64,000 nucleotides of DNA from Paractinoplanes durhamensis. GTDB taxonomy: Bacteria > Actinomycetota > Actinomycetes > Mycobacteriales > Micromonosporaceae. The stretch is from NCBI RefSeq assembly GCF_016862175.1, contig NZ_BOML01000022.1, positions 62,001 through 126,000 on the forward strand, written 5' to 3'. Under the pieces are notes generated by a model that worked only from the letters and a program-made list of their open reading frames with translations, was not told where the DNA came from and did no database searches. Of the stretch, positions 1 through 64,000 are shown one piece after another (position 1 is the stretch's first letter; each line of letters begins with the position of its first letter). The position numbers and the translations under genes were made by a program.

Positions 1-413
1 TCGGGGTCGGCGTCGACCACGTCCACCCGCGTCGACGAGTAGGCGACGACGATGCTGCCGCCGTCGGCCGGGACCCGGTAGCGGGGGCGGCGGTCCACCG
101 TCGGCGACGGCGAGGCCGACGGGGGCGCGGTGGGGGAGGAGGCGGCCGGGCGGGTGGTCGGTGCCTTGGTGCGCGACGGGCTCGGCCGGGGCTTCGACGT
201 CGTCACGGCCGGGGCGGGTGTCGTGGTGACGGCGACGGTCGGCTCGGCGGCGCCGAAGCGGAGCTCGGTGTAGCGGCGGTTGGCATCGATGGCCACCGGT
301 GGGTCGCCGGTCAGCGTCGGGGCGACCCCGAGGCGTACGCCGAACCAGGTGACAGTTACGGCGGTGACCGTCACGCTGAGCCACGCGGCGACATATTTCC
401 AGCTCCGGCCCAT
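1..413 (-). CDS. Membrane-anchored Pro/Thr/Ser-rich protein, C-terminus outside window
   Basis: An open frame reads leftward from ATG at 413 and runs off the window edge, giving 137 visible codons. Residues about 8-28 are hydrophobic (AAWLSVTVTAVTVTWFGV), which suggests one N-terminal membrane anchor or uncleaved signal. Residues about 60-110 are a Thr/Pro/Ser/Ala linker (TTTPAPAVTTSKPRPSPS), typical of actinobacterial surface proteins that span the cell wall. A folded domain seems to begin near residue 115 (RYRVPADGGSIVVAYSSTRV). I do not recognise the family. It is divergent from the response regulator at 447, with only about 33 bases between them, so the two genes probably share a regulatory region. 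Confidence 0.6.
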   Translation of the reverse strand, partial: MGRSWKYVAAWLSVTVTAVTVTWFGVRLGVAPTLTGDPPVAIDANRRYTELRFGAAEPTVAVTTTPAPAVTTSKPRPSPSRTKAPTTRPAASSPTAPPSASPSPTVDRRPRYRVPADGGSIVVAYSSTRVDVVDADP

Positions 414-446
414 GATGACATTCTGCCTCAGCGATACCGTGTATTG

Positions 447-1124
447 ATGTCGCGAGTGCTGGTCATCGAAGATGATGCGGATGTACGGGAAGCTCTCGGA
501 CGGCTACTGAGCGCCACCGGTCACGCGGTTCGGTTGTGCGAGCGGGCCCTCGACGGGCTGCGTGACGCCGCCGCGTGGAATCCGGACGTGGTGGTGCTCG
601 ATCTCGGTCTGCCGGATCTGGACGGGGCGACCGTGCTCCGCAACATCCGGCTCGTCTCCTCGGTGCCGATCGTGGTGGCGACCGCGCGGGAGGGTGAGTC
701 CGAGATGATCCGCCTGCTGCGGGCGGGGGCGGACGACTACGTGGTGAAGCCGTATTCGGCGGAGCAGATCGAGGCCCGGATCGCGGCGGTGCTGCGCCGC
801 GGCAACGCGCCGGCGTCGTCGGTGCTGACCGTGGGCGGGCTGACCCTCGACCCGGACGGCCGGTCGGCGTCGCTGGACGGCGAGCCGCTGCAGCTGTCCC
901 GGCTGGAGTTCGACCTGCTCGCCTACCTGATGCAGCGGCCCGGCAAGGTGGTCAACCGCCGGCAGCTGCTGGCCGACGTGTGGCCGCTGGAGAGCCGGTC
1001 GGTGGAGACGGTCGACGTGCACGTCACCTGGCTGCGCCGCAAGCTGGGCGAACGCGCCGCCAGCCCGCGCTACCTGCACACGGTCCGCGGCGTCGGCATC
1101 CAGCTGTCGGCCCCCAAAGACTAG
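447..1124 (+). CDS. OmpR/PhoB-family two-component response regulator
   Basis: This 225-residue cytoplasmic regulator has a receiver domain (about 1-115) followed by a winged-helix DNA-binding domain (about 127-222). Receiver landmarks are the acidic pair EDD near residues 8-10, the phospho-acceptor D52 in VVVLDLGLP, T79 and K101 in VVKPY. The C-terminal half has the usual LSRLEFDLLAYL, VDVHVTWLRRKLG and TVRGVGIQL segments. I chose ATG 447; a TTG directly before it is also in frame. Its likely partner is the histidine kinase on the opposite strand. The two genes are convergent and share the last four bases (CTAG), whereas most kinase/regulator pairs are co-transcribed. No target genes can be assigned from the sequence. 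Confidence 0.93.
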   Translation: MSRVLVIEDDADVREALGRLLSATGHAVRLCERALDGLRDAAAWNPDVVVLDLGLPDLDGATVLRNIRLVSSVPIVVATAREGESEMIRLLRAGADDYVVKPYSAEQIEARIAAVLRRGNAPASSVLTVGGLTLDPDGRSASLDGEPLQLSRLEFDLLAYLMQRPGKVVNRRQLLADVWPLESRSVETVDVHVTWLRRKLGERAASPRYLHTVRGVGIQLSAPKD

Positions 1125-2464
1125 AAACGGGCGTGCGCGCCGCCACCGATCCGCCACCAAGGTGATTTCACCGGCGGGTCGGATGCGGCAACCCCGAGGG
1201 CCAGGACCACCCGGGCGCCGCCCAGGTCGCTGCGCTCGATCCGCAGCTCCCCGCCGGTGTCCGCGGCGAGCTTCCGGGCGATGTCCAGGCCGATGCCGGT
1301 GGAGTCGGCGCCGCTGACCCCGCGGGCAAGGGCGGCGGCCGGGTCGGCGAAGCCGGGGCCGGCATCCTCGACCACGACCTCGGTGAAGTCCGCGGACTGC
1401 TGGACCGTCACCCGGCAGGCGGCGTCGTCGGGGCTGTGGTGGAAGACGTTGCCGAGCAGCACGTCGAGCGCCTCGGCCACCACCGAGAAGGCGGCCGGCA
1501 CGGTGATCCCGGCCGGCGGCGGGTCGGCCTGCCACGGCCGCCCCTGGTCCTCGGCGAGCGCACCCCAGAACGCGGTCCGGTCGGTCACCACCGCGCCGAG
1601 GTCGCATTCGAGCCGGGGCCGGGCGACGAGGGGCCGGCCGGCCTCGGTGATCACCGCGTTGATCTCCTGTTCGAGCCGGTCGACGACGCGCAGCTGACGG
1701 TCCCGGTCGTCGCCGGTCGGCATCGCCTCGGCGTTGAGCCGCAGCGCGGTCAGCGGCACCCGCAGCCGGTGTGACAGGTTCCCGGCCAGCGCGCGCTCGG
1801 CGGCGAGCAGGTCGCCGAACCGGTCGGCGAGCACGTTGAGGGCGGTGCCGACCTCCTCGATCTCGCTCGGCCCGCTCGGCCGGGTGCGGGCGTGCAGCCG
1901 GCCGGCGCCGAGGTTGGTGGCGGTGCGGGCGAGGTCGCGGGTGGCCCGCACGACCTGGGCGGCGAGCCGGTCGGCGAGGAACGCGCAGAGCCCGATCAGG
2001 ACGATGCCGACCAGGGCCAGGACGGCGAGCGCGGTGCTGACGCCCTTGCGCAGCATGGTGGCCGGGACGTAGACCTCGATGACCGCGATCTCGCCGCCGG
2101 GCAGGGCCACCGGGCGCAGGTAGACCCGGCCGCCGGCGACGTCCGCGGTGCCGGCCACCTGCCGCTGCCGGACCAGGGCGACCTCGGCCTCGCCGGCCCG
2201 GGCGGTGCCGACCGTGCCCAGTCCGGGCAGGTGCGCGGCGATCCGGCCCTCGTGGCCCGCGTCGGTGCTCAGGATCGAGCTGAGGACCAGCTCACGGTCG
2301 GTGGCCACGACCACGACGGGGGAGAGGCCGAGCGCCTGCCGCTCGGCCTCGCGAAGGGCCCGGTCCTGGGCCGCGGTGATGACGAGCAGGCCGAGCGGGA
2401 TGCAGAACGCCAGGGCCACCAGGGTGGTGACGGCGAGGGCGACGAGGACGTAGCTGCGTCTCAT
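1121..2464 (-). CDS. Sensor histidine kinase (HAMP-HisKA-HATPase)
   Basis: The protein is a membrane sensor kinase of 447 residues when started at ATG 2464. Transmembrane helices at about 5-29 and 143-165 bracket an extracytoplasmic sensor of about 110 residues. A HAMP linker follows, then an H-box (LSHRLRVPLTAL, phospho-accepting His about 232). The ATPase domain has an N-box (LLGNVFHHSPD, Asn about 339), a G1 box (VEDAGPGF) and a G2 box (STGIGLDIARKL). An upstream ATG at 2530 would add a Pro-rich leader; I prefer 2464 because the first helix then begins at once, but the ribosome site does not settle it. It converges on the OmpR-type regulator at 447-1124, its most likely phosphorylation partner. 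The signal sensed is unknown. Confidence 0.9.
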   Translation of the reverse strand: MRRSYVLVALAVTTLVALAFCIPLGLLVITAAQDRALREAERQALGLSPVVVVATDRELVLSSILSTDAGHEGRIAAHLPGLGTVGTARAGEAEVALVRQRQVAGTADVAGGRVYLRPVALPGGEIAVIEVYVPATMLRKGVSTALAVLALVGIVLIGLCAFLADRLAAQVVRATRDLARTATNLGAGRLHARTRPSGPSEIEEVGTALNVLADRFGDLLAAERALAGNLSHRLRVPLTALRLNAEAMPTGDDRDRQLRVVDRLEQEINAVITEAGRPLVARPRLECDLGAVVTDRTAFWGALAEDQGRPWQADPPPAGITVPAAFSVVAEALDVLLGNVFHHSPDDAACRVTVQQSADFTEVVVEDAGPGFADPAAALARGVSGADSTGIGLDIARKLAADTGGELRIERSDLGGARVVLALGVAASDPPVKSPWWRIGGGAHARF

Positions 2465-2558
2465 TCCGATCCGTACGGCCGGCGGGAAGCTGGGTAGCGA
2501 CCATAGCCGTCCGCGGGGTGCGGGCGCCATGGTCGGCACCCGCACCCACGGTGACGTA

Positions 2559-5438
<2,880 letters not shown>

Positions 5439-5473
5439 TCACCGGGTGTTCCTTAAGGGCGCCGGAAGCCTTG

Positions 5474-6376
5474 CTATCGGACCGGTAACAACGCGACCGC
5501 GACCGTCGCCACCGCCCGACCGGCCTGGCAGGCATCGACGACGATCTCGCCGCCCCGAGTGACAGCGGTGAGCGAGACCGGCGCGTCCAACTCGGCGAAG
5601 GCGTGGAAGGTCGCGTTCATGCTGGTCATGATCATGGAAGGCGGCGAGAGCGCGGTCGCGAACTGGCGGGCCGCCTCGATGAACAGGGTGCCGGGGATGT
5701 GGTCGAGCGGGTGGTCGAAGAGTCCGGTGTGCTCCACCGGGACGAGCAGCCGGGCACGGTCGCCGGCCAGGTCGGCGAGCAGGACGTCGGCGTCGCGGAT
5801 GCGGCCGACGATCGCGGGCGCGACGGCGCCGGTGCGGTCGGCGGGCGGCAGATCGTCCGAGGTGATCAGCGCGCCGCCGCGGTGCCGAGTGCGCAGAGCG
5901 CGGTAGGCGGCCGCGCTGAGGTAGCCGACGGTCATGTCCGACTCGCCGATCGGCGTGCCGTCGAGCGACAGCGCGAAGGACGGCGCGAGACCGCGGGTGC
6001 GGCGGCCGAGCAGCTGCGGTGTCGGTGCCGGCAGGGTCATCCGCAACAGGCCGTCGCCGACCGCCGGCATCAGGGTGTACGCGTCGGGAGCGACCCGCAG
6101 CGAGAAGCGGTTCAGGATGAACGCGGCGTCCGCCTCGACCTCGAAATACGTGTGCGCGAGGTAGTTGTGGGCCTGCCGGCAGGTTTCCAGCACGAGCATC
6201 GGGTCGAGCCGCCGGTTGGCGGGCGCGGTGTGCGCCGAGTAGTACGCGTGGCCGTCGGGCAGGATCGCGGCCGCCACGAACCCGTCCGACCCGTCGGGCT
6301 GCACGTCGGTCAGGAACACCGTCGCGGCGTGGCGGCGGTGGATCGACGACGGCTCGACCGTGGTGTCAGTCCTCAT
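5474..6376 (-). CDS. AfsA-family (A-factor biosynthesis hotdog) protein
   Basis: The 300-residue protein resembles AfsA/ScbA/BarX, with two hotdog repeats at about 15-145 and 175-295. AfsA itself condenses a beta-ketoacyl-ACP with dihydroxyacetone phosphate on the way to gamma-butyrolactone signals; some relatives are regulatory instead. Supporting segments are HRRHAATVFLTDV near the N-terminus, LETCRQAHNYLAHTYFEV in repeat one and PGTLFIEAARQFA in repeat two. Start ATG 6376 overlaps the stop of the upstream flavoenzyme gene as ATGA, so I rejected a longer open frame reaching 6772. It is the last gene of the nine-gene operon, and the ACP encoded in that operon could carry its acyl substrate. 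No butyrolactone-receptor gene lies beside it. The family call is secure; the reaction is not. Confidence 0.85.
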   Translation of the reverse strand: MRTDTTVEPSSIHRRHAATVFLTDVQPDGSDGFVAAAILPDGHAYYSAHTAPANRRLDPMLVLETCRQAHNYLAHTYFEVEADAAFILNRFSLRVAPDAYTLMPAVGDGLLRMTLPAPTPQLLGRRTRGLAPSFALSLDGTPIGESDMTVGYLSAAAYRALRTRHRGGALITSDDLPPADRTGAVAPAIVGRIRDADVLLADLAGDRARLLVPVEHTGLFDHPLDHIPGTLFIEAARQFATALSPPSMIMTSMNATFHAFAELDAPVSLTAVTRGGEIVVDACQAGRAVATVAVALLPVR

Positions 6377-7209
6377 CGGATCTCTCCTTCCAGCTGGCTC
6401 AGCGCGCGCAGGTGTTCCGATAACGAGGTGAACCCGGCCCCGAGCGTGCTGACGGCCAGGTGGGTGGCACCGGCGTCCCGCCAGGCGTCGAACCCGCCGG
6501 CGCCGAGGCGGATCCGTCCGTGCATCCCGATCGCCGAGGGATCGCGGCCGGCGGACAGCGCCGCCAACGCGACGACCGCTTTGGCTGCGTCCAAAGCAGG
6601 GCCGGGGGAGAGGCGCGGCAGCCATCCGTCCCCGAGACGCCCGGCCCGTCGATAGGCCGCGTCCGAGGTGCCGCCGATCCAGATCGGGATCGACCGGGCC
6701 GGCCGGGGATTGAGCCCGGCCGCGTCGAAATGCTCGCCCGAGCCCATCAGGGTGACCGACCGCTGTGTCCACAGTGCCCGGAGCAGCGCGATCTGCTCGT
6801 CGAGCCGCGACCCGAGCCCACGCATCGGGCGCCCCAGGGCGGCGTACTCGACGCTGTTCCAGCCGAGCCCGACGCCCAGCCGCAACCGGCCCCCGGAGAG
6901 CAGGTCGACCTCGGCCGCCTGCTTGGCGACCAGCGCGGTCTGCCGCTGCGGCAGCACCAGCACCCCGGTGACCAGTTCGAGATCGCAGACGCCGGCCAGA
7001 AAAGCGAACAACGTCAGCGGCTCATGAAACGGATTGTCCACGTCGTACGGCCCGGACCAGCCCGGATGTCCGTCCGGATCGGCGCCGAGCACATGGTCAT
7101 AGGCCAGCAGATGCCGAAAACCCAGCTCCTGCACGGCCACCGCGAATTCCCGCAATTCCCTTGCCCCACCGTGCAATTCACCCTGCGGAAGCACCACGCC
7201 GATCTCCAT
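6373..7209 (-). CDS. LLM-class (F420- or FMN-dependent) oxidoreductase
   Basis: This 278-residue luciferase-like monooxygenase-fold enzyme belongs to the group usually assigned to coenzyme F420 in actinobacteria. It begins MEIGVVLPQGE and has the typical AYDHVLG, LVTGVLVLPQR, LRLGVGLGWN and IPIWIGGTSDAAYRRAGR segments, which build the TIM-barrel and cofactor site. Start ATG 7209 shares one base with the stop of the upstream UbiA gene (TGATG), and its own stop overlaps the AfsA start (ATGA). In this operon it probably performs a redox step on the pathway intermediate, for example reduction of an enone or a butenolide-like ring; that is inference. Whether it uses F420 or FMN cannot be told by eye. 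Confidence 0.85.
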   Translation of the reverse strand: MEIGVVLPQGELHGGARELREFAVAVQELGFRHLLAYDHVLGADPDGHPGWSGPYDVDNPFHEPLTLFAFLAGVCDLELVTGVLVLPQRQTALVAKQAAEVDLLSGGRLRLGVGLGWNSVEYAALGRPMRGLGSRLDEQIALLRALWTQRSVTLMGSGEHFDAAGLNPRPARSIPIWIGGTSDAAYRRAGRLGDGWLPRLSPGPALDAAKAVVALAALSAGRDPSAIGMHGRIRLGAGGFDAWRDAGATHLAVSTLGAGFTSLSEHLRALSQLEGEIR

Positions 7210-8021
7210 CAGGCCACCCCGTCGACGATCAGCGCGCTGTACAGCACGATCAGAAACAGCATCGCGGCGGGTTTCGGCCATGCGGGCACGCGCCGGCTGA
7301 GGAATGCGGCCAAGGCCGCGATCGGAAGGACCAGGATGGCGTACGGCCACCAGCGGCCCGTAAATCCGCAGGCGGCGACGGCGAACCCGAGGGCCGCGAG
7401 GGCGCTGCCGACCGGCCCGAGGGCGGTGGCGGAATACATCCGCGGGGTCGCCGCCCACGCCGTTTTACGAGCGAATTCAAAATGCAGAAAGGCAAAGGCG
7501 AAGACCAGCAGCGGCCGTACGGCGGGGGAGCCGGCCGAAACCGCGAGAAAGACGCCGATCAGCAGCTGTACGGGGTAGACCACCGCGATGTTGACCAGCG
7601 GATCGTCGCGCAGCCGCGGGAACCGGCGCTCCAGCGGGGTCAGCATCGCCGCGTAGCCGAAGAACGCCGCCGCCACCACTGCCGACCACGGCGAGTAGAA
7701 CGCGTTGGCGACCAGCACGACGGCCATCACGATGCGGCCGGCCCGGCTCAGCTCGGCCGCCGTGACCAGGCCGGTCACCAGCGGCCGGTCCGGGTGGTGC
7801 ACCCGGTCGTAGCTCTCGTCCTTGCGTTCGTCGATCAGCCGCAGGTAGAGCAGCATCGCCAGGACGGTCGCGGCGCGCAGCGCGGTGCCGCCGGTCGGCC
7901 GCCAGTCGTGGCCCGCGACAAGGGCCTCGTAGGCCGCGGTCCACAGCACCGCGTAGGTGACGTGCACCTGCGGCGCGAAGACGGCACCGACGAAACCGGC
8001 GCTGCGGGTCAGCACGGTCAC
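7209..8021 (-). CDS. UbiA-family membrane prenyltransferase
   Basis: A 270-residue polytopic membrane protein with about seven to nine hydrophobic helices. The first aspartate-rich motif is at D64-xxx-D68-xxx-D72 (IDERKDESYD), followed by HPDRPLVTG, which is characteristic of UbiA-type prenyltransferases that bind Mg-diphosphate of a prenyl donor. The second Asp-rich motif is less obvious. The GTG start at 8021 overlaps the upstream stop as GTGA; an internal GTG at 8015 is also possible. It implies that a prenyl group, or another diphosphate-linked donor, is moved onto an acceptor at the membrane during this operon's pathway. Prenyl length and acceptor cannot be read from sequence. Confidence 0.8.
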   Translation of the reverse strand: MTVLTRSAGFVGAVFAPQVHVTYAVLWTAAYEALVAGHDWRPTGGTALRAATVLAMLLYLRLIDERKDESYDRVHHPDRPLVTGLVTAAELSRAGRIVMAVVLVANAFYSPWSAVVAAAFFGYAAMLTPLERRFPRLRDDPLVNIAVVYPVQLLIGVFLAVSAGSPAVRPLLVFAFAFLHFEFARKTAWAATPRMYSATALGPVGSALAALGFAVAACGFTGRWWPYAILVLPIAALAAFLSRRVPAWPKPAAMLFLIVLYSALIVDGVA

Positions 8022-8950
8022 CGGCCGCTGACCTGCGCGGGCTGCCGCCACCGGTCGATGTCGGTGCCGCGCAGCAGCTGGGCATACTCCGGCCGGGACA
8101 ACGGCAGCGAGCCGCAGCCGACGACCGTGACGTCCCAGCCGGACACCGGCAGCCCGGCGCGCCAGATCAGCTCGACCAGCGCGCCCCAGTCTTCGGCGTC
8201 GAGCCGGGTGCGCAGCTCCGCCCGTACATAAGCCGGAAGATCTTGAAGTTGGGAAAGCTCGGCGGCGAGCCGGGCGGTGGCCGGTTCGAACCGCAGGTCG
8301 TGGGCCGGGGAGTCGGCGTAGAGCCGGTCGGCGAGGGCGGTCGCGGCGTCGTGCCGGTCGGCGCCGGGCAGCGCCTGCTGGATCAGCTCGCGGCGCTCGT
8401 CGACGTCGAGCAGGATGCCGAGCTCGCGCAGCACGTCGGCCGGTTCGTCGGAGGCGTGCACCAGGTTGAGCAGGAAGCCGTGGTCGCCGAGCCGGTAGCG
8501 CAGCTGGCCGGGGGTGCGCCGGGCCGGATCGGCCGGACCCTTGCGGTCGCTGAGCGCCACCGACGGCGGCACCCGATCGTCGTCGGGCAGGCTGAGCAGC
8601 AGCACCATCGAATCGGAGGCGGTGCACAGCGCGTCGGCCAGCCGGGAGCGGGCCGGTGTCGCGCGATTGAGCTGGTAGTGCCACATCGCCCGGACCGCGC
8701 CGCGGGTCATCGCGAAGCGTCGGGAAGCGACGATCCGGAAGCCGGACGTGCGCACCCAGTCGAGCACCGGCCAGATCGACCGGGAGGCGACGGCGTCCGG
8801 CTTGAGCAGCAGCAACGCGTGCCCGGCGGCGAATCCGATCGGGTCGGCCAGTTGGTCGTACGCGTCCAGGAAGTAGCTGTCGGTGCCGAAGTAGCGTTCC
8901 TTGGCCGGGTCGCGGGTGAGCCCGGCCGGGAACGGCGGTCCGTAGCTCAT
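8018..8950 (-). CDS. Nucleoside-diphosphate-kinase-like protein
   Basis: This is a 310-residue protein whose residues about 43-185 resemble NDP kinase. ALLLLKPDAV matches the strand carrying the phosphate-binding lysine (K50), and NLVHASDEP matches the catalytic-histidine motif (H165). A 20-residue insertion and a 125-residue C-terminal extension of unknown function (about 186-310) set it apart from housekeeping NDP kinases of about 140 residues. Start ATG 8950 overlaps the SDR stop as ATGA. Because catalytic His and Lys seem to be kept, a phosphotransfer role is plausible, perhaps making or consuming a phosphorylated pathway intermediate rather than balancing nucleotides. Its place inside a biosynthetic operon is unusual. 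The C-terminal segment is not recognised. Confidence 0.7.
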   Translation of the reverse strand: MSYGPPFPAGLTRDPAKERYFGTDSYFLDAYDQLADPIGFAAGHALLLLKPDAVASRSIWPVLDWVRTSGFRIVASRRFAMTRGAVRAMWHYQLNRATPARSRLADALCTASDSMVLLLSLPDDDRVPPSVALSDRKGPADPARRTPGQLRYRLGDHGFLLNLVHASDEPADVLRELGILLDVDERRELIQQALPGADRHDAATALADRLYADSPAHDLRFEPATARLAAELSQLQDLPAYVRAELRTRLDAEDWGALVELIWRAGLPVSGWDVTVVGCGSLPLSRPEYAQLLRGTDIDRWRQPAQVSGR

Positions 8951-9984
8951 CGGCCGACCCCGGCCAGGGCCTCGTCGACCCCCGGCAGCGGCGCGCCGAG
9001 GTAGCCGGCCCGGACCGCGTAGTCGATGATCTTCCGGAGGTGCGCCGGCCCGTCGGCGGCCCGCTTGTGGCCGCGGAAACCGGCGGCGACCGTGTCGTCG
9101 AAGTGCTGCCGGCGCCGGAAGTAGCTCTCGTAGAGCGACAGCATCCGCTCCCAGTAGGCGCGTTCGACGTCGCCGAGCGAGGCGGCCGAGAAGGTCGCCG
9201 GGGCGACGTAGCGGGGGACCCGGAACGACGGGTATTCGGCGAGGACGTCGGAGAGGTGCCGCATCGAGACGCTCGACCCGACCGCGTGCAGGGTCAGCCC
9301 GTCGGCCGGCTTCTCCACCACGTCGGCGATCAGCGCGGCGACGTGGTCGACCGGCACCAGGTCGACGCACGCGTCGAAGTGGCCGGGAATGGCGGTGACC
9401 CGGCCCTCGGAGAGCAGCTTGAGGACCACGTAGATGTTCTTGAACTCGCGGACCACGCCGGTGCGGGCGGCGCCGACGACGACGCTGGGCCGGACCACGG
9501 TGACCGCGAGCCCGTCCGAGGCCGCCTTGCGGACCAGCAGTTCGGCCTCGAACTTGCTCTCCTCGTAGTGGTTGCCGAAGCGCTGCCCGGCGTCGAGCGC
9601 GGACTCCAGGATCCGGCCGTCCTGCTCGCCGCACACGTAGGCGGTGCTGACGTGGATGAGCCGGGCGCCGGCCGCCGCGGCCAGCTCCAGGACGTGCGCG
9701 GTGCCGGTGGTGTTGACGGCCTGGTAGAGCTCGCGCGGCCGGCCGAAGTCGGTGATCGCGGCCGAGTGCACGATGAGGTCGACCTTGTTGGTGAGCGTCT
9801 GCCAGGTCGTCTCGTCGAGACCGAGCCGGGGCTGGGTGACGTCGCCCGGGATCAGCTCGGCGTTGTTCCCGACCAGGGTGCGGACGTGGTGCACCAGCCC
9901 GTACACCTCGTGGCCGTTCCTGTTGAGGCGGGCGCAGACTTCCGTGCCGACCAGCCCGGCGGCGCCGGTGACCAGGATCTTCAT
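8947..9984 (-). CDS. Extended SDR, thioester-reductase-like NAD(P)-binding protein
   Basis: A 345-residue extended short-chain dehydrogenase. The nucleotide-binding motif TGAAGLVG is at 6-13, DVT at 48-50, an STAYVCGE strand at 113-120 and the catalytic pair Y140/K144 in YEESKFEAE. The sequence style (HVSTAYVCGE, YEESKFEAE, VVRPSVVVG) is that of the male-sterility/thioester-reductase branch, which releases acyl chains from a carrier protein as aldehyde or alcohol. The ACP gene lies directly upstream with an ATGA overlap, which supports a carrier-bound substrate. A UDP-sugar-epimerase-like role is the main alternative. It sits mid-operon, between the ACP and the NDP-kinase-like gene. Confidence 0.82.
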   Translation of the reverse strand: MKILVTGAAGLVGTEVCARLNRNGHEVYGLVHHVRTLVGNNAELIPGDVTQPRLGLDETTWQTLTNKVDLIVHSAAITDFGRPRELYQAVNTTGTAHVLELAAAAGARLIHVSTAYVCGEQDGRILESALDAGQRFGNHYEESKFEAELLVRKAASDGLAVTVVRPSVVVGAARTGVVREFKNIYVVLKLLSEGRVTAIPGHFDACVDLVPVDHVAALIADVVEKPADGLTLHAVGSSVSMRHLSDVLAEYPSFRVPRYVAPATFSAASLGDVERAYWERMLSLYESYFRRRQHFDDTVAAGFRGHKRAADGPAHLRKIIDYAVRAGYLGAPLPGVDEALAGVGR

Positions 9985-10217
9985 GGCAGCACCTTCTCCA
10001 CCAGGGCGACCACGTCGCCGGCCGTCACCACGTCGACGCTCTCGCCCATGTCGAGCGGCGGGAGTCCGAAGTGTTTCTCCAGGGCCATCGCCAGCTCGAT
10101 CAGCCGCAGCGAGTCGAACATCAGCTCGTCGCGCAGCAGGGTGCCGGCGCCGATCCCGTCGATCCGGTGCGGCGCCATCGCGCCGATCACGGCGTAGCAG
10201 GACAGGTCGGTGGTCAT
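9981..10217 (-). CDS. Acyl carrier protein
   Basis: A stand-alone carrier protein of 78 residues. Helix II begins with the phosphopantetheine site MFDSLRLIELAMALEKHF; S36 in DSL is the expected attachment residue. The overall length and the acidic, helical character match discrete ACPs. Start ATG 10217 overlaps the stop of the nucleotidyltransferase gene (ATGA) and its stop overlaps the SDR start (ATGA). It is expected to hold the acyl chain activated by the adenylate-forming ligase encoded two genes upstream and present it to the reductase and perhaps the AfsA homologue. No phosphopantetheinyl transferase is encoded in the window, so one must come from elsewhere. Confidence 0.88.
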   Translation of the reverse strand: MTTDLSCYAVIGAMAPHRIDGIGAGTLLRDELMFDSLRLIELAMALEKHFGLPPLDMGESVDVVTAGDVVALVEKVLP

Positions 10218-11764
10218 CGGGCCGCCTTGGTGTGTGGCTGCGCGCCGCCGCTGGCGAGCAGGTCTTGGGCTTCGTCGAGGGGAAGCTGCTGGTCGAGGTA
10301 GGCGCCGAGGCGGAGCCAGTCGTAGCCGATGTCGAGGGTGTGCTGCCATCCGTCGGCGGAGTCGAACGACGACGGGAACGCCTCGCCGCCGGCCGCCGCC
10401 CGGACCGCGGCGATGAACTCGGCCAGGTCGCCGCCGCCGCTGGTCAGCTGGTGGGCCAGCTGGGCGATCCGGGGCTGCGGGTCCGGCAGCAGGTCGAGGC
10501 CGGCGATCAGCTCCGGGTCGCTGGGCAGCGGGCTCACGCCGTAGGAGCAGAGCAGGGCGCGCAGGCCACCGTTGACCGCCCGGGTGGTGGCGAGGGCGGC
10601 CACCCGCCACTGCTCGCGGTCGAGGGCGCCGCGCAGGTCCTCGACCGCGTTCTCGACCATGATGTTGCCCCAGACCAGGGCCATCGCGGCGGCGGCGAAA
10701 CGCTTGGCCGGCAACGGCAGCAGGTCGACCGCGCGCGGGTGCCGCGGGTTGGCGCCGCCGATGCTCAGGATCGGCTGGGTCATCGCCGGGGCCGGGGTGA
10801 CGCTGCCGAGCGGCGCGGCCAGGGGGAGGCGGGGCGCGATCGCGGCGCCCTTCCAGGAGACCCGGATCAGGCCGTAGCGGACGAACGTGGCGAGCAGGTC
10901 GCCGTCGCCGCCCAATGTGGTCAGCGGGCGGCCCCAGATGATCCGGCGCCAGGTGCGGGCGGCCTCGGCGCCGAGCACGAACACGTCCTGACGGTCGCGG
11001 ACCAGGTGGACGCGGTCGCCGATCTGCCAGGTGGTGACCTCGCGGGGGCGTTCCACGACGAGCCGGTCGGGGGTGTCGGCGCAGCCGGTCACGCCGAGGT
11101 CGGCCACCAGGCGGATGCAGTCGGCGGTCGTGTCGGTCTGCCAGTAGCGGGCGACCAGCGGGTCGGCGGCGAGCCGGTCCAGTTGCAGGGACAGCCACTT
11201 CGGTTCGAGGTAGGTCTCGCCGTTGCGGGCCGCCCAGCTCTTCGCGGCCTGCTGCAGGCCGGCCCGGGCCCAGACGGCGGCCTGGTCGTGCTGCCCGAGG
11301 GCGTCGAGCATGACCGCGTGCCGGACGGAGTGCCGGGCGTACTCGGCCCACCACTTGGTCATCACGGCCGCGAAATGGTCGTACGCCACATTCTCCCGAA
11401 CTTTTTCGATCAGGTCGGGACGCCGGACCGGATAGCCGCGCAGGAAGCGCTGGCAGCGGTTGAGCAGGTGTTCGTCGAGTCGGGCGATGGTTTTGGCCCG
11501 GCCGACCTCGAGGAGGTGCCGGCTGATCTGACCGACCGAGCGGGTGCGGATCTCCACCCGGCGGCCGTCGATGAAGAAGATCGTCGGCATGGTCGGCATG
11601 TCGGCGTCCTGGTCGGCGATCAGCAGGAAGTCGATGTCGGACCGGGAGTTGCCGAAGCCCTCGGCGATCGAGCCCTCCAGGAGCAGGGCGGCGTCGGCGG
11701 GGGCGTCGATGCGGGCGAGGGTCTGCTCGGCCAGCGACTCGATCTGCGCCTCGGAAAGGATCAT
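10214..11764 (-). CDS. Polymerase-beta-type nucleotidyltransferase with large C-terminal region
   Basis: This 516-residue protein has an N-terminal nucleotidyltransferase domain: LLLEGSIAEGFGNS (G31-S32) followed by DIDFLL (D43/D45), the metal-binding aspartates. About residues 120-215 are helical and could be a HEPN-like or substrate-binding module. The remaining 300 residues are not recognised. Start ATG 11764 overlaps the ligase stop (ATGA) and the stop overlaps the ACP start (ATGA). Enzymes of this fold attach AMP or another NMP to a small molecule or protein. A role in the pathway, or in self-protection by nucleotidylating the product as in aminoglycoside and lincosamide resistance, are both possible. 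Nothing in the sequence decides between them. Confidence 0.7.
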   Translation of the reverse strand: MILSEAQIESLAEQTLARIDAPADAALLLEGSIAEGFGNSRSDIDFLLIADQDADMPTMPTIFFIDGRRVEIRTRSVGQISRHLLEVGRAKTIARLDEHLLNRCQRFLRGYPVRRPDLIEKVRENVAYDHFAAVMTKWWAEYARHSVRHAVMLDALGQHDQAAVWARAGLQQAAKSWAARNGETYLEPKWLSLQLDRLAADPLVARYWQTDTTADCIRLVADLGVTGCADTPDRLVVERPREVTTWQIGDRVHLVRDRQDVFVLGAEAARTWRRIIWGRPLTTLGGDGDLLATFVRYGLIRVSWKGAAIAPRLPLAAPLGSVTPAPAMTQPILSIGGANPRHPRAVDLLPLPAKRFAAAAMALVWGNIMVENAVEDLRGALDREQWRVAALATTRAVNGGLRALLCSYGVSPLPSDPELIAGLDLLPDPQPRIAQLAHQLTSGGGDLAEFIAAVRAAAGGEAFPSSFDSADGWQHTLDIGYDWLRLGAYLDQQLPLDEAQDLLASGGAQPHTKAAR

Positions 11765-13320
11765 TCGGTTCCCTCGTCCTGCAGTTGCTGCCAGAGCGCG
11801 CGGCGGCGCGGTTTTCCGCTGGTGGTTCGTTTGATCAGGCCGGGGCGGCCGATGATGATCCGGATCCGGGCGGCCGGGCCGAGGCGGGCCCGGAGCAGGT
11901 CGCGGGCGGTGGTCTCCCAGCCGCCGGGGCGGCCCTCGACGAACAGGGCGACGCCGATCCGGTCGGTCTCCGGCGCGCTGACCACGACGCAGCGCGCCGC
12001 CGGCAGCCCGGTGGCCTCGATGACCGCGGCCTCCAGGTCCTCGACGTAGACGGCCCGGCCGTTGACCTTGAGGCTGTCGCCCATCCGGCCCAGCACGAAC
12101 AGTTGGCCGTCGTGGCGGAAGCCGGCGTCGCCTGTCCTGGAGAATCCGGCGGTGACCGTCGCGCCGCTGACCACGATTTCGCCGAGGTAGTCGTCCGGCA
12201 GGGGCGCGCCGTCCTCGTCGACGAGCCCGATCTCGGTGTCCAGCACCGGGCCGCCGCAGCCGGTGAGCCAGCCGCCGCGGGCCGGGACCGGCTCGTCGCC
12301 GAGGTGGAACTGCCGGTCGATCTTGACCGGGCGGCCGAACCGCAGGGTGTCCGGTTCGATCCGGACCACCAGCGGGCGGGTGCCCGGCGCGGTGCCGGTC
12401 ACCCCGAGGGTCGTCTCGGCCATGCCGTAGGCCGGGCGCAGCGTGGCCGGGTCGAAGCCGGCCGGCGCGAACGTGGTGGCGAACTTGTCGAGCACCGCCG
12501 GGTCGACCGTCTGGGCGCCGACGAACATGGTCCGCCAGCTGCGAAAGTCCCAGCCGGCGATGCGGCCTTCGGGGATGCGGGAGGCCGCGTACTCCAGGGC
12601 GAACGGCGGCGCGGCGGTCACCGCGGCCGTGGTCATGCACTCCAGCCAGCGGGCCGGGTCGCGGAGGAACTGCGCGGGCCGCATCAGCGACAGGTCACCC
12701 TGGCCGCAGATGATCGTCAGCAGCGTCCCGATCAAGCCCATGTCGTGATGGAGCGGCAGCCAGGACGCGCCGGAGTCGCCGTCCTGCCAGTCGCACCAGG
12801 CCCGCGAGCACTCGATGTTGACGGTCAGGTTGGTCCAGGTGACCGGGATGCCGCGCGGGGTGCCGGTCGAGCCCGAGGTGAACTGCAGGATCGCCAGGTC
12901 GTCGCCGGCCACCTCGGCCACGTCGATCGGCTCGTCGGCCTCGCGATGCACGAAGGTCGGCTGTTTCAGTGCCGCGGCGTACTTCTCGTCGGTGACCAGC
13001 AGCGCCGGCCGGGCGGCGTCGACGATTCCGGAGACCAGCTCGGCGTACTCGGCGGTGCTGCTGAAGCTCGGCGGCGTGATCATGCACGGCGTCAGGCCGG
13101 CCGCCCACGCGCCGAAGAACGCACACAGCACCGGATAGCCGGTCGGCATCAGCAGGCAGACCACGTCGCCCTTCTTGGCGCCGGCGGCGAGCATCGCGGT
13201 CGCGCTGCGCCGGGCCGCGAGAGCCAATGCGGCGTACGAGTAGGACTCCCACCCGTCGTCGGTGGCGATCCGCAGGCCGCGGCCGGGCCGGGGATTCGTG
13301 AGCCAGTCGCGGATGTTCAT
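11761..13320 (-). CDS. Fatty-acyl-AMP ligase-like adenylate-forming enzyme
   Basis: The protein (519 residues) is an ANL-superfamily ligase. The phosphate-binding loop is LQFTSGSTGTPRG (145-157), and WLPLHHDMGLIG (187-198) is the segment typical of fatty-acyl-AMP ligases that load carrier proteins. YGMAETTLG follows in mid-protein, and the hinge and C-terminal lysine region (RMGDSLKVNGRAVYVEDLE, then TTSGKPRRRALW) is present. Start ATG 13320 overlaps the dikinase stop and the stop overlaps the nucleotidyltransferase start, each as ATGA. It probably activates a carboxylic acid as acyl-adenylate and transfers it to the ACP encoded two genes downstream. Chain length is unknown. A CoA-ligase role cannot be excluded. 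Confidence 0.87.
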   Translation of the reverse strand: MNIRDWLTNPRPGRGLRIATDDGWESYSYAALALAARRSATAMLAAGAKKGDVVCLLMPTGYPVLCAFFGAWAAGLTPCMITPPSFSSTAEYAELVSGIVDAARPALLVTDEKYAAALKQPTFVHREADEPIDVAEVAGDDLAILQFTSGSTGTPRGIPVTWTNLTVNIECSRAWCDWQDGDSGASWLPLHHDMGLIGTLLTIICGQGDLSLMRPAQFLRDPARWLECMTTAAVTAAPPFALEYAASRIPEGRIAGWDFRSWRTMFVGAQTVDPAVLDKFATTFAPAGFDPATLRPAYGMAETTLGVTGTAPGTRPLVVRIEPDTLRFGRPVKIDRQFHLGDEPVPARGGWLTGCGGPVLDTEIGLVDEDGAPLPDDYLGEIVVSGATVTAGFSRTGDAGFRHDGQLFVLGRMGDSLKVNGRAVYVEDLEAAVIEATGLPAARCVVVSAPETDRIGVALFVEGRPGGWETTARDLLRARLGPAARIRIIIGRPGLIKRTTSGKPRRRALWQQLQDEGTE

Positions 13321-15839
13321 GCCTGCTCGAGCACCTCGATGGTGGCGGTGCCGCCGTCCATCCGGATCACCATGCCGGTCTTCAGCGCGCGGGTGGCGCC
13401 CTTGACCTTCACGATGGTCGGCACGCCCAGCTCGCGGGCGACGATCGCGACGTGGGTCAGCGGGCTGCCGCGCTCGATGATCAGCCCGGCCGCCGACGGC
13501 AGCGCCGCCACCCAGCCCGGATCGGTGCTGTAGGTGACCAGGATGCCGCCGTTGACGTCCTGCGGCCGATCCGCCACCACCACCCGGCCGGTCGCGACAC
13601 CCGGCGACGACGGCGTGCCGCGCAGCTCGCCCGTGCTCTCCGGCGGCGCACTCCAGCTGGTGAGGTTGCCCTCCCAATAGGGCGCGCCCCGGGTCTCGAA
13701 GCGCGGCGGCGCCACCAAGATCAACTGCCTTTCCTGGGTACGGCGTCGGACGGCCACGATGTCCCGCAGCTCGTCGTGCGCGATCTTGCCCTCGTAGGCG
13801 CCGCTCAGCTCGTCCAGCCGCAGCAGGAACACGTCCTCGAAGCGGTCGATCGCGCCGACCCGGTGCAGGTGCCGGCCGAGCGCGCGGAGGATCTGCTTGG
13901 CCGACCCGAACGCGCGGGTCCGGCAGAACCGCAGCCGCTCCCGGTGCGCGAGCGACTTCGCGGCCTTGCGGCGGACGAGCTCGTAGATCCACCGCTTCGG
14001 CCCGCGCAGGTGCTGGTCGAGATATTCCTGGGCGGTGTCGTTGCCCTGCGTCTCCGGCGGGGCCTGGAGGGCGTCGCGGAGCATCAGGTAGAGGCTGGCC
14101 GGGTCCTCGCGCAGGTCCGGCACTTCGAGTTTCAGCTCGTCGGGGCTGCGGTAGCCGTGCTCGGCGACATAGGACTCCACCGCCGCGGCGAATTCCGGAT
14201 TGGTGACGGCGGCCGGGATGTCGGCCGGCGGCGTCTGTTCGATCAGCCGGCGCAGCTCGTCGTCGGCCTTCACCATCTCGGCCAGCGCGGCCATCGCGCG
14301 GGCCGGCTCGGCCGACTCGACGTCCGGCCCCGGCCGGGCCGCCGCCCAGGTCAGCCAGGGCGGGGCGTCGGCCGGCAGCCACTTCTGGCCGAGCACGGTG
14401 AGCACGCCCATCGACAGCAGGATCGTCGAGTCGAGCATCTGCATCGGACCCCAGCGCAGCAGCAGGTTGCGCTGAAGCTGCTGGAACGCGCGGTAGACCT
14501 CGTCGGCCGGCATCGCGGCGTAGTCGCGCTTGTCGAACACCGCGTACTGCTCGTAGAAGTAGGCGGTGAATCGCTTGACGTCGCGCCCCATCCGGAAGAA
14601 CTTCCCGAAGAACGTGGTCGTGGTGACGAGCCTTGCCTTCTTCTCGGCGAGGCTCGACTCGAACTCGTACGGGTAGAGCGTCTCGGCGATCTCGTCCGGC
14701 AGCGACTCGTCGACGCCCATCGCGACCTCGAGCAGCCGCCGGTTGATGTCGTAGAACGGCGGGATCCGCTGCAGCCGGTACCAGTTGAGCAGGTTGTAGT
14801 AGACCCGCCCGTGGAAGCTGCCGAGCAGGCTGGGCAGCCACTCCTGCATCTGCCGCAGCTGCTTGTCGGGCACCCGCAGCGACCGGGCGAAGCTGTCGTA
14901 GACGGCGCCGTAGACCATCGCGGCGAAGGTGAAGGTCAGCGGGGACGTGACGCCGCGGAAGCTCTCCACGATGTTCGCGTTGTCCCAGATCCGCAGCTCG
15001 CCGGTCGTGATCGCCGAGGTGATCGGCCGGGCCTGCAGGATCCACAGCCGCCCGTCGGCGACCGCCCATTCGACATCCTGCGGGCCGCCGAAGACCTCGG
15101 CGATCCGCACGCCGGCCGCGTGCAGCTCGGCCAGGTCCACCTTGGCCAGCGACAGGGCCGCCCGCTCGGCCTCGCCGACGGGGTTGATCGCGACGCCACC
15201 GTCGGCCGCGTAGTCGTACCGCTCGGCCTTGTCGCCGAGGTCGGTCTCCAGCACCGCTCCGCTGCGGGCGTCCAGGATCGCGGTGTCCGCGTCGACCGCC
15301 CCGGAGACGATGCCCTCGCCGAGGCCGTAGACCGCGCTCACCACGAACGTGTCCCGGCCGCCGGTGACCGGGTCGGCGGTGAACAGCACGCCGCTGACGT
15401 CGGACGGCACCATCTGCTGGATCAGCACGCCCATGCCCGCGGGCTCGGCCGGCAGGCCGTTGGTCGCCCGGTAGGCCGTGGCCCGGTCCGAGAACGCCGA
15501 CTGCCAGCACGCCCGGACCCGGTCGATGACCTGGTCGAGCCCGCTCACGTTGAGGTAGGTGTCGAACTGGCCGGCGAACGAATGCCGGTGGCCGTCCTCC
15601 TCCAGGCCCGACGAGCGGACCGCGACCCGGCCCGAACCCGCGGCGGCGTAGGCCGCGCGGATCACCTCTCGCGCCGCTTGCCCGGACTGGTCGAACGCCT
15701 CGCTGCGGATGGCGGCCCACGGCGGGATGCGGACCCCGGCCTCGCTCAGGGCGGCCAGGTTGGCGGCCTTGGCTCCGGCGGATCGCCGGGCCTCGGCGGG
15801 GCTGTCCACGGTGACCAGATAGCCGGAGTTGTCGACCAC
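13317..15839 (-). CDS. PEP-synthase-like dikinase (ATP-grasp plus C-terminal swivelling His domain)
   Basis: The first gene of the nine-gene operon encodes 840 residues. The N-terminal third is a PPDK/PEP-synthase ATP-binding domain (VRSSGLEEDG, SFAGQFDTYL, GVLFTADPVTGG, DVEWAVADGRLWILQARP). The middle (about 325-730) is a large helical region with no obvious PEP-synthase barrel. The last about 90 residues are the phosphohistidine domain, with the expected His at 796 in ERGSPLTHVAIVARELG. This order matches rifampin phosphotransferase and the PigC-type condensing enzymes rather than true PEP synthase. It probably uses ATP to phosphorylate or activate a pathway intermediate held by the central region. 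I chose GTG 15839 because GAGAGG lies eight bases upstream; a longer frame starts at 15881. Confidence 0.82.
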   Translation of the reverse strand: MVDNSGYLVTVDSPAEARRSAGAKAANLAALSEAGVRIPPWAAIRSEAFDQSGQAAREVIRAAYAAAGSGRVAVRSSGLEEDGHRHSFAGQFDTYLNVSGLDQVIDRVRACWQSAFSDRATAYRATNGLPAEPAGMGVLIQQMVPSDVSGVLFTADPVTGGRDTFVVSAVYGLGEGIVSGAVDADTAILDARSGAVLETDLGDKAERYDYAADGGVAINPVGEAERAALSLAKVDLAELHAAGVRIAEVFGGPQDVEWAVADGRLWILQARPITSAITTGELRIWDNANIVESFRGVTSPLTFTFAAMVYGAVYDSFARSLRVPDKQLRQMQEWLPSLLGSFHGRVYYNLLNWYRLQRIPPFYDINRRLLEVAMGVDESLPDEIAETLYPYEFESSLAEKKARLVTTTTFFGKFFRMGRDVKRFTAYFYEQYAVFDKRDYAAMPADEVYRAFQQLQRNLLLRWGPMQMLDSTILLSMGVLTVLGQKWLPADAPPWLTWAAARPGPDVESAEPARAMAALAEMVKADDELRRLIEQTPPADIPAAVTNPEFAAAVESYVAEHGYRSPDELKLEVPDLREDPASLYLMLRDALQAPPETQGNDTAQEYLDQHLRGPKRWIYELVRRKAAKSLAHRERLRFCRTRAFGSAKQILRALGRHLHRVGAIDRFEDVFLLRLDELSGAYEGKIAHDELRDIVAVRRRTQERQLILVAPPRFETRGAPYWEGNLTSWSAPPESTGELRGTPSSPGVATGRVVVADRPQDVNGGILVTYSTDPGWVAALPSAAGLIIERGSPLTHVAIVARELGVPTIVKVKGATRALKTGMVIRMDGGTATIEVLEQA

Positions 15840-16084
15840 GGGGGAGTCCTCTCGGCGACGAATATGCCGTCCGCCATCCATCCACAGTCGACGAGGAGTT
15901 CACCACCCCTCAATTCGGCGGTCGCCGGGTAATAGGGGGTCCGCCGTTAACGGCGAGTTACACAATGGCGCCTCCGGTCATCACTTCGTTCACTATGAAC
16001 TGTCGCGGTGATGCCTTTGTGCGATAGGTCATACGGTAATCGCGGATCGACCAATATGGTTTCGGTCGAGCCGGGGGGAAGTAA
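15840..16084. promoter_or_regulatory. Divergent regulatory region with two perfect dyads
   Basis: This 245-base gap separates the nine-gene operon from the LAL regulator and must hold promoters for both. It contains a 14-bp perfect palindrome at 15942-15955 (CGCCGTTAACGGCG) and a 13-bp dyad at 15988-16000 (GTTCA-CTA-TGAAC). The second is nested between CATCAC at 15979-15984 and its complement GTGATG at 16008-16013. These are candidate operators for the adjacent regulator or for an unlinked receptor. The start of the LAL gene has GGGGGGAAG about five bases upstream. I could not assign -10/-35 boxes with confidence. Confidence 0.5.
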
Positions 16085-18310
16085 ATGGTGGTGCGCTTGG
16101 AGTCGTTCAGCGAGCTCGACGGGAGCCCGCTGGAACTGCTCGGTGCCAGCCTCGCGACGCCCCTCGAGCCGATGCTCGCGGTCCTCATCGAGCGGATCAC
16201 CGCGGCCCCGATCACCGTGGTCACCGGGCCGTCCGCCGTCGACCCCGCCGTGCTGCCGCGCGCGGCCGGCCGCCGCTCCGCCGACCTGCTGTTCGCCGGC
16301 TCCGGCCCGCTGCTGGCCACCGCCCGCCGGCTCGTCACCGAGGACGATCCGATGGCGGTGATCGCCGGGTTGAGCCGGCTGACCTTCGTCGCGGTCCTCG
16401 TCGACGACGCCGATCTCGGTGATCCCGATTGCCGCGCATTCGTCGACGATCTCCATCGCCGCGCGGGCGCCGACGCGCCGATAGTGGTATTCGCCTGCCG
16501 TGGCGCCGAGCGGCCGCTGAGCCTCGGCGAGCCCTATCGCCGGCTCCGATTGCGCCCACTGCCGGCCGCCGCGGTCACCGAGTTGTCCCGTGGCCGGGTG
16601 TCCGACGACGTCTACCCGTCGATCGGCGGCAACGCCGTTCTGGTGGAAGCCGCGCTGGACGACGTCGCGCCCGCCGCTTTCGGCCGGGCCGTCCACCGGG
16701 TGCTCGGCGGCGAGCTCACCCCGGTCGCCCAGGCCATCGCGGTCCTCGGCGAGCAGGCCGAGCCGTTCGTCCTGAGCCGGGTGCTCGGCATGACCCCGGG
16801 CCGGCTCGGTGAACTGTTCGACGAGCTCATCGCGATCGGCCTGCTCGCCCCCGACCACACCCTGCGCTCCCGCGTCCGCACCGCGGTGCTGACCGGCGCC
16901 GAGCCGGCCGCGAGCCGCCGCCTGAACCTGCGCGCCGCCGAGGTGCTCCACCAGGACGCCGCCCCGGCCCCGGTGGTGGCCCGGCACCTGCTCGCCGCGG
17001 GCGTCGCCGCCGAGCCGTGGGCCTCCGCCGTGCTGTGCGAGGCGGCCGGCCAGGCGGCCCGCGAGCGACGCTTCGACGAGGCCGCCGCCCAGCTCACCCT
17101 GGCCCTGGACTGGTCGGCCGCCCCGGCCGCCCGGGCCGAGATCCGGTCCCGCCTGCTCGACGTCCGGTGGTGGTCCGACCCGGCCCAGGCCGGCGACCTG
17201 CTCACCGCCCTGATGGCCGCGGCCCGCGACGGCCACCTCGCCCCGGAGCGGACCGCCCGCCTGGCCCGCCTGGCGGCTTGGCAGGGCCGCGCCGACGACG
17301 CCCTCGTCGCGCGCGACGGCGACGACCGCTGGGTCCGGCACGTCTTTCCCGGCCCAGGCACCGTCGTGCACTCCGCGGCGGCGGCGGTCGAGATGCTTCG
17401 CCATCTCACGCCCGGCGAAGCGAACCTGGAAGACGCGCAGATCGCCGTCTTCACCCTGCTCGGGCTGGAACGATTCGACCCGGACCAACCCTGGTTCGGC
17501 CGGCTCGCCCGTGCGGTCGCCGTCAGCGAGCTGCCCCCGTGGCAATCGCTGCTGGCCGGGGCCCGGGCGGCCGCCGCCCTGTGGGCCGGCGATCCGGGCC
17601 GGGCCGCCGCCGTGGCCCGGCGGGCGATCGGCGACGACCGGTGGAGCGTGCGGGAAGCGGTGCCGCGCGCCGTCCTGCTGCTGGCGCTGACCGAGCTCGG
17701 GCAGCACGCCGAGGTCGCCGCCGCGGTCACCGTCCCGGCGCCGGCCGACCTCACCCGCAGCCCGTACGGCCTGCTGCATCTGCGTGCCCGCGGCCGGCAC
17801 CACCTGGCCACCGGCGCGCCGCAGCGAGCGGCCGACGACTTCCGGACCATCGGCGACCGGCTGACGTCGTGGGGGATCGAGGCGCCCGGCCTGCTGCCCT
17901 GGCGGGCCGACCTGTCCGAGGCCCTGCTGCGGCTCGGCGACCGGGACACCGCCCGCCAACTGGCCGAGGAGCACCTGACCCGCTCGCCGGCACCGTCCTC
18001 GTGGAGCCGGACCCGGGCGGCACAGCTGCTGGCGACCACCCTCCCGGACACCGCGCCGCCCCGGCTGACCCGGGCCGAGGCGAAGGTCGCCGGGCTGGCG
18101 GCGCGGGGCCACACCAACCGCGAGATCAGCGCCCAGCTCTACATCACGATGAGCACGGTCGAACAGCACCTGACCCGCATCTACCGAAAGCTGGGCGTCG
18201 CGCGCCGCGACGAGCTCGGCGACGCCGTCCCTCAGGCGCGCTGTTCCGCCGCGTCGGCCGACTCCAGGATCAGGCGGGCCGCGTCCGGCTCGGGGACCGG
18301 GCGTGAGTAG
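16085..18310 (+). CDS. LuxR-family (LAL-like) regulator with degenerate ATPase domain
   Basis: This 741-residue regulator ends in a LuxR/FixJ helix-turn-helix (about 660-705: LTRAEAKVAGLAARGHTNRE, then MSTVEQHLTRIYRKLGV). The architecture, about 300 residues of ATPase-like fold followed by helical TPR-like repeats and the HTH, is that of LAL regulators. The Walker A loop is missing, however: the equivalent segment reads TVVTGPSAVDPAVL with no GKT/S, while a Walker-B-like VAVLVDDADL remains. ATP switching is therefore probably lost. It is divergent from the nine-gene biosynthetic operon and is its most likely local regulator. The last 26 codons overlap the convergent GGDEF/EAL gene by 79 bases. 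Start ATG 16085 is well supported by a purine-rich ribosome site. Confidence 0.82.
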   Translation: MVVRLESFSELDGSPLELLGASLATPLEPMLAVLIERITAAPITVVTGPSAVDPAVLPRAAGRRSADLLFAGSGPLLATARRLVTEDDPMAVIAGLSRLTFVAVLVDDADLGDPDCRAFVDDLHRRAGADAPIVVFACRGAERPLSLGEPYRRLRLRPLPAAAVTELSRGRVSDDVYPSIGGNAVLVEAALDDVAPAAFGRAVHRVLGGELTPVAQAIAVLGEQAEPFVLSRVLGMTPGRLGELFDELIAIGLLAPDHTLRSRVRTAVLTGAEPAASRRLNLRAAEVLHQDAAPAPVVARHLLAAGVAAEPWASAVLCEAAGQAARERRFDEAAAQLTLALDWSAAPAARAEIRSRLLDVRWWSDPAQAGDLLTALMAAARDGHLAPERTARLARLAAWQGRADDALVARDGDDRWVRHVFPGPGTVVHSAAAAVEMLRHLTPGEANLEDAQIAVFTLLGLERFDPDQPWFGRLARAVAVSELPPWQSLLAGARAAAALWAGDPGRAAAVARRAIGDDRWSVREAVPRAVLLLALTELGQHAEVAAAVTVPAPADLTRSPYGLLHLRARGRHHLATGAPQRAADDFRTIGDRLTSWGIEAPGLLPWRADLSEALLRLGDRDTARQLAEEHLTRSPAPSSWSRTRAAQLLATTLPDTAPPRLTRAEAKVAGLAARGHTNREISAQLYITMSTVEQHLTRIYRKLGVARRDELGDAVPQARCSAASADSRIRRAASGSGTGRE

Positions 18311-20556
18311 AAGAAACCCTGCGCCCGCTCGCAGCCCAGCTCCTGCAGCAGGGCCACCTGCTCGGCGGTCTCCACACCCTCGGCGATGGTGCCCAGCCGC
18401 AGGCCGGCGGCCAGGTCGATGATCGCCTTGACCAGGGTCCGGGCGGCCGGGTCGGGGGCGCCGGGGGCGGGCATGAAGGAGCGGTCGATCTTGACATTGT
18501 CGATCGGGAGATCGCGGAGGTACGCCAGCGACGAGTAGCCGGTGCCGAAGTCGTCGATCGCCACCTTGATGCCGTGCCCGCGCAGCATGCTCAGGTGGCT
18601 GATCGCCTGCTCGGTGACCGTTCCCGAGTTGACCAGCACGCCCTCGGTGATCTCCAGGATCAGGGCCTGCGGCGGCAGGCCGGAGGTGCGCAGCGCGTCC
18701 AGCACCATCATTCCGAAGTCCGGCTCGCGCAGCTGGCGCGGCGACACGTTCACCGAGACCACCGTGCCGTGCCGGCGATGCCAGCCGGCCACCGCCCGGC
18801 ACGATTCGCGCAGCACCCAGGCCCCGATCGGGACGATCAGCCCGCTGTCCTCGGAGATGCCGATGAACCTGTCCGGCGGCACCATCTTCTCGCCGGGCGG
18901 CTGCCACCGGATGAGCGCCTCGACGCCGGTGATGCGCTCGTCGGTGAGCCGGATCAGCGGCTGGTAGAACACCAGGAACTCGTCGCGGGTGATCGCGTCG
19001 CGCAGCCGCTCCACCGTCTGCGCCGCCTGCAGCCGCTTCGCCCGCAGTTCCTCGTCGAAGAGCACCATCTGGTTGCGCCCGGCCTCCTTGGCCGCGTGCA
19101 GCGCCAGGTAGGCGTCCCGGATGACATCCGCCGCCGACTCGTCGTCGGCCAGGTCGCACAGGCCGATGCTGACCTGGGCGAACAGCTCGTGGCCCTGGAC
19201 CGTCAGCGGGCGCCGCATCGCGGTCAGCACCCGCTCGGTGGTGGCCCAGGCGTCGGTCAGCGCGACGCCTTCGAGCAGCACGGCGAACTCGTCGCTGTGC
19301 AGCCGGGCCACCAGGCCGTCGTCGATCAGGCCGCGCAGCCGGGTCGCCGCCTCGATCAGCAGGTCGTCGCCGACGGTCTGCCCGAACCGGTCGTTGACCT
19401 CCTTGAAGTCGTCGAGGTCGAGCAGCATCAGGGTGCCGCCGGGGCCGGTGGCCAGGCAGGCGGCCAGCCGGTCGTGCAGCGTCGACCGTCCGGGCAGGCC
19501 GGTCAGCATGTCGTGGGTGGCCCGGAACAGCAGCTCCTTGCGGAGTTCGGCCTCGCTGAGCAGCGCGGTCTCGAGTTCCGCGGCTCGCCGGCCGGCGAAC
19601 CGGTTGAGCTGTCGCATCCGCTCGACGATCAGCGCCGACGTCACCGCCGTGGCGATCATCGGGACGACGACGTCGACGCTGCTGAGGTCGTCGGCCAGCC
19701 CCTCGTGCAGCAGGAACGCGCCGGCCAGCACCGGGGTGGCCACCACGGTGCCGACCGAGACCGGCCCGGCGCCGCGCCGGCCGACCGTCCCGTCGGCCGG
19801 CAGCGGGACCGTCCGGGTCATCGACGGGTGCAGGGCGGCGACCGCGATCAGGCCGTTGCAGATCAGCCAGCCGGCGATGCTCAGCGGGGTCGGGTAGCCC
19901 GCCTTGCTGCCGACCGTCAGGTAGCCGGTGTCCGCCACCAGCCGGGCCACGCAGGAGGCCGACACCATCCAGTAGGACAGCGAGCGCGCGTCGCTGAGCA
20001 GCATCAGGCGAACGCCGAGACCGAACAGGACCAGGTCGAGGAACGGCTCGACCAGCAGGTAGGCGTGGGTGCGCAGGAGGCCGGGATCGACCAGGGCCGG
20101 GTCGACGAACCCCATCCACCAGATCACCGCGACGCAGGCCGCGATGACCGCGCTCTCGGTCAGGCCGATCCGGGCGGCACGCGGCCGGCCGTGGTTGGGC
20201 AGCAGCGCCACGCCGGCGCACAGGATCGGGTAGGTGATGCCGTAGATGATGTTGATGGCGGCCGCGTTGCGCGCGACCGTGCCCGACAGGATCGTCGCGA
20301 AGATCAGGTTGCCGGCCAGGGCCAGCCCGACCGAGGTGAAGATCAGCCACCAGGCGCGCGCGAAGGGCGGCCGATGCAGCCGGATCCCGGCGGCGATCGA
20401 GGCCATGACCAGCAGTGCGCTGCCGAGCATGACCACGGCCAGGCCGTTGAGGGTGGACGCGATGAACGCGAACGGCAGGAGCAGGGCGGCGAACAGTACG
20501 CCGGCCCACAGAAAGACCGCCGCCCGGTGGGATGGCGGCGCCGCCTCGTGTTGCAC
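18232..20556 (-). CDS. Membrane GGDEF/EAL cyclic-di-GMP protein with degenerate GGDEF site
   Basis: The 774-residue protein has about eight transmembrane helices (15-310), then a GGDEF domain (about 343-505) and an EAL domain (about 515-770). The GGDEF signature is replaced by LHSDEF at 419-424, so diguanylate cyclase activity is doubtful; the domain may bind GTP to regulate its partner. The EAL domain keeps E546-A547-L548, NVSPRQL, DDFGTGYSSL (668-677), KIDRSF and EGVET, which suggests active phosphodiesterase. The predicted effect is removal of c-di-GMP, which in streptomycetes controls development through BldD. It overlaps the LAL gene end-to-end by 79 bases. The membrane part probably senses an unknown signal. 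Confidence 0.9.
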   Translation of the reverse strand: MQHEAAPPSHRAAVFLWAGVLFAALLLPFAFIASTLNGLAVVMLGSALLVMASIAAGIRLHRPPFARAWWLIFTSVGLALAGNLIFATILSGTVARNAAAINIIYGITYPILCAGVALLPNHGRPRAARIGLTESAVIAACVAVIWWMGFVDPALVDPGLLRTHAYLLVEPFLDLVLFGLGVRLMLLSDARSLSYWMVSASCVARLVADTGYLTVGSKAGYPTPLSIAGWLICNGLIAVAALHPSMTRTVPLPADGTVGRRGAGPVSVGTVVATPVLAGAFLLHEGLADDLSSVDVVVPMIATAVTSALIVERMRQLNRFAGRRAAELETALLSEAELRKELLFRATHDMLTGLPGRSTLHDRLAACLATGPGGTLMLLDLDDFKEVNDRFGQTVGDDLLIEAATRLRGLIDDGLVARLHSDEFAVLLEGVALTDAWATTERVLTAMRRPLTVQGHELFAQVSIGLCDLADDESAADVIRDAYLALHAAKEAGRNQMVLFDEELRAKRLQAAQTVERLRDAITRDEFLVFYQPLIRLTDERITGVEALIRWQPPGEKMVPPDRFIGISEDSGLIVPIGAWVLRESCRAVAGWHRRHGTVVSVNVSPRQLREPDFGMMVLDALRTSGLPPQALILEITEGVLVNSGTVTEQAISHLSMLRGHGIKVAIDDFGTGYSSLAYLRDLPIDNVKIDRSFMPAPGAPDPAARTLVKAIIDLAAGLRLGTIAEGVETAEQVALLQELGCERAQGFFYSRPVPEPDAARLILESADAAEQRA

Positions 20557-20759
20557 CGCCTTACCGTCTCACGCCATGCCTCCCAAAACGCCATAAACGG
20601 GCAGGAAGCGCGGTATGCTTTCCTGGATTGGCGTACGCAACGCATTCCTGATGCCTTTTGAAACGCATTTTATCGGCCGTCCCCAAAGAAACGCTTAAGG
20701 TCGATAATGCTTCGATAAAGGCTATTGCTATTGGCGTGCGGCCCTGCCATCGTGCCGTT

Positions 20760-21152
20760 ATGCGAGTGAATTCATTAATTGCTGCCGCCGGTCTCACCAT
20801 CCTGCTCGGCCTCGGCGGTTGCGGGGGATCGGACGATGAAGCGGCCGCCCCCGCGGCGACGACCGCCGCCCCCGCCGCCGCGGCCGCCGATGACTGCGGC
20901 GCCGCGCTCGCCGAGATCAAGGCGTCGCTGACCGGGATGGGCGCGGTGACCTCGGTAGACGTGCCGAGCTGCGACAAGGCGGTGGTGTCGACCTCGCTCG
21001 GCGCCGACGAGGGCGACCTCGCCGCCGGCCTCTGCCAGAACGCGGCGAACGAGGCCGGCCCGCACGGCGTCGCCGCGGTCAGCGTGGTGTCGGCCGACGG
21101 CAAGGAGCTGGCCACCGGCACCGACCCGGCGAGCTGCAAGCCGACCGCATAG
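20760..21152 (+). CDS. Small lipoprotein of unknown function
   Basis: A 130-residue protein begins MRVNSLIAAAG and has a lipobox LGLGGC, so it is probably lipidated at Cys19 and anchored outside the membrane. After an Ala/Thr/Pro-rich spacer comes a domain of about 80 residues with three further cysteines (DDCGAAL, VPSCDKA, GLCQNA) and a fourth near the end (ASCKPT), which could form two disulfides. I do not recognise the fold. An open frame extends upstream to 20658, but the signal sequence fixes ATG 20760. The 203-base region before it is relatively AT-rich and probably holds its promoter. It converges with the sigma-factor gene, with two bases between the stops. Confidence 0.8.
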   Translation: MRVNSLIAAAGLTILLGLGGCGGSDDEAAAPAATTAAPAAAAADDCGAALAEIKASLTGMGAVTSVDVPSCDKAVVSTSLGADEGDLAAGLCQNAANEAGPHGVAAVSVVSADGKELATGTDPASCKPTA

Positions 21153-21154
21153 AA

Positions 21155-22375
21155 CTATGCGGCGAGCTGGTCGCGGCGGCGGGTCAGGTAGGTGGTCTCG
21201 GCGGTATTGCCGGCCAGCTCGATGGCTTTGTCGTAGGCGGCCCGGGAATGCTGAACGCGGCCCAGCCGGCGGAGGAACTCGGCGCGGGTCGCGTGGAATG
21301 CGTGATAGCCGGCCAGCCGCTCGGTGAGCCGGTCGATGATCGCCAGGGCCACCTCCGGGCCGTCCAGCTCGGCGACCGCGACCGCCCGGTTGAGCGCGAC
21401 GATCGGCGAGGGGTCGAGCCGGACCAGCTGGTCGTAGAGGGCGACGACCTGCGACCAGTCGGTGGCGCCGACGTCGGGCGCCGAGGTGTGCACGGCGTTG
21501 ATCGCGGCCAGGATCTGGTAGCGGCCGGGCGCCACCCCGGCGGCCAGCCGTTCGCGGACCAGCCGGTGGCCCTCGGCGATCAGCGCCCGGTCCCAGGCGC
21601 CGCGGTCCTGCTCGCCGAGCGGCACCAGCTCGCCGCCGGCGGTGACCCGGGCGGTGCCGCGGGCCTCGGTCATCAGCATCAGCGCCAGCAGCCCGGCCAC
21701 CTCGCCGTCGGCCGGCAGCAGGGCCCGGATCAGGCGGGTGAGCCGGATCGCCTCGGCGGTCAGGTCGTGCCGGATCGGGTCGGTGTCCGGCCCGGTGGCC
21801 AGGTAACCCTCGTTGAAGACCAGGAAGAGCACGGAGAGTACGCCGGAGACCCGCGCCGGGAGGTCGGCCGCGGCCGGCACCCGGTAGGGGATGCGGGCCG
21901 TCTTGATCTTGGCTTTGGCCCGGGTGATCCGCTGCCCCATCGCGGTCTCCTGGACGAGGAAGGCCCGGGCGATCTCGGAAACGGTCAGACCGCCGACCAT
22001 CCGCAGGGTCAGCGCCACCCGGGTCTCCGGGGCGAGCGCCGGGTGGCAGCAGGTGAAGATCAGCCGGAGCCGCTCGTCGTCGACGACGCCGGTCTCGTCG
22101 GGAGGCTCAACGGCGTACATCAATTGAGCCTCCTTCTGTTTGTCGTCTCGTCTGCTCTCCCGGCGGAGCCGGTCGATGGCCCGGCGGGTGGCGGTGATGG
22201 TCAGCCACCCACCGGGATTGGGCGGCACGCCGTCGGCCGGCCACCGCTCGACGGCGGTCGCGAACGCCTCGGCCGCTGCCTCCTCGGCGATGTCGAGATC
22301 GCCGAACCGGCGGGTCAGCGCGGCGACCACCCGCGCCCATTCCGCCCGGTAGGCCCGGGTGATCGCGTCCGTCAC
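21155..22375 (-). CDS. ECF42-type RNA polymerase sigma factor
   Basis: A 406-residue sigma factor with region 2 at about 6-75 (EEAAAEAFATAVERWP, GGWLTITATRRAIDRLRRE), region 4 at about 105-160 (LTLRMVGGLTVSEIARAFLV) and a C-terminal extension of about 230 residues with the TPR-like helical pattern of the ECF42 group (RAVAVAELDGPEVAL, RAEFLRRLGR). ECF42 factors have no anti-sigma factor and are paired with a small DGPF/YCII protein, exactly as here: the GTG start at 22375 overlaps the stop of the upstream DGPF gene (GTGA). The extension is thought to control activity. Its regulon cannot be read from this window. Confidence 0.92.
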   Translation of the reverse strand: MTDAITRAYRAEWARVVAALTRRFGDLDIAEEAAAEAFATAVERWPADGVPPNPGGWLTITATRRAIDRLRRESRRDDKQKEAQLMYAVEPPDETGVVDDERLRLIFTCCHPALAPETRVALTLRMVGGLTVSEIARAFLVQETAMGQRITRAKAKIKTARIPYRVPAAADLPARVSGVLSVLFLVFNEGYLATGPDTDPIRHDLTAEAIRLTRLIRALLPADGEVAGLLALMLMTEARGTARVTAGGELVPLGEQDRGAWDRALIAEGHRLVRERLAAGVAPGRYQILAAINAVHTSAPDVGATDWSQVVALYDQLVRLDPSPIVALNRAVAVAELDGPEVALAIIDRLTERLAGYHAFHATRAEFLRRLGRVQHSRAAYDKAIELAGNTAETTYLTRRRDQLAA

Positions 22376-22695
22376 AGGAACGGCCGGACCTCGACCTTCC
22401 GGTTGCACGCTCGGGACCCGTCCGCGGCGAGGCGGAGTGCCACGTCGAGGTCGGCGGCCTCGATGATCCAGAAGCCGATGATGAACTCCTTCGACTCCAC
22501 GAACGGCCCGTCCGTGAGCAGCGGCTCGGCCCCCCGGTTGTCGAGGGTGGTGGCCGTGTCCGGGCCGCCGAGGCCACCGGCGAAGACCCAGTGGCCGTCG
22601 GCGACCAGCCGATCGTTGAACTCGTCGATGGCCGCCTGCTCCGCGGGCGTGGCCAGGCCGGGGTGGTCGGTGATCACGGAAACCAGATACTGCAT
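22372..22695 (-). CDS. YCII/DGPF-domain protein, partner of the ECF42 sigma factor
   Basis: The protein is 107 residues, MQYLVSVITDHPG to VEVRPFL, with the hallmark DGPFVESKEFIIGFWI in its middle. Proteins of this family almost always sit next to ECF42 sigma factors. Their biochemical role is not established; some YCII relatives are small dimeric enzymes or binding proteins. The start is ATG 22695; an open frame goes back to 22761 but would add an unsupported basic leader. The overlap with the sigma gene implies co-translation. Confidence 0.9.
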   Translation of the reverse strand: MQYLVSVITDHPGLATPAEQAAIDEFNDRLVADGHWVFAGGLGGPDTATTLDNRGAEPLLTDGPFVESKEFIIGFWIIEAADLDVALRLAADGSRACNRKVEVRPFL

Positions 22696-22768
22696 CGGTC
22701 GGTCCTTCCCTCGTGGTCGTTGCTCATCATGGCAACGAACGCGACTCCGCCGATCCGACAATGCCCTC

Positions 22769-25549
22769 TCAAGAACTTTCTGGCCGGAAGGTGATGTCGG
22801 TGACCCGGCTGCCCGCGTCGAGGATCAGGTAGAGATCGTGTACGCCGTCGGTCACCTCGGTCCGCACCGCGTCGGCGCCGGGCGCCACAGTGGCCAGGGC
22901 CGGGCCCGCGTAGGGGTCGTCGAGCCGCAGCACCACCGGCGGGCCGTCGCCACCGACCGCCACCGCGCGGCTGCCGGTCAGGTCGACGCCGGACATGGCG
23001 AACCAGGCGCCGTCCTCGACCGCGCGCACCGCCTCCCCGCGGACCGGGTCGCCGGTCGCCACCAGGGTGATCCCGCTGTACTCGTCGTGGTCGACCGCGG
23101 CGATCGGGCGGTCCAGGGCCGGGCGCGGCCCGATCCGGCTGCCGCGCACCGGCAGGGTGGCGGTGAGCCGGATGTCGCTGGCCGACCGGCCGACCATGAC
23201 CTTGTGCCGGGCGGTCTCGACCACGTAGCGGTTCGAGGTGATGTCCCAGAACCGCAGGTCGTCCACGGCCAGCTCGAACGAGACCAGCTCGGACGCGCCC
23301 GGCTCCAGGGTGATCTTGGCGAACCCGCGGAGCTGCCGCAGCGGCTGCTTCGCCCGGGACAGTTGCTGGTGGGTGTAGAGCTGCACCACCTCGCTGCCGG
23401 GCCGGCGGCCGGTGTTGGTCACCCAGACCGTGACGGTCACGGTGTCGCCCGGCGCCGCCGACGAGTGCGAGACGTCGAGGTTGGAGTAGCCGAACGTGGC
23501 GTAGGACAGGCCGTGCCCGAACGGGTAGAGCGGGGTGCCGCGATAGTACTGATAGGTCGCGTCGTTGGTGATGATGTCGTAGTCGAGAAGGTCCGGCAGT
23601 TCGCAGGCGCTGCGGTACCACGTCTGGGTGAGCCGCCCGCCCGGGTCGGCCCTACCGGTGAGCACGTCGGTGAGCGCGTGCCCGAGCTCCTGGCCGCCGT
23701 GCGACATCCACAGCACCGCGGGCAGGTGCACGTCGGCCCATTCCACCGCGTACGGGTAGCTGGAGACCAGCACCAGCGCGGTGTTGTGGTTGGCCGCCCA
23801 CACCTCGCGCAGCAGCCGGTCCTGGGCCGGCGGGAGCTTCAGGTCGGCGCGGTCCTCGGTCTCCCGGCCGTTGACCAGCGGGTGGTTGCCACCCACCACG
23901 ACCACCGCGTCGGCGGTGGCGGCCAGGTCGGCGGCGTCGGCGACCCCGTCCACGAGGGTTTCCAGCACCAGCCGGGCGGCCCGCGGGCCGAGGTCGAGCT
24001 GGGCGGTGAGCGAGCCGAGCTCGGTGTTGCCGGGGGAGGAGTGGGTGCGCAGCGCCACCGTGCCGTCGGCCCGGCGGTCGAGGCGGAACATCTCCCGCAC
24101 CACCCACTCGGACGGGCCGGGGGAGTCGGCGGTCAGGCCCTCGGCCGAGGCCCGCAGGAACTTTCCGTTCACCGTGGACCGCAGGGTGACGACGCCGTTG
24201 CCCCAGTCGAAGACGTCGAAGCCGGCCACCTCGTCGACCAGGCGCACGCCGTCGGCGTCGGCGGCCAGGTAACGGTCGCCGAACCGCAGCGCGATCCGGT
24301 CGACGCCCTCGGCGTGCAGGATCCGGGCGTCGCCGAAGACCTCGGCGAGGCCGTCGCGCAGCGTGCACGAGTAGGGGAGGGTGCCCGAATACCAGTCCGT
24401 GTAGTTCTTCGCGGCGTGCGGGCCGACCACCGCGACCGTCCGGTGCCGGGCCGGGTCGAGCGGGAGCAGGCAGCACTCCGACTTGAGCAGCGTGATCGAC
24501 TCGCGGGCGGCCTGGCGGGCCAGCTCCTGGTGCTCGGCGCAATTGATCACTTCGGACGTCACGCCGGCGTACGGGTTGTCCTCGTCGGGGTCGAACTCGC
24601 CGAGCCGGACCCGGACGGTCAAGGCCCGCCGGACGGCCCGGTCGACGTCCTCCTCGGTGACCAGGCCCCGCCGCATCGCCTCGTTGATCCGTTCGACGGT
24701 CACCTCGGAGCGGTCGTCGGCGTCGGTGAAGCTGTCGATGCCGGCCCGCAGCGCGGCCGCGTGGCTCTCCGCGTGATCGGGGAACCAGGCCTGCTGCTGC
24801 GGATCGGCGAGGTTGCTCGGCGCGTACGCGTCCGACACCACCAGCACCTCGTCGGTGGTCCAGGTGCGCAGCTCGTCGTTGAGATACGGCGTGACGTGCG
24901 CGGGCCGGCCGTTGACCAGGTTGTAGGAGGCCATCACGGCGACCGCCGAGCCGCGCTCGATCGGCAGCCGGAACGCGGGCAGTTCGAATTCGCGGAGCAC
25001 CCGCGGGCTCAGGTTGCTCGACATCGTGCAGCGGTCGGTCTCGCTGCTGTAGCCGAGGAAGTGCTTGAGGGTGGGCGCGGTCCGCAGCACCCGCGGATGG
25101 TCGCCGGCCAGCCCCCGGGCGTACGCGTCGCCGGCCAGCGCGGAGAACAGCGGGTCCTCGGCGTACCCCTCCTCGTTGCGCCCCCAGCGGGGGTCGCGCA
25201 GCGGGTTGACCACCGGCGCCCAGACGTTGAGGCCGCAGCGCGTCGGGTCCTTGTGGTGCAGGCCGCGCACCTCGTTGCCGACCGCGGCGCCGACCCGGCG
25301 GATCAGGTCGAGGTTCCAGCTGGTGGCCAGGCCGACCGCCTGCGGGAAGACGGTGGCGTCGCCGAGCCAGGCGAGACCGTGCAGCGCTTCGGTGCCGGTC
25401 CGGAACGAGGCGATGCCGAGCCGATCGACGGCCGGCTGATGCTGGTGCAGCATCGCGACCTTCTCCGGCAGGGTGAGCCGGGTCAGCAGATCGTCGACGC
25501 GGTCGGCGAGCGGCGCATCGGGCTGGCGGAAGCGGGGAGTGTCGATCAT
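22769..25549 (-). CDS. GH3 glycoside hydrolase with beta-trefoil insertion and C-terminal CBM6-like domain
   Basis: A 926-residue retaining glycosidase without a signal peptide, so probably cytoplasmic. The GH3 barrel spans about 15-310 with KHF at 162-164 and nucleophile D240 in VLVVSDAYA; the C-terminal alpha/beta sandwich follows. Residues about 418-510 (RFGDRYLAADADG, NGKFLRASAEG) look like a fascin-type beta-trefoil inserted in that sandwich. A fibronectin-III-like domain lies near 670-790, and about 815-926 resembles CBM6. The likely substrate is a beta-glucoside or beta-xyloside. Start ATG 25549 was chosen over a longer frame to 25639, which would run through LacI-type palindromes. Three such palindromes lie 26-108 bases upstream, implying carbohydrate-controlled expression. 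Confidence 0.88.
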   Translation of the reverse strand: MIDTPRFRQPDAPLADRVDDLLTRLTLPEKVAMLHQHQPAVDRLGIASFRTGTEALHGLAWLGDATVFPQAVGLATSWNLDLIRRVGAAVGNEVRGLHHKDPTRCGLNVWAPVVNPLRDPRWGRNEEGYAEDPLFSALAGDAYARGLAGDHPRVLRTAPTLKHFLGYSSETDRCTMSSNLSPRVLREFELPAFRLPIERGSAVAVMASYNLVNGRPAHVTPYLNDELRTWTTDEVLVVSDAYAPSNLADPQQQAWFPDHAESHAAALRAGIDSFTDADDRSEVTVERINEAMRRGLVTEEDVDRAVRRALTVRVRLGEFDPDEDNPYAGVTSEVINCAEHQELARQAARESITLLKSECCLLPLDPARHRTVAVVGPHAAKNYTDWYSGTLPYSCTLRDGLAEVFGDARILHAEGVDRIALRFGDRYLAADADGVRLVDEVAGFDVFDWGNGVVTLRSTVNGKFLRASAEGLTADSPGPSEWVVREMFRLDRRADGTVALRTHSSPGNTELGSLTAQLDLGPRAARLVLETLVDGVADAADLAATADAVVVVGGNHPLVNGRETEDRADLKLPPAQDRLLREVWAANHNTALVLVSSYPYAVEWADVHLPAVLWMSHGGQELGHALTDVLTGRADPGGRLTQTWYRSACELPDLLDYDIITNDATYQYYRGTPLYPFGHGLSYATFGYSNLDVSHSSAAPGDTVTVTVWVTNTGRRPGSEVVQLYTHQQLSRAKQPLRQLRGFAKITLEPGASELVSFELAVDDLRFWDITSNRYVVETARHKVMVGRSASDIRLTATLPVRGSRIGPRPALDRPIAAVDHDEYSGITLVATGDPVRGEAVRAVEDGAWFAMSGVDLTGSRAVAVGGDGPPVVLRLDDPYAGPALATVAPGADAVRTEVTDGVHDLYLILDAGSRVTDITFRPESS

Positions 25550-25574
25550 GGTCACATCCGTCGGTGTGGCGGTT

Positions 25575-25657
25575 GTCGAAGGCGCTTCACCGGACGGTGT
25601 GGTGGGACAGTCGAAGCGCTTCGACACGGGATCACGCATGTGTCGAAGGTGTTTCGG
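25575..25657. promoter_or_regulatory. Three LacI-type operator-like palindromes upstream of GH3 gene
   Basis: There are three 16-bp sites. 25610-25625 is the perfect palindrome GTCGAAGCGCTTCGAC. 25575-25590 (GTCGAAGGCGCTTCAC) and 25642-25657 (GTCGAAGGTGTTTCGG) are degenerate copies. Their centres are about 35 and 32 bases apart, close to three helical turns. The central CG pair and symmetric arms are typical of LacI/GalR-family sites. No LacI gene lies in the window, so the regulator is encoded elsewhere. Confidence 0.7.
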
Positions 25658-25720
25658 AGAGTTGCCCAGATGTCTACCGCAGCCGGTCGGGGTCAGTCAA
25701 GCGATGTTGATCTATTCCGG

Positions 25721-26938
25721 TCAGGGCGTTGGGAGCGCTCCCGCGTCGATCGCGTCCAGTACGTGCGTCGCGCCCCCGGCCGCCGCCGCGCTTGAGTCCA
25801 GAGCCGAGGCGACGATGCGGGTGCCGCCGGCGTCGCCGGCCACCGAGCGGGCCAGCAGCTCGCGCTCGGCGTCCGGGATCAGCCACGGCGCGAGCACGGT
25901 GAAATAGCCGCCGAGCGCGACGTATTCCGGGTTGATCAGATTGGTCAGGATCGAGATGCCGTGGCCGAGGTGCCGCCCGGTGGTGGCCAGCGCCGCCAGC
26001 ACCGCCGGGTCGCCCGCCTTGGCCAGCCGGTGGATCTCGTCGACGTGCGGCCCGAACTCGGCCGGCGAGACGGCCGCCTCGGGCAGCGCCCGGCGGATCA
26101 GCGCGCCCAGCCCGGCCAGCGCGTCGGTGCAGCCGTGCCGGCCGCAGTCGCAGAGCGGGCCGCCGGACGGCGCGATCGGCAGATGGCCGAACTCGCCGGC
26201 GAAGCCCCGGCTGCCGCGCAGCAGCCGGCCGTCGCTGATGATGCCGGCCCCGATGCCCGCCCCGCCGGCCAGGTAGACCAGGTCGGCCGTCCCGGCGTGG
26301 CCGCCGAAACGCTGCTCGGCGAGCACCGCGAGATTGGCGTCGTTTTCCACCAGCAGTGGATAGGCCGGATCGCCGAGCGCGCCGAGCAGTGACTTGCGCA
26401 GGTCGACCTGGCGCCAGCCGAGGTTGGCCGCGAGCTCGACCACGCCGTCCGGGTCGACCAGGCCGGGCACCGCGACGGTGAGGCCGAGCACCCGGCGCTG
26501 CTCCCCGGTGACCTTGGCGATCGCCCGCTTGGCCAGCGCGACCAGCGAGGCGATCGCCGGGCCGGGGGCGCCCGAGGCGCCGGTCCAGCCGCGGCGCCAG
26601 GACAGCAGGCGCTCACCGCCGAGGTCGAGAGCGACCGCGGTGAGGTAGTCGGAGTTGACCTCGAGGCCGATCGCCGCATACGGCGAGCCGTCCAGGACCA
26701 GCATCATGGCCGGGCGGCCGATCCGGTTCTCGGTCATGCCGACCTCGCGCACCAGCCGGCGCTCGATCAGGTCGGTGACGAGGCTGGACACGGTCGCCTT
26801 GTTGAGACCGGTGGCGCCGGCGATGTCGGCTCGCGAGCAGGGTGCATTCACCCGCAGATGACGCAGCACGACCGCCAGGTTGGTCGCGCGGACGTCCGCG
26901 AAATCCGATCGTTGCGGCCCGCCGTCCTTGGTGAACAC
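25721..26938 (-). CDS. ROK-family transcriptional repressor
   Basis: The 405-residue regulator has an N-terminal winged helix (about 15-75: LRVNAPCSRADIAGATGLNK, TVSSLVTDLIERRLV) and a ROK sugar-kinase-like domain carrying the zinc motif CDCGRHGC and the glycine-rich LAGGAGIGAGII. ROK repressors release DNA when they bind a sugar. The gene is divergent from the sugar-importer operon at 27114-33677 and most likely controls it through the inverted repeat at 27025-27054. The start is GTG 26938, placed six bases after a GGGG ribosome-site core; a TTG just before it is possible. Its last codons contain a CebR-box-like palindrome that may serve the downstream GH3 gene. Confidence 0.88.
   Translation of the reverse strand: MFTKDGGPQRSDFADVRATNLAVVLRHLRVNAPCSRADIAGATGLNKATVSSLVTDLIERRLVREVGMTENRIGRPAMMLVLDGSPYAAIGLEVNSDYLTAVALDLGGERLLSWRRGWTGASGAPGPAIASLVALAKRAIAKVTGEQRRVLGLTVAVPGLVDPDGVVELAANLGWRQVDLRKSLLGALGDPAYPLLVENDANLAVLAEQRFGGHAGTADLVYLAGGAGIGAGIISDGRLLRGSRGFAGEFGHLPIAPSGGPLCDCGRHGCTDALAGLGALIRRALPEAAVSPAEFGPHVDEIHRLAKAGDPAVLAALATTGRHLGHGISILTNLINPEYVALGGYFTVLAPWLIPDAERELLARSVAGDAGGTRIVASALDSSAAAAGGATHVLDAIDAGALPTP
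25731..25742. promoter_or_regulatory. CebR-box-like palindrome inside the end of the ROK gene
   Basis: GGGAGCGCTCCC is a perfect 12-bp palindrome. With its flanks (TGGGAGCGCTCCCG) it matches the known CebR operator TGGGAGCGCTCCCA at 13 of 14 positions. It lies within the last codons of the ROK gene, about 180 bases upstream of the GH3 start and on the same side as three further LacI-type palindromes. This suggests cello-oligosaccharide control of the GH3 gene; binding is inferred. Confidence 0.6.
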
Positions 26939-27024
26939 CAATGGCCCCTGCCCCCGGTCCGATGCTCTCGCCGCCCATCATGCCGCACCCCCGTGAGGGG
27001 TTGTGAGGTCGGAGGGCAGCAGCT

Positions 27025-27054
27025 ACTTTGTTTGTTTAACGCCCCAACTAAAGT
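27025..27054. promoter_or_regulatory. Candidate ROK operator upstream of importer operon
   Basis: An imperfect inverted repeat with ends ACTTT and AAAGT (arms ACTTTGTTTG and CAACTAAAGT, seven of ten positions paired) lies in an AT-rich stretch about 60 bases before the binding-protein start. T-rich/A-rich arms separated by a GC centre are typical of ROK-repressor sites. It sits between the divergent ROK gene and the importer operon. Confidence 0.5.
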
Positions 27055-27113
27055 TTATCGATGTCTTAGTCCTCAAGGCAACCGATTTGGAATCCCGGAA
27101 GGGAGTGAACATA

Positions 27114-28808
27114 GTGAACCCTCTCGATGGAGTCCGTGCCGACCGTCGCCGGTTCCTGGAGCTGGCCGGTCTCGGTGCGCTCACGATCGCGGGGAGTGGC
27201 CTGCTCGCGGCCTGCGGTGACGCCAAGACCTCCAGCGGCCCGGGCACGACCGACAAGAACCAGCTCGCGAAGATCCTGCCCGCCTACGTGCCGTCCACCG
27301 CGGCCCTGACGCCGGACATCCCGAGCGCCCCGGGCGCGAACGGCTTCTTCTCCACCCCGGTCTACCTGAAATATCCGGCCAGCCCGGTCGCCACCGTCAC
27401 CGGCGTGCCCGGCAAGGGCGGCTCCTACACGACGATGACCCCGCTGTGGGGGTCCATCCCGTCGTCGAAGGGCAACACCTACTACGACACGGTCAACGCC
27501 GCGCTCGGCGCCGACCTGAAGATGCAGCCGGCCGACGGGGTCAACTACGACAAGATCCTGCCGCCGCTCTTCGCCGGCAGCAAGCTTCCCGACTGGCTGA
27601 TGATCCCCAGCTGGAACATGGGCAACCTGGGCTTCGCCGACGCGGTCAACAAGTTCGCCGACCTCGGGCCCTACCTGTCCGGCGACGCCATCAAGGCGTA
27701 CCCGAACCTGGCCGCCATCCCGACCGGGGCCTGGCAGTCCTGCATCTGGAACGGCAAGCTGTTCGGCCTGCCCACCTACTACAGTGCGGCCTCCGCCGGC
27801 GGGGCCATCTTCTACCGCGCCGACATCTTCCGGCAGCTGGGCATCGACGCGAACAGCATCAAGACCCCGGCCGACCTCGAGGGCATCGCCAAGCAGCTGA
27901 CCGACCCCAAGGCGGGCCGCTGGGCGTTCGGCGACATCTTCGACTACACGGCGCACATCTTCCACTTCCCGGGCGATCCCTACCGGTGGACCGTCGACGC
28001 CAGTGGCAAGGTCGTCAACCGCTACGAGATGCCCGAGTACCTCGAGGCGCTCAACTGGTTCGCCAAGCAGGCCAAGGCCGGCTACGTCCACCCCGATGCC
28101 CTCGCCGGCAAGAAGGAGGAGGGCAAGCAGCGGTTCTGGAGTGGCAAGGAGGTCATCACCGGGGACGGCACCGGTGGCTGGGCCGGGTCGGATGCGGAGT
28201 CCGGCAAGGCGGCCAACCCGTCGTACGAGAAGCAGGCCTTCAAGCTCCTGGCGGCCGACGGCAAGCCGGCCATGCCGATGAACCCGGCGTCCAGCATGTA
28301 CTCCTTCCTGAACGGCAAGCTCAGCGCCGACCAGATCAAGGAGGTCCTGTCGATCGCGAACTACCTGGCCGCGCCGTACGGGTCGACCGAGTGGCTGACG
28401 GTCAACTTCGGCAAGGAGGGCGTCGACTACACGATGACCGGCGGCAACCCGAAGCTGACCGAGAAGGGCAGCAAGGAGGTCGCCACGACCTACCAGTTCC
28501 TGGTCACGCCGGTCACCCCGGTCCCGGTCACGCCCGGCTACGAGCAGGTGGCCAAGGACTACGCCGCCTGGGAGGCGGACATGGTGAAGCACGCGGTCAA
28601 GCCCGCGTTCTACGGCATGAACATCACCGAGCCGGCCCAGTACGCCAACCTCAACCAGCCGATGGTCGACGTCTCGATCGACGTGCGGTACGGGCGTAAG
28701 CCGATCTCGGCCTTCACCGATGCGCTGCAGACCTGGAAGAGCTCGGGCGGCGAGGAGCTGCGCAAGTTCTACGAGGACGTAAAGAACAAGTACGGCACCG
28801 GACAGTGA
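27114..28808 (+). CDS. ABC sugar-binding lipoprotein, Tat-exported (LplA/YtcQ-like)
   Basis: This 564-residue extracellular solute-binding protein has a twin-arginine motif (DRRRFLELAG), a hydrophobic segment and a lipobox LLAAC, so it is probably exported folded by Tat and lipidated. Its size, larger than the usual 420-residue family-1 binding proteins, and its pairing with LplB/YtcP-type permeases suggest oligosaccharide binding. GTG 27114 has AAGGGAG about eight bases upstream; the frame is open back to 27003 but those codons cross the operator. A perfect stem-loop follows the stop at 28813-28838, before the permease genes. With downstream GH42 and upstream GH3 enzymes, a galactose- or glucose-containing oligosaccharide is the likely cargo. 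Confidence 0.9.
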   Translation: MNPLDGVRADRRRFLELAGLGALTIAGSGLLAACGDAKTSSGPGTTDKNQLAKILPAYVPSTAALTPDIPSAPGANGFFSTPVYLKYPASPVATVTGVPGKGGSYTTMTPLWGSIPSSKGNTYYDTVNAALGADLKMQPADGVNYDKILPPLFAGSKLPDWLMIPSWNMGNLGFADAVNKFADLGPYLSGDAIKAYPNLAAIPTGAWQSCIWNGKLFGLPTYYSAASAGGAIFYRADIFRQLGIDANSIKTPADLEGIAKQLTDPKAGRWAFGDIFDYTAHIFHFPGDPYRWTVDASGKVVNRYEMPEYLEALNWFAKQAKAGYVHPDALAGKKEEGKQRFWSGKEVITGDGTGGWAGSDAESGKAANPSYEKQAFKLLAADGKPAMPMNPASSMYSFLNGKLSADQIKEVLSIANYLAAPYGSTEWLTVNFGKEGVDYTMTGGNPKLTEKGSKEVATTYQFLVTPVTPVPVTPGYEQVAKDYAAWEADMVKHAVKPAFYGMNITEPAQYANLNQPMVDVSIDVRYGRKPISAFTDALQTWKSSGGEELRKFYEDVKNKYGTGQ

Positions 28809-28812
28809 ATAA

Positions 28813-28838
28813 GTGGCCCGGACTTCGGTCCGGGCCAC
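28813..28838 (+). terminator. Intercistronic stem-loop between binding-protein and permease genes
   Basis: An 11-bp perfect stem (GTGGCCCGGAC with its complement) closes on a TTCG tetraloop, an unusually stable hairpin. It starts four bases after the binding-protein stop and ends 18 bases before the permease start. There is no U-run, so it probably acts as an mRNA-stabilising or partial-attenuation element that keeps binding-protein levels above permease levels. Confidence 0.75.
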
Positions 28839-28856
28839 GCGCTAGGAGTCTGAGCC

Positions 28857-29846
28857 TTGACGGCCATCCACGAAGCACCGCCCGCCGCCGCAACGCCGCC
28901 GGCGCCGCCCACCCGCGCCGAGCGACGCGTCCTGCGCAAGGCCGACCGCCGCCGCCGCTTCCTGCGCGACCGCTCGCTGGTCCTGATGACGCTGCCGGCG
29001 ATCGCGCTGGTTCTCGTCTTCAACTACGCGCCGATGTTCGGCACCGTGACGGCGTTCCAGAGCTACAGCATCTACGCGGGCTTCTGGCACAGCCCGTGGA
29101 CCGGGTTGACCACGTTCCAGCGGCTCTTCAACGATCCGTACTTCTGGCACGCCCTGGAGAACACGCTGACCCTCAGCCTGGTCCAGCTGGTGCTGTTCTT
29201 CCCGGTGCCGATCCTGCTGGCCCTGCTGCTGAACACGGTGCTGAGCACCAAGATCCGCACGTTCGTCCAGTCGGTGGTCTACCTGCCGCACTTCTTCTCG
29301 TGGGTGCTGGCGATCACGATCTTCCAGCAGATGCTCGGCGGCGCCGGGGCGCTCAATCAGTTCCTGCGCGCGCACGACATGAGCACGTGGAACATCATGA
29401 CCAACCCGGACACCTTCAAGCTCCTGGTCACCGCGCAGGTGGTCTGGAAGGAGGCGGGCTGGGGGATCATCGTCTTCCTGGCCGCCCTCGCCGCCATCGA
29501 CACCCAGCTCTACGAGGCGGCGGCCGCGGACGGGGCCGGCCGGTGGCGCCGGATGTGGCACATCACCCTGCCCGGCATCCGCAGCATCGTGGTGCTGATG
29601 CTGGTACTGCAGCTCGGCAACGTGCTCACCATCGGCTTCGAGCAGATGCTGATCCAGCGGTTCGCGGTCGGCCGGGACGCCTCCGAGGTGCTCGACACCT
29701 ACGCCTACTTCTACGGCGTGGTCAACGCGAACTTCAGCCTCGGGGCGGCGGCGTCGCTGTTCAAGGGCGTGCTCTCGCTGATTCTCATTCTCACCGCCAA
29801 CAAGGTCGCCCACCTGTTCGGCGAGGACGGACTGTACCGACGATGA
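28857..29846 (+). CDS. ABC sugar-transporter permease (LplB-like)
   Basis: A 329-residue inner-membrane permease with six predicted helices and the permease/ATPase coupling motif EAAAADGAGRWRRMWHITLPG at about 219-239. The start is TTG 28857 with GGAG about eight bases upstream. It pairs with the permease encoded immediately downstream (ATGA overlap). No ATPase gene is present in the locus, so a shared MsiK-type ATPase encoded elsewhere is expected, as is common in actinobacteria. N-terminal residues 1-35 are Ala/Pro- then Arg-rich and cytoplasmic. Confidence 0.9.
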   Translation: MTAIHEAPPAAATPPAPPTRAERRVLRKADRRRRFLRDRSLVLMTLPAIALVLVFNYAPMFGTVTAFQSYSIYAGFWHSPWTGLTTFQRLFNDPYFWHALENTLTLSLVQLVLFFPVPILLALLLNTVLSTKIRTFVQSVVYLPHFFSWVLAITIFQQMLGGAGALNQFLRAHDMSTWNIMTNPDTFKLLVTAQVVWKEAGWGIIVFLAALAAIDTQLYEAAAADGAGRWRRMWHITLPGIRSIVVLMLVLQLGNVLTIGFEQMLIQRFAVGRDASEVLDTYAYFYGVVNANFSLGAAASLFKGVLSLILILTANKVAHLFGEDGLYRR

Positions 29847-30790
29847 CCGCTACCTCTTTGGCCACGGCGGCGGAGAAGACCCGCCGCAACCGCAACCGGC
29901 CCGCCTGGGAAGAGCCGCCGACGGCGGCCGGGCAGACCGGCAAGGGCGCGGTCCTGGTCTTCATCGTGCTGGTCGTGCTCATCCCGCTCTACATGGTCGT
30001 GCTGACCAGCTTCTCCACCCAGGGGTCGATCAACCAGGCCGGCGGGATGGTGCTGGTGCCGCACGGCATCACGGTTGAGGCGTACCGGCAGATCTTCACC
30101 AACAACCTGGTGATCAGCTCGCTGATCGCGAGCTTCGGCATCACCGTCGCCGGCACGGCCATCTCGGTGCTGGTCACGGTCCTCTGTGCGTACGGGCTGT
30201 CGCGCAACCGCTCGTGGGGCCACCGCGTGATCCTGATGCTGCTGGTCGTCACGATGTTCTTCAACGGCGGCCTGATCCCCACGTTCATGGTGGTGGCGGG
30301 GCTCGGCGGCTACGACAACTACTGGTCGATGATCCTGCCCGGCGCGGTCAGCGTCTTCAACATCCTGGTGATGCGCGGCTTCTTCGCCAACACGTCGCGG
30401 GACCTGATCGACGCGGCCTACATGGACGGCGCCGGCGAGTGGCGGATCCTCACCCGGATCGTGCTGCCCACCTCCCGGGCGGTGGTCGCGGTGATCTCGC
30501 TGTTCTACGCGGTCGGCTACTGGAACACCTTCTTCAACGCGCTGCTCTACCTGCCGGACAACCAGAAGTGGCCGCTGCAGCTGGTGATCTACACGTACAC
30601 CCTGCAGGGCAACCCGATGCCCGGCACCGGCGTCACCCAGACCGGCACCTACTTCGGCACCCAGCAGATCGCCCCGCTGTCCATCCAGATGGCGGTGGTC
30701 ACCCTGACGCTGATCCCGATCCTGGTGATCTACCCGTTCGTGCAGCGGCACTTCGCCAAGGGCATGCTCCTCGGCGCGGTCAAGGGATGA
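29843..30790 (+). CDS. ABC sugar-transporter permease (YtcP/AraQ-like)
   Basis: The 315-residue second permease starts at ATG 29843, overlapping the first permease's stop as ATGA. It has about six helices and the coupling-loop motif DAAYMDGAGEWRILTRIVLP, which contacts the ATPase. The segment TMFFNGGLIPTFMVVAGLGG is characteristic of the YtcP branch of carbohydrate permeases. It ends in an ATGA overlap with the GH42 gene, tying uptake to hydrolysis of the imported sugar. Confidence 0.9.
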   Translation: MTATSLATAAEKTRRNRNRPAWEEPPTAAGQTGKGAVLVFIVLVVLIPLYMVVLTSFSTQGSINQAGGMVLVPHGITVEAYRQIFTNNLVISSLIASFGITVAGTAISVLVTVLCAYGLSRNRSWGHRVILMLLVVTMFFNGGLIPTFMVVAGLGGYDNYWSMILPGAVSVFNILVMRGFFANTSRDLIDAAYMDGAGEWRILTRIVLPTSRAVVAVISLFYAVGYWNTFFNALLYLPDNQKWPLQLVIYTYTLQGNPMPGTGVTQTGTYFGTQQIAPLSIQMAVVTLTLIPILVIYPFVQRHFAKGMLLGAVKG

Positions 30791-32340
30791 TCTATTTCGG
30801 CGGCGACTACAACCCGGAGCAGTGGCCCGCGTCGGTCCGGAAGGACGACGTCGAGCTGATGCTCCGGGCCGGGGTCAACCTGGCCACCGTCGGGGTGTTC
30901 AGCTGGTCGCGGCTGGAGCCCCGGCCGGGCGAGTTCGACTTCGGCTGGCTCGACGAGGTCCTCGACCTGCTGCACGAGGCCGGGATCGGCGTCTGCCTGG
31001 CCACCCCGACCGCGTCCCCGCCGCCATGGTTCACGAAGCTGCATCCGGACGCGATGCCGGTGAACCGCGACGGCGTCCGGCTCACCCACGGTTCCCGGGA
31101 CACCTACTGCGTCAACGCCCCCGCGTATCTCGCTTCGTCGCTGACGGTCACCAACCGGCTGGCGTCGCGCTACGCCGACCACCCCGCAGTGCGCCTCTGG
31201 CACATTCACAACGAATACGGGACGACCTGCTACTGCGATTCCTGCGCTGCGGCCTTCCGCCGCTGGCTTTCCTTGCGGTACGGCGATGAAGCGGCCCTGA
31301 ACGACGCGTGGAGCACCGATTTCTGGTCCCAGCGGGTGTCGTCGTTCGACGAGGTGCTGCCACCGCGCGCCACCCAGTACCTGGGCAACCCGGCCCAGCT
31401 GCTCGACTACCGCCGGTTCGTCTCGGACGCGATGCTGGCGCACTTCCGGGCCCAGCGCGCCCTGCTGGCCGACTCGCCGGCCCCGGTCACCACGAACTTC
31501 GCGCTCGGCGGCTGGGTGCCGGTCGACCACGCCCAGTGGTCCCGCGAGGTCGACATCGTGGCGATCGACGACTACCCCGCCGCCGACGAGGACCGCGCCT
31601 TCGCCGCCGACCTGGCCCGCGGCTGGGCCCGCGACCGCCCCTGGATGCTGATGGAGCACGCACCGTCGGCCGCCGCCCGGGCGGTAGCCGAGCCCTACCT
31701 GGCCCGGGGCGCCGCCGGCATCCTCTACTTCCAGTGGCGGGCGAGCCGCGGCGGCGCCGAGCAGTGGCACCCGGCGATGGTGCCGCACGAGGGCCCGGAC
31801 ACCCCGGTCTTCCAGGAGATCAGCGCGCTGGGCGCCGAGCTGCGCGACCGCGAGCCGGTGACGGTGACGGCGTCGACCGCCCTGCTCTACGACGAGCAGA
31901 CGATGTGGGCCCTGCAGGCGCCGCACCTGCCGGCCCGCGACCCCGACTACGACACGGTCGCCCGTCGCTGGCACCGCGCCCTGGACGGCCCGATCGACGT
32001 CCTGCCCCCGACCGCGCCGCTGCACGGCTACGACCTGGTGGTGGCGCCGATGCTCTACCTGATGTCGGCGGCCGTGCACCGGTCCCTGCGGGACTACGCG
32101 GGCGGCGGCGGCCGCCTGATCCTGACCGCCGGCACCGCCCAGGTCGACGAGCACTGCCGGGTGACTCCGGGCGCCCTCGACGACCTGATCGGCGCCCGCC
32201 TGATCGGCCCCGACCTGACCGACATCACCGCCACCGTCCTCCACCGCCTCCCGGACGGCCGCCCGGCCGTGCTCGAGAACCGCTACGGTGCAGGCATCGT
32301 GCGCTACATGACCACTCAGGACCCCGGCTTCACGCATTGA
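30787..32340 (+). CDS. GH42 beta-galactosidase, short form
   Basis: A 517-residue cytoplasmic glycosidase that should cleave terminal beta-galactose. The N-terminus YFGGDYNPEQWP is diagnostic of GH42. The acid/base is E143 in HIHNEYG and the nucleophile E290 in WMLMEHAPS. Cys108, 148, 150 and 153 match the zinc site of characterised GH42 enzymes. WRASRGGAEQWHPAMVPHEG completes the barrel. A trimerisation domain follows from about 350, but the usual C-terminal beta domain (family length about 650-690) seems absent or very short. Start ATG overlaps the permease stop and the stop overlaps the MFS start, so all are translationally coupled. Confidence 0.92.
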   Translation: MIYFGGDYNPEQWPASVRKDDVELMLRAGVNLATVGVFSWSRLEPRPGEFDFGWLDEVLDLLHEAGIGVCLATPTASPPPWFTKLHPDAMPVNRDGVRLTHGSRDTYCVNAPAYLASSLTVTNRLASRYADHPAVRLWHIHNEYGTTCYCDSCAAAFRRWLSLRYGDEAALNDAWSTDFWSQRVSSFDEVLPPRATQYLGNPAQLLDYRRFVSDAMLAHFRAQRALLADSPAPVTTNFALGGWVPVDHAQWSREVDIVAIDDYPAADEDRAFAADLARGWARDRPWMLMEHAPSAAARAVAEPYLARGAAGILYFQWRASRGGAEQWHPAMVPHEGPDTPVFQEISALGAELRDREPVTVTASTALLYDEQTMWALQAPHLPARDPDYDTVARRWHRALDGPIDVLPPTAPLHGYDLVVAPMLYLMSAAVHRSLRDYAGGGGRLILTAGTAQVDEHCRVTPGALDDLIGARLIGPDLTDITATVLHRLPDGRPAVLENRYGAGIVRYMTTQDPGFTH

Positions 32341-33677
32341 CCCGGACCGACCGGGTCTTCGCGATCCTCTGGGGTGGTCAGCTCCTGTCCCTGCTGGGCT
32401 CGGGGGCCGCCTCGGTCTCCCTGTCCCTGGCGGTCTACGCGGCGACCCACAGCGCCACCCGGCTCGCGCTGGTGGTGGCCGCCGCCACGCTCAGCAGCAT
32501 CTATTTCGCACCGCTGGCCGGCGCGGTCTCCGATCACTTCAGCCGGCGCCGGACGATGATCTGGTCCAACTCGCTGCTCAGCGTCGTGTCGGCCGGGCTG
32601 GCCGGCGTCACCGCGCTCGGTGTCTCGGCGCACTTCCCGGTGATCGTCGGGCTGGTCTTTCTCGCCGGGCTCCTGTCCGCGTCGTTGTCGGTATCCCTGG
32701 CCGCCTCTGTCCGGCAGATCCGCGCCGAGGCCGACCTGACCCGGGTCAACGGCCTCACGTCGTTCCTGGAGAACATCCCCACCTTCGCCGGGCCGGTGCT
32801 CGGCGCCGCGTTGTATGCCGTGGCTTCGCCGTCCGTCGTCTACGGCATCGACGCGTTGACCTTCGGCCTCAGTGCGATCTGCTGCACGGTGGTGCGGTGG
32901 GAGGCGGCCGGCCCCGCCACCGGGCCCGCCACCGGCAAGAAGTTCCGGCCCTTCGCCGGTGCGGCGGCCGGTCTGCGGCTCATCTTCGCCGACCGGTCGT
33001 TCCGGTTCCTGCAGTTGACCTTCTCCGGCCTCGCCCTTTTCAACGGCCTGGGATACGCCGTCGTGACCGCGTACATCCTCGGTTCCTCGACCGTCGCGGC
33101 CCGGCCCTGGAATCTGAGTCTCTACACCACGGCCGGCGCCGCCGGACTTCTGCTGGGCTCCGCGGTGATCCTGGCCGTCGGCGGCCGGGCCGGCCGCCGC
33201 GGCCTGATCGTGGCGGGCGTCGCGGCCGGCGCGCTGTTCGGGCGCATCGGGCTCGCCCTGTCCACCATCCCCGCGCTGTGGGCGGCGTCGGGGGTCGTCC
33301 GCAATCTGTCGACGCAGCTGACGAATGCACCGCTCACCGCGATCTGGCAGGAACGTATCCCACCGTCGGTGCAGGGGTCCGTCTTCGGCGCCCGGCGGTT
33401 GCTCGGCCAGGGACCGTACCCGATTGCCGTCCTCGCCGGCGGTTACCTCGCCGACCGGCTCTTCCAGCCCGGCTCGGCGCTGGTCGAGGCCGCGTCGCGG
33501 GTCGTCCCGCGGTTCGGTGAGCCGGGCGGCGGCTACGGCCTTCTGATCGCCGCGGCCGCCCTGGGTGAGCTGATGCTCGTCGTCGCCCTGCTGACCACCC
33601 CGCACCTCGGGCGACTGGCCCGGCCGCCGGCCGTGGAACCGGACGGGGGTCAGGTCGCCGCGGCGGGATCCCGGTGA
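32337..33677 (+). CDS. Major facilitator superfamily transporter (MFS_3/EntS-like)
   Basis: A 446-residue membrane protein with about 12 helices. The loop 2-3 motif AGAVSDHFSRRRTMIWSN corresponds to MFS motif A. The overall style (GLTSFLENIPTFAGPVLGAAL) is that of small-molecule exporters of the EntS group rather than sugar symporters. The start is TTG 32337, overlapping the GH42 stop as TTGA; no other start codon fits before the first helix. Its place at the end of a sugar-uptake operon suggests sugar or by-product efflux, but the family is broad. A strong hairpin overlaps its stop codon. Confidence 0.82.
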   Translation: MTRTDRVFAILWGGQLLSLLGSGAASVSLSLAVYAATHSATRLALVVAAATLSSIYFAPLAGAVSDHFSRRRTMIWSNSLLSVVSAGLAGVTALGVSAHFPVIVGLVFLAGLLSASLSVSLAASVRQIRAEADLTRVNGLTSFLENIPTFAGPVLGAALYAVASPSVVYGIDALTFGLSAICCTVVRWEAAGPATGPATGKKFRPFAGAAAGLRLIFADRSFRFLQLTFSGLALFNGLGYAVVTAYILGSSTVAARPWNLSLYTTAGAAGLLLGSAVILAVGGRAGRRGLIVAGVAAGALFGRIGLALSTIPALWAASGVVRNLSTQLTNAPLTAIWQERIPPSVQGSVFGARRLLGQGPYPIAVLAGGYLADRLFQPGSALVEAASRVVPRFGEPGGGYGLLIAAAALGELMLVVALLTTPHLGRLARPPAVEPDGGQVAAAGSR

Positions 33678-33692
33678 ATGCACCGGGATCCC
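33665..33692. terminator. Terminator hairpin overlapping the MFS stop codon
   Basis: A 12-bp perfect stem (GGGATCCCGGTG and its complement) closes on a 4-base loop AATG. The MFS stop codon TGA (33675-33677) lies inside the stem-loop. The neighbouring M4 gene ends at 33705 on the other strand, so the structure can terminate transcripts from both sides. There is no clear U-tract. Confidence 0.7.
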
Positions 33693-33704
33693 TTCGGCCC
33701 GCGG

Positions 33705-35255
33705 TCAGGCGTTGCAGGTGGGCTCGTTGTTCTGGGGCGGGACGGCGACCGCGTCCCACGCCGCCTTCACCGTGTCGAACTCGGTGCAGCTTCCCGCGAA
33801 GATGGTCTTGGCGGCCTGCAGGGTCAGGACCCGGTACTGCGGGTACGACGAGTTCGAGTTCTTCAGCAGCATCGCGTTGAACATGATCTTCATGGCGTTC
33901 TCGATGCCGAGGCCGGTGATCGTGCTGTTGTCGCACGTCGGGCTGGCGCCCTGGCCGTTGCCGCCGGTGCCCTGGGACAGCAGGAAGAACCAGTGGTTGC
34001 CGGGGCCGGCCGCGTCGTGCACCTCGTCCCGCTCGGTCTGGCCGGAGAAGCAGTTGTCGGCGCCGAGCGACTGCGGGTTGCGCATGTCCCGGATCGGGCC
34101 GGTGCCGAGCAGGTCGACCTCCTCGCCGACGGTGAAGTCCGGCTTGTCGTTCGGGCTGTTGATGAACGCCTCGGTGGCCGCGCCGAACGTGTCGGCGACG
34201 AACTCCGAGGTGTTGCCGCCGGAGATGCCGCCGGGCGTGGTGGCGTCGATGGCGTGCCCGAGTTCGTGGCCGAGGACGTCGGCCGAGCCGAGGAACTCGC
34301 CCCGGGTGTTGAAGCCGACCTGGACCTGGGTTCCGTCGAAGAACGCGTTCTGGTCCTGCAGGCCGACCCGCAGCGGGAACGAACCGCCCTGGCCGTCCTG
34401 ACCGTCCCGGCCGAGCCACTGGGCCAGCATCTCGTTCTGCTTCTGCGCGACGAAGAAGCTGTCGACGCAGCCGGTCTCCCGGTCGGTGCCGTCGCCGTTG
34501 CCGAACGTGTTGTCCTGGCTGGTGAAGGTCCGGTTGTTGGCGGCGTCCTGGCAGACCAGCCGGTTGATCTGCGGGTCCTGCAGCGCGTTGCCGGTGGTCT
34601 CGAACTGGACGTCGCCGTAGATGGCGCCCTGCCCGGTCGCGGTCACGTCGGTGATGTGCTCGGTGGTGCCCAGCACCTCGCCGGTCAGCGCGTCGACGGT
34701 GACGGTGAGCCGGCTGCGGCCGTCGGCGCCGGTGCCGTCCACGGTGGCCGACCAGGCCAGCCGGGCGGTGTCGCCGGTCGCGTCGACCACGAGCGTGGCG
34801 TCCTCGACCCCGGTCACCGTCTTGAGCTGCGCCTTGGCGATCCGGGTCGCCTTAGCGGCGGTCAGCTTCGGGGTGACCGGCAGCTCGCCGATCGCGGCCG
34901 ACTGCGCCACCGAGGTGTAGATCGCCTGACCGGCCGCGTCGGTCTGGACGACGAAGTCACCGCCCTGGACCGTCACTCCCTTGTAGGTGCGGGCGTAGGG
35001 AACGTAGGTGAGGCTCTGGTAGCTCGCGACCGCCTGCTGCTGGAACGCGTCGTACTTGCCGGCGTGCAGCACTTGCGGCCGGCTCGCGACGACCCGCGCG
35101 GCGGTGCTCTTGGCCAGCGCGACCGAGTCGGCCGAGGAAGAGGCCGTGGCGGGGGAGGTCTGCTCCGCCGACGCCGAATGGGACAGCACGGCCATCGTCA
35201 GCGAACCCGCGGTCGCGGTCGCCAGCACGATGATCAGGGGGATCTTTCGTTTCAC
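33705..35255 (-). CDS. Secreted M4-family (thermolysin-like) metalloprotease
   Basis: A 516-residue exported zinc endopeptidase with a signal peptide (1-30), an FTP/PepSY propeptide (about 45-200) and an M4 catalytic domain (about 205-515). Zinc ligands are H330 and H334 (HELGH) and E351 (GGNTSEFVAD); the active-site His is near 413 (EVHDAAGP). It resembles the M4 part of the protease at 2559-5402 closely in order and in its C-terminal segment (CTEFDTVKAAWDAVAVP against [17 protein letters not shown]) but lacks the M28 and P-domain extensions. The GTG start has GGAG six bases upstream. It is divergent from the serine hydrolase at 35489. Confidence 0.92.
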   Translation of the reverse strand: MKRKIPLIIVLATATAGSLTMAVLSHSASAEQTSPATASSSADSVALAKSTAARVVASRPQVLHAGKYDAFQQQAVASYQSLTYVPYARTYKGVTVQGGDFVVQTDAAGQAIYTSVAQSAAIGELPVTPKLTAAKATRIAKAQLKTVTGVEDATLVVDATGDTARLAWSATVDGTGADGRSRLTVTVDALTGEVLGTTEHITDVTATGQGAIYGDVQFETTGNALQDPQINRLVCQDAANNRTFTSQDNTFGNGDGTDRETGCVDSFFVAQKQNEMLAQWLGRDGQDGQGGSFPLRVGLQDQNAFFDGTQVQVGFNTRGEFLGSADVLGHELGHAIDATTPGGISGGNTSEFVADTFGAATEAFINSPNDKPDFTVGEEVDLLGTGPIRDMRNPQSLGADNCFSGQTERDEVHDAAGPGNHWFFLLSQGTGGNGQGASPTCDNSTITGLGIENAMKIMFNAMLLKNSNSSYPQYRVLTLQAAKTIFAGSCTEFDTVKAAWDAVAVPPQNNEPTCNA

Positions 35256-35488
35256 CAGGTGCTCCGTTCCCTGCCCTCGTGGGGGAGAAGGCAGGATCGA
35301 GGCCCGGTGGCGGGCGAATCCGCCGGGCTGACCAGGCGGCCAAGGCTAGACATCGACAAGGGTCGACAACCATAAAGATTTGCTTAAGTCGGGCCGAAGG
35401 TCTGACTTTGCTGGAAATCTAGACAAAGTGGTACGGCTCGGAGCGGCACATGGTTCATTCTCGGTAGCCAAATTTTGAGGGGAAAACC

Positions 35489-36817
35489 ATGCGCACCATC
35501 CTCCGGGCGACAGCCGTCGTTTCCGCGTTGATCCTCGGCGCCGGCGGCCTCGCCGCACCGGCCACCGCCGCCCCGGGCCCGTTGCCGCCGGAGTTGCAGC
35601 GGCTCGTCGACACGATCGGGCGGCAGGTCCCGACGGCCGCGCTCACCGCCGACGGCATGCTGACCGCGCTGCTCCGGCCGACCCGGCCCGAACCCGAGCC
35701 GTTCGACATCGAGGCCGACGACACCCAGGCCACCGCGCCGTCCCTCGGCCTCGGCTCGCCCGGCAAGACGTTCGACATGGACTGGTTCGAGCGCAACCTG
35801 CGGGCCGCGCTGACCGGCAAGACGGTCGGGTACGCCTACGCGATCGGCAAGGCCGGGCAGCTCGACCGGCAGGCCGGCGTCGGTTCGGCGCGGGTGGCGC
35901 CGGACAGCCCGCTGGCGCAGTCGGCGAGCAAGGTGATGACGGTGGCGAGCATCAGCAAGCCGGTGACCGCCGCGGCCACCCTGCGCCTGCTCGAACAGAA
36001 GGGCATCTCGGTCGACAGCGCGATCGGGCCGTGGCTGCCGGCCGCCTGGAAACGCGGTACCGGCGTCGACGCCATCACCTTCCGCGACCTGATGACGCAC
36101 CGCAGCGGCCTGCTGCAGAACTTCCAGACCGCGACGGGTACGACCGGGGGCAAGTCCACCGGCTCGTGGGACAACATCCGCATCGCCGTCGGGCAGAACC
36201 TGGGCTCGAAGAGTTACAAGTACGCGAACATGAACTTCAGCATCTTCCGGATCCTGGTGCCGAAGATCGCGTACGGCGTGGACCTGAGCAAGCTCTACGA
36301 CGCGCCGCCGCCGAACGTCACGCCCGCCCAGATCGACTACCTGACCGGGATCGTGTTCCTCGGTTACCTCAAGCCCGTCCTGGCCCTGGCCGGCGCCCCG
36401 GTCAGCTGCAACAGCTCCGACCCGGCCCCGACCAAGCTGTACGCCTTCCCGACCGGCGGCCAGGCCGGCTGGGGCCCGGCCGACTACGTCGCGAGCTGCG
36501 GCGGCTTCGGCTACAACATGTCCGCGAACGGGATCGCCTCGTTCATCTCGCACGTCCGCTACACCACCACGCTGGTGTCGGCCTCGGCTCGTTCGCTGAT
36601 GGTCGACGGCGGGCTCGGCCTCAAGTCCTACAGCGGTAAGTACGGCACCTACCACGGCCACGGCGCCGTATGGGCGATGTCCGGCGGCCGGGGCATGCGC
36701 GGCTGCGTGATGTCCTTCAGCATCAAGGTCGACGTGGCCCTGCTGGTCAACAGCCGGGGCGCCTACCCGCAGCCGTGCACGATCGCCCTCCAGGCGTTCG
36801 ACAACGCCTGGCACTGA
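35489..36817 (+). CDS. Exported beta-lactamase/class-C-type serine hydrolase
   Basis: The 442-residue protein has a Sec signal peptide (about 1-28, cut near ATAAP) and a penicillin-binding-protein-like fold. The nucleophile motif SxxK is S154-I-S-K157, the YxN motif is Y245-A-N247, and RDLMTHRSGLL is typical of EstB, DD-peptidase and class C relatives. HGHGAVWAMSG near the C-terminus stands where KTG usually occurs. Activity could be peptidase, esterase or amidase. The start ATG 35489 has GAGGGG upstream. It is divergent from the M4 protease, so the 233-base gap likely holds both promoters, and the two exported hydrolases may be co-regulated. Confidence 0.85.
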   Translation: MRTILRATAVVSALILGAGGLAAPATAAPGPLPPELQRLVDTIGRQVPTAALTADGMLTALLRPTRPEPEPFDIEADDTQATAPSLGLGSPGKTFDMDWFERNLRAALTGKTVGYAYAIGKAGQLDRQAGVGSARVAPDSPLAQSASKVMTVASISKPVTAAATLRLLEQKGISVDSAIGPWLPAAWKRGTGVDAITFRDLMTHRSGLLQNFQTATGTTGGKSTGSWDNIRIAVGQNLGSKSYKYANMNFSIFRILVPKIAYGVDLSKLYDAPPPNVTPAQIDYLTGIVFLGYLKPVLALAGAPVSCNSSDPAPTKLYAFPTGGQAGWGPADYVASCGGFGYNMSANGIASFISHVRYTTTLVSASARSLMVDGGLGLKSYSGKYGTYHGHGAVWAMSGGRGMRGCVMSFSIKVDVALLVNSRGAYPQPCTIALQAFDNAWH

Positions 36818-36851
36818 CCGAGCCGCCGGCCGCCGTCGGTACGGTGGCCGG

Positions 36852-37601
36852 ATGCACCCCAGCGACGCCGCCCTGCTGGTGCTGGGCGGCGTCGGTGGCG
36901 GGCTGACCGGGTCGATGGCCGGCCTTGCCTCCCTCGTCAGCTACCCGGCGCTGCTGGCGGTCGGCCTGCCGCCGGTCGCCGCCAACGTCACCAACACGGT
37001 GGCGCTGCTGTCCAACACCGTCGGCACCGCGGCCGGGGCCCGGCCGGAGCTGCGCGGTCATGGTCGCCGGCTGGCCCGGCTGTCCGCGGTCGCGGCCGGC
37101 GGTGGGCTGGCCGGCGCGGTGCTGCTGCTGGCCACGCCGTCGTCGGCGTTCGAGCGGATCGTGCCGGTGCTTGTCGCGCTGGGCGCGGCCCTGTTGCTGC
37201 TGCGCGACCCGCTGCGGCGCTGGGCCGGGCACCGGAGGATGCCGCGGCCGGTGCTGGCCGCCGCAATCTTCGGAGTCGGGGTCTACGGCGGCTACTTCGG
37301 CGCGGCCGCGGGCGTACTCATGCTCGCGGTCCTCTCGGTGAGCGCGACCGAACCGCTCCCGGTGACCAACGCGGTCAAGAGCATCGCGCTCGGCGCCGCC
37401 AACCTCGCGGCGGCGGTGATCTACGCGGTGATCGCCCCGGTGAACTGGGCCGCGGCCGGCCTGATGGCGATCGGCTGCCTGGCCGGCAGCTGGCTGGGCC
37501 CGATGCTGGTGCGCCGGACCCCGGAGCGCCCGCTGCGGGTGGCGATCGCCGTCGCGGCCCTGGGTCTGGCCGGTTACCTGTGGTGGCGCGCCGGCCGCTA
37601 G
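36852..37601 (+). CDS. TSUP-family membrane permease (TauE/SafE)
   Basis: A 249-residue protein with about eight hydrophobic helices and the TSUP signatures GLTGSMAGLASLVSYPALL near the N-terminus and GVYGGYFGAAAGVLML in the second half, an internal duplication typical of TauE/SafE. Family members export or import sulfite, sulfoacetate or related organic anions. The start ATG follows the serine-hydrolase gene by 34 bases. Its stop overlaps that of the TetR gene within CTAG. Substrate unknown. Confidence 0.88.
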   Translation: MHPSDAALLVLGGVGGGLTGSMAGLASLVSYPALLAVGLPPVAANVTNTVALLSNTVGTAAGARPELRGHGRRLARLSAVAAGGGLAGAVLLLATPSSAFERIVPVLVALGAALLLLRDPLRRWAGHRRMPRPVLAAAIFGVGVYGGYFGAAAGVLMLAVLSVSATEPLPVTNAVKSIALGAANLAAAVIYAVIAPVNWAAAGLMAIGCLAGSWLGPMLVRRTPERPLRVAIAVAALGLAGYLWWRAGR

Positions 37602-38167
37602 GGCTTGAGGGCCTTGGTGGCCAGGCGCAGGTCGTTGAAGGCGCGGTCGAGGTGGGTGTGGAGATCTTCGGTGCGGTCGGCTCCCCAGCGGCGGACGGCG
37701 ATCGCATACGTGTCCATGCCGACCTGGGCGCACAGCGCCGCCAGCTGATCGGGGACGCCGCGGGCCCGCAGGGCGTCCGTGAGGGCGTCGACCAGTGCCG
37801 CGTTCTTGGCCAGCGCGCGCTCGCGCAGCGCCGGAGTTGCGGCGATCACCGGATAACGGCGCTCGGTGACCGGTAGGTTTTGCTCGATCAGCGGCACGGC
37901 CTGGTGGAACGCGGCCCGCAGGGTGGGCAGCGGCCGGGTGCCGGCCGGCACCGCGGCGACCGCTCCGGTCAGCAGATCGACCAGCTGTGCCTGGCCGTCG
38001 AAGAAGACCTCGCGTTTGTCGGCGAAGTGCCGGAAGAACGTCCGCTCGGTGACCCCGGCGCGGGCGGCGATGTCGCCGGTCGTGGTCTTGTCGTAGCCAC
38101 GCTCCAGGTACAGCTCGAGCGCGGCCTCCTGCAGCCGCAGCCGCACCTCTTCACCGTTTCGGGGCAC
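37598..38167 (-). CDS. TetR-family transcriptional repressor
   Basis: A 189-residue regulator with a helix-turn-helix at about 12-58 (ALELYLERGYDKTTTGDIAA, GVTERTFFRHFADKREVFF) and an all-helical ligand-binding part. The start is GTG 38167. It is divergent from the SDR/hydrolase pair at 38261-40028, and the 93-base gap contains three evenly spaced palindromes, almost certainly its operators. It should therefore repress itself and the SDR operon until an unknown small molecule binds. Its 3' end overlaps the TSUP gene by four bases. Confidence 0.92.
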   Translation of the reverse strand: MPRNGEEVRLRLQEAALELYLERGYDKTTTGDIAARAGVTERTFFRHFADKREVFFDGQAQLVDLLTGAVAAVPAGTRPLPTLRAAFHQAVPLIEQNLPVTERRYPVIAATPALRERALAKNAALVDALTDALRARGVPDQLAALCAQVGMDTYAIAVRRWGADRTEDLHTHLDRAFNDLRLATKALKP

Positions 38168-38186
38168 GGCCCGACCCTACCATCGG

Positions 38187-38247
38187 CGGCAGTTACTGAC
38201 GAAACGTTGCGTCAGTAACTGACGAGTTGTAGCGTCAGTTACTGACG
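38187..38247. promoter_or_regulatory. Three tandem 15-bp TetR operators at 23-bp spacing
   Basis: Sites 38187-38201 (CGGCAGTTACTGACG), 38210-38224 (CGTCAGTAACTGACG) and 38233-38247 (CGTCAGTTACTGACG) are dyads of CGTCAGT around one central base; the second and third are perfect and the first has one mismatch. Start-to-start distances are exactly 23 bases. The last site ends 13 bases before the SDR start codon and covers its probable ribosome-site region. Confidence 0.9.
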
Positions 38248-38260
38248 GAAAGAGGTCAGC

Positions 38261-39022
38261 ATGCACCAACGTTTTCTCGGCCGGACGGTCGTCGTCACCG
38301 GCGCCAGCTCCGGCATCGGCGACGGCATCGCCCGGCGGTTCGCCGCCGAAGGGGCCAACCTCGTGCTCGCGGCGCGGCGCAAGGACCGCCTCGACGATCT
38401 CGCGGCGGAACTCGGCACCGACCGGGCGCTAGCCGTCGCCACCGACGTGACCAGCGAAGAGGAGGTCCGGGCGATGGTCGTGGCGGGTGCCGCCCGGTTC
38501 GGCGGGATCGACGTGCTGGTCTCCAACGCCGGGCTCGGCCTGGCCAAGGAGTTCGCCGAGACCACCGCCGCCGACTGGCGGCTGGTGATGACCACCGACG
38601 TCGACAGCTGCTTCTTCGGCGCGCAGGCCGCCCTGCCCTATCTGAAACGGAGCCGCGGCAGCATCGTGCAGATCGCCTCCGCCTCCGGGCTCGGCGGCGA
38701 CCGCCGGCTCACCGCCTACAACGCGGCCAAGGGCGCGGTCGTCAACTTCACCCGCGGGCTCGCCTTCGACCTCGGCCGCTACGGCATCCGGGTCAACGCG
38801 GTTGCCCCGTCGCTGACCGGCCCGGAGGAGTTGGCCGGCGAGTACGCCGACATGATCGAGCGCTTCAACCAGCGGCGTGCGCTCGCCGGGTTCAGCACGC
38901 CGGCCGACGTCGCCGCCGCGGTCAGCTTCCTGGCGTCGGAGGACGCCCGTTTCATCACCGGCACGATCCTGCCCGTCGACGGCGGCATCACCGCCGGCAG
39001 CGGCCAGCCCGACCTCTTCTGA
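38261..39022 (+). CDS. Short-chain dehydrogenase/reductase
   Basis: A 253-residue classical SDR with cofactor motif TGASSGIG (about 14-21), NAG at about 90, catalytic serine in IVQIASASG and YNAAK as the Tyr/Lys pair. The C-terminal PVDGGI segment is standard. It catalyses NAD(P)-dependent oxidation or reduction of an unknown alcohol or ketone. ATG 38261 follows a purine-rich site partly covered by the third TetR operator. It forms an operon with the hydrolase at 39036, 13 bases downstream, under TetR control. Confidence 0.93.
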   Translation: MHQRFLGRTVVVTGASSGIGDGIARRFAAEGANLVLAARRKDRLDDLAAELGTDRALAVATDVTSEEEVRAMVVAGAARFGGIDVLVSNAGLGLAKEFAETTAADWRLVMTTDVDSCFFGAQAALPYLKRSRGSIVQIASASGLGGDRRLTAYNAAKGAVVNFTRGLAFDLGRYGIRVNAVAPSLTGPEELAGEYADMIERFNQRRALAGFSTPADVAAAVSFLASEDARFITGTILPVDGGITAGSGQPDLF

Positions 39023-39035
39023 ACGGGAGACAACC

Positions 39036-40028
39036 ATGCCTGGAATCACCGACGCGCTCGACCCGGAGCTTGCGGCCGCGTTCGCGGCCATGCCCAAGGC
39101 CGGGAACGGCGCCCTGATCGAGCTCTCCGACATTCCGGGGGTGCGCGCGCAGCTCCGGGCGGCCGCGGCCCAGGTGCCGGTGAGCCCGCCGGACCCGCGG
39201 GTCGCGATCGAGACGCTGCGCATCCCGCGCGAGGACGGGACCGCGCTCGAGGTCGTGCTGTATCGCCCGGCCGGGGTCACCGACGACCGCCCGGTGCTGC
39301 TCTGGTTCCACGCCGGCGCCCAGGTCCTCGGGGACAACGCGCGCGACGACGACGCGTACCACACCGGTCTGGCTCTTGATCTTGATTGCGTCCTTGCTGC
39401 CGTCGTCTATCGGCTGGCGCCGGAGACGCCGGCGCCCGGGGCGGCCGAGGACGGCTACCTCGCCTATGCGCACCTCGTGGCGCATGCGGACGAGCTGCGG
39501 ATCGACCCGCGGCGGATCGGGCTGGCCGGGGCCAGTGGGGGCGGGGCGCCGGCCGCGGCCACCGCGCTCATGGTGCGTGACCGGCACGAGCAGCAGCCGT
39601 GCCTGCTGGGCCTGCTCTACCCGATGCTCGACGACCGCCTCGAAACGCCGTCGGCGTTCGAGATCACCGCCGAGGTGGTCATCGCCCGGCCGGACATCCA
39701 GCTCGCCTGGGCCGCGGTGCTCGGCGATCGGGTCGGCAAGGACGGCGTGCACCCGTATGCCGCGCCCGGCCGGGCCACCGATCTGGCCGGCCTGCCGGAG
39801 ACCTTCGTGGCGGTCGCTCAGTTCGACCTGCTGCGCGACGAGGGGATGGAGTTCGCCCGCAGTCTGAACGCCGCCGGCGTCCCGGCCGACCTCCACCTCT
39901 ATGCCCGCGCCTTCCATGCCTGGGACCGCTTCGCGCCCCACTCGGCGCTGAGCCGCGGCTTCGAGCGGACGTGGCGCGACTTCCTCCAGCGCAACCTGCA
40001 ATCGGTATACCAACACGCTGGGCGCTAG
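39036..40028 (+). CDS. Alpha/beta hydrolase of the hormone-sensitive-lipase type
   Basis: A 330-residue esterase-like enzyme. The nucleophile is S167 in GASGGG; the YRLAPE segment (125-130), the Asp in FDLLRDEG and the His in FHAWD complete the HSL pattern. The oxyanion-hole motif, HGGG in most relatives, reads HAGA at 92-95, which may alter substrate range. The start ATG 39036 has GGGAGA upstream. With the preceding SDR it probably processes an ester-containing compound sensed by the TetR regulator. Confidence 0.88.
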   Translation: MPGITDALDPELAAAFAAMPKAGNGALIELSDIPGVRAQLRAAAAQVPVSPPDPRVAIETLRIPREDGTALEVVLYRPAGVTDDRPVLLWFHAGAQVLGDNARDDDAYHTGLALDLDCVLAAVVYRLAPETPAPGAAEDGYLAYAHLVAHADELRIDPRRIGLAGASGGGAPAAATALMVRDRHEQQPCLLGLLYPMLDDRLETPSAFEITAEVVIARPDIQLAWAAVLGDRVGKDGVHPYAAPGRATDLAGLPETFVAVAQFDLLRDEGMEFARSLNAAGVPADLHLYARAFHAWDRFAPHSALSRGFERTWRDFLQRNLQSVYQHAGR

Positions 40029-40097
40029 AAACGGCGCCGCTGATAAGCACTGGATTTAATAGGTACGAAACAACTGTTGATCCGAGAGAAACGTTAA

Positions 40098-40109
40098 ACA
40101 GTATACCGT
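40098..40109. promoter_or_regulatory. Candidate GntR-type operator before the SIS operon
   Basis: ACAGTATACCGT is a near-palindrome around GTATAC, with one mismatched pair, inside an AT-rich 110-base leader before the SIS gene. GTATAC is rare in DNA this GC-rich, and FCD-type GntR regulators often bind such cores. A GntR gene closes the locus at 50908-51564. A second GTATAC lies at 40005-40010. Assignment is tentative. Confidence 0.35.
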
Positions 40110-40138
40110 TTGCCTCCTTAGGAACTGGGGAGGTTGTC

Positions 40139-41281
40139 GTGGAGTCACCGTTGATCTCGGCCGGGAGTCCGCTCGATGCGCGCCAGCAGGCGGTCATCGC
40201 GCGGGTCTCGGCGGCCGAGCACGCCGGGATCCTGCAGCTGCCCTCGGACGACCCGCTCGACGCCAAGCGGCTCGCCCGCACCGAGGCGACCTGGCCGGAG
40301 CTGATCGCCCAGCCCGAGATGGTGCTTCGCACCTGGGCGGCGAACGAGAAGACCCTCGTGGCGGCGGCCGAGGCGATCCGGGACCGCGGGATCGAGCGGG
40401 TCTATCTGGTCGGGGCGGGCGACTCGTACGCGGTGATGATCTCCGCCCGGCTCGCCCTGCAGGACGCCCTCGCCGTGCCGGTCGAGGCGGTGCAGAGCCT
40501 GGAATTCGCCTACTACCTGCGGCCGGTGCTCGACCGGCACACGCTCGTGGTCGCGCTGTCCAGTTCGGGGGAGACCACCCGGACGGTCGAGGCCGCCCTG
40601 GTCGCGCAGCACGCCGGCGCTCTCACGCTGGCCCTGACCAACACCGCCGGTTCCACTCTCGACGTCGAGAGTGAACAGACGCTGAAGATCGAGGCGACCC
40701 GGGTCGGCTGGCCGACCCAGTCGTCGACGGCCGCGCTCGCCCTGCTCCTCAAGCTGGCCGGGATGCTCGGCGGCGAGAAGCCGGCCGGGATGCGGGCCGG
40801 CGCCGACCTGGATCGGCTTCCCGACCTGATGGCCGAGGTGATCGGCGCGCTGAGCGAGCCGATCGCGGCGATCGCCGAGCGGGAGGCCGGCAGCCGGATG
40901 TTCCTGTTCTCGGCGGGCGGGCCCAGCTTCGGCGCGGCCCTGGCCGGGGCGGCGAAATACAAGGAGTGCACCCCCGATCACGCCCTCGCGATCCAGGTCG
41001 AGGAGTACCACCACTACAACTCGCAGAAGGCCGGCGAGCCGCTGCTGCTGCTCGCGCCGAGCGGCTGGTCGGTGCCGCGGGCGGCGGACACCCGGGCCGA
41101 GGCGCTGCGCTTCGGCGGCCGGGCCTACGTGGTGACCAGCGCGACCGAGACGGCCTTCGGCGACGACGTGCTGCGCCTGCCGGACGTGCCGGAGGCGCTG
41201 AGCCCGCTGCTGACCTTCCTGCCCGCCCAGCTGATGGGCTTCCACGCCGCGATGGCCAAGTTCCGGGCGGCGCAGCGGTGA
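40139..41281 (+). CDS. SIS-domain sugar-phosphate isomerase/deglycase-like protein
   Basis: The 380-residue protein has two SIS domains resembling the isomerase half of GlmS, AgaS and the deglycases FrlB/FraB. Sugar-phosphate-binding motifs are LVGAGDSYA (90-98) and SSSGETTRT (141-149). E276 in KYKEC and H292 in EEYHHY are 16 residues apart, the same spacing as E488/H504 of E. coli GlmS. There is no glutaminase domain. The GTG start has GGGGAGG five bases upstream. It is followed with a GTGA overlap by a PfkB kinase, the pairing used for Amadori compounds (kinase, then deglycase). Substrate identity is inferred. Confidence 0.83.
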   Translation: MESPLISAGSPLDARQQAVIARVSAAEHAGILQLPSDDPLDAKRLARTEATWPELIAQPEMVLRTWAANEKTLVAAAEAIRDRGIERVYLVGAGDSYAVMISARLALQDALAVPVEAVQSLEFAYYLRPVLDRHTLVVALSSSGETTRTVEAALVAQHAGALTLALTNTAGSTLDVESEQTLKIEATRVGWPTQSSTAALALLLKLAGMLGGEKPAGMRAGADLDRLPDLMAEVIGALSEPIAAIAEREAGSRMFLFSAGGPSFGAALAGAAKYKECTPDHALAIQVEEYHHYNSQKAGEPLLLLAPSGWSVPRAADTRAEALRFGGRAYVVTSATETAFGDDVLRLPDVPEALSPLLTFLPAQLMGFHAAMAKFRAAQR

Positions 41282-42411
41282 CCGGCGCCGACCCGACGGG
41301 CCTCGCCCCGGTAGGCATCGGTTCGGCCGGCGCTGATCCGGCGGCCGTCGGTTCGGCCGACGTCGGCTCGGCGGGCGCCGGGTCCGCCAGCGCCGATCCG
41401 GCGGGCCTCGGCCCGGCGGTGGGGGTCATCCTGGTGTGCGTCGGCAACGTGACCGTCGACGAGGCCGTCTTCCCGGATGGCCGCCGGGTGGCGCAGGCCG
41501 GCGGGGACGCGATCTTCGCGGCCCTCGGAGCCCGGTTGGTCATCGAGGACGTGCGCGTCTGCGCCCCGATCGGCAGCGACCTGCCGCCCTCGACGCTGGC
41601 GGAGTGGCAGGCGGCCGGCCTGCAGACCACCGGCATGCCACGCCGCACCGAGCCAACGATTCGCAATGTCGTGAAATATCGGGCGGATGGGTCGCGGAGC
41701 TGGGACCTGGTCACCGGCGAGGCCCACTTCGACCGAATGTCGGTCTATCCATCGGATTTCCCGGAGTCGACCGACCCGACCGCGCCCCGAACTGCCCCGG
41801 CCGAGCCGGGGCCGGGCGGGGCGCTGGGCGCGGGGTCGGGGCTGGGCGCGGGGTCGGGGCTGGGCGCGGGGTCGGGGCTGGGCGCCGGGTCGGGGCTGGG
41901 CGCAGAGCCGGTGTCTGGGGTGCTGGTCTCGGCGATGAGTAATCCGTCGATGGTGGCGCTCCTGCCCTGGCTGGCGGAGCGGCGGAGGCCCGGCCGGGAA
42001 TACCGGATTTATCTGGATGTGCAGGAGGATGGGCTCGGGCCGGAGATGCGGGCGCTCGTTCGGCACTGTGATGTCTTTCTGCCGAGTGAGGTCGAGGCGC
42101 GGGCTCTGGCCGGGACCGATGACCTCGGCGAGGCGGCCCGCGTGTTCGCGGCCGATGGGCCGGGCGTCGTGGTCATCAAGCGGGCCGAGCGGGGCTGCCT
42201 CGTGTTCGACGGCGGCACGCTGACCGAGGTGCCGGCCGAGGTCGTCGCCGCGGTGGACAGCACGGGGGCCGGGGACGCGTTCTGTGGTGCGTTCGCGGCC
42301 GCCCATCTGAGCAGCGGTGATGCGGTGGCGGCGGCTAAGCGGGCGGCGAGCGTGGCCCGGATCGCGGTCAGCGATCACGGCACCTGCGGGCTGCTGGCGG
42401 CGGCGCGATGA
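41278..42411 (+). CDS. PfkB-family carbohydrate kinase with low-complexity insertions
   Basis: This ribokinase-fold kinase has GGDAIFAALGA near the sugar site and DSTGAGDAF with catalytic base D333. From GTG 41278 (GTGA overlap with the SIS gene) it is 377 residues, but the first about 46 are a Gly/Ala/Ser/Asp repeat; GTG 41419, just before the first strand (VILVCVGNVTVDEAV), is an alternative start giving 330 residues, near family length. A second low-complexity stretch (about 183-209) is encoded by an 18-bp tandem repeat. With the SIS protein it suggests a FrlD/FrlB-like pathway in which a sugar-amine is phosphorylated and then split. Confidence 0.82.
   Translation: MTGADPTGLAPVGIGSAGADPAAVGSADVGSAGAGSASADPAGLGPAVGVILVCVGNVTVDEAVFPDGRRVAQAGGDAIFAALGARLVIEDVRVCAPIGSDLPPSTLAEWQAAGLQTTGMPRRTEPTIRNVVKYRADGSRSWDLVTGEAHFDRMSVYPSDFPESTDPTAPRTAPAEPGPGGALGAGSGLGAGSGLGAGSGLGAGSGLGAEPVSGVLVSAMSNPSMVALLPWLAERRRPGREYRIYLDVQEDGLGPEMRALVRHCDVFLPSEVEARALAGTDDLGEAARVFAADGPGVVVIKRAERGCLVFDGGTLTEVPAEVVAAVDSTGAGDAFCGAFAAAHLSSGDAVAAAKRAASVARIAVSDHGTCGLLAAAR
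41824..41903 (+). repeat. 18-bp tandem repeat inside the PfkB gene
   Basis: The unit CTGGGCGCGGGGTCGGGG occurs four times in a row (41824-41895; the fourth copy has one mismatch), followed by eight bases of a fifth. It stays in frame and encodes Leu-Gly-Ala-Gly-Ser-Gly repeats. In-frame repeats of this kind expand and contract by slippage. Confidence 0.95.
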
Positions 42412-43085
42412 AGCTCATGGTGATCAACCCCAACACGACGACCTCGATGACCGATGCGGTGGTCGCGGCGGCCCGGACGGTCGCCCGCCCGGACACCACG
42501 ATCGTCGGCGGCACTCCTGCCGACGGCGTGGCCGGCGTGGAGAGTCACTACGAGGAGGCCTGGGGCGCGCTCGGCGTGATCGACCAGGTCCGCAAGGGCG
42601 AAGAGCAGGGCATTGACGGGTACGTCGTGGCCTGCTTCGGCGACACCGGGGTGCCGGCCGCTCGCGAGCTGGCCAACGGCCCGGTGGTCGGGATGACCGA
42701 GGCGGCCCTGATGACCGCCGCGCTGATCGCCCACCGCTTCACCATCGTCACCCTGCCGCGGCGCACGATCGCCCACTCCGAGCGGGTCGTGCAGGCACTC
42801 GGCCTCGGTCACCGCTGCACGGTCCGCGCGGTGGACGTGCCGGTCGCCGACCTCGCCGAGGGCTCGGCCCACCTGGCCGAGGTGTTCGCGGCCGAGGCCC
42901 GGCGAGAGCCGGACGCGGAGGCGCTGATCCTCGGCTGCGCCGGCCTCACCGACCTGGTCGGACCGCTGACCGCCCGGCTCGGCATGCCGGTGATCGACGG
43001 GGTCACCGCGGCCGTCCCGATGGTCGAGGGCCTGATCGCCCAGGGCCTGACCGCCTCGCGGGTCAACACCTGGCGGCACCCATGA
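42408..43085 (+). CDS. Asp/Glu/hydantoin racemase-family protein
   Basis: A 225-residue enzyme of the cofactor-independent racemase family. It begins MKLMVINPNTTTSMT, typical of hydantoin/allantoin racemases, and has the two catalytic cysteines at C76 (VACFGDTG) and C177 (LGCAGLTD). Relatives racemise 5-substituted hydantoins or allantoin before stereospecific hydrolysis. Start ATG overlaps the PfkB stop as ATGA. Immediately downstream come an amidohydrolase and a PuuE-like deacetylase, which fits hydrolysis of a ring ureide or imide. Confidence 0.88.
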   Translation: MKLMVINPNTTTSMTDAVVAAARTVARPDTTIVGGTPADGVAGVESHYEEAWGALGVIDQVRKGEEQGIDGYVVACFGDTGVPAARELANGPVVGMTEAALMTAALIAHRFTIVTLPRRTIAHSERVVQALGLGHRCTVRAVDVPVADLAEGSAHLAEVFAAEARREPDAEALILGCAGLTDLVGPLTARLGMPVIDGVTAAVPMVEGLIAQGLTASRVNTWRHP

Positions 43086-43151
43086 GCGAGCGAATCGGCA
43101 GGCCCGGTGCGGAATTCGCTCGCGGCGCGAAACGGGGAGCCGGCATGAGCG
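43081..43151. repeat. Short palindromic insertion-like element at a gene junction
   Basis: A 10-bp perfect inverted repeat, GCGAGCGAAT (43086-43095) and ATTCGCTCGC (43114-43123), lies between two copies of the direct repeat CATGAGCG (43081-43088 and 43144-43151). The 63-base segment separates the racemase stop from the better-supported amidohydrolase start in an operon whose other junctions overlap by 4 to 20 bases. It looks like a small REP/MITE-like insertion. Confidence 0.6.
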
Positions 43152-44611
43152 TGCTGTTCCGCAACGTCTACGCCTACCCGGCCGTCGACCGCTTGACCGA
43201 CGTTCTGGTCGAGGGCAACCGCATCACCGCGATCGGCGCGGGGCTTCACCAAAACGCGGATCGCATCATCGACGGGCACGGCCACCACCTTCTGGTCCCT
43301 GGGCTGATCAACGCGCACTTCCACTCGCCGGCCAACCACCTCAAGGGCTCGCTGCCCAGCCTGCCGCTCGAACTCTTCATGCTCTACGAGTCGCCGGCCA
43401 CCGAGGCGCTGCGGCCCACCCCGCGCGAGGCGTACCTCCGGACCATGCTCGGTGCGATCGAGATGGTGCGGACCGGGACGACGAGTGTGCAGGACGACGC
43501 GTTCCTGATGCCGTACCCGGAACCGGAGATCATCGACGCGGTCATGCAGGCGTACGCGGACAGCGGCCTGCGGGCCACCGTCGCGCTCGACCAGCCCGAG
43601 GTGCCCGAGGGCGCCAAGCTGCCGTTCCGTGATCCCTCCGCGGAGCTGGCCGCCGAGCTGCGCAAACCGGCCCCGCTGCCGGCCGCCGAGCTGCTCGCCC
43701 GCTACGAGTACCTGATCTCCCGCTGGCACGGCGCCGAGGGTGGCCGGCTCGGCGCGGCGGTGTCGATCTCGGCGCCGCAGCGGGTCACGCCCGACTACTT
43801 CGCGGCGCTCGACGACCTGAGCCGCCGCCACCGCCTGCCGCTCTACGCGCACATGCTGGAGACCCGGGTGCAGCGCACCCTGGCCGCCGAGAAGCACGGC
43901 GGCCGCTCGCTGGTCCGCTACACCGCCGACCTCGACCTGCTCAGCGACCGGATGAACATCATCCACGCGGTCTGGACCGACGAGGACGACTGGGACCTGA
44001 TCGCCGCGGCCGGCTCGATCGTGGCCCACAACCCGGTCAGCAACCTGCGGCTGGGCAGCGGGATCATGCCGTTCCGGGCGATCCGCGACCGCGGCATCCC
44101 GGTCTGTCTCGGCGTGGACGAGGCGATCTGCGACGACGCGGTCAACATGTGGGGCGTCGTCAAGATGGCCGGGCTGATCCACAACGTCACCGGCCTGGAC
44201 AGCGACCGCTGGCCGGCCGCGACCGAGGTGCTCGACTGCCTTTGGGACGGCGGGGCGGCCGCCATGCTGCGCGACGACCTCGGCCGGATCGCGCCCGGCC
44301 ACCTGGCCGACCTGGCGCTGCTCGACCTGCACGGGATCGCGTTCACGCCGCTCAACGACGTACCCGGCCAATTGGTTTATTGCGAAAGCGGAACCGACGT
44401 CGCCTTGACCATGGTGGACGGCCGGATCGTCGCCGAGCGGGGGCGGATGGTCGGCGTCGACGAGGACGCCCTGCTCGCCGAGGCCCGGGAGGTGTTCGCC
44501 GCCAAGGCGCCCGCGCTCGCCGCGGCCCGCGCCGACGCCGGCCGGTGGTTTCCGGAATATCAGCAGATGGTCCGCCGCGCGGCCGCTACCGACGTGGGGA
44601 TGACCCGATGA
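43145..44611 (+). CDS. Amidohydrolase, TRZ/ATZ/SsnA-like deaminase or hydrolase
   Basis: This metal-dependent hydrolase has 488 residues from ATG 43145. The start is supported by GGGGAG six bases upstream and by the canonical opening MSVLFRNVYAYPAVDRLTD. ATG 43082, overlapping the racemase stop, is in frame and would add 21 unlikely residues encoded by a palindromic element. Barrel signatures include GLINAHFHSPANHLKG (first metal histidines), HMLETRVQ, VAHNPVSNLRLGSG and CLGVDE (metal Asp). Relatives deaminate or dechlorinate N-heterocycles or open rings. Within the operon it probably acts on a nitrogen heterocycle or ureide released from, or attached to, a sugar. Confidence 0.85.
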   Translation: MSVLFRNVYAYPAVDRLTDVLVEGNRITAIGAGLHQNADRIIDGHGHHLLVPGLINAHFHSPANHLKGSLPSLPLELFMLYESPATEALRPTPREAYLRTMLGAIEMVRTGTTSVQDDAFLMPYPEPEIIDAVMQAYADSGLRATVALDQPEVPEGAKLPFRDPSAELAAELRKPAPLPAAELLARYEYLISRWHGAEGGRLGAAVSISAPQRVTPDYFAALDDLSRRHRLPLYAHMLETRVQRTLAAEKHGGRSLVRYTADLDLLSDRMNIIHAVWTDEDDWDLIAAAGSIVAHNPVSNLRLGSGIMPFRAIRDRGIPVCLGVDEAICDDAVNMWGVVKMAGLIHNVTGLDSDRWPAATEVLDCLWDGGAAAMLRDDLGRIAPGHLADLALLDLHGIAFTPLNDVPGQLVYCESGTDVALTMVDGRIVAERGRMVGVDEDALLAEAREVFAAKAPALAAARADAGRWFPEYQQMVRRAAATDVGMTR

Positions 44612-45474
44612 GATACGAGTATTCGCCGATCACGACCCGGCCCGCGGGCCGCTGGCCGGGCGGCCGGAAACTCGCCGTCTACGTCGCGGTCGGGGTCGAG
44701 GACTACCGCTTCGGCGAGGGGCTGACCGAGGATCTGCTGCCCGGGGTCGAGGCGCCCGACCTGGTCAACACCGCGTGGCGTGACTACGGCAACCGGGTCG
44801 GCGCGTTCCGGCTCTTCCACCGGCTGGCCGAGTTCGGAATTCCGCCGACGGTGCTGCTCAACACCATGGTGTACGAGACCGCGCCGGACGTGACCGATGC
44901 GGCGCGGCGGCTCGGGGCCGAGTTCGTGGCGCACGGCATCACCAACTCGGACACCCTCGCCGGGCTCGACGCCGCCGCCGAGAAGGCCTACCTGAGCGAC
45001 GTCGCCGGCCGGATCGCGACCGCCGAGGGGACGCCGCCGGGTGGCTGGTCGAGCCCGTGGCTCACGCACACCCCGCGCACCCCCGACCTGCTGGCCGCCA
45101 CCGGCTACCGGTACGTGCTGGACCTGCGGATGGACGACCAGCCGGTGTGGCTGACCACCGACTCCGGGCCGCTGCTGTCCATCCCGTACCCGCTCGAACT
45201 CAACGACAGCACCACGATGGTCGGCCGGGCCGCGTCGGCGGCCGACTTCACCGCGATGGTGATCGACGAGTTCGACGAGCTGCTCGCCGCGGCCGACGAG
45301 CAGCCGCTGGTGATGGGCCTGGTGACGCACTCGTTCATCTCGGGCGCGCCGTTCCGGCTGCGGGCGCTCAGCCGGGCCCTCGAACACCTGGCCGCGCACC
45401 GCGACGACGTCTGGTTCTGCCGGCCGGGCGAGATCTTCCGGGAGGTGGCCCAGCATGATCGCGTCGGTCGATGA
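44608..45474 (+). CDS. PuuE-like polysaccharide-deacetylase-fold hydrolase
   Basis: A 288-residue NodB-fold protein of the PuuE (cofactor-independent allantoinase) type rather than a chitin deacetylase. There is no signal peptide, and it has GVEDYRFGEG near the N-terminus, FVAHGITNSD and GGWSSPWLTHTPRTPDLLA. PuuE enzymes open the hydantoin ring of allantoin. Start ATG 44608 overlaps the amidohydrolase stop (ATGA) and the 3' end overlaps the ABC ATPase by 20 bases. With the racemase upstream it forms a ureide/hydantoin-hydrolysing module. Exact substrate unknown. Confidence 0.83.
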   Translation: MRYEYSPITTRPAGRWPGGRKLAVYVAVGVEDYRFGEGLTEDLLPGVEAPDLVNTAWRDYGNRVGAFRLFHRLAEFGIPPTVLLNTMVYETAPDVTDAARRLGAEFVAHGITNSDTLAGLDAAAEKAYLSDVAGRIATAEGTPPGGWSSPWLTHTPRTPDLLAATGYRYVLDLRMDDQPVWLTTDSGPLLSIPYPLELNDSTTMVGRAASAADFTAMVIDEFDELLAAADEQPLVMGLVTHSFISGAPFRLRALSRALEHLAAHRDDVWFCRPGEIFREVAQHDRVGR

Positions 45475-47149
45475 TCTGCACGTCACGCTGCGCGGCAATC
45501 CGGTGCTGCGCGGGGTCTCGCTGTCGGTGCGGCCGGGGGAGATCCTCGGGCTGGTCGGCGAGTCCGGCTCCGGCAAGAGCATGCTCGCCCTCTCCCTGCT
45601 GGGTCTGCTGCCGCCGGACGCCCACCCGCAGGTGACCGGCACGGTCGAGGTCGCCGGGGTGGACATGGTGCACGGCTCGGCCGCCGCGCACCGGGCGGTC
45701 CGGCGGCGCGAGCTCGGGGTGATCTTCCAGGACCCGATGACCTCGCTGAACCCGACCATGCGGATCGGCCGGCAGATCACCGAGGTGACCCGGGACCGGG
45801 CGCAGGCCGTGCAACTGCTCGAACACGTCGGGGTGGCGGACGCGGCGCTGCGGCTGCGGGTCTACCCGCACGAGCTCTCCGGCGGGCTGCGGCAGCGCGT
45901 GATGACCGCGATCGCGGTGGCCGGGCGTCCGTCGCTGATCATCGCCGACGAGCCGACCACCGCGCTCGACGTGACCGTGCAGGCCCAGGTGCTGAAGTTG
46001 CTGCGGGATCTGCGCGACGAGTACGGCTGCAGCGTCCTGTTCATCACCCACGACCTCGCGGTGGCCGCGCAGATCACCGACCGGATCGGGGTGATGTACG
46101 CGGGGCGGCTGGCCGAGCTCGGCCCGACCCGTGACCTGCTGACCGCGCCCGCCCACCCCTATACCGCCGGGTTGCTGCGGTCGCGGCTGTCGCTGTCCAC
46201 CCCACGTGACCGCGACTTGCCGACGCTTCAGGCCGAAGCAGGCTCGCGTGGCTCGGGGTGCGCGTATCACCCGCGATGTCCCCTCGCCGTGGATCGGTGC
46301 GCGGAGGAGCAGCCGCCCCTGACCGGCAGCGACCACCAAAAGTCGTGTTGGCGTGATATTTCGGACATGCCGGCGGGGAATTCGGCGCCGGACCCGGGCG
46401 GCCACGGGGCGGCCGCTGAAGGGGAGCCGGTGGTGAAGCTGCGCGACATCCGCTGCGACTTCAAGGTGCGCAACGGCTGGCGCCGGGCCGGCACGTTGAA
46501 GGCCCTCGACGGCGTCGACCTCGATGTCGCGCCGGGCGAGGCGGTGTCGATCGTCGGCGAGAGCGGCTCGGGCAAGTCGACGCTGCTCCGGGTGATCGCC
46601 GGCCTGATCAAGCCGACCGCCGGCACCCGCGAGGTCACCGGCGGCACCCAGATGGTCTTCCAGGACGCCGGTTCGTCGCTGACCCCATGGTTGACGATCG
46701 GCGAGCTGCTCCGTGAACGAGTGCTGAAATTGGGCCGGGCCGAGCAGGACGACCGGATAGAAAAGGCGCTCACCGCGATCGGCCTCCCCATAACGGTGGC
46801 CACCGCCCGCCCCCGGCAGCTGTCCGGCGGTCAGCGGCAGCGGGTCGCCCTCGCCCGGGCCACCATCGTCCCGCCCGCCGTGCTGCTCTGCGACGAACCG
46901 ACCAGCGCCCTCGACGCCTCGCTGGCCGCGAGCGTGCTCAACCTGATCCGGAAACTGCGCGGCGACCTGGGCATGGCGGTCGTCTTCGTCACTCACGACC
47001 TGGCCGTGGCCCGGCTCATGGGCGACCGGATCGTGGTGATGACCGGTGGCCGGGTCGTCGAGACCGGCGCCGCCGACGACCTGGTGTCGCGGCCCCAAGC
47101 GGAATACACGAGAACCCTGCTCGCCGCCGTCCCGGAGATCACGTCATGA
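45455..47149 (+). CDS. Fused double ATPase of a dipeptide/oligopeptide-type ABC importer
   Basis: The 564-residue protein carries two complete nucleotide-binding domains, equivalent to DppD and DppF joined. Half one (about 1-255) has Walker A GESGSGKS, signature LSGGLRQR and Walker B LIIADEP; half two (about 325-560) has GESGSGKS, LSGGQRQR and LLCDEP. The Cys-rich oligopeptide-type tail CAYHPRCPLAVDRC near residue 270 could bind an iron-sulfur cluster, as in DppD. Its start overlaps the deacetylase gene by 20 bases. It energises the permeases encoded next. Confidence 0.93.
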   Translation: MIASVDDLHVTLRGNPVLRGVSLSVRPGEILGLVGESGSGKSMLALSLLGLLPPDAHPQVTGTVEVAGVDMVHGSAAAHRAVRRRELGVIFQDPMTSLNPTMRIGRQITEVTRDRAQAVQLLEHVGVADAALRLRVYPHELSGGLRQRVMTAIAVAGRPSLIIADEPTTALDVTVQAQVLKLLRDLRDEYGCSVLFITHDLAVAAQITDRIGVMYAGRLAELGPTRDLLTAPAHPYTAGLLRSRLSLSTPRDRDLPTLQAEAGSRGSGCAYHPRCPLAVDRCAEEQPPLTGSDHQKSCWRDISDMPAGNSAPDPGGHGAAAEGEPVVKLRDIRCDFKVRNGWRRAGTLKALDGVDLDVAPGEAVSIVGESGSGKSTLLRVIAGLIKPTAGTREVTGGTQMVFQDAGSSLTPWLTIGELLRERVLKLGRAEQDDRIEKALTAIGLPITVATARPRQLSGGQRQRVALARATIVPPAVLLCDEPTSALDASLAASVLNLIRKLRGDLGMAVVFVTHDLAVARLMGDRIVVMTGGRVVETGAADDLVSRPQAEYTRTLLAAVPEITS

Positions 47150-48006
47150 GTGATGCTGCCGTCGTCCCCCGTCGCTTCGGAGTGCGAGCGCGCACCCCGG
47201 CCGTACACAACAAGAACTTGAACTGGGTTTTGATCGGTCTTCTCGGCTTGATCACCCTGATCGCGCTGACCGCGCGGTGGCTCGCGCCGGACGACCCGAT
47301 CCAGCCGGTCGGCGACTTCAACCTGCCGCCCGGCTCGCCCGGCCATCTGCTCGGCACCGACCTGATCGGCCGTGACCTGCTCAGCCGGACGCTGTGGGGA
47401 ATCCAGGCGAGCTGGCTGTCGGCGCTGGCCGTGGTCCTGGTGGGACTGCTGGCCGGCGGGCTGATCGGGCTGGTCGCGGGGGCGGCCGGCGGCTGGGTCG
47501 ACAACGTCCTGATGCGGCTGACCGACCTGTTCCTGGCGCTGCCCGGGGTCCTGGTCGCGATCGCCATCGTGGCCGCGCTCGGCCCCGGCCTCGAACACAC
47601 CCTGATCGGCATCTCGATCGTCTGGTGGCCCTACTACGCCCGGATCATCCGCGGCGAGGTCCGGGCGCTGGCCGCTCGTCCGCACGTGGAAGCGGCTCGG
47701 CTGGCCGGCGCCGGTAAGGGCCGGATCCTGCGGCGGCACCTGCTGCCCGGCGCCGTGCCGACCGCGATCGTCACCGCCAGCCTCGACATCGGCAACGTGG
47801 TGCTGCTGCTCGCCGGGCTGTCGTTCATCGGGCTCGGCCAGCTCGCACCCGCCCCGGAGCTGGGCGCCGACACCGCCCGGGCACTGAGTCAGCTGCTCGC
47901 CCAGTGGTGGGTGCCGGTCGTGCCGGGCCTCGCGGTGATGCTGCTGAGCCTGATCGCCAACCTCGGCGGCGACGCGCTGCGCGAGCTCCTGGACGGCCGG
48001 CGATGA
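47146..48006 (+). CDS. Dipeptide-type ABC permease (DppC-like)
   Basis: A 286-residue membrane protein with an N-terminal helix, the OppC-type GTDLIGRDLLSRTLWGIQAS segment and the ATPase-coupling motif EAARLAGAGKGRILRRHLLPG. About six helices. ATGA overlaps at both ends join it to the ATPase and to the second permease. In other dipeptide-type operons the order is usually B then C; here C precedes B and the binding-protein gene comes last. Confidence 0.92.
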   Translation: MSDAAVVPRRFGVRARTPAVHNKNLNWVLIGLLGLITLIALTARWLAPDDPIQPVGDFNLPPGSPGHLLGTDLIGRDLLSRTLWGIQASWLSALAVVLVGLLAGGLIGLVAGAAGGWVDNVLMRLTDLFLALPGVLVAIAIVAALGPGLEHTLIGISIVWWPYYARIIRGEVRALAARPHVEAARLAGAGKGRILRRHLLPGAVPTAIVTASLDIGNVVLLLAGLSFIGLGQLAPAPELGADTARALSQLLAQWWVPVVPGLAVMLLSLIANLGGDALRELLDGRR

Positions 48007-48965
48007 TCGGCTTCCTGACCCGGCGGACCGGGGCCGCGATCATCGTGCTGCTGGTGCTGACCGGCGCCGTCTTCGTCCTGCAGCAGTACTCGCCGGGCGA
48101 CCCGGTCAAGGCGTACCTCGGGGCCAACGCCTCGCCCGCCGCGGTCGCCGCCGAACGCGTCTCGTTGCACCTGGACGATCCGCTGCTCAGCCGGTATTGG
48201 CACTACCTGACCCAGGCGATCCGCGGCGATCTCGGGATCTCCTTCCGCACCCACCGGCCGGTCGTCACCGACCTGGGCGCCTTCCTGCCCGCCACCGTGG
48301 AGCTGGTCGTCGTCGCGTTCCTGTTCGCCCTGCTGCTCGGGGCGCTGTTCGCCACCATCCGCACCCTCGCCGGCACGCTCGTGCGCGGCATCCTGCTCGT
48401 CGGCGCCACCGCGCCGCCGTTCCTGCTGGCCCTCGGCGGGATCATCCTGTTCTACGCGCACCTCGGCTGGCTGCCCGCCACCGGCCGGGGCGGCGACGGG
48501 TTCCTGTTGGCGCACAGCCTGGTCACCGGTGACTGGGCTGTTTTCGGCGCCGGCCTGCAGCACGTCGTCCTGCCCGCTTTTGTGCTCGCGGTGGCTCCCG
48601 CGGTGAGCATCGGGCGCATCCTGCGCGCCAGTCTTCAGCAGACGCTGGGCGCCGACCATGTCCGTACCGCGCGGGCCAAAGGCCTCACCGAGGCCGCCGT
48701 CTTCGGCCGGCACGTCCTGCGCAACTCGATCGGGCCCGGCCTCTCGATGGCCGGCCTCCAACTGGGCTTCATGTTCGCCGGCGTGGTCGTCGTCGAACAG
48801 ATCTTCAGCTGGCCCGGCATCGGCAACTACCTCGCGGAGAGCATCCCGGCGGCGGACTACCCGGCTATCGCCGGCGTCACCGTCGTGCTCGGCGCCGTCT
48901 ACATCGTGACCAACACCGTGGTGGACATGATCCAGGCACTCGCCGACCCGCGCATCGCCCTATAA
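48003..48965 (+). CDS. Dipeptide-type ABC permease (DppB-like)
   Basis: The 320-residue permease starts MIGFLTRRTGAAIIVLLVLT, the classic OppB/DppB N-terminus, and has the coupling motif ARAKGLTEAAVFGRHVLRNS plus the C-terminal IFSWPGIGNYLAESI. About six helices. Start ATG overlaps the DppC-like stop. Together with the preceding permease it should form the membrane channel for the solute delivered by the lipoprotein encoded downstream. Confidence 0.92.
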   Translation: MIGFLTRRTGAAIIVLLVLTGAVFVLQQYSPGDPVKAYLGANASPAAVAAERVSLHLDDPLLSRYWHYLTQAIRGDLGISFRTHRPVVTDLGAFLPATVELVVVAFLFALLLGALFATIRTLAGTLVRGILLVGATAPPFLLALGGIILFYAHLGWLPATGRGGDGFLLAHSLVTGDWAVFGAGLQHVVLPAFVLAVAPAVSIGRILRASLQQTLGADHVRTARAKGLTEAAVFGRHVLRNSIGPGLSMAGLQLGFMFAGVVVVEQIFSWPGIGNYLAESIPAADYPAIAGVTVVLGAVYIVTNTVVDMIQALADPRIAL

Positions 48966-48983
48966 ATCCCCCGGAGATATTTC

Positions 48984-50558
48984 ATGAAGCCATTGCGTGT
49001 TACCGCGGCGGCGCTGACCGCCGTCCTCTTCGCGGCCGGCTGTTCCGGCACCTCCAACGACGACCAGGCCCAGGCCAACCCGGCCCCGACCGACGGCACC
49101 CTGACCGTCGGGCTGCTCGGGGACATCGGCCAGCCCCCGGACCCGGACATCTACTACGCCAACAACGGCCTGGCCATCGTGCTCAACACCTACGAGGGCC
49201 TGGTCCAGTACGAGGACAACGTCGACACCGTGAAGATCGCGCCGCGGCTGGCCACCACGTGGGAGGTGTCGGCGGACAAGAAGGTCTACACGTTCCACCT
49301 GCGGGAGGGCGTCAAGTTCCACGACGGCACCGCGTTCACCTCGGCGGCGGTCAAGACCTCGCTGCAGCGGCGCACCGACGTCAAGGGCGGCGCCGCCTAC
49401 ATGACGGCCGGCGTGCAGAGCGTCGACACGACCGACCCGGCGACCGCGGTGGTCACCCTGAAGGAGGGCAACGCGGCGTTCCTCGATTACCTCGCCTCGC
49501 CGTTCGGGCCCAAGATGATCTCGCCGGACGCCCTCGCCAAGAACAAGGGCAGCGACAACGCCCAGACCTACCTCACCACGCACGACATCGGCAGCGGACC
49601 GTACGAGCTGAGCGCGGTGCAGACCGGCACGAAGTACTCGCTCACCCAGTTCGCCGGCTACTGGGGCACCAAGTCGCCGTTCACCAAGGTCGAGCTGCCG
49701 GTCTACAACGACTCCTCGGCGCTGGAGCTGGCGTTCGACAAGGGTGACGTGTCGGCGATCGTGGCCGCGCTGCCGTCGTCCGACCTCAAGAAGTACGAGA
49801 GCTCGGGCGCGGTCGACAGCTACCTGCTGCCGACTCTGCAGTCGGCGCTGGTCACGCTCAACCCGAGCGGCACCTTCTTCAAGACCGCCGAGGCCCGGCT
49901 CGCCTTCCTGCAGTCGCTCGACCGGGAGAAACTCATCCCGCAGGTGCTCGGCAACCGCTCCGAGGTGGCCACCACCCTCTACGCCAAGGGCATGATCCCC
50001 GGCGGGGCCGACAAGCAGGAGATCAACTACAAACCCGAGGTGCTGAAGGCGTACGCCGCGACGCTGCCCGCCGGTTCCACGATGACCATCGGGTACGCCA
50101 CCGGCAACCCGAACGCCCAGCAGCTCGCCACCATCGTCGCCGCCCAGATGGCCACCCTGAACATCAAGGCGACCGCGCAGGGCTACCCGACCGCGCAGGT
50201 CTTCGACTGGGTGAACGACCCGGCGAAGGGGCCGGACGCCTTCTTCGACGGCAACAACGGGCCGGACGGCGGCAACCCGTACATGTGGGGGCACGTCTTC
50301 TGGGACAAGTCCGGCGGCATCAACTACTTCGGCTGCGACGACCCGGCGGTCGACGCCGACCTCGACAAGGCCGTCCTGACCGGCGACAACGACCTGTTCG
50401 TCGCGGCCGCCACCAAGTACGCGGCCGCCGGCTGCTACCTCAACTTCTCCTACAACAAGGACTGGGTCGTGACCCAGAAGTGGCTGACCGGGGTGGCCGA
50501 GTCGCACAACATCGGCGCCAACGAGCTGAACTTCGCGAAGCTCGGCATCAAGAGCTGA
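48984..50558 (+). CDS. ABC solute-binding lipoprotein, dipeptide family (SBP_bac_5)
   Basis: This 524-residue extracellular binding protein has a signal peptide with lipobox LFAAGC (lipidated Cys20) and family-5 segments such as ATTWEVSADKKVYTFHLREG, VKFHDGTAFTSAAVK and GSGPYELSAV. The family binds dipeptides, opines, nickel and sugar-amino conjugates, so it fits import of a glycated amino compound. GGAG sits about nine bases before ATG 48984. It is the last gene of the operon and is followed by a strong terminator at 50564-50599. Confidence 0.92.
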   Translation: MKPLRVTAAALTAVLFAAGCSGTSNDDQAQANPAPTDGTLTVGLLGDIGQPPDPDIYYANNGLAIVLNTYEGLVQYEDNVDTVKIAPRLATTWEVSADKKVYTFHLREGVKFHDGTAFTSAAVKTSLQRRTDVKGGAAYMTAGVQSVDTTDPATAVVTLKEGNAAFLDYLASPFGPKMISPDALAKNKGSDNAQTYLTTHDIGSGPYELSAVQTGTKYSLTQFAGYWGTKSPFTKVELPVYNDSSALELAFDKGDVSAIVAALPSSDLKKYESSGAVDSYLLPTLQSALVTLNPSGTFFKTAEARLAFLQSLDREKLIPQVLGNRSEVATTLYAKGMIPGGADKQEINYKPEVLKAYAATLPAGSTMTIGYATGNPNAQQLATIVAAQMATLNIKATAQGYPTAQVFDWVNDPAKGPDAFFDGNNGPDGGNPYMWGHVFWDKSGGINYFGCDDPAVDADLDKAVLTGDNDLFVAAATKYAAAGCYLNFSYNKDWVVTQKWLTGVAESHNIGANELNFAKLGIKS

Positions 50559-50563
50559 CCGGC

Positions 50564-50599
50564 TTGCACAGGGCGGGTGCCCCCGCCCGCCCTGTGCAA
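50564..50599 (+). terminator. Strong terminator hairpin after the catabolic operon
   Basis: A perfect 14-bp stem (TTGCACAGGGCGGG and its complement) encloses an 8-base loop, starting six bases after the binding-protein stop. There is no U-run, as is common in actinobacteria. It ends the operon that begins at 40139. Confidence 0.88.
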
Positions 50600-50628
50600 C
50601 TGTTCAGCTGGTTGCCGCGCCGGCTGAC

Positions 50629-50769
50629 CCCGTTTTCCTTGATGTCGGGGTCTGCGCAGCGGTGGGAGCCCGTTTTCCTTGATGTAGGGCAGTCGGGCGC
50701 GCGGCGAGAGCCCGTTTTCCTTGATGTGGGGCGGTCGGGCGTGCGGCGAGAGCCCGTTTTCCTTGATCT
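50629..50769. repeat. Four tandem copies of a 17-bp non-coding motif
   Basis: CCCGTTTTCCTTGATGT occurs at 50629-50645, 50669-50685 and 50711-50727, and as CCCGTTTTCCTTGATCT at 50753-50769. Start-to-start distances are 40, 42 and 42 bases, and the spacers are related to each other (GCGGCGAGAG precedes copies three and four). The array lies in the 349-base gap between convergent genes, apart from any open frame I can support. Function unknown. Confidence 0.9.
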
Positions 50770-50785
50770 CGGCCTCTGGCTGCTT

Positions 50786-50816
50786 TGGGGCGAGGCCCCA
50801 ACTTCCGCGAAGTTGG
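50786..50816. terminator. Two overlapping hairpins between convergent genes
   Basis: TGGGGC-GAG-GCCCCA (50786-50800) and CCAACTTC-CGC-GAAGTTGG (50798-50816) share three bases, so only one can fully form at a time. They lie about 90 bases past the GntR stop and may terminate its transcript. The rest of 50817-50907 shows nothing I can name. Confidence 0.55.
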
Positions 50817-50907
50817 TAGCCCCGTCCCGCGGCCCGGCCCTGGCCCGTCGTTGGGTGGCCGCCTGACCTGCGCGACGTTCGGCCGGGACCAGGTGAACAG
50901 TTACGTC

Positions 50908-51564
50908 CTATGCGATCCCGAGCCGTTTGAGGGCGACCAGCGATTCGAGCCGGTCGCTCTCGATATGTGTGTACGCCACCGATTCCGCGACCCGCTCATT
51001 ACCCGACCCGATCGCCCGCAGCAATTCCTCGTGCCCGGAGAGAGCGTCGACCGGATCCAGCTCGGAAGTCATGAAGAACAGCCACATCATGCGACCGGAA
51101 ACAGAGCGCATCAGCGAGCGCATCAATGCGTTGTCGGTCAGGTCGACGATGATTTCGTGGAACGCGGTGCTGTCCCGCGCGATCGCGTAGGAGTCGCGCT
51201 CGGCCACCGCCCGGCGGGACTGCTCCAGCGCGGCCTCCAGCGGCCCGGTCGAGGCGCCGCCGGCCACCTCCCGGGCGGCGTAGCGCGCGGCCCCGACCTC
51301 CAGGCAGAGCCGCAGGTCGAACAGGTCGTTGGCGGCCTTGACCGACCAGCTCGACACGACCGCGCCGCGCCGCGGCAGGGTCTGCACGAAGCCGTCCACC
51401 TCGAGCATCGGGACCGCCTCGCGCATCGGCACCCGCGACACCTGGAACTCCTGCGCCAGGCGCTGCTCGGCCAGCCGGGAACCCTGCGGCCAACGCCCCC
51501 GGATAATGCCCTCGCGGAGCATTGCGTAAATCTGCCGGGAGAGCGACTCGGGGCGTTCCTCCAT
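50908..51564 (-). CDS. GntR-family regulator, FCD subfamily
   Basis: The 218-residue regulator has an N-terminal winged helix (about 8-70: IYAMLREGIIRGRWPQGSRL, QEFQVSRVPMREA) and a C-terminal all-helical FCD ligand domain with candidate metal ligands (FHEIIVDLTDN, SGHEELL, HIESD). The start ATG 51564 is clear. It converges on the catabolic operon ending at 50558 and is its most likely regulator; sugar-acid and amino-compound catabolism is a usual FCD target. A candidate site with a GTATAC core lies before the SIS gene, but binding is not shown. Confidence 0.9.
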   Translation of the reverse strand: MEERPESLSRQIYAMLREGIIRGRWPQGSRLAEQRLAQEFQVSRVPMREAVPMLEVDGFVQTLPRRGAVVSSWSVKAANDLFDLRLCLEVGAARYAAREVAGGASTGPLEAALEQSRRAVAERDSYAIARDSTAFHEIIVDLTDNALMRSLMRSVSGRMMWLFFMTSELDPVDALSGHEELLRAIGSGNERVAESVAYTHIESDRLESLVALKRLGIA

Positions 51565-51604
51565 GTAATTCCTTCCGCAGAACCATTTCGGGCCCCATTA
51601 TTGC

Positions 51605-52588
51605 CTATCGGTGGTAAAGCAGCGACACCAGTTTCCCCGAGCCCTGCCGCATGTCGCCGAGGTTGAATTCGCTGCCCTCGATCAGCACCCGGCGGCAGCC
51701 GTCCGCCTCCACCGAGACCGGCCGGCTCCACGATTTCTCCCGCAGCACGGCGAACCGCGGGCTGACCTGGTTGCACGGCGCGGCCGGCGGCGCGACGTCG
51801 ATCTCGTGCCGGACCGCCGCCCACCCCGCGGCGGTCAGCTGTTCGCCGTCCTGCAGCAGGCCCCGAAGGTAGTAGGTCCGGCCGTCCTCCACGGTCGGCT
51901 CGGCGAGGAAGCGGCAGACCCGCATCGGGATGCCGGCGTCCGGCAGCGTCGCCGGGACCGGCATCCGGTCCGGGCCGAAGACCTGGTCGTACTCCTCGGA
52001 GTCGTGGCACCCGCCGGCCTTGGCCACGTCCCGGTCGTTGCGGCGCAGGACCCGGGTCGACACCCGGGTCGTGGTCAGCTGCTCGATCGCGGTCTTGACC
52101 TCGGCCCGCGGCGCGTTGCACGGGGCGAGCGGGATGCCGGGGCGGATCCACCGGCCCTGCGCGTCGACCAGCGCCAGCCAGGGAATGTACTGCGCCCAGA
52201 ACTCCCCGTGGCAGTCGTGCACGTTCTGATCCGGCAGCCGCAGCGCCGCGACCAGGGCGGTGATGTCGTCCGCGCGCTCCTCGATCGCCACCAGGTCCCA
52301 CCCGCCGCCCGGATGCGGCTGCGAGTCACTGCGGCAGATTACCGCGGCCACCGGCGGGAAACTCTCGTCCAGCATGGGCAGCACCGCGGCCTTCGCCCCG
52401 CCGCCGAACAGCATGCCGTCCGGCGCCGGGATGAACTGCTCGCAGGAAACCCAGCTCGCCTCGACCGCCGGCATCCCGTGCGCCCGGTCCCTCCGGGACG
52501 GCTTGTCGTTGTCCGCGCCGGCCTGCTCGGCGCATCCACCGGCCAGTAACACCAGACAGACCACCAACGCCGTCGCCCGACCACCCAT
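51605..52588 (-). CDS. Lipoprotein of unknown function
   Basis: A 327-residue exported protein with lipobox LLAGGC (Cys19). The mature part appears to contain two related halves, each with a WV/WxxxL-type strand and conserved Cys pairs (SCEQF, VICRS, HDCHGEF, APCNAPRA, GGCHDS, RVCRF, APCNQVS, DGCRRV), which suggests several disulfides. APCN followed by an acidic or polar stretch recurs in both halves. I do not recognise the family; similar Cys-rich lipoproteins are common in Micromonosporaceae. It is divergent from the esterase gene at 52743. Confidence 0.8.
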   Translation of the reverse strand: MGGRATALVVCLVLLAGGCAEQAGADNDKPSRRDRAHGMPAVEASWVSCEQFIPAPDGMLFGGGAKAAVLPMLDESFPPVAAVICRSDSQPHPGGGWDLVAIEERADDITALVAALRLPDQNVHDCHGEFWAQYIPWLALVDAQGRWIRPGIPLAPCNAPRAEVKTAIEQLTTTRVSTRVLRRNDRDVAKAGGCHDSEEYDQVFGPDRMPVPATLPDAGIPMRVCRFLAEPTVEDGRTYYLRGLLQDGEQLTAAGWAAVRHEIDVAPPAAPCNQVSPRFAVLREKSWSRPVSVEADGCRRVLIEGSEFNLGDMRQGSGKLVSLLYHR

Positions 52589-52742
52589 GACCCCGCCCCC
52601 TCGTAGTGGCGATCAGACGCCGGTCGCCCACCCACGGTTCCCGGTCCTCTGAACCGCGACTGGATCGCGCCGTCCACTGCGGATCCAGAGCCCCGCCCTA
52701 CTTTTCGGTCGCACAGTCGCCGCCGAACCGAGAAGAGGAAAG

Positions 52743-53531
52743 ATGATCAAAATGAGTTTCGCTGCCGTGGCCGCTGTCCTGGCGTTGATTCCCGGCGGTG
52801 CGGCGGGTGCTCATGCGGGCGGGGCCAAGCCGACGATCGTGCTCGTGCACGGTGCGTTCGCGGACAGCAGCGGGTTCAACGCGGTCGCCGCGCGGCTGCT
52901 CAGGGACGGCTATCCGGTGGTGGCGGCGCCGAACCCGTTGCGCGGACTCGGCTCCGACGCCGCGGCCGTGCGGGCGCTGCTGGACAGCATCCAGGGGCCG
53001 ATCGTGCTGGTCGGGCACTCGTACGGCGGTGCGGTCATCTCGGCCGCCGCGACCGGGGACACCGATGTGCGGGCGCTGGTCTACCTGGCTGCGTTCGTGC
53101 CGGAGGCGGGGGAGAGCGTGCAGGAGCTGGCCGGGCGGTTCCCGGGCAGCACGGTCGGAGAGTCGCTCAAGGCGGTGCCGATGCCCGGCGGTCAGGTCGA
53201 CCTCTACATCGACCCGGCGGTGTTCCGGGCCAACTTCGGCGGCGATCTGTCCGGAAAAGACGCTGCACTGCTGGCGATCGCGCAGCGGCCGGCCTCCGGT
53301 GCCGCGCTCGGTGAGCCCGCCGCAGGCCCGCAGGCGTGGCACACCATTCCGAGTTACGACCTGATCAGCGGCGCCGACCGGATCATCCCGCCGGCCGCCC
53401 AGCGGTTCATGGCCGCGCGGGCCGGGGCGACGACGCAGGTGGTCAAGGGCGCTTCGCACCTGGTGTTCGTCGCGCAGCCGGACACCGCGGTGGCCTTCAT
53501 CGAGCGGGCGGCGCGGGAGACGTCTCGGTGA
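52743..53531 (+). CDS. Exported alpha/beta hydrolase (EstC-like esterase)
   Basis: The 262-residue protein has a signal peptide (about 1-25) and a compact alpha/beta hydrolase fold. LVHGAFADSSGFN gives the oxyanion region, S93 in GHSYGG is the nucleophile, and GASHLVF supplies the catalytic His. It resembles EstC and salicylate-esterase-like hydrolases. GAGAGGAAAG precedes ATG 52743 closely, and a second ATG three codons later is possible. It overlaps the convergent MFS gene by 35 bases. Substrate unknown. Confidence 0.87.
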   Translation: MIKMSFAAVAAVLALIPGGAAGAHAGGAKPTIVLVHGAFADSSGFNAVAARLLRDGYPVVAAPNPLRGLGSDAAAVRALLDSIQGPIVLVGHSYGGAVISAAATGDTDVRALVYLAAFVPEAGESVQELAGRFPGSTVGESLKAVPMPGGQVDLYIDPAVFRANFGGDLSGKDAALLAIAQRPASGAALGEPAAGPQAWHTIPSYDLISGADRIIPPAAQRFMAARAGATTQVVKGASHLVFVAQPDTAVAFIERAARETSR

Positions 53532-54813
53532 CGGCGTGGGCGGCGCGGTCCAGGGTGTAGCGGCGCTGCAGCACGATGGCGGCCGTCATCAGGACGGCCG
53601 GCACCAGGGTGAAGCCGTAGCGGACCGCGGAAGACTGGGTCGCCTGCCCGGCCACGAAGCCGCCGACGGCCAGGCAGACCGAGAAGAGGTACGGCCCGAG
53701 CGCGCCGCCGGTGGCCTCGGCGGCTGTCCACACTCCGGTGTAGCTGCCCGCGCTCGCGGCGCCGCCGGGGCCGGCCGCGGCGACCACGTCCGGCACCATC
53801 GACAGCGGCATCAGCTGCATCCCGGCGAACGCGACGCCCAGCACCACCACCGCCCCGATCAGCACCGGTAGCCCGGCCGTGGCACCGGCCGCCAGCACCA
53901 GCGAGCCGGCCACGAACGCCGCCTGGGCGGTGAGCAGGCCGCGCTGCTTGCCGATCCGCCGGGCGATCAGCACCCACAGTGGAGTGGCCAGGACCGCGGG
54001 CGCCATGAACGCGGCGACCAGCACGGTGGTGAGCTTCGCGTCGCCGAGCTCGTACCGGGCGAAGTACGGCATCGCGGCCAGCACCAGGTTCATCGTGATC
54101 GCCACGGTCAGGTACGACGCGGTCAGCGCCCGGAACTGCCGGTCGCGCAGCGCCACCAGCAGACCGCCGCGGTGTCCCGGCTCGATTCTGCCCGGCGCGG
54201 CCCGGTTGAGCCGGCCGACGCCGGTGATGCCGGTCAGCAGCGCCGCCAGCATGACCGCGCCGAGGATCAGGGCCATCCGGGTGTAGTCGCCGACGCCGGG
54301 GTCGTCCCCGGCCAGCAGCGGCGCGGCCACCCCGCTGAGCAGTACGCCGACCGTGATCACCACGTTGCGGTAGCCCATCAGGCGGGTCCGCTCGTGGTAG
54401 CCGATGCCGAGGTCGGCCGGGGTGGCCAGATAGGACACCTGGTAGAAGGAGTAGAGCAGGTTGCCGGCCACCAGCGCCGCCGCGACCCACACCGCGGCCG
54501 GCGTCCCGTGCACGCCGGCCGGCACCACGAACAGGGCCAGGAAGGCGAGCACCACCAGGCAGCCGGCGAACATCAGCCGGCGGCGGTGGCCGCGGCGGGC
54601 CAGGTCGGCGTCGGAGAGCCGGCCCACCCACGGGTGCAGCACGATGTCGGCGATGTTCGGCACCAGCAGGGCCAGGCCGGCCACCAGCGGCGGGACGGCC
54701 AGGATGTCGGTCAGGAAGTACAGCAGGAAGATGCCCGGCACGCTGACCCAGATGCCCATGCCGACCGAGCCGGCCGCGAACGGGGCGATGGCCCGTAGGG
54801 GGAGGCGGCTCAC
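53497..54813 (-). CDS. MFS_2/GPH-type membrane transporter
   Basis: A 438-residue transporter with about 12 helices. LLYFLTDILAVPP, DIVLHPWVGRLSDAD and GHRRRLMFAGC are typical of the glycoside-pentoside-hexuronide group (MFS_2), usually cation symporters. The GTG start overlaps the aminotransferase stop as GTGA, making a three-gene operon with it and the SARP-LAL regulator. The substrate could be a sugar, or the product or substrate of the aminotransferase. Confidence 0.85.
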   Translation of the reverse strand: MSRLPLRAIAPFAAGSVGMGIWVSVPGIFLLYFLTDILAVPPLVAGLALLVPNIADIVLHPWVGRLSDADLARRGHRRRLMFAGCLVVLAFLALFVVPAGVHGTPAAVWVAAALVAGNLLYSFYQVSYLATPADLGIGYHERTRLMGYRNVVITVGVLLSGVAAPLLAGDDPGVGDYTRMALILGAVMLAALLTGITGVGRLNRAAPGRIEPGHRGGLLVALRDRQFRALTASYLTVAITMNLVLAAMPYFARYELGDAKLTTVLVAAFMAPAVLATPLWVLIARRIGKQRGLLTAQAAFVAGSLVLAAGATAGLPVLIGAVVVLGVAFAGMQLMPLSMVPDVVAAAGPGGAASAGSYTGVWTAAEATGGALGPYLFSVCLAVGGFVAGQATQSSAVRYGFTLVPAVLMTAAIVLQRRYTLDRAAHAVTETSPAPPAR

Positions 54814-55976
54814 CGGAACGCCACCGCCAGCCGGCGGACCGCCTCGCGCAGCTCGTCGGGGGTGCGGTCGCCGTAGGCGAACCTCAGATGCCGGGCCGCC
54901 GACTGCTGCTCGGGTCCCGCCGCGAAATACTCGCCCGGCTGGTAGACGACGCCGGCCGCGACCGCCCGCCGGAACAGTGCCGCCGGGTCGGCGCTCTCGT
55001 CGGCAAGCCGGGCCCAGAGGAACAGCCCGCCTTCGGGGGTGTGGATCTCGAAGGCGCCCGGCAGGTGCTCGTGCAGGGCGCCGACCAGCACCGCGGCCCG
55101 CTCCCGGTACAGGGCACGGGCGCGGTGCACGACGCCGTCGAACTCGCCGGCGAGGCGCTCGACGATCGCCTGGGTCACCGACGAGGTGTGCACGTCGAGC
55201 CGGTTGCGCAGCCGGATCACCGGGTCCACCAGGTGCTCGGGCAGCACCATCCAGCCGGCCCGCCAGCCGGGGCCGAGGGTCTTGGTGAAGCTGTTGACGT
55301 GGATCGCCCGGTCCGAATCGTGGAAGACCGCGACGCCCTGGTCCGCACCGGCGAAGCGCAACTCCCGGTACGGGTCGTCGACGAGCAGGTAGAAGCCGTA
55401 CCGCTCGGCCAGCCCGACCAGCGCCGCCCGTTTCGCCGCCGACAGGCTGACCTGGGCCGGGTTGTGGAAGTCGGGCACCGTGTAGGCGGCGGCGATCCGG
55501 TCACCGGCGGCGAGCCGGCCGGCCAGGTGGTCGACGTCGAAGCCGTCGGCGAGCACCGGTACCGGCAGGATCCGGTTCGTCGACACCTCCAGGGCCCAGC
55601 GGAACCCGGGAAAGACCGGATCGTCCACCGCGACCGTGTCGCCGCGTTCGACGACGGTCAGCACCGCGAGGGTGAGGCCGTGCATGCCGCCGTTGGTCAC
55701 CACGATCCGGCCCGGGTCGACGCCCTCCCGCTCGGCGATCCAGTTCCGCAGCGTGGCCGATCCCGGGGCGGGCGAATACTGAAGCGCCGCGACCGCGGCC
55801 GCCGGGTCCTGCCACAGCGCCGCCGAGGCCCGCGCGATCGCGTCCACCGGCAGCGCCTCCGGGGCCGGGATGCCGCTCAGCAGGCGGATCGCGTCCGGCG
55901 GCGGGGCGACCTGGCTGGCCACGACGAAGCCGTTCGGGGCGGAGAGCCCGCGGGCCAGGCCGGTCAGCCCGGTCAC
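54810..55976 (-). CDS. PLP-dependent class I/II aminotransferase
   Basis: A 388-residue fold-type I aminotransferase resembling the catalytic part of MocR/alpha-aminoadipate-type enzymes. QYSPAPGSATLRNWIAEREG is the family N-terminal signature, TNGGMHGL binds PLP phosphate, D200 in LVDDPYRELRF contacts the pyridine nitrogen and K232 in NSFTKTLGPGWRAGW is the Schiff-base lysine. There is no N-terminal helix-turn-helix, so it is an enzyme and not a MocR regulator. GTG 55976 overlaps the regulator's stop (GTGA). Direct coupling to a SARP-type regulator and a transporter is unusual. Confidence 0.9.
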   Translation of the reverse strand: MTGLTGLARGLSAPNGFVVASQVAPPPDAIRLLSGIPAPEALPVDAIARASAALWQDPAAAVAALQYSPAPGSATLRNWIAEREGVDPGRIVVTNGGMHGLTLAVLTVVERGDTVAVDDPVFPGFRWALEVSTNRILPVPVLADGFDVDHLAGRLAAGDRIAAAYTVPDFHNPAQVSLSAAKRAALVGLAERYGFYLLVDDPYRELRFAGADQGVAVFHDSDRAIHVNSFTKTLGPGWRAGWMVLPEHLVDPVIRLRNRLDVHTSSVTQAIVERLAGEFDGVVHRARALYRERAAVLVGALHEHLPGAFEIHTPEGGLFLWARLADESADPAALFRRAVAAGVVYQPGEYFAAGPEQQSAARHLRFAYGDRTPDELREAVRRLAVAFR

Positions 55977-58900
55977 AGCTCGGTCAGGAACTCGTCGGCC
56001 CGCCGGGCGAACAGGTGCGCCCCGGTCGCGGCGGATCGGGCACGGGCCTGCTCGGCGGCCGTCCGGACCGCCGGCCGGGGTTCACCGCGAGCATCCAGCA
56101 GACGGGCCTTGAGCAGCATCAGCAGTCCTTCGGCGTAGCGCTGGCCATGGTTCCGGACGGCCTGGTCGGCCCGGTCGAGGGCGGCCGCGGCCCGGTCGGG
56201 CAGCCCGGCCGCCAGCCACATCTCGGCGATCAGCCCGTAGTGGTAGGCGAGGCCCCACTGCGGCGGGTCGAGCAGGGCGGCGTCCAGGAGTTCCGCGGCC
56301 TCGCCCGCGGCACCGGCCGGATCGTCCCCGGCGAGCGCCCGCGCCCACAACCGGTACTGCCGGATGTAGTGGTCGATCTGGGCGCCGAGCCGGTCGAGCC
56401 CAGCCGCCGCCCACCGCTCGCCGGCCCGCCCGGCCGTCGCCGCGTCGCCGGCCATCGAAGCGATCATGGTGGTGTAATAGACCCAGACCGAGGCCGCGTA
56501 CGGATCGCTCGGGTCGTCCCAGGTGTCGACGAAGGCCAGCGCCGTGCCGACGTCGCCGTGCAGCGCGGTCATCACCGCCCGCCACCCGGGTCCCTCGCCG
56601 GGGATGCTGCCGTCCTGCCGCAGTGGCGTCTCGGCCCCGGGGCCCTCCTCGGCCGGCGCGGTGAAGGTCCGGTACGCCTCGCCGATGTTGCCGACGTCCC
56701 ACTGGTGCAGACCCCAGGCCTGCCGGGCGTAACGCCGGACGGCCGGATCGGCGGACGCCGCGCCGAGTTCGCGCATCCGGACGGCCAGCTCCCCGCGGCC
56801 GTCCTCGATCGCGGTGTAGGCCCCCATCACCCGGATGAAGAAGAAGTCGGCCGCCTCCGACTCCCGGCCGAGCGAGCGGGCCAGGTATTCGGCCCGGTCG
56901 AGCAGGTCGACGGTGGAGGCGTCGAACCCGGCCTGCCGCCGGACGACGATGGCGAGCAGGGTGAGCGCGGCCAGCTCCCGATCCATCAGCCCGGCCGCCC
57001 GGGTGACCTGCACGGCCGACCGCAGCTGCCGGCCGGCCGACTCGAACGCCAGCTTGGCGGCCGCCCGGCGGCCGGCCCGGATCAGTGCCTCCGCGGTGCG
57101 GGCCGGCTCGGCCAGCGGGCCGGCCGACCACAGGTGGAAGGCGAGGCGTTCGGCGACCGCCTCGTCGTCGGCGTGGATCTCCTCGAGCGCGTCGGCGACC
57201 CGCAGATGCAGCCGGACCGCCTGCTGCCGCGTCGTCGTCTCGGAGACCGACTCGCGCACCAGGTCGTGCGCGAAGCGTAGCGAGGACGGCCCGTCCGGCC
57301 CGGGTTCGAGCAGGCCGAGCGCGTGCAGCGGGTCGAGCCGGTCGAGGCAGTCGGCCACCGCCACCCCGGTGGCCCGCGACAGCAGCCCGAGGTCGACGTC
57401 GCGGCCGATCAGCGCGGCCATGTGCAGCAGGTCGCGGGCGCCGTCGTCGAGGCCGGCCATCCGGTCGCGGACGACGTCACGCACGGTGGCCGGTACCTCC
57501 TCGGCGAGCGCCCCGGCCTCGCTCAACAATCGGGACAACTCCCGGACGAAGAACGGATTTCCTTCCGTACGGGCGTGAATGGCGCGCGCCACCGCGTCCC
57601 CGGGGTCGCGGCCGGCCTCGGTGCGGACGAGCGCGGCCACGTCGGCCAGGCCGAGCGGCCCGAGCCGGAGCCGGCGGTGCCCGGGCCGCCGGCCGGCCGC
57701 CGCCAGCACCTGGGCGAGTGCGGTGCTGGGCGTGGGCGCGCGGTCCCGGAGGGCACCGATGATCGCGGTGCGGTGCGGCAGCCGGCTCGCCAGGTGGCCG
57801 AACAGCTGCAGGGAGGCGGCGTCGGCCCACTGCAGATCGTCGAGGATGAGCACGGTCGGCCGCTGCGCCGCGGCCTGCCCGACCAGGGCGACGACCTGCT
57901 CGAACAGCCGGAACTGGGCGTTGCCGTCGGGCACCGTGCGGGCCGGGCCGTCCTGCGGTTCGAGGAGGCTGCCGAGCTCGCCGGCCAGCCATTTCTCCCG
58001 CGCCGGACTCGACAGGCTGCCGACCACCGCGCCCAGCGCCTGCTCCCACGGCCACATCGCCGGCGTGCCGTCACCCTCCAGACAGGAGCCCCAGACGACC
58101 AGGGCGCCCTGCCGGCCGGCCACCGCGGCGGTCTCCTCCAGCAGGCGGGTCTTGCCCACGCCCGGTTCGCCCTCGACGATGCCGATCGCGGTGCGGCCGG
58201 CGAGCGCGCTCTGCACGGTGCGGCGCAGCATCGTGAACTCCTCGACCCGGCCGACCAGATCGCCGGTGCCGTCCGCCGGGCCCACCGGATGCGGTGCCGG
58301 CGGCTGGGTGAGAACCCGGCGGTGCGCGTCGGTGAGCGCCGGGCCCGGGTCGACCCCGAGCTCGTCGGCGAGCCGGTCGCGGACCGTGCGGAACACCGTC
58401 AGCGCCTCGGCCTGGCGTCCGGCGGCACCGAGGGCGGCGACCAGGCCGGCCTGCACGGGTTCGTGGAACGGTGCCATCGACGCGGCCAGCTGCAGGGCCG
58501 GGAGCACCCGTGCCGGGCGGCCCGCCGCCACGGCCAGCTCGGCGGCCACGGTGCAGGCGTCGAAGAACTCGTGGTCGAGAGCGGCGAAGACGGTCGTGGC
58601 CCCGGGCCCGGCGCTGATCCCGTCGCCGGCCGGGCCGCGCCAGAGACCGAGCGCCTCGACGTAGTGGTCGAGGGCCGCGTCGCTCTGCTTCTGGTCGGCC
58701 GCTTCGACCAGCGATCGGAAGGCGACCAGGTCAACGGTGCCGGGAACGGCCGCGAACAGGTAGGAGTTGCCGCGGCGGTGCAGGAACGAACCGCTTTCCC
58801 GGGCCGGGAGCGAGGGTTCGAGGAGGCGGCGCAACGCGCTGACGTACTTGTGAATGATGTTGAGAGCGCTGGCCGGGACGTCCTCGCCCCAGATCAGATC

Positions 58901-59077
58901 GATCAGCTCGCTCGTGCTGGTCGGCCGGCCCGCCCGGGCCAGGAGAAGTGCCAGCAAAGATGCCTGCTGACGGGGGCCGACATCGAGCTCGGCACCGGCA
59001 CGCCAGACACGCAGCGGGCCGAGCACCTGCAGGTACGGCACATCCACGTTTCTCGACCCCGGAGGTGATGACGCCAT
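55973..59077 (-). CDS. SARP-type regulator with BTAD, AAA ATPase and TPR-like region
   Basis: About 1,034 residues. An OmpR-like DNA-binding domain (about 14-105: LQVLGPLRVWRAGAELDVG), a BTAD helical domain (about 110-255) and an ATPase with Walker A GEPGVGKT (303-310) and Walker B LILDDLQWAD are followed by a long TPR-like tail. This is the large SARP-LAL layout; there is no LuxR helix-turn-helix at the C-terminus. I used ATG 59077; GTG 59047, nearer the DNA-binding domain, is also credible, and a frame to 59248 is open. It heads an operon with the aminotransferase and MFS genes and is divergent from a second AfsR-like regulator. Confidence 0.85.
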   Translation of the reverse strand: MASSPPGSRNVDVPYLQVLGPLRVWRAGAELDVGPRQQASLLALLLARAGRPTSTSELIDLIWGEDVPASALNIIHKYVSALRRLLEPSLPARESGSFLHRRGNSYLFAAVPGTVDLVAFRSLVEAADQKQSDAALDHYVEALGLWRGPAGDGISAGPGATTVFAALDHEFFDACTVAAELAVAAGRPARVLPALQLAASMAPFHEPVQAGLVAALGAAGRQAEALTVFRTVRDRLADELGVDPGPALTDAHRRVLTQPPAPHPVGPADGTGDLVGRVEEFTMLRRTVQSALAGRTAIGIVEGEPGVGKTRLLEETAAVAGRQGALVVWGSCLEGDGTPAMWPWEQALGAVVGSLSSPAREKWLAGELGSLLEPQDGPARTVPDGNAQFRLFEQVVALVGQAAAQRPTVLILDDLQWADAASLQLFGHLASRLPHRTAIIGALRDRAPTPSTALAQVLAAAGRRPGHRRLRLGPLGLADVAALVRTEAGRDPGDAVARAIHARTEGNPFFVRELSRLLSEAGALAEEVPATVRDVVRDRMAGLDDGARDLLHMAALIGRDVDLGLLSRATGVAVADCLDRLDPLHALGLLEPGPDGPSSLRFAHDLVRESVSETTTRQQAVRLHLRVADALEEIHADDEAVAERLAFHLWSAGPLAEPARTAEALIRAGRRAAAKLAFESAGRQLRSAVQVTRAAGLMDRELAALTLLAIVVRRQAGFDASTVDLLDRAEYLARSLGRESEAADFFFIRVMGAYTAIEDGRGELAVRMRELGAASADPAVRRYARQAWGLHQWDVGNIGEAYRTFTAPAEEGPGAETPLRQDGSIPGEGPGWRAVMTALHGDVGTALAFVDTWDDPSDPYAASVWVYYTTMIASMAGDAATAGRAGERWAAAGLDRLGAQIDHYIRQYRLWARALAGDDPAGAAGEAAELLDAALLDPPQWGLAYHYGLIAEMWLAAGLPDRAAAALDRADQAVRNHGQRYAEGLLMLLKARLLDARGEPRPAVRTAAEQARARSAATGAHLFARRADEFLTEL

Positions 59078-59319
59078 CGCTTGCGCGAACCTTACCGGGA
59101 CTTGGTGCAGGGGAGGTCGCCCGTCGCTCTTGGTTTTACCTTCACGTCCCGATTCCCCCGTTACGCGCTGCCGCAACCGGGCGAGGGCGACCTTTCCCTG
59201 CAACGAGATCAATGGTCGTGGTCGGACCTTGCGCGAAGCATGTAACACTTGGCGCGCTCCTTGTGGATTTCTTGAATCCCCTGCTGGGGAGGTCTGGGTG
59301 AAGGGCGGGCAGAGGTCAG
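59078..59319. promoter_or_regulatory. Shared region between two divergent SARP genes with a long direct repeat
   Basis: TTGCGCGAA...ACTTGG occurs twice on the same strand, at 59081-59105 and 59229-59252, with 10- and 9-base spacers and a 148-base offset. SARP regulators bind direct repeats, so these are candidate sites for one or both regulators. The first copy lies next to the minus-strand start and the second about 70-90 bases before the plus-strand start. Confidence 0.45.
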
Positions 59320-62250
59320 TTGACGGCGGAGTTCGGGGTGCTCGGCGCGGTGGAGGCCCAGATCGCGGGCCGGTCGGTCGACCTCGGGCATGCGCGTCAG
59401 CGCAGCGTGCTCGCTGTTCTGCTGGTCGAGGCCGGTCGGCCGGTCACGATCGACCAGCTGATCGACCGGGTCTGGGGTGAGGACGCGCCGCAGCGGGCCG
59501 ACGGCGCTCTCTACAGCTACCTGTCCCGGTTGCGGCGGGCCGTCGCCGAGGCCACCGAGGTAAAGATCGAGCGCCGCTCCGGCGGGTACGTTCTGACCGC
59601 CGACCCGCAGACGGTCGATCTGCACAGCTTCCGCCGGTTGCACACGCTGGCCCGGTCGGCGGAGTCGGACAAGTCCGCCGCCGACCTGATCACCCAGGCG
59701 CTCGGCCTGTGGCGCGGCGAGCCGTTCGCCGGCCTGGACACCCCCTGGCTGGCCTCGATCCGGCAGGCGCTGCTGAGCGAGCGGTTCGCCGCCGAGCTCG
59801 ACCACAACGACGTGCTGCTGCGGCTCGGCCGGCACGGGGAACTGCTGCCGTCGCTGTCCGCCGCGGTCGCCGAAAGCCCGCTCGACGAACGGCTGGCCGA
59901 GCAGATGATGCTTGCCCTCTACCGGTCCGGCCGGCAGGCCGACGCCGACGAGCAGTACCGGCGGATCCGCCGCAGCCTCGCCGACGAGCTCGGCAGCGAC
60001 CCCGGCACCGGACTGAGCCGGCTGCACGAGCGCATCCTCGCCGCCGACCCCACCCTCACCGTCGCGCCGGTCGAGACCCGCGGCCCGCAGGCCCCGCCGC
60101 CGGCCCGCCCGTCGGTGCCCGCCCAGTTGCCCGCCGACGTGCGTGCCTTCACCGGGCGGGCCCGGGAGTTCGCCGCCCTGGACCGGTCGCTGGAGCCGCC
60201 GGACGGCGACGAGCCGCCGCTGACCGTGGTGCTGCTCTCCGGGACGGCCGGGGTCGGCAAGTCCGCCCTCGCGGTCCGGTGGGCGCACCGGGTCCGGGAG
60301 GCGTTCCCCGACGGCCAGCTGTACGTGAACCTGCGCGGCTACGACTCCGAGCAGCCGGTGGCGGTCGGTGACGCGCTGGCCGGCTTCCTGACCGCGCTCG
60401 GCGTCGGCGGGCCGGAGATCCCGCCCGGCGTCGAGGAGCGGGCCGGCCGCTACCGGTCCGAACTGACCGGCCGCCGGATGCTGGTGCTGCTCGACAACGC
60501 GTCCTCGGTGGAGCAGGTCCGGCCGTTGCTGCCCGGCTCCGGGTCCTGCCTGGTGCTGATCACCAGCCGGGACTCGCTGCCCGGCATGGTGGCGATCCAC
60601 GGCGCCGAGCGGATCAACCTGGATCTGCTGCCGATGGCCGACGCGGTGGTGTTGCTGCGCCGCCTGATCGGTGCCCGGGTGGACCGCGAGACGTCGGTCG
60701 CCGAGGACCTTGCCGGCGCGTGTGCCCGGCTGCCGCTGGCCCTGCGGATCGCCGCCGAGTTGGCCGCGGTCCGCACTGACGTCACGCTGGCCGAGCTGGT
60801 CGGCGAGCTGGGCGACCACCGGATGCGGCTCGACCTGCTCGACGCCGGCGATCCGCGGGCCGAGGTGCGCGCCGTCTTCTCCTGGTCCTATCAGAACCTG
60901 CCCGGCGACGCGGCCCGGGTGTTCCGGCTGCTCGGCCTGCATCCGGGCGACACCGTGCACGTCGAGGCGGTGGCCGCGCTGACCGGCACCGAGGCCGGCG
61001 AGGCCCGGCGGCTGCTCGGCGTGCTGGTCCGGGCCAGCCTGGTGCACGTCGGCCGGGGCGGCCGCTACGGCATGCACGACCTGCTGCGGGCGTACGCGGC
61101 CGAGCTCGCCGTCCGGCACGACTCCGGGCCGGACCGGAAGGCCGCGCTGACCCGCCTCTTCGACCACTACCTGGCCGGCGCGGTCGCGGCGATGGACACG
61201 CTCTACCCGGACGGCACCGAACCGGACGGCGACCCGGACACCGCCCGGGGCTGGATCGAGGCGGAACGGCCCAACCTGGCCGCGGCCTGCACCTACGGCG
61301 CCGCGCACGGCTGGCACCGGTTCGCGGTGGCCCTCGCCGGCACGATGTTCCGCTACCTCGACGCCGGCGGGCCGGTGGCCGAGGCGGTCGCCGTCACCGC
61401 CTCGGCGGTGTCCGCGGCGGTGGCCCTCGGCGACCGGGAGGCGCAGGCCCGGGCACTGTCCGATCTGGGCCGGCTGCACCGCCGGCAGGGCCGCCTCGAC
61501 GAGGCCGTCGACACCTACCGCAGGTCCCTCGCCCTCTACGCCGACCTCGGCGAGCACGCCGCCGAGGCGGTCGCGCTGCGCAACCTGGGCAGCGTGCACT
61601 GGCGGCTGGGCAACTACCGGCAGGCCGCCGAGAACTACCGGCGGGCCGGGGAGCGGTACGAGCGGCTCGGCGACGCCGCCGGGCAGGCCGACGCCTCGGT
61701 CCGGCTCGGCCTGGTCGACGCCCGGCTCGGCGATGAGGAGCAGGCCACCAAGCGGTTCGCGTCGGCTCTCGATCTGGTCACCCGGCTCGGCGACCGGTTC
61801 AGCGAGGCGTACGTGATCTCGCTGCTCGCCCGCCTGTCGCGCCGGCCGGCCGACCTCGAACGGGCCGCCACCCACCTGGAGCAGAGCCTCGCGGTGATGC
61901 GCCAGGCCGGCGACCGCACCGGGGAGGCGTACGTGCTGACCGACCTCGGCGTGGTGTACGCCCGCAGCGGCCGGCTCGCCGAGGCGGCGGATCACCTGCG
62001 CAACGTCGTGGTGCTGCACCGGCGGATCGGGGACCGGGCCAGCGAGGCCGAGGCGCTCAACGACCTCGGCCAGGTCCTGCTGGCCGCGGGCGACGCGGCC
62101 GACGCCCGGGCCCAGCACGAGCAGGCGCTGGCCCTGGCCCAGGAGATCGGCGACCGCTACGAGCAGGCACGCGCCCACGACGGCATCGGCGGCCCGCACC
62201 GGGAGCTGGCCCAGCAGCTCTTCGCCGCTCTCGCGGTGCCTTTGCCCTAG
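59320..62250 (+). CDS. AfsR-like SARP regulator (BTAD, NB-ARC, TPR)
   Basis: A 976-residue regulator. The winged-helix domain (about 1-90: FGVLGAVEAQIAGRSVDLG, QLIDRVWGEDAPQRADGALY), BTAD (about 95-245), an NB-ARC ATPase with Walker A GTAGVGKS near 308-315 and LVLLDNASS, then at least six TPR units (LGRLHRRQGRLDEAVDTYRR, LGSVHWRLGNYRQAAENYRR) match AfsR. AfsR integrates kinase signals to switch on secondary metabolism. The start is TTG 59320 with AGAGG just upstream. It is divergent from the SARP-LAL gene and ends in a CTAG overlap with the SLOG gene. Confidence 0.9.
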   Translation: MTAEFGVLGAVEAQIAGRSVDLGHARQRSVLAVLLVEAGRPVTIDQLIDRVWGEDAPQRADGALYSYLSRLRRAVAEATEVKIERRSGGYVLTADPQTVDLHSFRRLHTLARSAESDKSAADLITQALGLWRGEPFAGLDTPWLASIRQALLSERFAAELDHNDVLLRLGRHGELLPSLSAAVAESPLDERLAEQMMLALYRSGRQADADEQYRRIRRSLADELGSDPGTGLSRLHERILAADPTLTVAPVETRGPQAPPPARPSVPAQLPADVRAFTGRAREFAALDRSLEPPDGDEPPLTVVLLSGTAGVGKSALAVRWAHRVREAFPDGQLYVNLRGYDSEQPVAVGDALAGFLTALGVGGPEIPPGVEERAGRYRSELTGRRMLVLLDNASSVEQVRPLLPGSGSCLVLITSRDSLPGMVAIHGAERINLDLLPMADAVVLLRRLIGARVDRETSVAEDLAGACARLPLALRIAAELAAVRTDVTLAELVGELGDHRMRLDLLDAGDPRAEVRAVFSWSYQNLPGDAARVFRLLGLHPGDTVHVEAVAALTGTEAGEARRLLGVLVRASLVHVGRGGRYGMHDLLRAYAAELAVRHDSGPDRKAALTRLFDHYLAGAVAAMDTLYPDGTEPDGDPDTARGWIEAERPNLAAACTYGAAHGWHRFAVALAGTMFRYLDAGGPVAEAVAVTASAVSAAVALGDREAQARALSDLGRLHRRQGRLDEAVDTYRRSLALYADLGEHAAEAVALRNLGSVHWRLGNYRQAAENYRRAGERYERLGDAAGQADASVRLGLVDARLGDEEQATKRFASALDLVTRLGDRFSEAYVISLLARLSRRPADLERAATHLEQSLAVMRQAGDRTGEAYVLTDLGVVYARSGRLAEAADHLRNVVVLHRRIGDRASEAEALNDLGQVLLAAGDAADARAQHEQALALAQEIGDRYEQARAHDGIGGPHRELAQQLFAALAVPLP

Positions 62251-62720
62251 ACCCGGACCACGCCCTCGACCCACAGCACGGTGACCGGGAGGCCGCGGGC
62301 CCGGGCGTAGGTGACGACGTCGCCGGTCCCGCCCATCCCGCGGGCCGGATGGCCGTCCCACACCGCGAACAGATGGTCGCAGCGATCGACCAGGGCCCGG
62401 CCGGCGGCGAGGAACGCCTCATCGCTCGGCTCCGGGTAGGGCAGCGTGATCACCTCGGCCGCCGCCCGCCGCAGCTCCTCGTAGCGGACGCGGCTCTCCG
62501 GGGTGAGCAGCGAGGCGGCGTAGCCCTCGCACGGCAGCACCGCCTCCAGGGTGCCGCCGGCCGCCAGGACGTGGGTGGCGAACAGCTGGTCGGCGCCGTC
62601 GGCGAGATTCGACACCCCGTGCAGGAGCGGCCCGACCGGCAACACGCTGCTCCAATGCCGCAACGCACGGTCGACGATGGTCGGCGGGAGGATCCGATGA
62701 CCTGTGACCCCGAACCGCAC
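62247..62720 (-). CDS. SLOG-like Rossmann-fold nucleotide-binding protein
   Basis: A 157-residue protein beginning MRFGVTGHRILPP, with GVSNLADGADQLFA and HLFAVWDGHPARGMGGTGDV, the pattern of the SLOG/LOG-like Rossmann superfamily (nucleotide or ADP-ribose-type ligand sensing). The GTG start at 62720 has GGAGG five bases upstream, so longer frames to 62762 or 62948 are less likely. There is no effector domain. It is divergent from a TIR-domain gene, and SLOG plus TIR recalls Thoeris-type defence, in which SLOG binds a signal made by TIR. It may act as sensor, regulator or sponge of such a signal. The fold call is fairly safe; the role is inference. Confidence 0.7.
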   Translation of the reverse strand: MRFGVTGHRILPPTIVDRALRHWSSVLPVGPLLHGVSNLADGADQLFATHVLAAGGTLEAVLPCEGYAASLLTPESRVRYEELRRAAAEVITLPYPEPSDEAFLAAGRALVDRCDHLFAVWDGHPARGMGGTGDVVTYARARGLPVTVLWVEGVVRV

Positions 62721-62849
62721 ATCGACCTCCGTACCAGGGCTTGTCAAGCTCGTGACGACCATGACGATACGATCTATCGCCTTTTCTCGTGGGCCGGAGG
62801 CATGCACAATCTGTCGTCGCAGCACTCGCCGACCACCGGGGGACCAGAA

Positions 62850-64000
62850 ATGAACTTCGATGGGTTCATCTCGTACAGCCATGCCGCTGACGGGCGTCTC
62901 GCGCCCGCGGTGCAGCGTGGTCTGCACCGGCTGGCCAAGCCGTGGCACCGCCGGCGGGCGCTGTGGATCTTCCGGGATCAGACCGGTTTGTCGGTGACCC
63001 CGGGCCTGTGGTCCTCCATCCAGACCGCTATGGACGGTTCAGACTATTTTGTCCTGCTGGCCTCGGCCGAGGCGGCCGAGTCGGTCTGGGTGAACCGGGA
63101 GATCGAGCACTGGCTTGCCACCAAGTCGCCCAACCAGATCCTGCCGGTGGTGACCGACGGCGAGTGGGCCTGGGACGAGGAGACCGGTGACTTCAGCGCC
63201 GGCTCGACCGCGGTGCCGCCATCGCTGCGCGGCGTGTTCTCCGAGGAACCGTTCTTCCTGGACCTGCGGTGGGCGCGGGGCAGCGAGCAGCTGAGCCTGC
63301 ACCACGCCCGTTTCCGGGACGCGATCGCCCAGCTGGCCGCCCCGATGCACGGGATCAGCAAGGACGAGCTGGAGGGCGAGGACGTCCGGCAGCACCGCCG
63401 GGCCAAGCGGCTGCGCTCGGGCGCGGTGGCGACCCTGGTGGTCCTGGCCCTGCTCGCGTCGATCACCGGCATGTCGGCGGTGCGCAACGCCGAGCGGGCG
63501 AAGGCGTCGGCGGCCGAGGCGCTGCGTCAGCAGCAGGTGGCGGAAAATCAGCGGGACAATGCCGAGAAATCCGCCGAGGAGGCTCGCCGGCAGCAGGAAC
63601 TGGCCCGGCAGCAGCAGATCCGGGCGGCCGCGGCGAGAGTCGAGGCGGACAAGGCCGAGCGGGCGGCGCAGGCGCAGCAGAAGCTGGCCGACGCGGCCTC
63701 GGTCGAGGCGAAGCGCCAGCAGAAGCTGGCCGACCAGGCGACCGTCCGCAAGCGCGAGCAGGAGGAGCTGGCGAAACAGGCCTCCGAGCGGGCGCAGGCA
63801 TCGCAGGCGGAGGCGGACCGGCTGGCGAAGATCGCGGCCGAGAAGGAACGGCTGGCCCGCGAGGCGGCCGCGGAGGCCGCGAAGCAGCAGGCCAAGGCCG
63901 ACCAGCAGCAGCGCGTCGCGGTCAGCCGCCGGCTGCTCAACCAGGCCTCGGCCGCGCTCGTCGAGGACCCGCAGACCGCCCTCATGCTCGGGGCGGCGGC
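62850..64000 (+). CDS. TIR-domain membrane protein with coiled coil, C-terminus outside window
   Basis: Starting at ATG 62850, 383 codons are visible before the window ends. The TIR domain (about 1-160) has GFISYSH, LWIFRDQTGLS and VWVNREIEHWL, where E84 is the expected NADase glutamate. A transmembrane helix lies at about 190-211 (GAVATLVVLALLASITG). A long Gln/Ala/Lys/Glu-rich coiled coil spans about 212-365. The last residues (VSRRLLNQASAALVEDPQTA) match the linker that usually precedes WD40 repeats in similar actinobacterial proteins. It is divergent from the SLOG gene with 129 bases between. A membrane-anchored NAD-consuming or signal-producing sensor is likely. Confidence 0.85.
   Translation, partial: MNFDGFISYSHAADGRLAPAVQRGLHRLAKPWHRRRALWIFRDQTGLSVTPGLWSSIQTAMDGSDYFVLLASAEAAESVWVNREIEHWLATKSPNQILPVVTDGEWAWDEETGDFSAGSTAVPPSLRGVFSEEPFFLDLRWARGSEQLSLHHARFRDAIAQLAAPMHGISKDELEGEDVRQHRRAKRLRSGAVATLVVLALLASITGMSAVRNAERAKASAAEALRQQQVAENQRDNAEKSAEEARRQQELARQQQIRAAAARVEADKAERAAQAQQKLADAASVEAKRQQKLADQATVRKREQEELAKQASERAQASQAEADRLAKIAAEKERLAREAAAEAAKQQAKADQQQRVAVSRRLLNQASAALVEDPQTALMLGAA

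What the first reader, a model, noticed from the sequence alone, without database searches (positions are those of the whole stretch)
5474..15839. Nine-gene, fully coupled operon with an unfamiliar enzyme set
Every junction overlaps: ATGA at 13317-13320, 11761-11764, 10214-10217, 9981-9984, 8947-8950 and 6373-6376, GTGA at 8018-8021, and TGATG at 7207-7211. The set is dikinase, FAAL-like ligase, nucleotidyltransferase, ACP, thioester-reductase-like SDR, NDP-kinase-like protein, UbiA prenyltransferase, LLM flavoenzyme and AfsA homologue. There is no PKS, NRPS or terpene synthase, so standard cluster rules may miss it. Inferred logic: an acid is adenylated, loaded on ACP, reduced or condensed, then phosphorylated and/or prenylated. 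I cannot match this to a known pathway.
Basis: partly seen in the sequence, partly recalled or inferred. Interest (0 to 1): 0.8.

Follow-up and report, generated by a model that had tools for sequence, protein, structure and literature searches.

The report
Salinipostin-type butyrolactone operon in Paractinoplanes
This nine-gene operon is a sister copy of the known spt operon of Salinispora, which is linked to hormone-like lactones and antimalarial phosphate esters, so it is a new member of a known kind rather than an unknown pathway.

Summary
In detail: nine minus-strand genes (5474-15839) overlap at all eight junctions, and the enzyme set is as named. The claim that no known pathway fits is wrong. 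All nine genes recur in the same order in a 5,183,331-bp genome that I take to be Salinispora tropica (49-72% identity), in four named Salinispora species and in two named Paractinoplanes. In S. tropica a cluster called spt (butyrolactone, salinipostin, 11.1 kb) is in print (PMC7888443), and spt is counted among experimentally characterised clusters (PMC8609351). Best reading: AfsA and a flavin reductase make a butyrolactone phosphate; ligase, ACP and reductase make a fatty alcohol; two kinases phosphorylate; the UbiA enzyme joins the halves to a salinipostin-like phosphotriester. Gene identity is firm, step order is inferred. Extra results: LLM and nitroreductase genes never co-occur in 63 AfsA-bearing loci; two gene fusions; no ScbR-type receptor over cut-off found in this genome (150 of 167 candidates scored) or in five Salinispora. 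Interest 0.27.

The parts
13317..15839 (-). spt1-like dikinase (PPDK_N + PEP-utilising mobile domain), 840 aa; nearest solved sequences are 5fbs/5fbt/5fbu, deposited as 'Phosphoenolpyruvate synthase' (from recall, a rifampin phosphotransferase). Proposed: phosphorylates a fatty alcohol
   Evidence: mobile-domain His796 kept in 72 of 73 aligned relatives, the other not covered
11761..13320 (-). spt2-like fatty acyl-AMP ligase, 519 aa. Proposed: activates a fatty acid for the ACP
   Evidence: best solved match: Fatty Acyl-Adenylate Ligase 3pbk
10214..11764 (-). spt3-like nucleotidyltransferase-type protein, 516 aa; NTP_transf_2 and DUF6001 matches are below cut-off. Role unknown; proposed to activate a phosphate for ring closure
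   Evidence: G31, S32, D43, D45 in 72 of 73 relatives, the other not covered; no convincing solved relative
9981..10217 (-). spt4-like acyl carrier protein, 78 aa, Ser36 in DSL
   Evidence: 22.6 bits, cut-off 20.8; Ser in 52 of 52 relatives
8947..9984 (-). spt5-like SDR of the thioester-reductase/NAD_binding_4 kind, 345 aa. Proposed: acyl-ACP to fatty alcohol
   Evidence: best solved match MxaA; Tyr140, Lys144 and G7, G10, G13 in 82 of 82 relatives
8018..8950 (-). spt6-like NDP-kinase-like protein with C-terminal extension, 310 aa. Proposed: second phosphorylation
   Evidence: His165 in 65 of 66 (the other not covered) and Lys50 in 66 of 66 relatives
7209..8021 (-). spt7-like UbiA-type transferase, 270 aa. 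Proposed: joins alkyl chain and lactone phosphate
   Evidence: profile matches digeranylgeranylglyceryl phosphate synthase 6m31, E 3.9e-4; D64, E65, D68, D72 in 63 of 63 relatives
6373..7209 (-). spt8-like LLM flavoenzyme, TIGR03619 over cut-off (F420-type), 278 aa. Proposed: reduces the butenolide double bond
   Evidence: never together with the nitroreductase-family gene in AfsA-bearing relatives
5474..6376 (-). spt9-like AfsA/ScbA gamma-butyrolactone synthase, 300 aa, the only AfsA gene found in this genome
   Evidence: (NF041195 203.8 bits, cut-off 200); E64, R67, E234 in 65 of 65 and R237 in 64 of 65 relatives
15840..16084 (.). intergenic region, expected to hold the operon promoter; divergent from a LuxR-family regulator gene at 16085-18310 (+)
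   Evidence: promoter not mapped. The divergent regulator is kept beside the operon in P. tereljensis (56%) only, so its role is open

Best explanation
The operon is the Paractinoplanes orthologue of the spt operon of Salinispora and makes a gamma-butyrolactone carrying a long-chain alkyl phosphotriester (salinipostin-like), probably with simple A-factor-like butyrolactones. Shown: gene identity, order and conserved residues. Inferred: (1) AfsA (spt9) joins a beta-ketoacyl thioester to dihydroxyacetone phosphate to give a butenolide phosphate; (2) the LLM flavoenzyme (spt8) reduces it to the lactone phosphate; (3) ligase (spt2) and ACP (spt4) load a fatty acid and the SDR (spt5) reduces it to a fatty alcohol; (4) the dikinase (spt1) phosphorylates the alcohol, as rifampin phosphotransferase does with its drug (recalled), and the NDP-kinase-like protein (spt6) adds a second phosphate, to the alkyl phosphate or to the lactone phosphate; (5) the UbiA enzyme (spt7) joins the halves, with a saturated alkyl diphosphate in place of a prenyl diphosphate; (6) the nucleotidyltransferase-like protein (spt3) activates the phosphodiester for closure of the cyclic enol-phosphate ring. 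About 0.9 for the orthology, 0.75 for an alkylated butyrolactone phosphotriester as product, 0.35-0.4 for this step order.
For: All nine genes collinear in G181 (taken as S. tropica, 49-72%), P. tereljensis (71-86%) and P. ferrugineus (72-83%) and in four further Salinispora species. The L050 matches span 11.05 kb, against 11.1 kb in print. SDR tree: window with the two Paractinoplanes (100/99), and by path length next nearest to Salinispora. Residues conserved. NDK, UbiA and the nucleotidyltransferase occur in all 63 AfsA-bearing loci. LLM and nitroreductase exclusive: 7 LLM, 49 nitroreductase, 7 neither, 0 both, of 63. Solved-sequence neighbours fit the roles: MxaA reductase (92), acyl-AMP ligases (93), 5fbs (66), DGGGP synthase (91). 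Salinipostins, cyclipostins and A-factor are related in structure (PMC6681047, passages).
Against: No metabolite is known from this strain, and a survey of Salinispora extracts did not detect the spt products either, which its authors put down to culture or extraction (PMC8609351, passages). AfsA (49%) and UbiA (50%) are the least conserved against G181, so chains may differ. Of 63 AfsA-bearing loci, 21 keep the SDR but show no ligase or ACP, so the SDR may not act on that ACP everywhere. An NDK-AfsA fusion in L053/L054 argues that spt6 may work on the lactone side. The fork joining Paractinoplanes and Salinispora SDRs is unresolved. The nucleotidyltransferase has no clear solved homologue. 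The papers on spt enzymology were not held; a published step order could differ from mine.
Confidence: 0.85

Rival explanations
1. The operon makes only a free A-factor-like butyrolactone hormone; the phosphate and alkyl genes serve another lipid, and signalling through an ArpA/ScbR-type receptor is its function.
For: AfsA is over the ScbA/BarX cut-off; from recall, Sal-GBLs come from the same operon in Salinispora. Most of the other spt-like genomes looked at have ScbR-type proteins over or near the cut-off (10 of 35 over it, 29 of 35 at E <= 1e-30).
Against: NDK and UbiA occur in all 63 AfsA-bearing loci, so these genes are tied to AfsA. No ScbR-type receptor over cut-off was found in this genome (best 119.4 bits against 150; 150 of 167 candidates scored), in G181 and G229 or in four named Salinispora; the same search finds 202.6 bits beside a second, separate AfsA in P. 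ferrugineus.
Confidence: 0.15
2. The set makes an unrelated new lipid: the ligase-ACP-reductase-dikinase core is the pathway, and AfsA was recruited for another condensation.
For: The core occurs without AfsA, NDK and UbiA: ACP-SDR-dikinase-nucleotidyltransferase with thymidylate-kinase-like and acyl-CoA dehydrogenase-like genes in five Lentzea loci.
Against: The window has the full nine-gene set collinear with spt, and its SDR groups with Paractinoplanes, apart from the Lentzea group.
Confidence: 0.08
3. The cluster is silent or decayed and makes nothing.
For: No expression data; patchy: 3 of 67 genomes of the genus, own included, have the SDR at E <= 1e-60.
Against: All nine frames intact; the residues that relatives conserve are present.
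Confidence: 0.05

Closest known systems
spt (salinipostin / Sal-GBL) gene cluster of Salinispora
   Same: Nine genes, same order, same orientation; overlapping junctions also in S. mooreana; 49-72% protein identity to G181
   Different: Another genus; AfsA and UbiA only about 50% identical; five neighbouring window proteins tested, none matched a Salinispora locus
A-factor/SCB butyrolactone systems of Streptomyces (AfsA/ScbA with ArpA/ScbR)
   Same: AfsA/ScbA-family synthase over cut-off
   Different: No ScbR-type receptor over cut-off found in the genome; phosphate- and alkyl-handling enzymes in the operon
spt-like clusters of Nocardia, Rhodococcus, Gordonia, Tsukamurella, Streptomyces and Kutzneria
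   Same: Nucleotidyltransferase, SDR, NDK, AfsA and UbiA in all 63 AfsA-bearing named loci, dikinase in 62
   Different: Nitroreductase-family gene in place of the LLM in 49 of 63; no ligase or ACP in 21 of 63 (Streptomyces and Kutzneria loci); in N. brasiliensis L095 ligase and nucleotidyltransferase are one 1170-aa frame

Membership tests
spt salinipostin gene cluster | nine genes dikinase-ligase-nucleotidyltransferase-ACP-SDR-NDK-UbiA-LLM-AfsA in one order and orientation | tested here: met
spt salinipostin gene cluster | common branch with the Salinispora genes | tested here: inconclusive
   SDR tree: Paractinoplanes clade 100/99, Salinispora clade 99/99; nearest by path but the joining fork is drawn open
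spt salinipostin gene cluster | product is a butyrolactone phosphotriester | not testable with these tools
   needs metabolomics
AfsA/ScbA gamma-butyrolactone synthase | two AfsA hotdog domains, family score over cut-off, conserved E/R residues | tested here: met
ArpA/ScbR-type signalling system | cognate receptor over the NF041196 cut-off in the genome | tested here: not met
   best 119.4 bits, cut-off 150, 150 of 167 candidates scored; positive control found in G208
rifampin-phosphotransferase-like dikinase | ATP-binding domain plus mobile domain with catalytic His | tested here: met
   substrate not tested; that 5fbs is a rifampin phosphotransferase is recalled (deposited name: Phosphoenolpyruvate synthase)
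UbiA superfamily | Asp-rich motif and family profile match | tested here: inconclusive
   motif invariant in 63 of 63 and profile matches UbiA structures at E 3.9e-4 and 0.011, but no Pfam match and NCBIfam only far below cut-off

The most novel reading that the evidence does not exclude
spt-type operons make a saturated alkyl diphosphate (fatty acid to alcohol to mono- to diphosphate through a dikinase and an NDP-kinase-like enzyme) that a UbiA-type enzyme uses like a prenyl diphosphate to alkylate a butyrolactone phosphate. The acyl-alcohol-phosphate half is a transferable module, also paired with a different kinase in Lentzea, and in Salinispora and some Paractinoplanes the product acts without an ArpA/ScbR-type receptor.
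Probability: 0.3. Interest if true: 0.55.

Novelty: new member of a known kind. Interest (0 to 1): 0.27.

Why it matters
It removes a false unknown and adds Paractinoplanes genomes to the spt family. The comparison gives testable leads on enzymes whose roles I did not find described in the papers held (searches; the main spt papers are not held): which flavoenzyme fills the reductase slot, what the UbiA enzyme transfers, and whether an AfsA product can work without an ArpA/ScbR-type receptor. Salinipostin A inhibits the malaria parasite (PMC6681047, passages), so relatives with other chains may be worth isolating.

Tried and rejected
Rejected: that no known pathway matches; that overlap alone makes it unusual; that the divergent LuxR gene is a fixed part (kept in 1 of the 2 other Paractinoplanes and in no Salinispora locus); a link to mobile elements (SDR: no match in plasmids at E <= 1e-40; none in viral contigs).

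Led nowhere: the LLM as a search anchor (12 of 396 genomes of the phylum at E <= 1e-70, own included; I did not examine their neighbourhoods). The NDK as anchor: 36 of 200 family genomes matched, own included, but besides own only G181 over 45% identity. Solved-structure search of AfsA gave only chance-level matches; the nucleotidyltransferase profile matched talin and DrrA weakly, which I take as chance. My gene caller is crude: with its first threshold it found almost nothing in L063, it skipped the 78-aa ACP gene in the window (minimum 80 aa), it chose a minus-strand frame over the LuxR gene at 16085-18310, and it misplaced some starts; the 11 of 27 is therefore rough. One search used wrong coordinates and was not used. 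Seven of 63 AfsA-bearing loci had neither reductase by my search; I did not look further into these. The receptor search over named loci took 35 of the 63 AfsA-bearing ones, and there at most 67 candidates a genome were scored (P. tereljensis 67 of 187, Kutzneria 67 of 218; the four Salinispora in full).

Papers: PMC7888443, PMC8609351, PMC6681047, PMC11095149, PMC12114271, PMC12838356, PMC12224297, PMC8222398 and PMC12394500 were seen as passages only. Creamer 2021 was seen only as a title in reference lists, Amos 2017 only as a citation; Kudo 2020 on spt enzymology was not seen at all and is recalled.
Full report
Check of the observation. Each frame ends in a single stop. Overlaps are frequent in this window (11 of 27 other same-strand neighbour pairs by a crude caller), so complete coupling is notable but ordinary for a dense operon. 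In S. mooreana (L059) all eight junctions overlap by 1-4 bases, and in P. tereljensis (L051) seven of eight overlap (starts as set by my caller).

What the genes are. Pfam and NCBIfam give: a dikinase with ATP-binding and mobile domains; a fatty acyl-AMP ligase; a weak nucleotidyltransferase; an ACP; an SDR of the thioester-reductase kind; an NDP-kinase-like protein with a C-terminal extension; a diverged UbiA-type protein without a Pfam hit; an LLM flavoenzyme over the TIGR03619 (F420-type) cut-off; and AfsA, 203.8 bits against a ScbA/BarX cut-off of 200. The AfsA gene is the only one found in the 10.5-Mb genome (two domain hits, both in this gene).

Identity of the operon. The nine genes recur in one order and orientation in G181 (single 5,183,331-bp contig; same family), G229 and G208. 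The printed range RS20900-RS20940 makes nine tags if tags go in steps of five. Four named Salinispora species (mooreana, pacifica, oceanensis, cortesiana) carry all nine in order. PMC8609351 (passages) counts spt among nine experimentally characterised Salinispora clusters, but did not detect its product in its own extracts. From recall, not from a call: Kudo et al. 2020 tied this nine-gene operon to salinipostins and A-factor-like Sal-GBLs and reported homologous clusters in many actinomycetes; Creamer et al. 2021 (title seen) surveyed spt-like clusters. So this is a new member of a known kind. In its own genus it is rare: 3 of 67 genomes, own included, have the SDR at E <= 1e-60.

Comparison across 80 named loci, chosen by SDR similarity as the best 80 of 362, genes counted anywhere in loci of at most 21 kb. 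AfsA is present in 63 of 80; all 63 also have NDK, UbiA and the nucleotidyltransferase, and 62 of 63 the dikinase (the other, L068, is cut by a contig end). Six loci (L058-L062, L064) have the full nine-gene set. LLM at over 45% identity occurs in 7 of 63 (L099 has a 29% match on the other strand, not counted), a nitroreductase-family gene near UbiA in 49 of 63, both in 0, neither in 7. Nitroreductase identity was checked by Pfam in four representatives. I read this as one slot for a flavin reductase, most simply the butenolide reductase (inference). Ligase and ACP are both present in 42 of 63 and both missing in 21 (20 Streptomyces loci, one of them cut, and Kutzneria). Of the 17 loci without AfsA, five Lentzea loci have ACP, SDR, dikinase and nucleotidyltransferase with a thymidylate-kinase-like and an acyl-CoA dehydrogenase-like gene (Pfam in L085 only, the others by similarity to it); six proteobacterial loci (L129, L130, L134-L137) have the SDR and none of the other eight; L126 is cut by a contig end. 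Ligase and nucleotidyltransferase form one 1170-aa frame in N. brasiliensis L095, and NDK and AfsA form one frame of 682 and 680 aa in L053 and L054, from another genus of the family.

Residues (the 80 named loci plus L053 and L054, where the gene aligned; L050-L052 were left out). Dikinase His796 is kept in 72 of 73 (one not covered), NDK His165 in 65 of 66 (one not covered) and Lys50 in 66 of 66, ACP Ser36 in 52 of 52, SDR Tyr140 and Lys144 in 82 of 82, UbiA D64/E65/D68/D72 in 63 of 63, nucleotidyltransferase G31/S32/D43/D45 in 72 of 73 (one not covered). AfsA E64, R67 and E234 are kept in 65 of 65; R237 in 64 of 65. The catalytic roles of these residues are recalled from the families. The ligase has His191 where 45 of 48 relatives have Tyr.

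Receptor. A search with the ScbR family (cut-off 150 bits) gave at best 119.4 bits in this genome (150 of 167 candidates scored) and nothing over cut-off in G229, G181, G073 or G053; in G208 it found 202.6 bits next to a second AfsA, which serves as a positive control. Among 35 genomes of named AfsA-bearing loci, 10 had a receptor over cut-off: all eight Streptomyces taken, P. ferrugineus and Rhodococcus rhodnii. Six had no match at 1e-30: four Salinispora, P. tereljensis and Kutzneria, the last two with only part of their candidates scored. The 17 Nocardia had best scores of 134.6-148.5 bits, just under the cut-off. If the product is a signal in this genome or in Salinispora, it is probably not read by a typical ScbR-type protein.

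Mechanism. The solved-sequence neighbours support the role guesses without proving them: the SDR is nearest to the MxaA terminal reductase, the ligase to fatty acyl-AMP ligases, the dikinase to 5fbs and related entries (deposited as phosphoenolpyruvate synthase; a rifampin phosphotransferase by recall), and the UbiA profile to digeranylgeranylglyceryl phosphate synthase (E 3.9e-4), which alkylates a glycerol phosphate lipid (recalled). Salinipostins are bicyclic enol phosphates with an alkoxy chain, and a structural relation to A-factor is noted in print (PMC6681047, passages). The scheme in Best explanation follows. Two facts pull apart on the NDK: a different kinase family accompanies the dikinase in Lentzea, where there is no AfsA (suggesting an alkyl-phosphate kinase), whereas the NDK-AfsA fusion and strict co-occurrence with AfsA suggest the lactone side. 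I leave that open.

Verdict. The value lies in the family comparison rather than in the window itself. The rival confidences concern the product and are not exclusive with the orthology.

Noticed in passing
window 16085-18310 (+): LuxR-family regulator (GerE domain at the C-terminus) divergent from the operon; conserved in the same place in P. tereljensis (56%, L051) but not found in the P. ferrugineus or Salinispora loci.
   Followed up: partly
G208:C47:32549-36247: P. ferrugineus holds a second AfsA gene beside two ScbR-type regulator genes, one over and one under the family cut-off, apart from its spt copy.
   Followed up: partly
L053:9869-11917, L054:6583-8625: NDK-like and AfsA domains in one open frame of about 680 aa, in a divergent cluster that also has SDR, ACP, dikinase, nucleotidyltransferase and weakly UbiA-like genes.
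   Followed up: partly
L095:6208-9720: Ligase and nucleotidyltransferase in one 1170-aa frame in Nocardia brasiliensis; other Nocardia not checked for this.
   Followed up: no
L081, L085, L087, L089, L091: Lentzea loci with ACP, SDR, dikinase and nucleotidyltransferase plus thymidylate-kinase-like and acyl-CoA dehydrogenase-like genes, without AfsA, NDK or UbiA; P450 and methyltransferase genes nearby in L085. Product unknown.
   Followed up: partly
L129, L130, L134, L135, L136, L137: Proteobacterial (mostly Erythrobacteraceae) SDR relatives at 41-45% identity with none of the other eight genes in the locus (L136 is only 7.9 kb).
   Followed up: no
G000:C69:32905-33738: A second LLM flavoenzyme in the window's own genome, 55% identical to the operon's.
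   Followed up: no
window 11761-13320: Ligase residue 191 is His here but Tyr in 45 of 48 relatives.
   Followed up: no
window 2559-5402 (-): Downstream gene, by eye a secreted M4/M28-type peptidase (no family search run); no match in the related loci.
   Followed up: no
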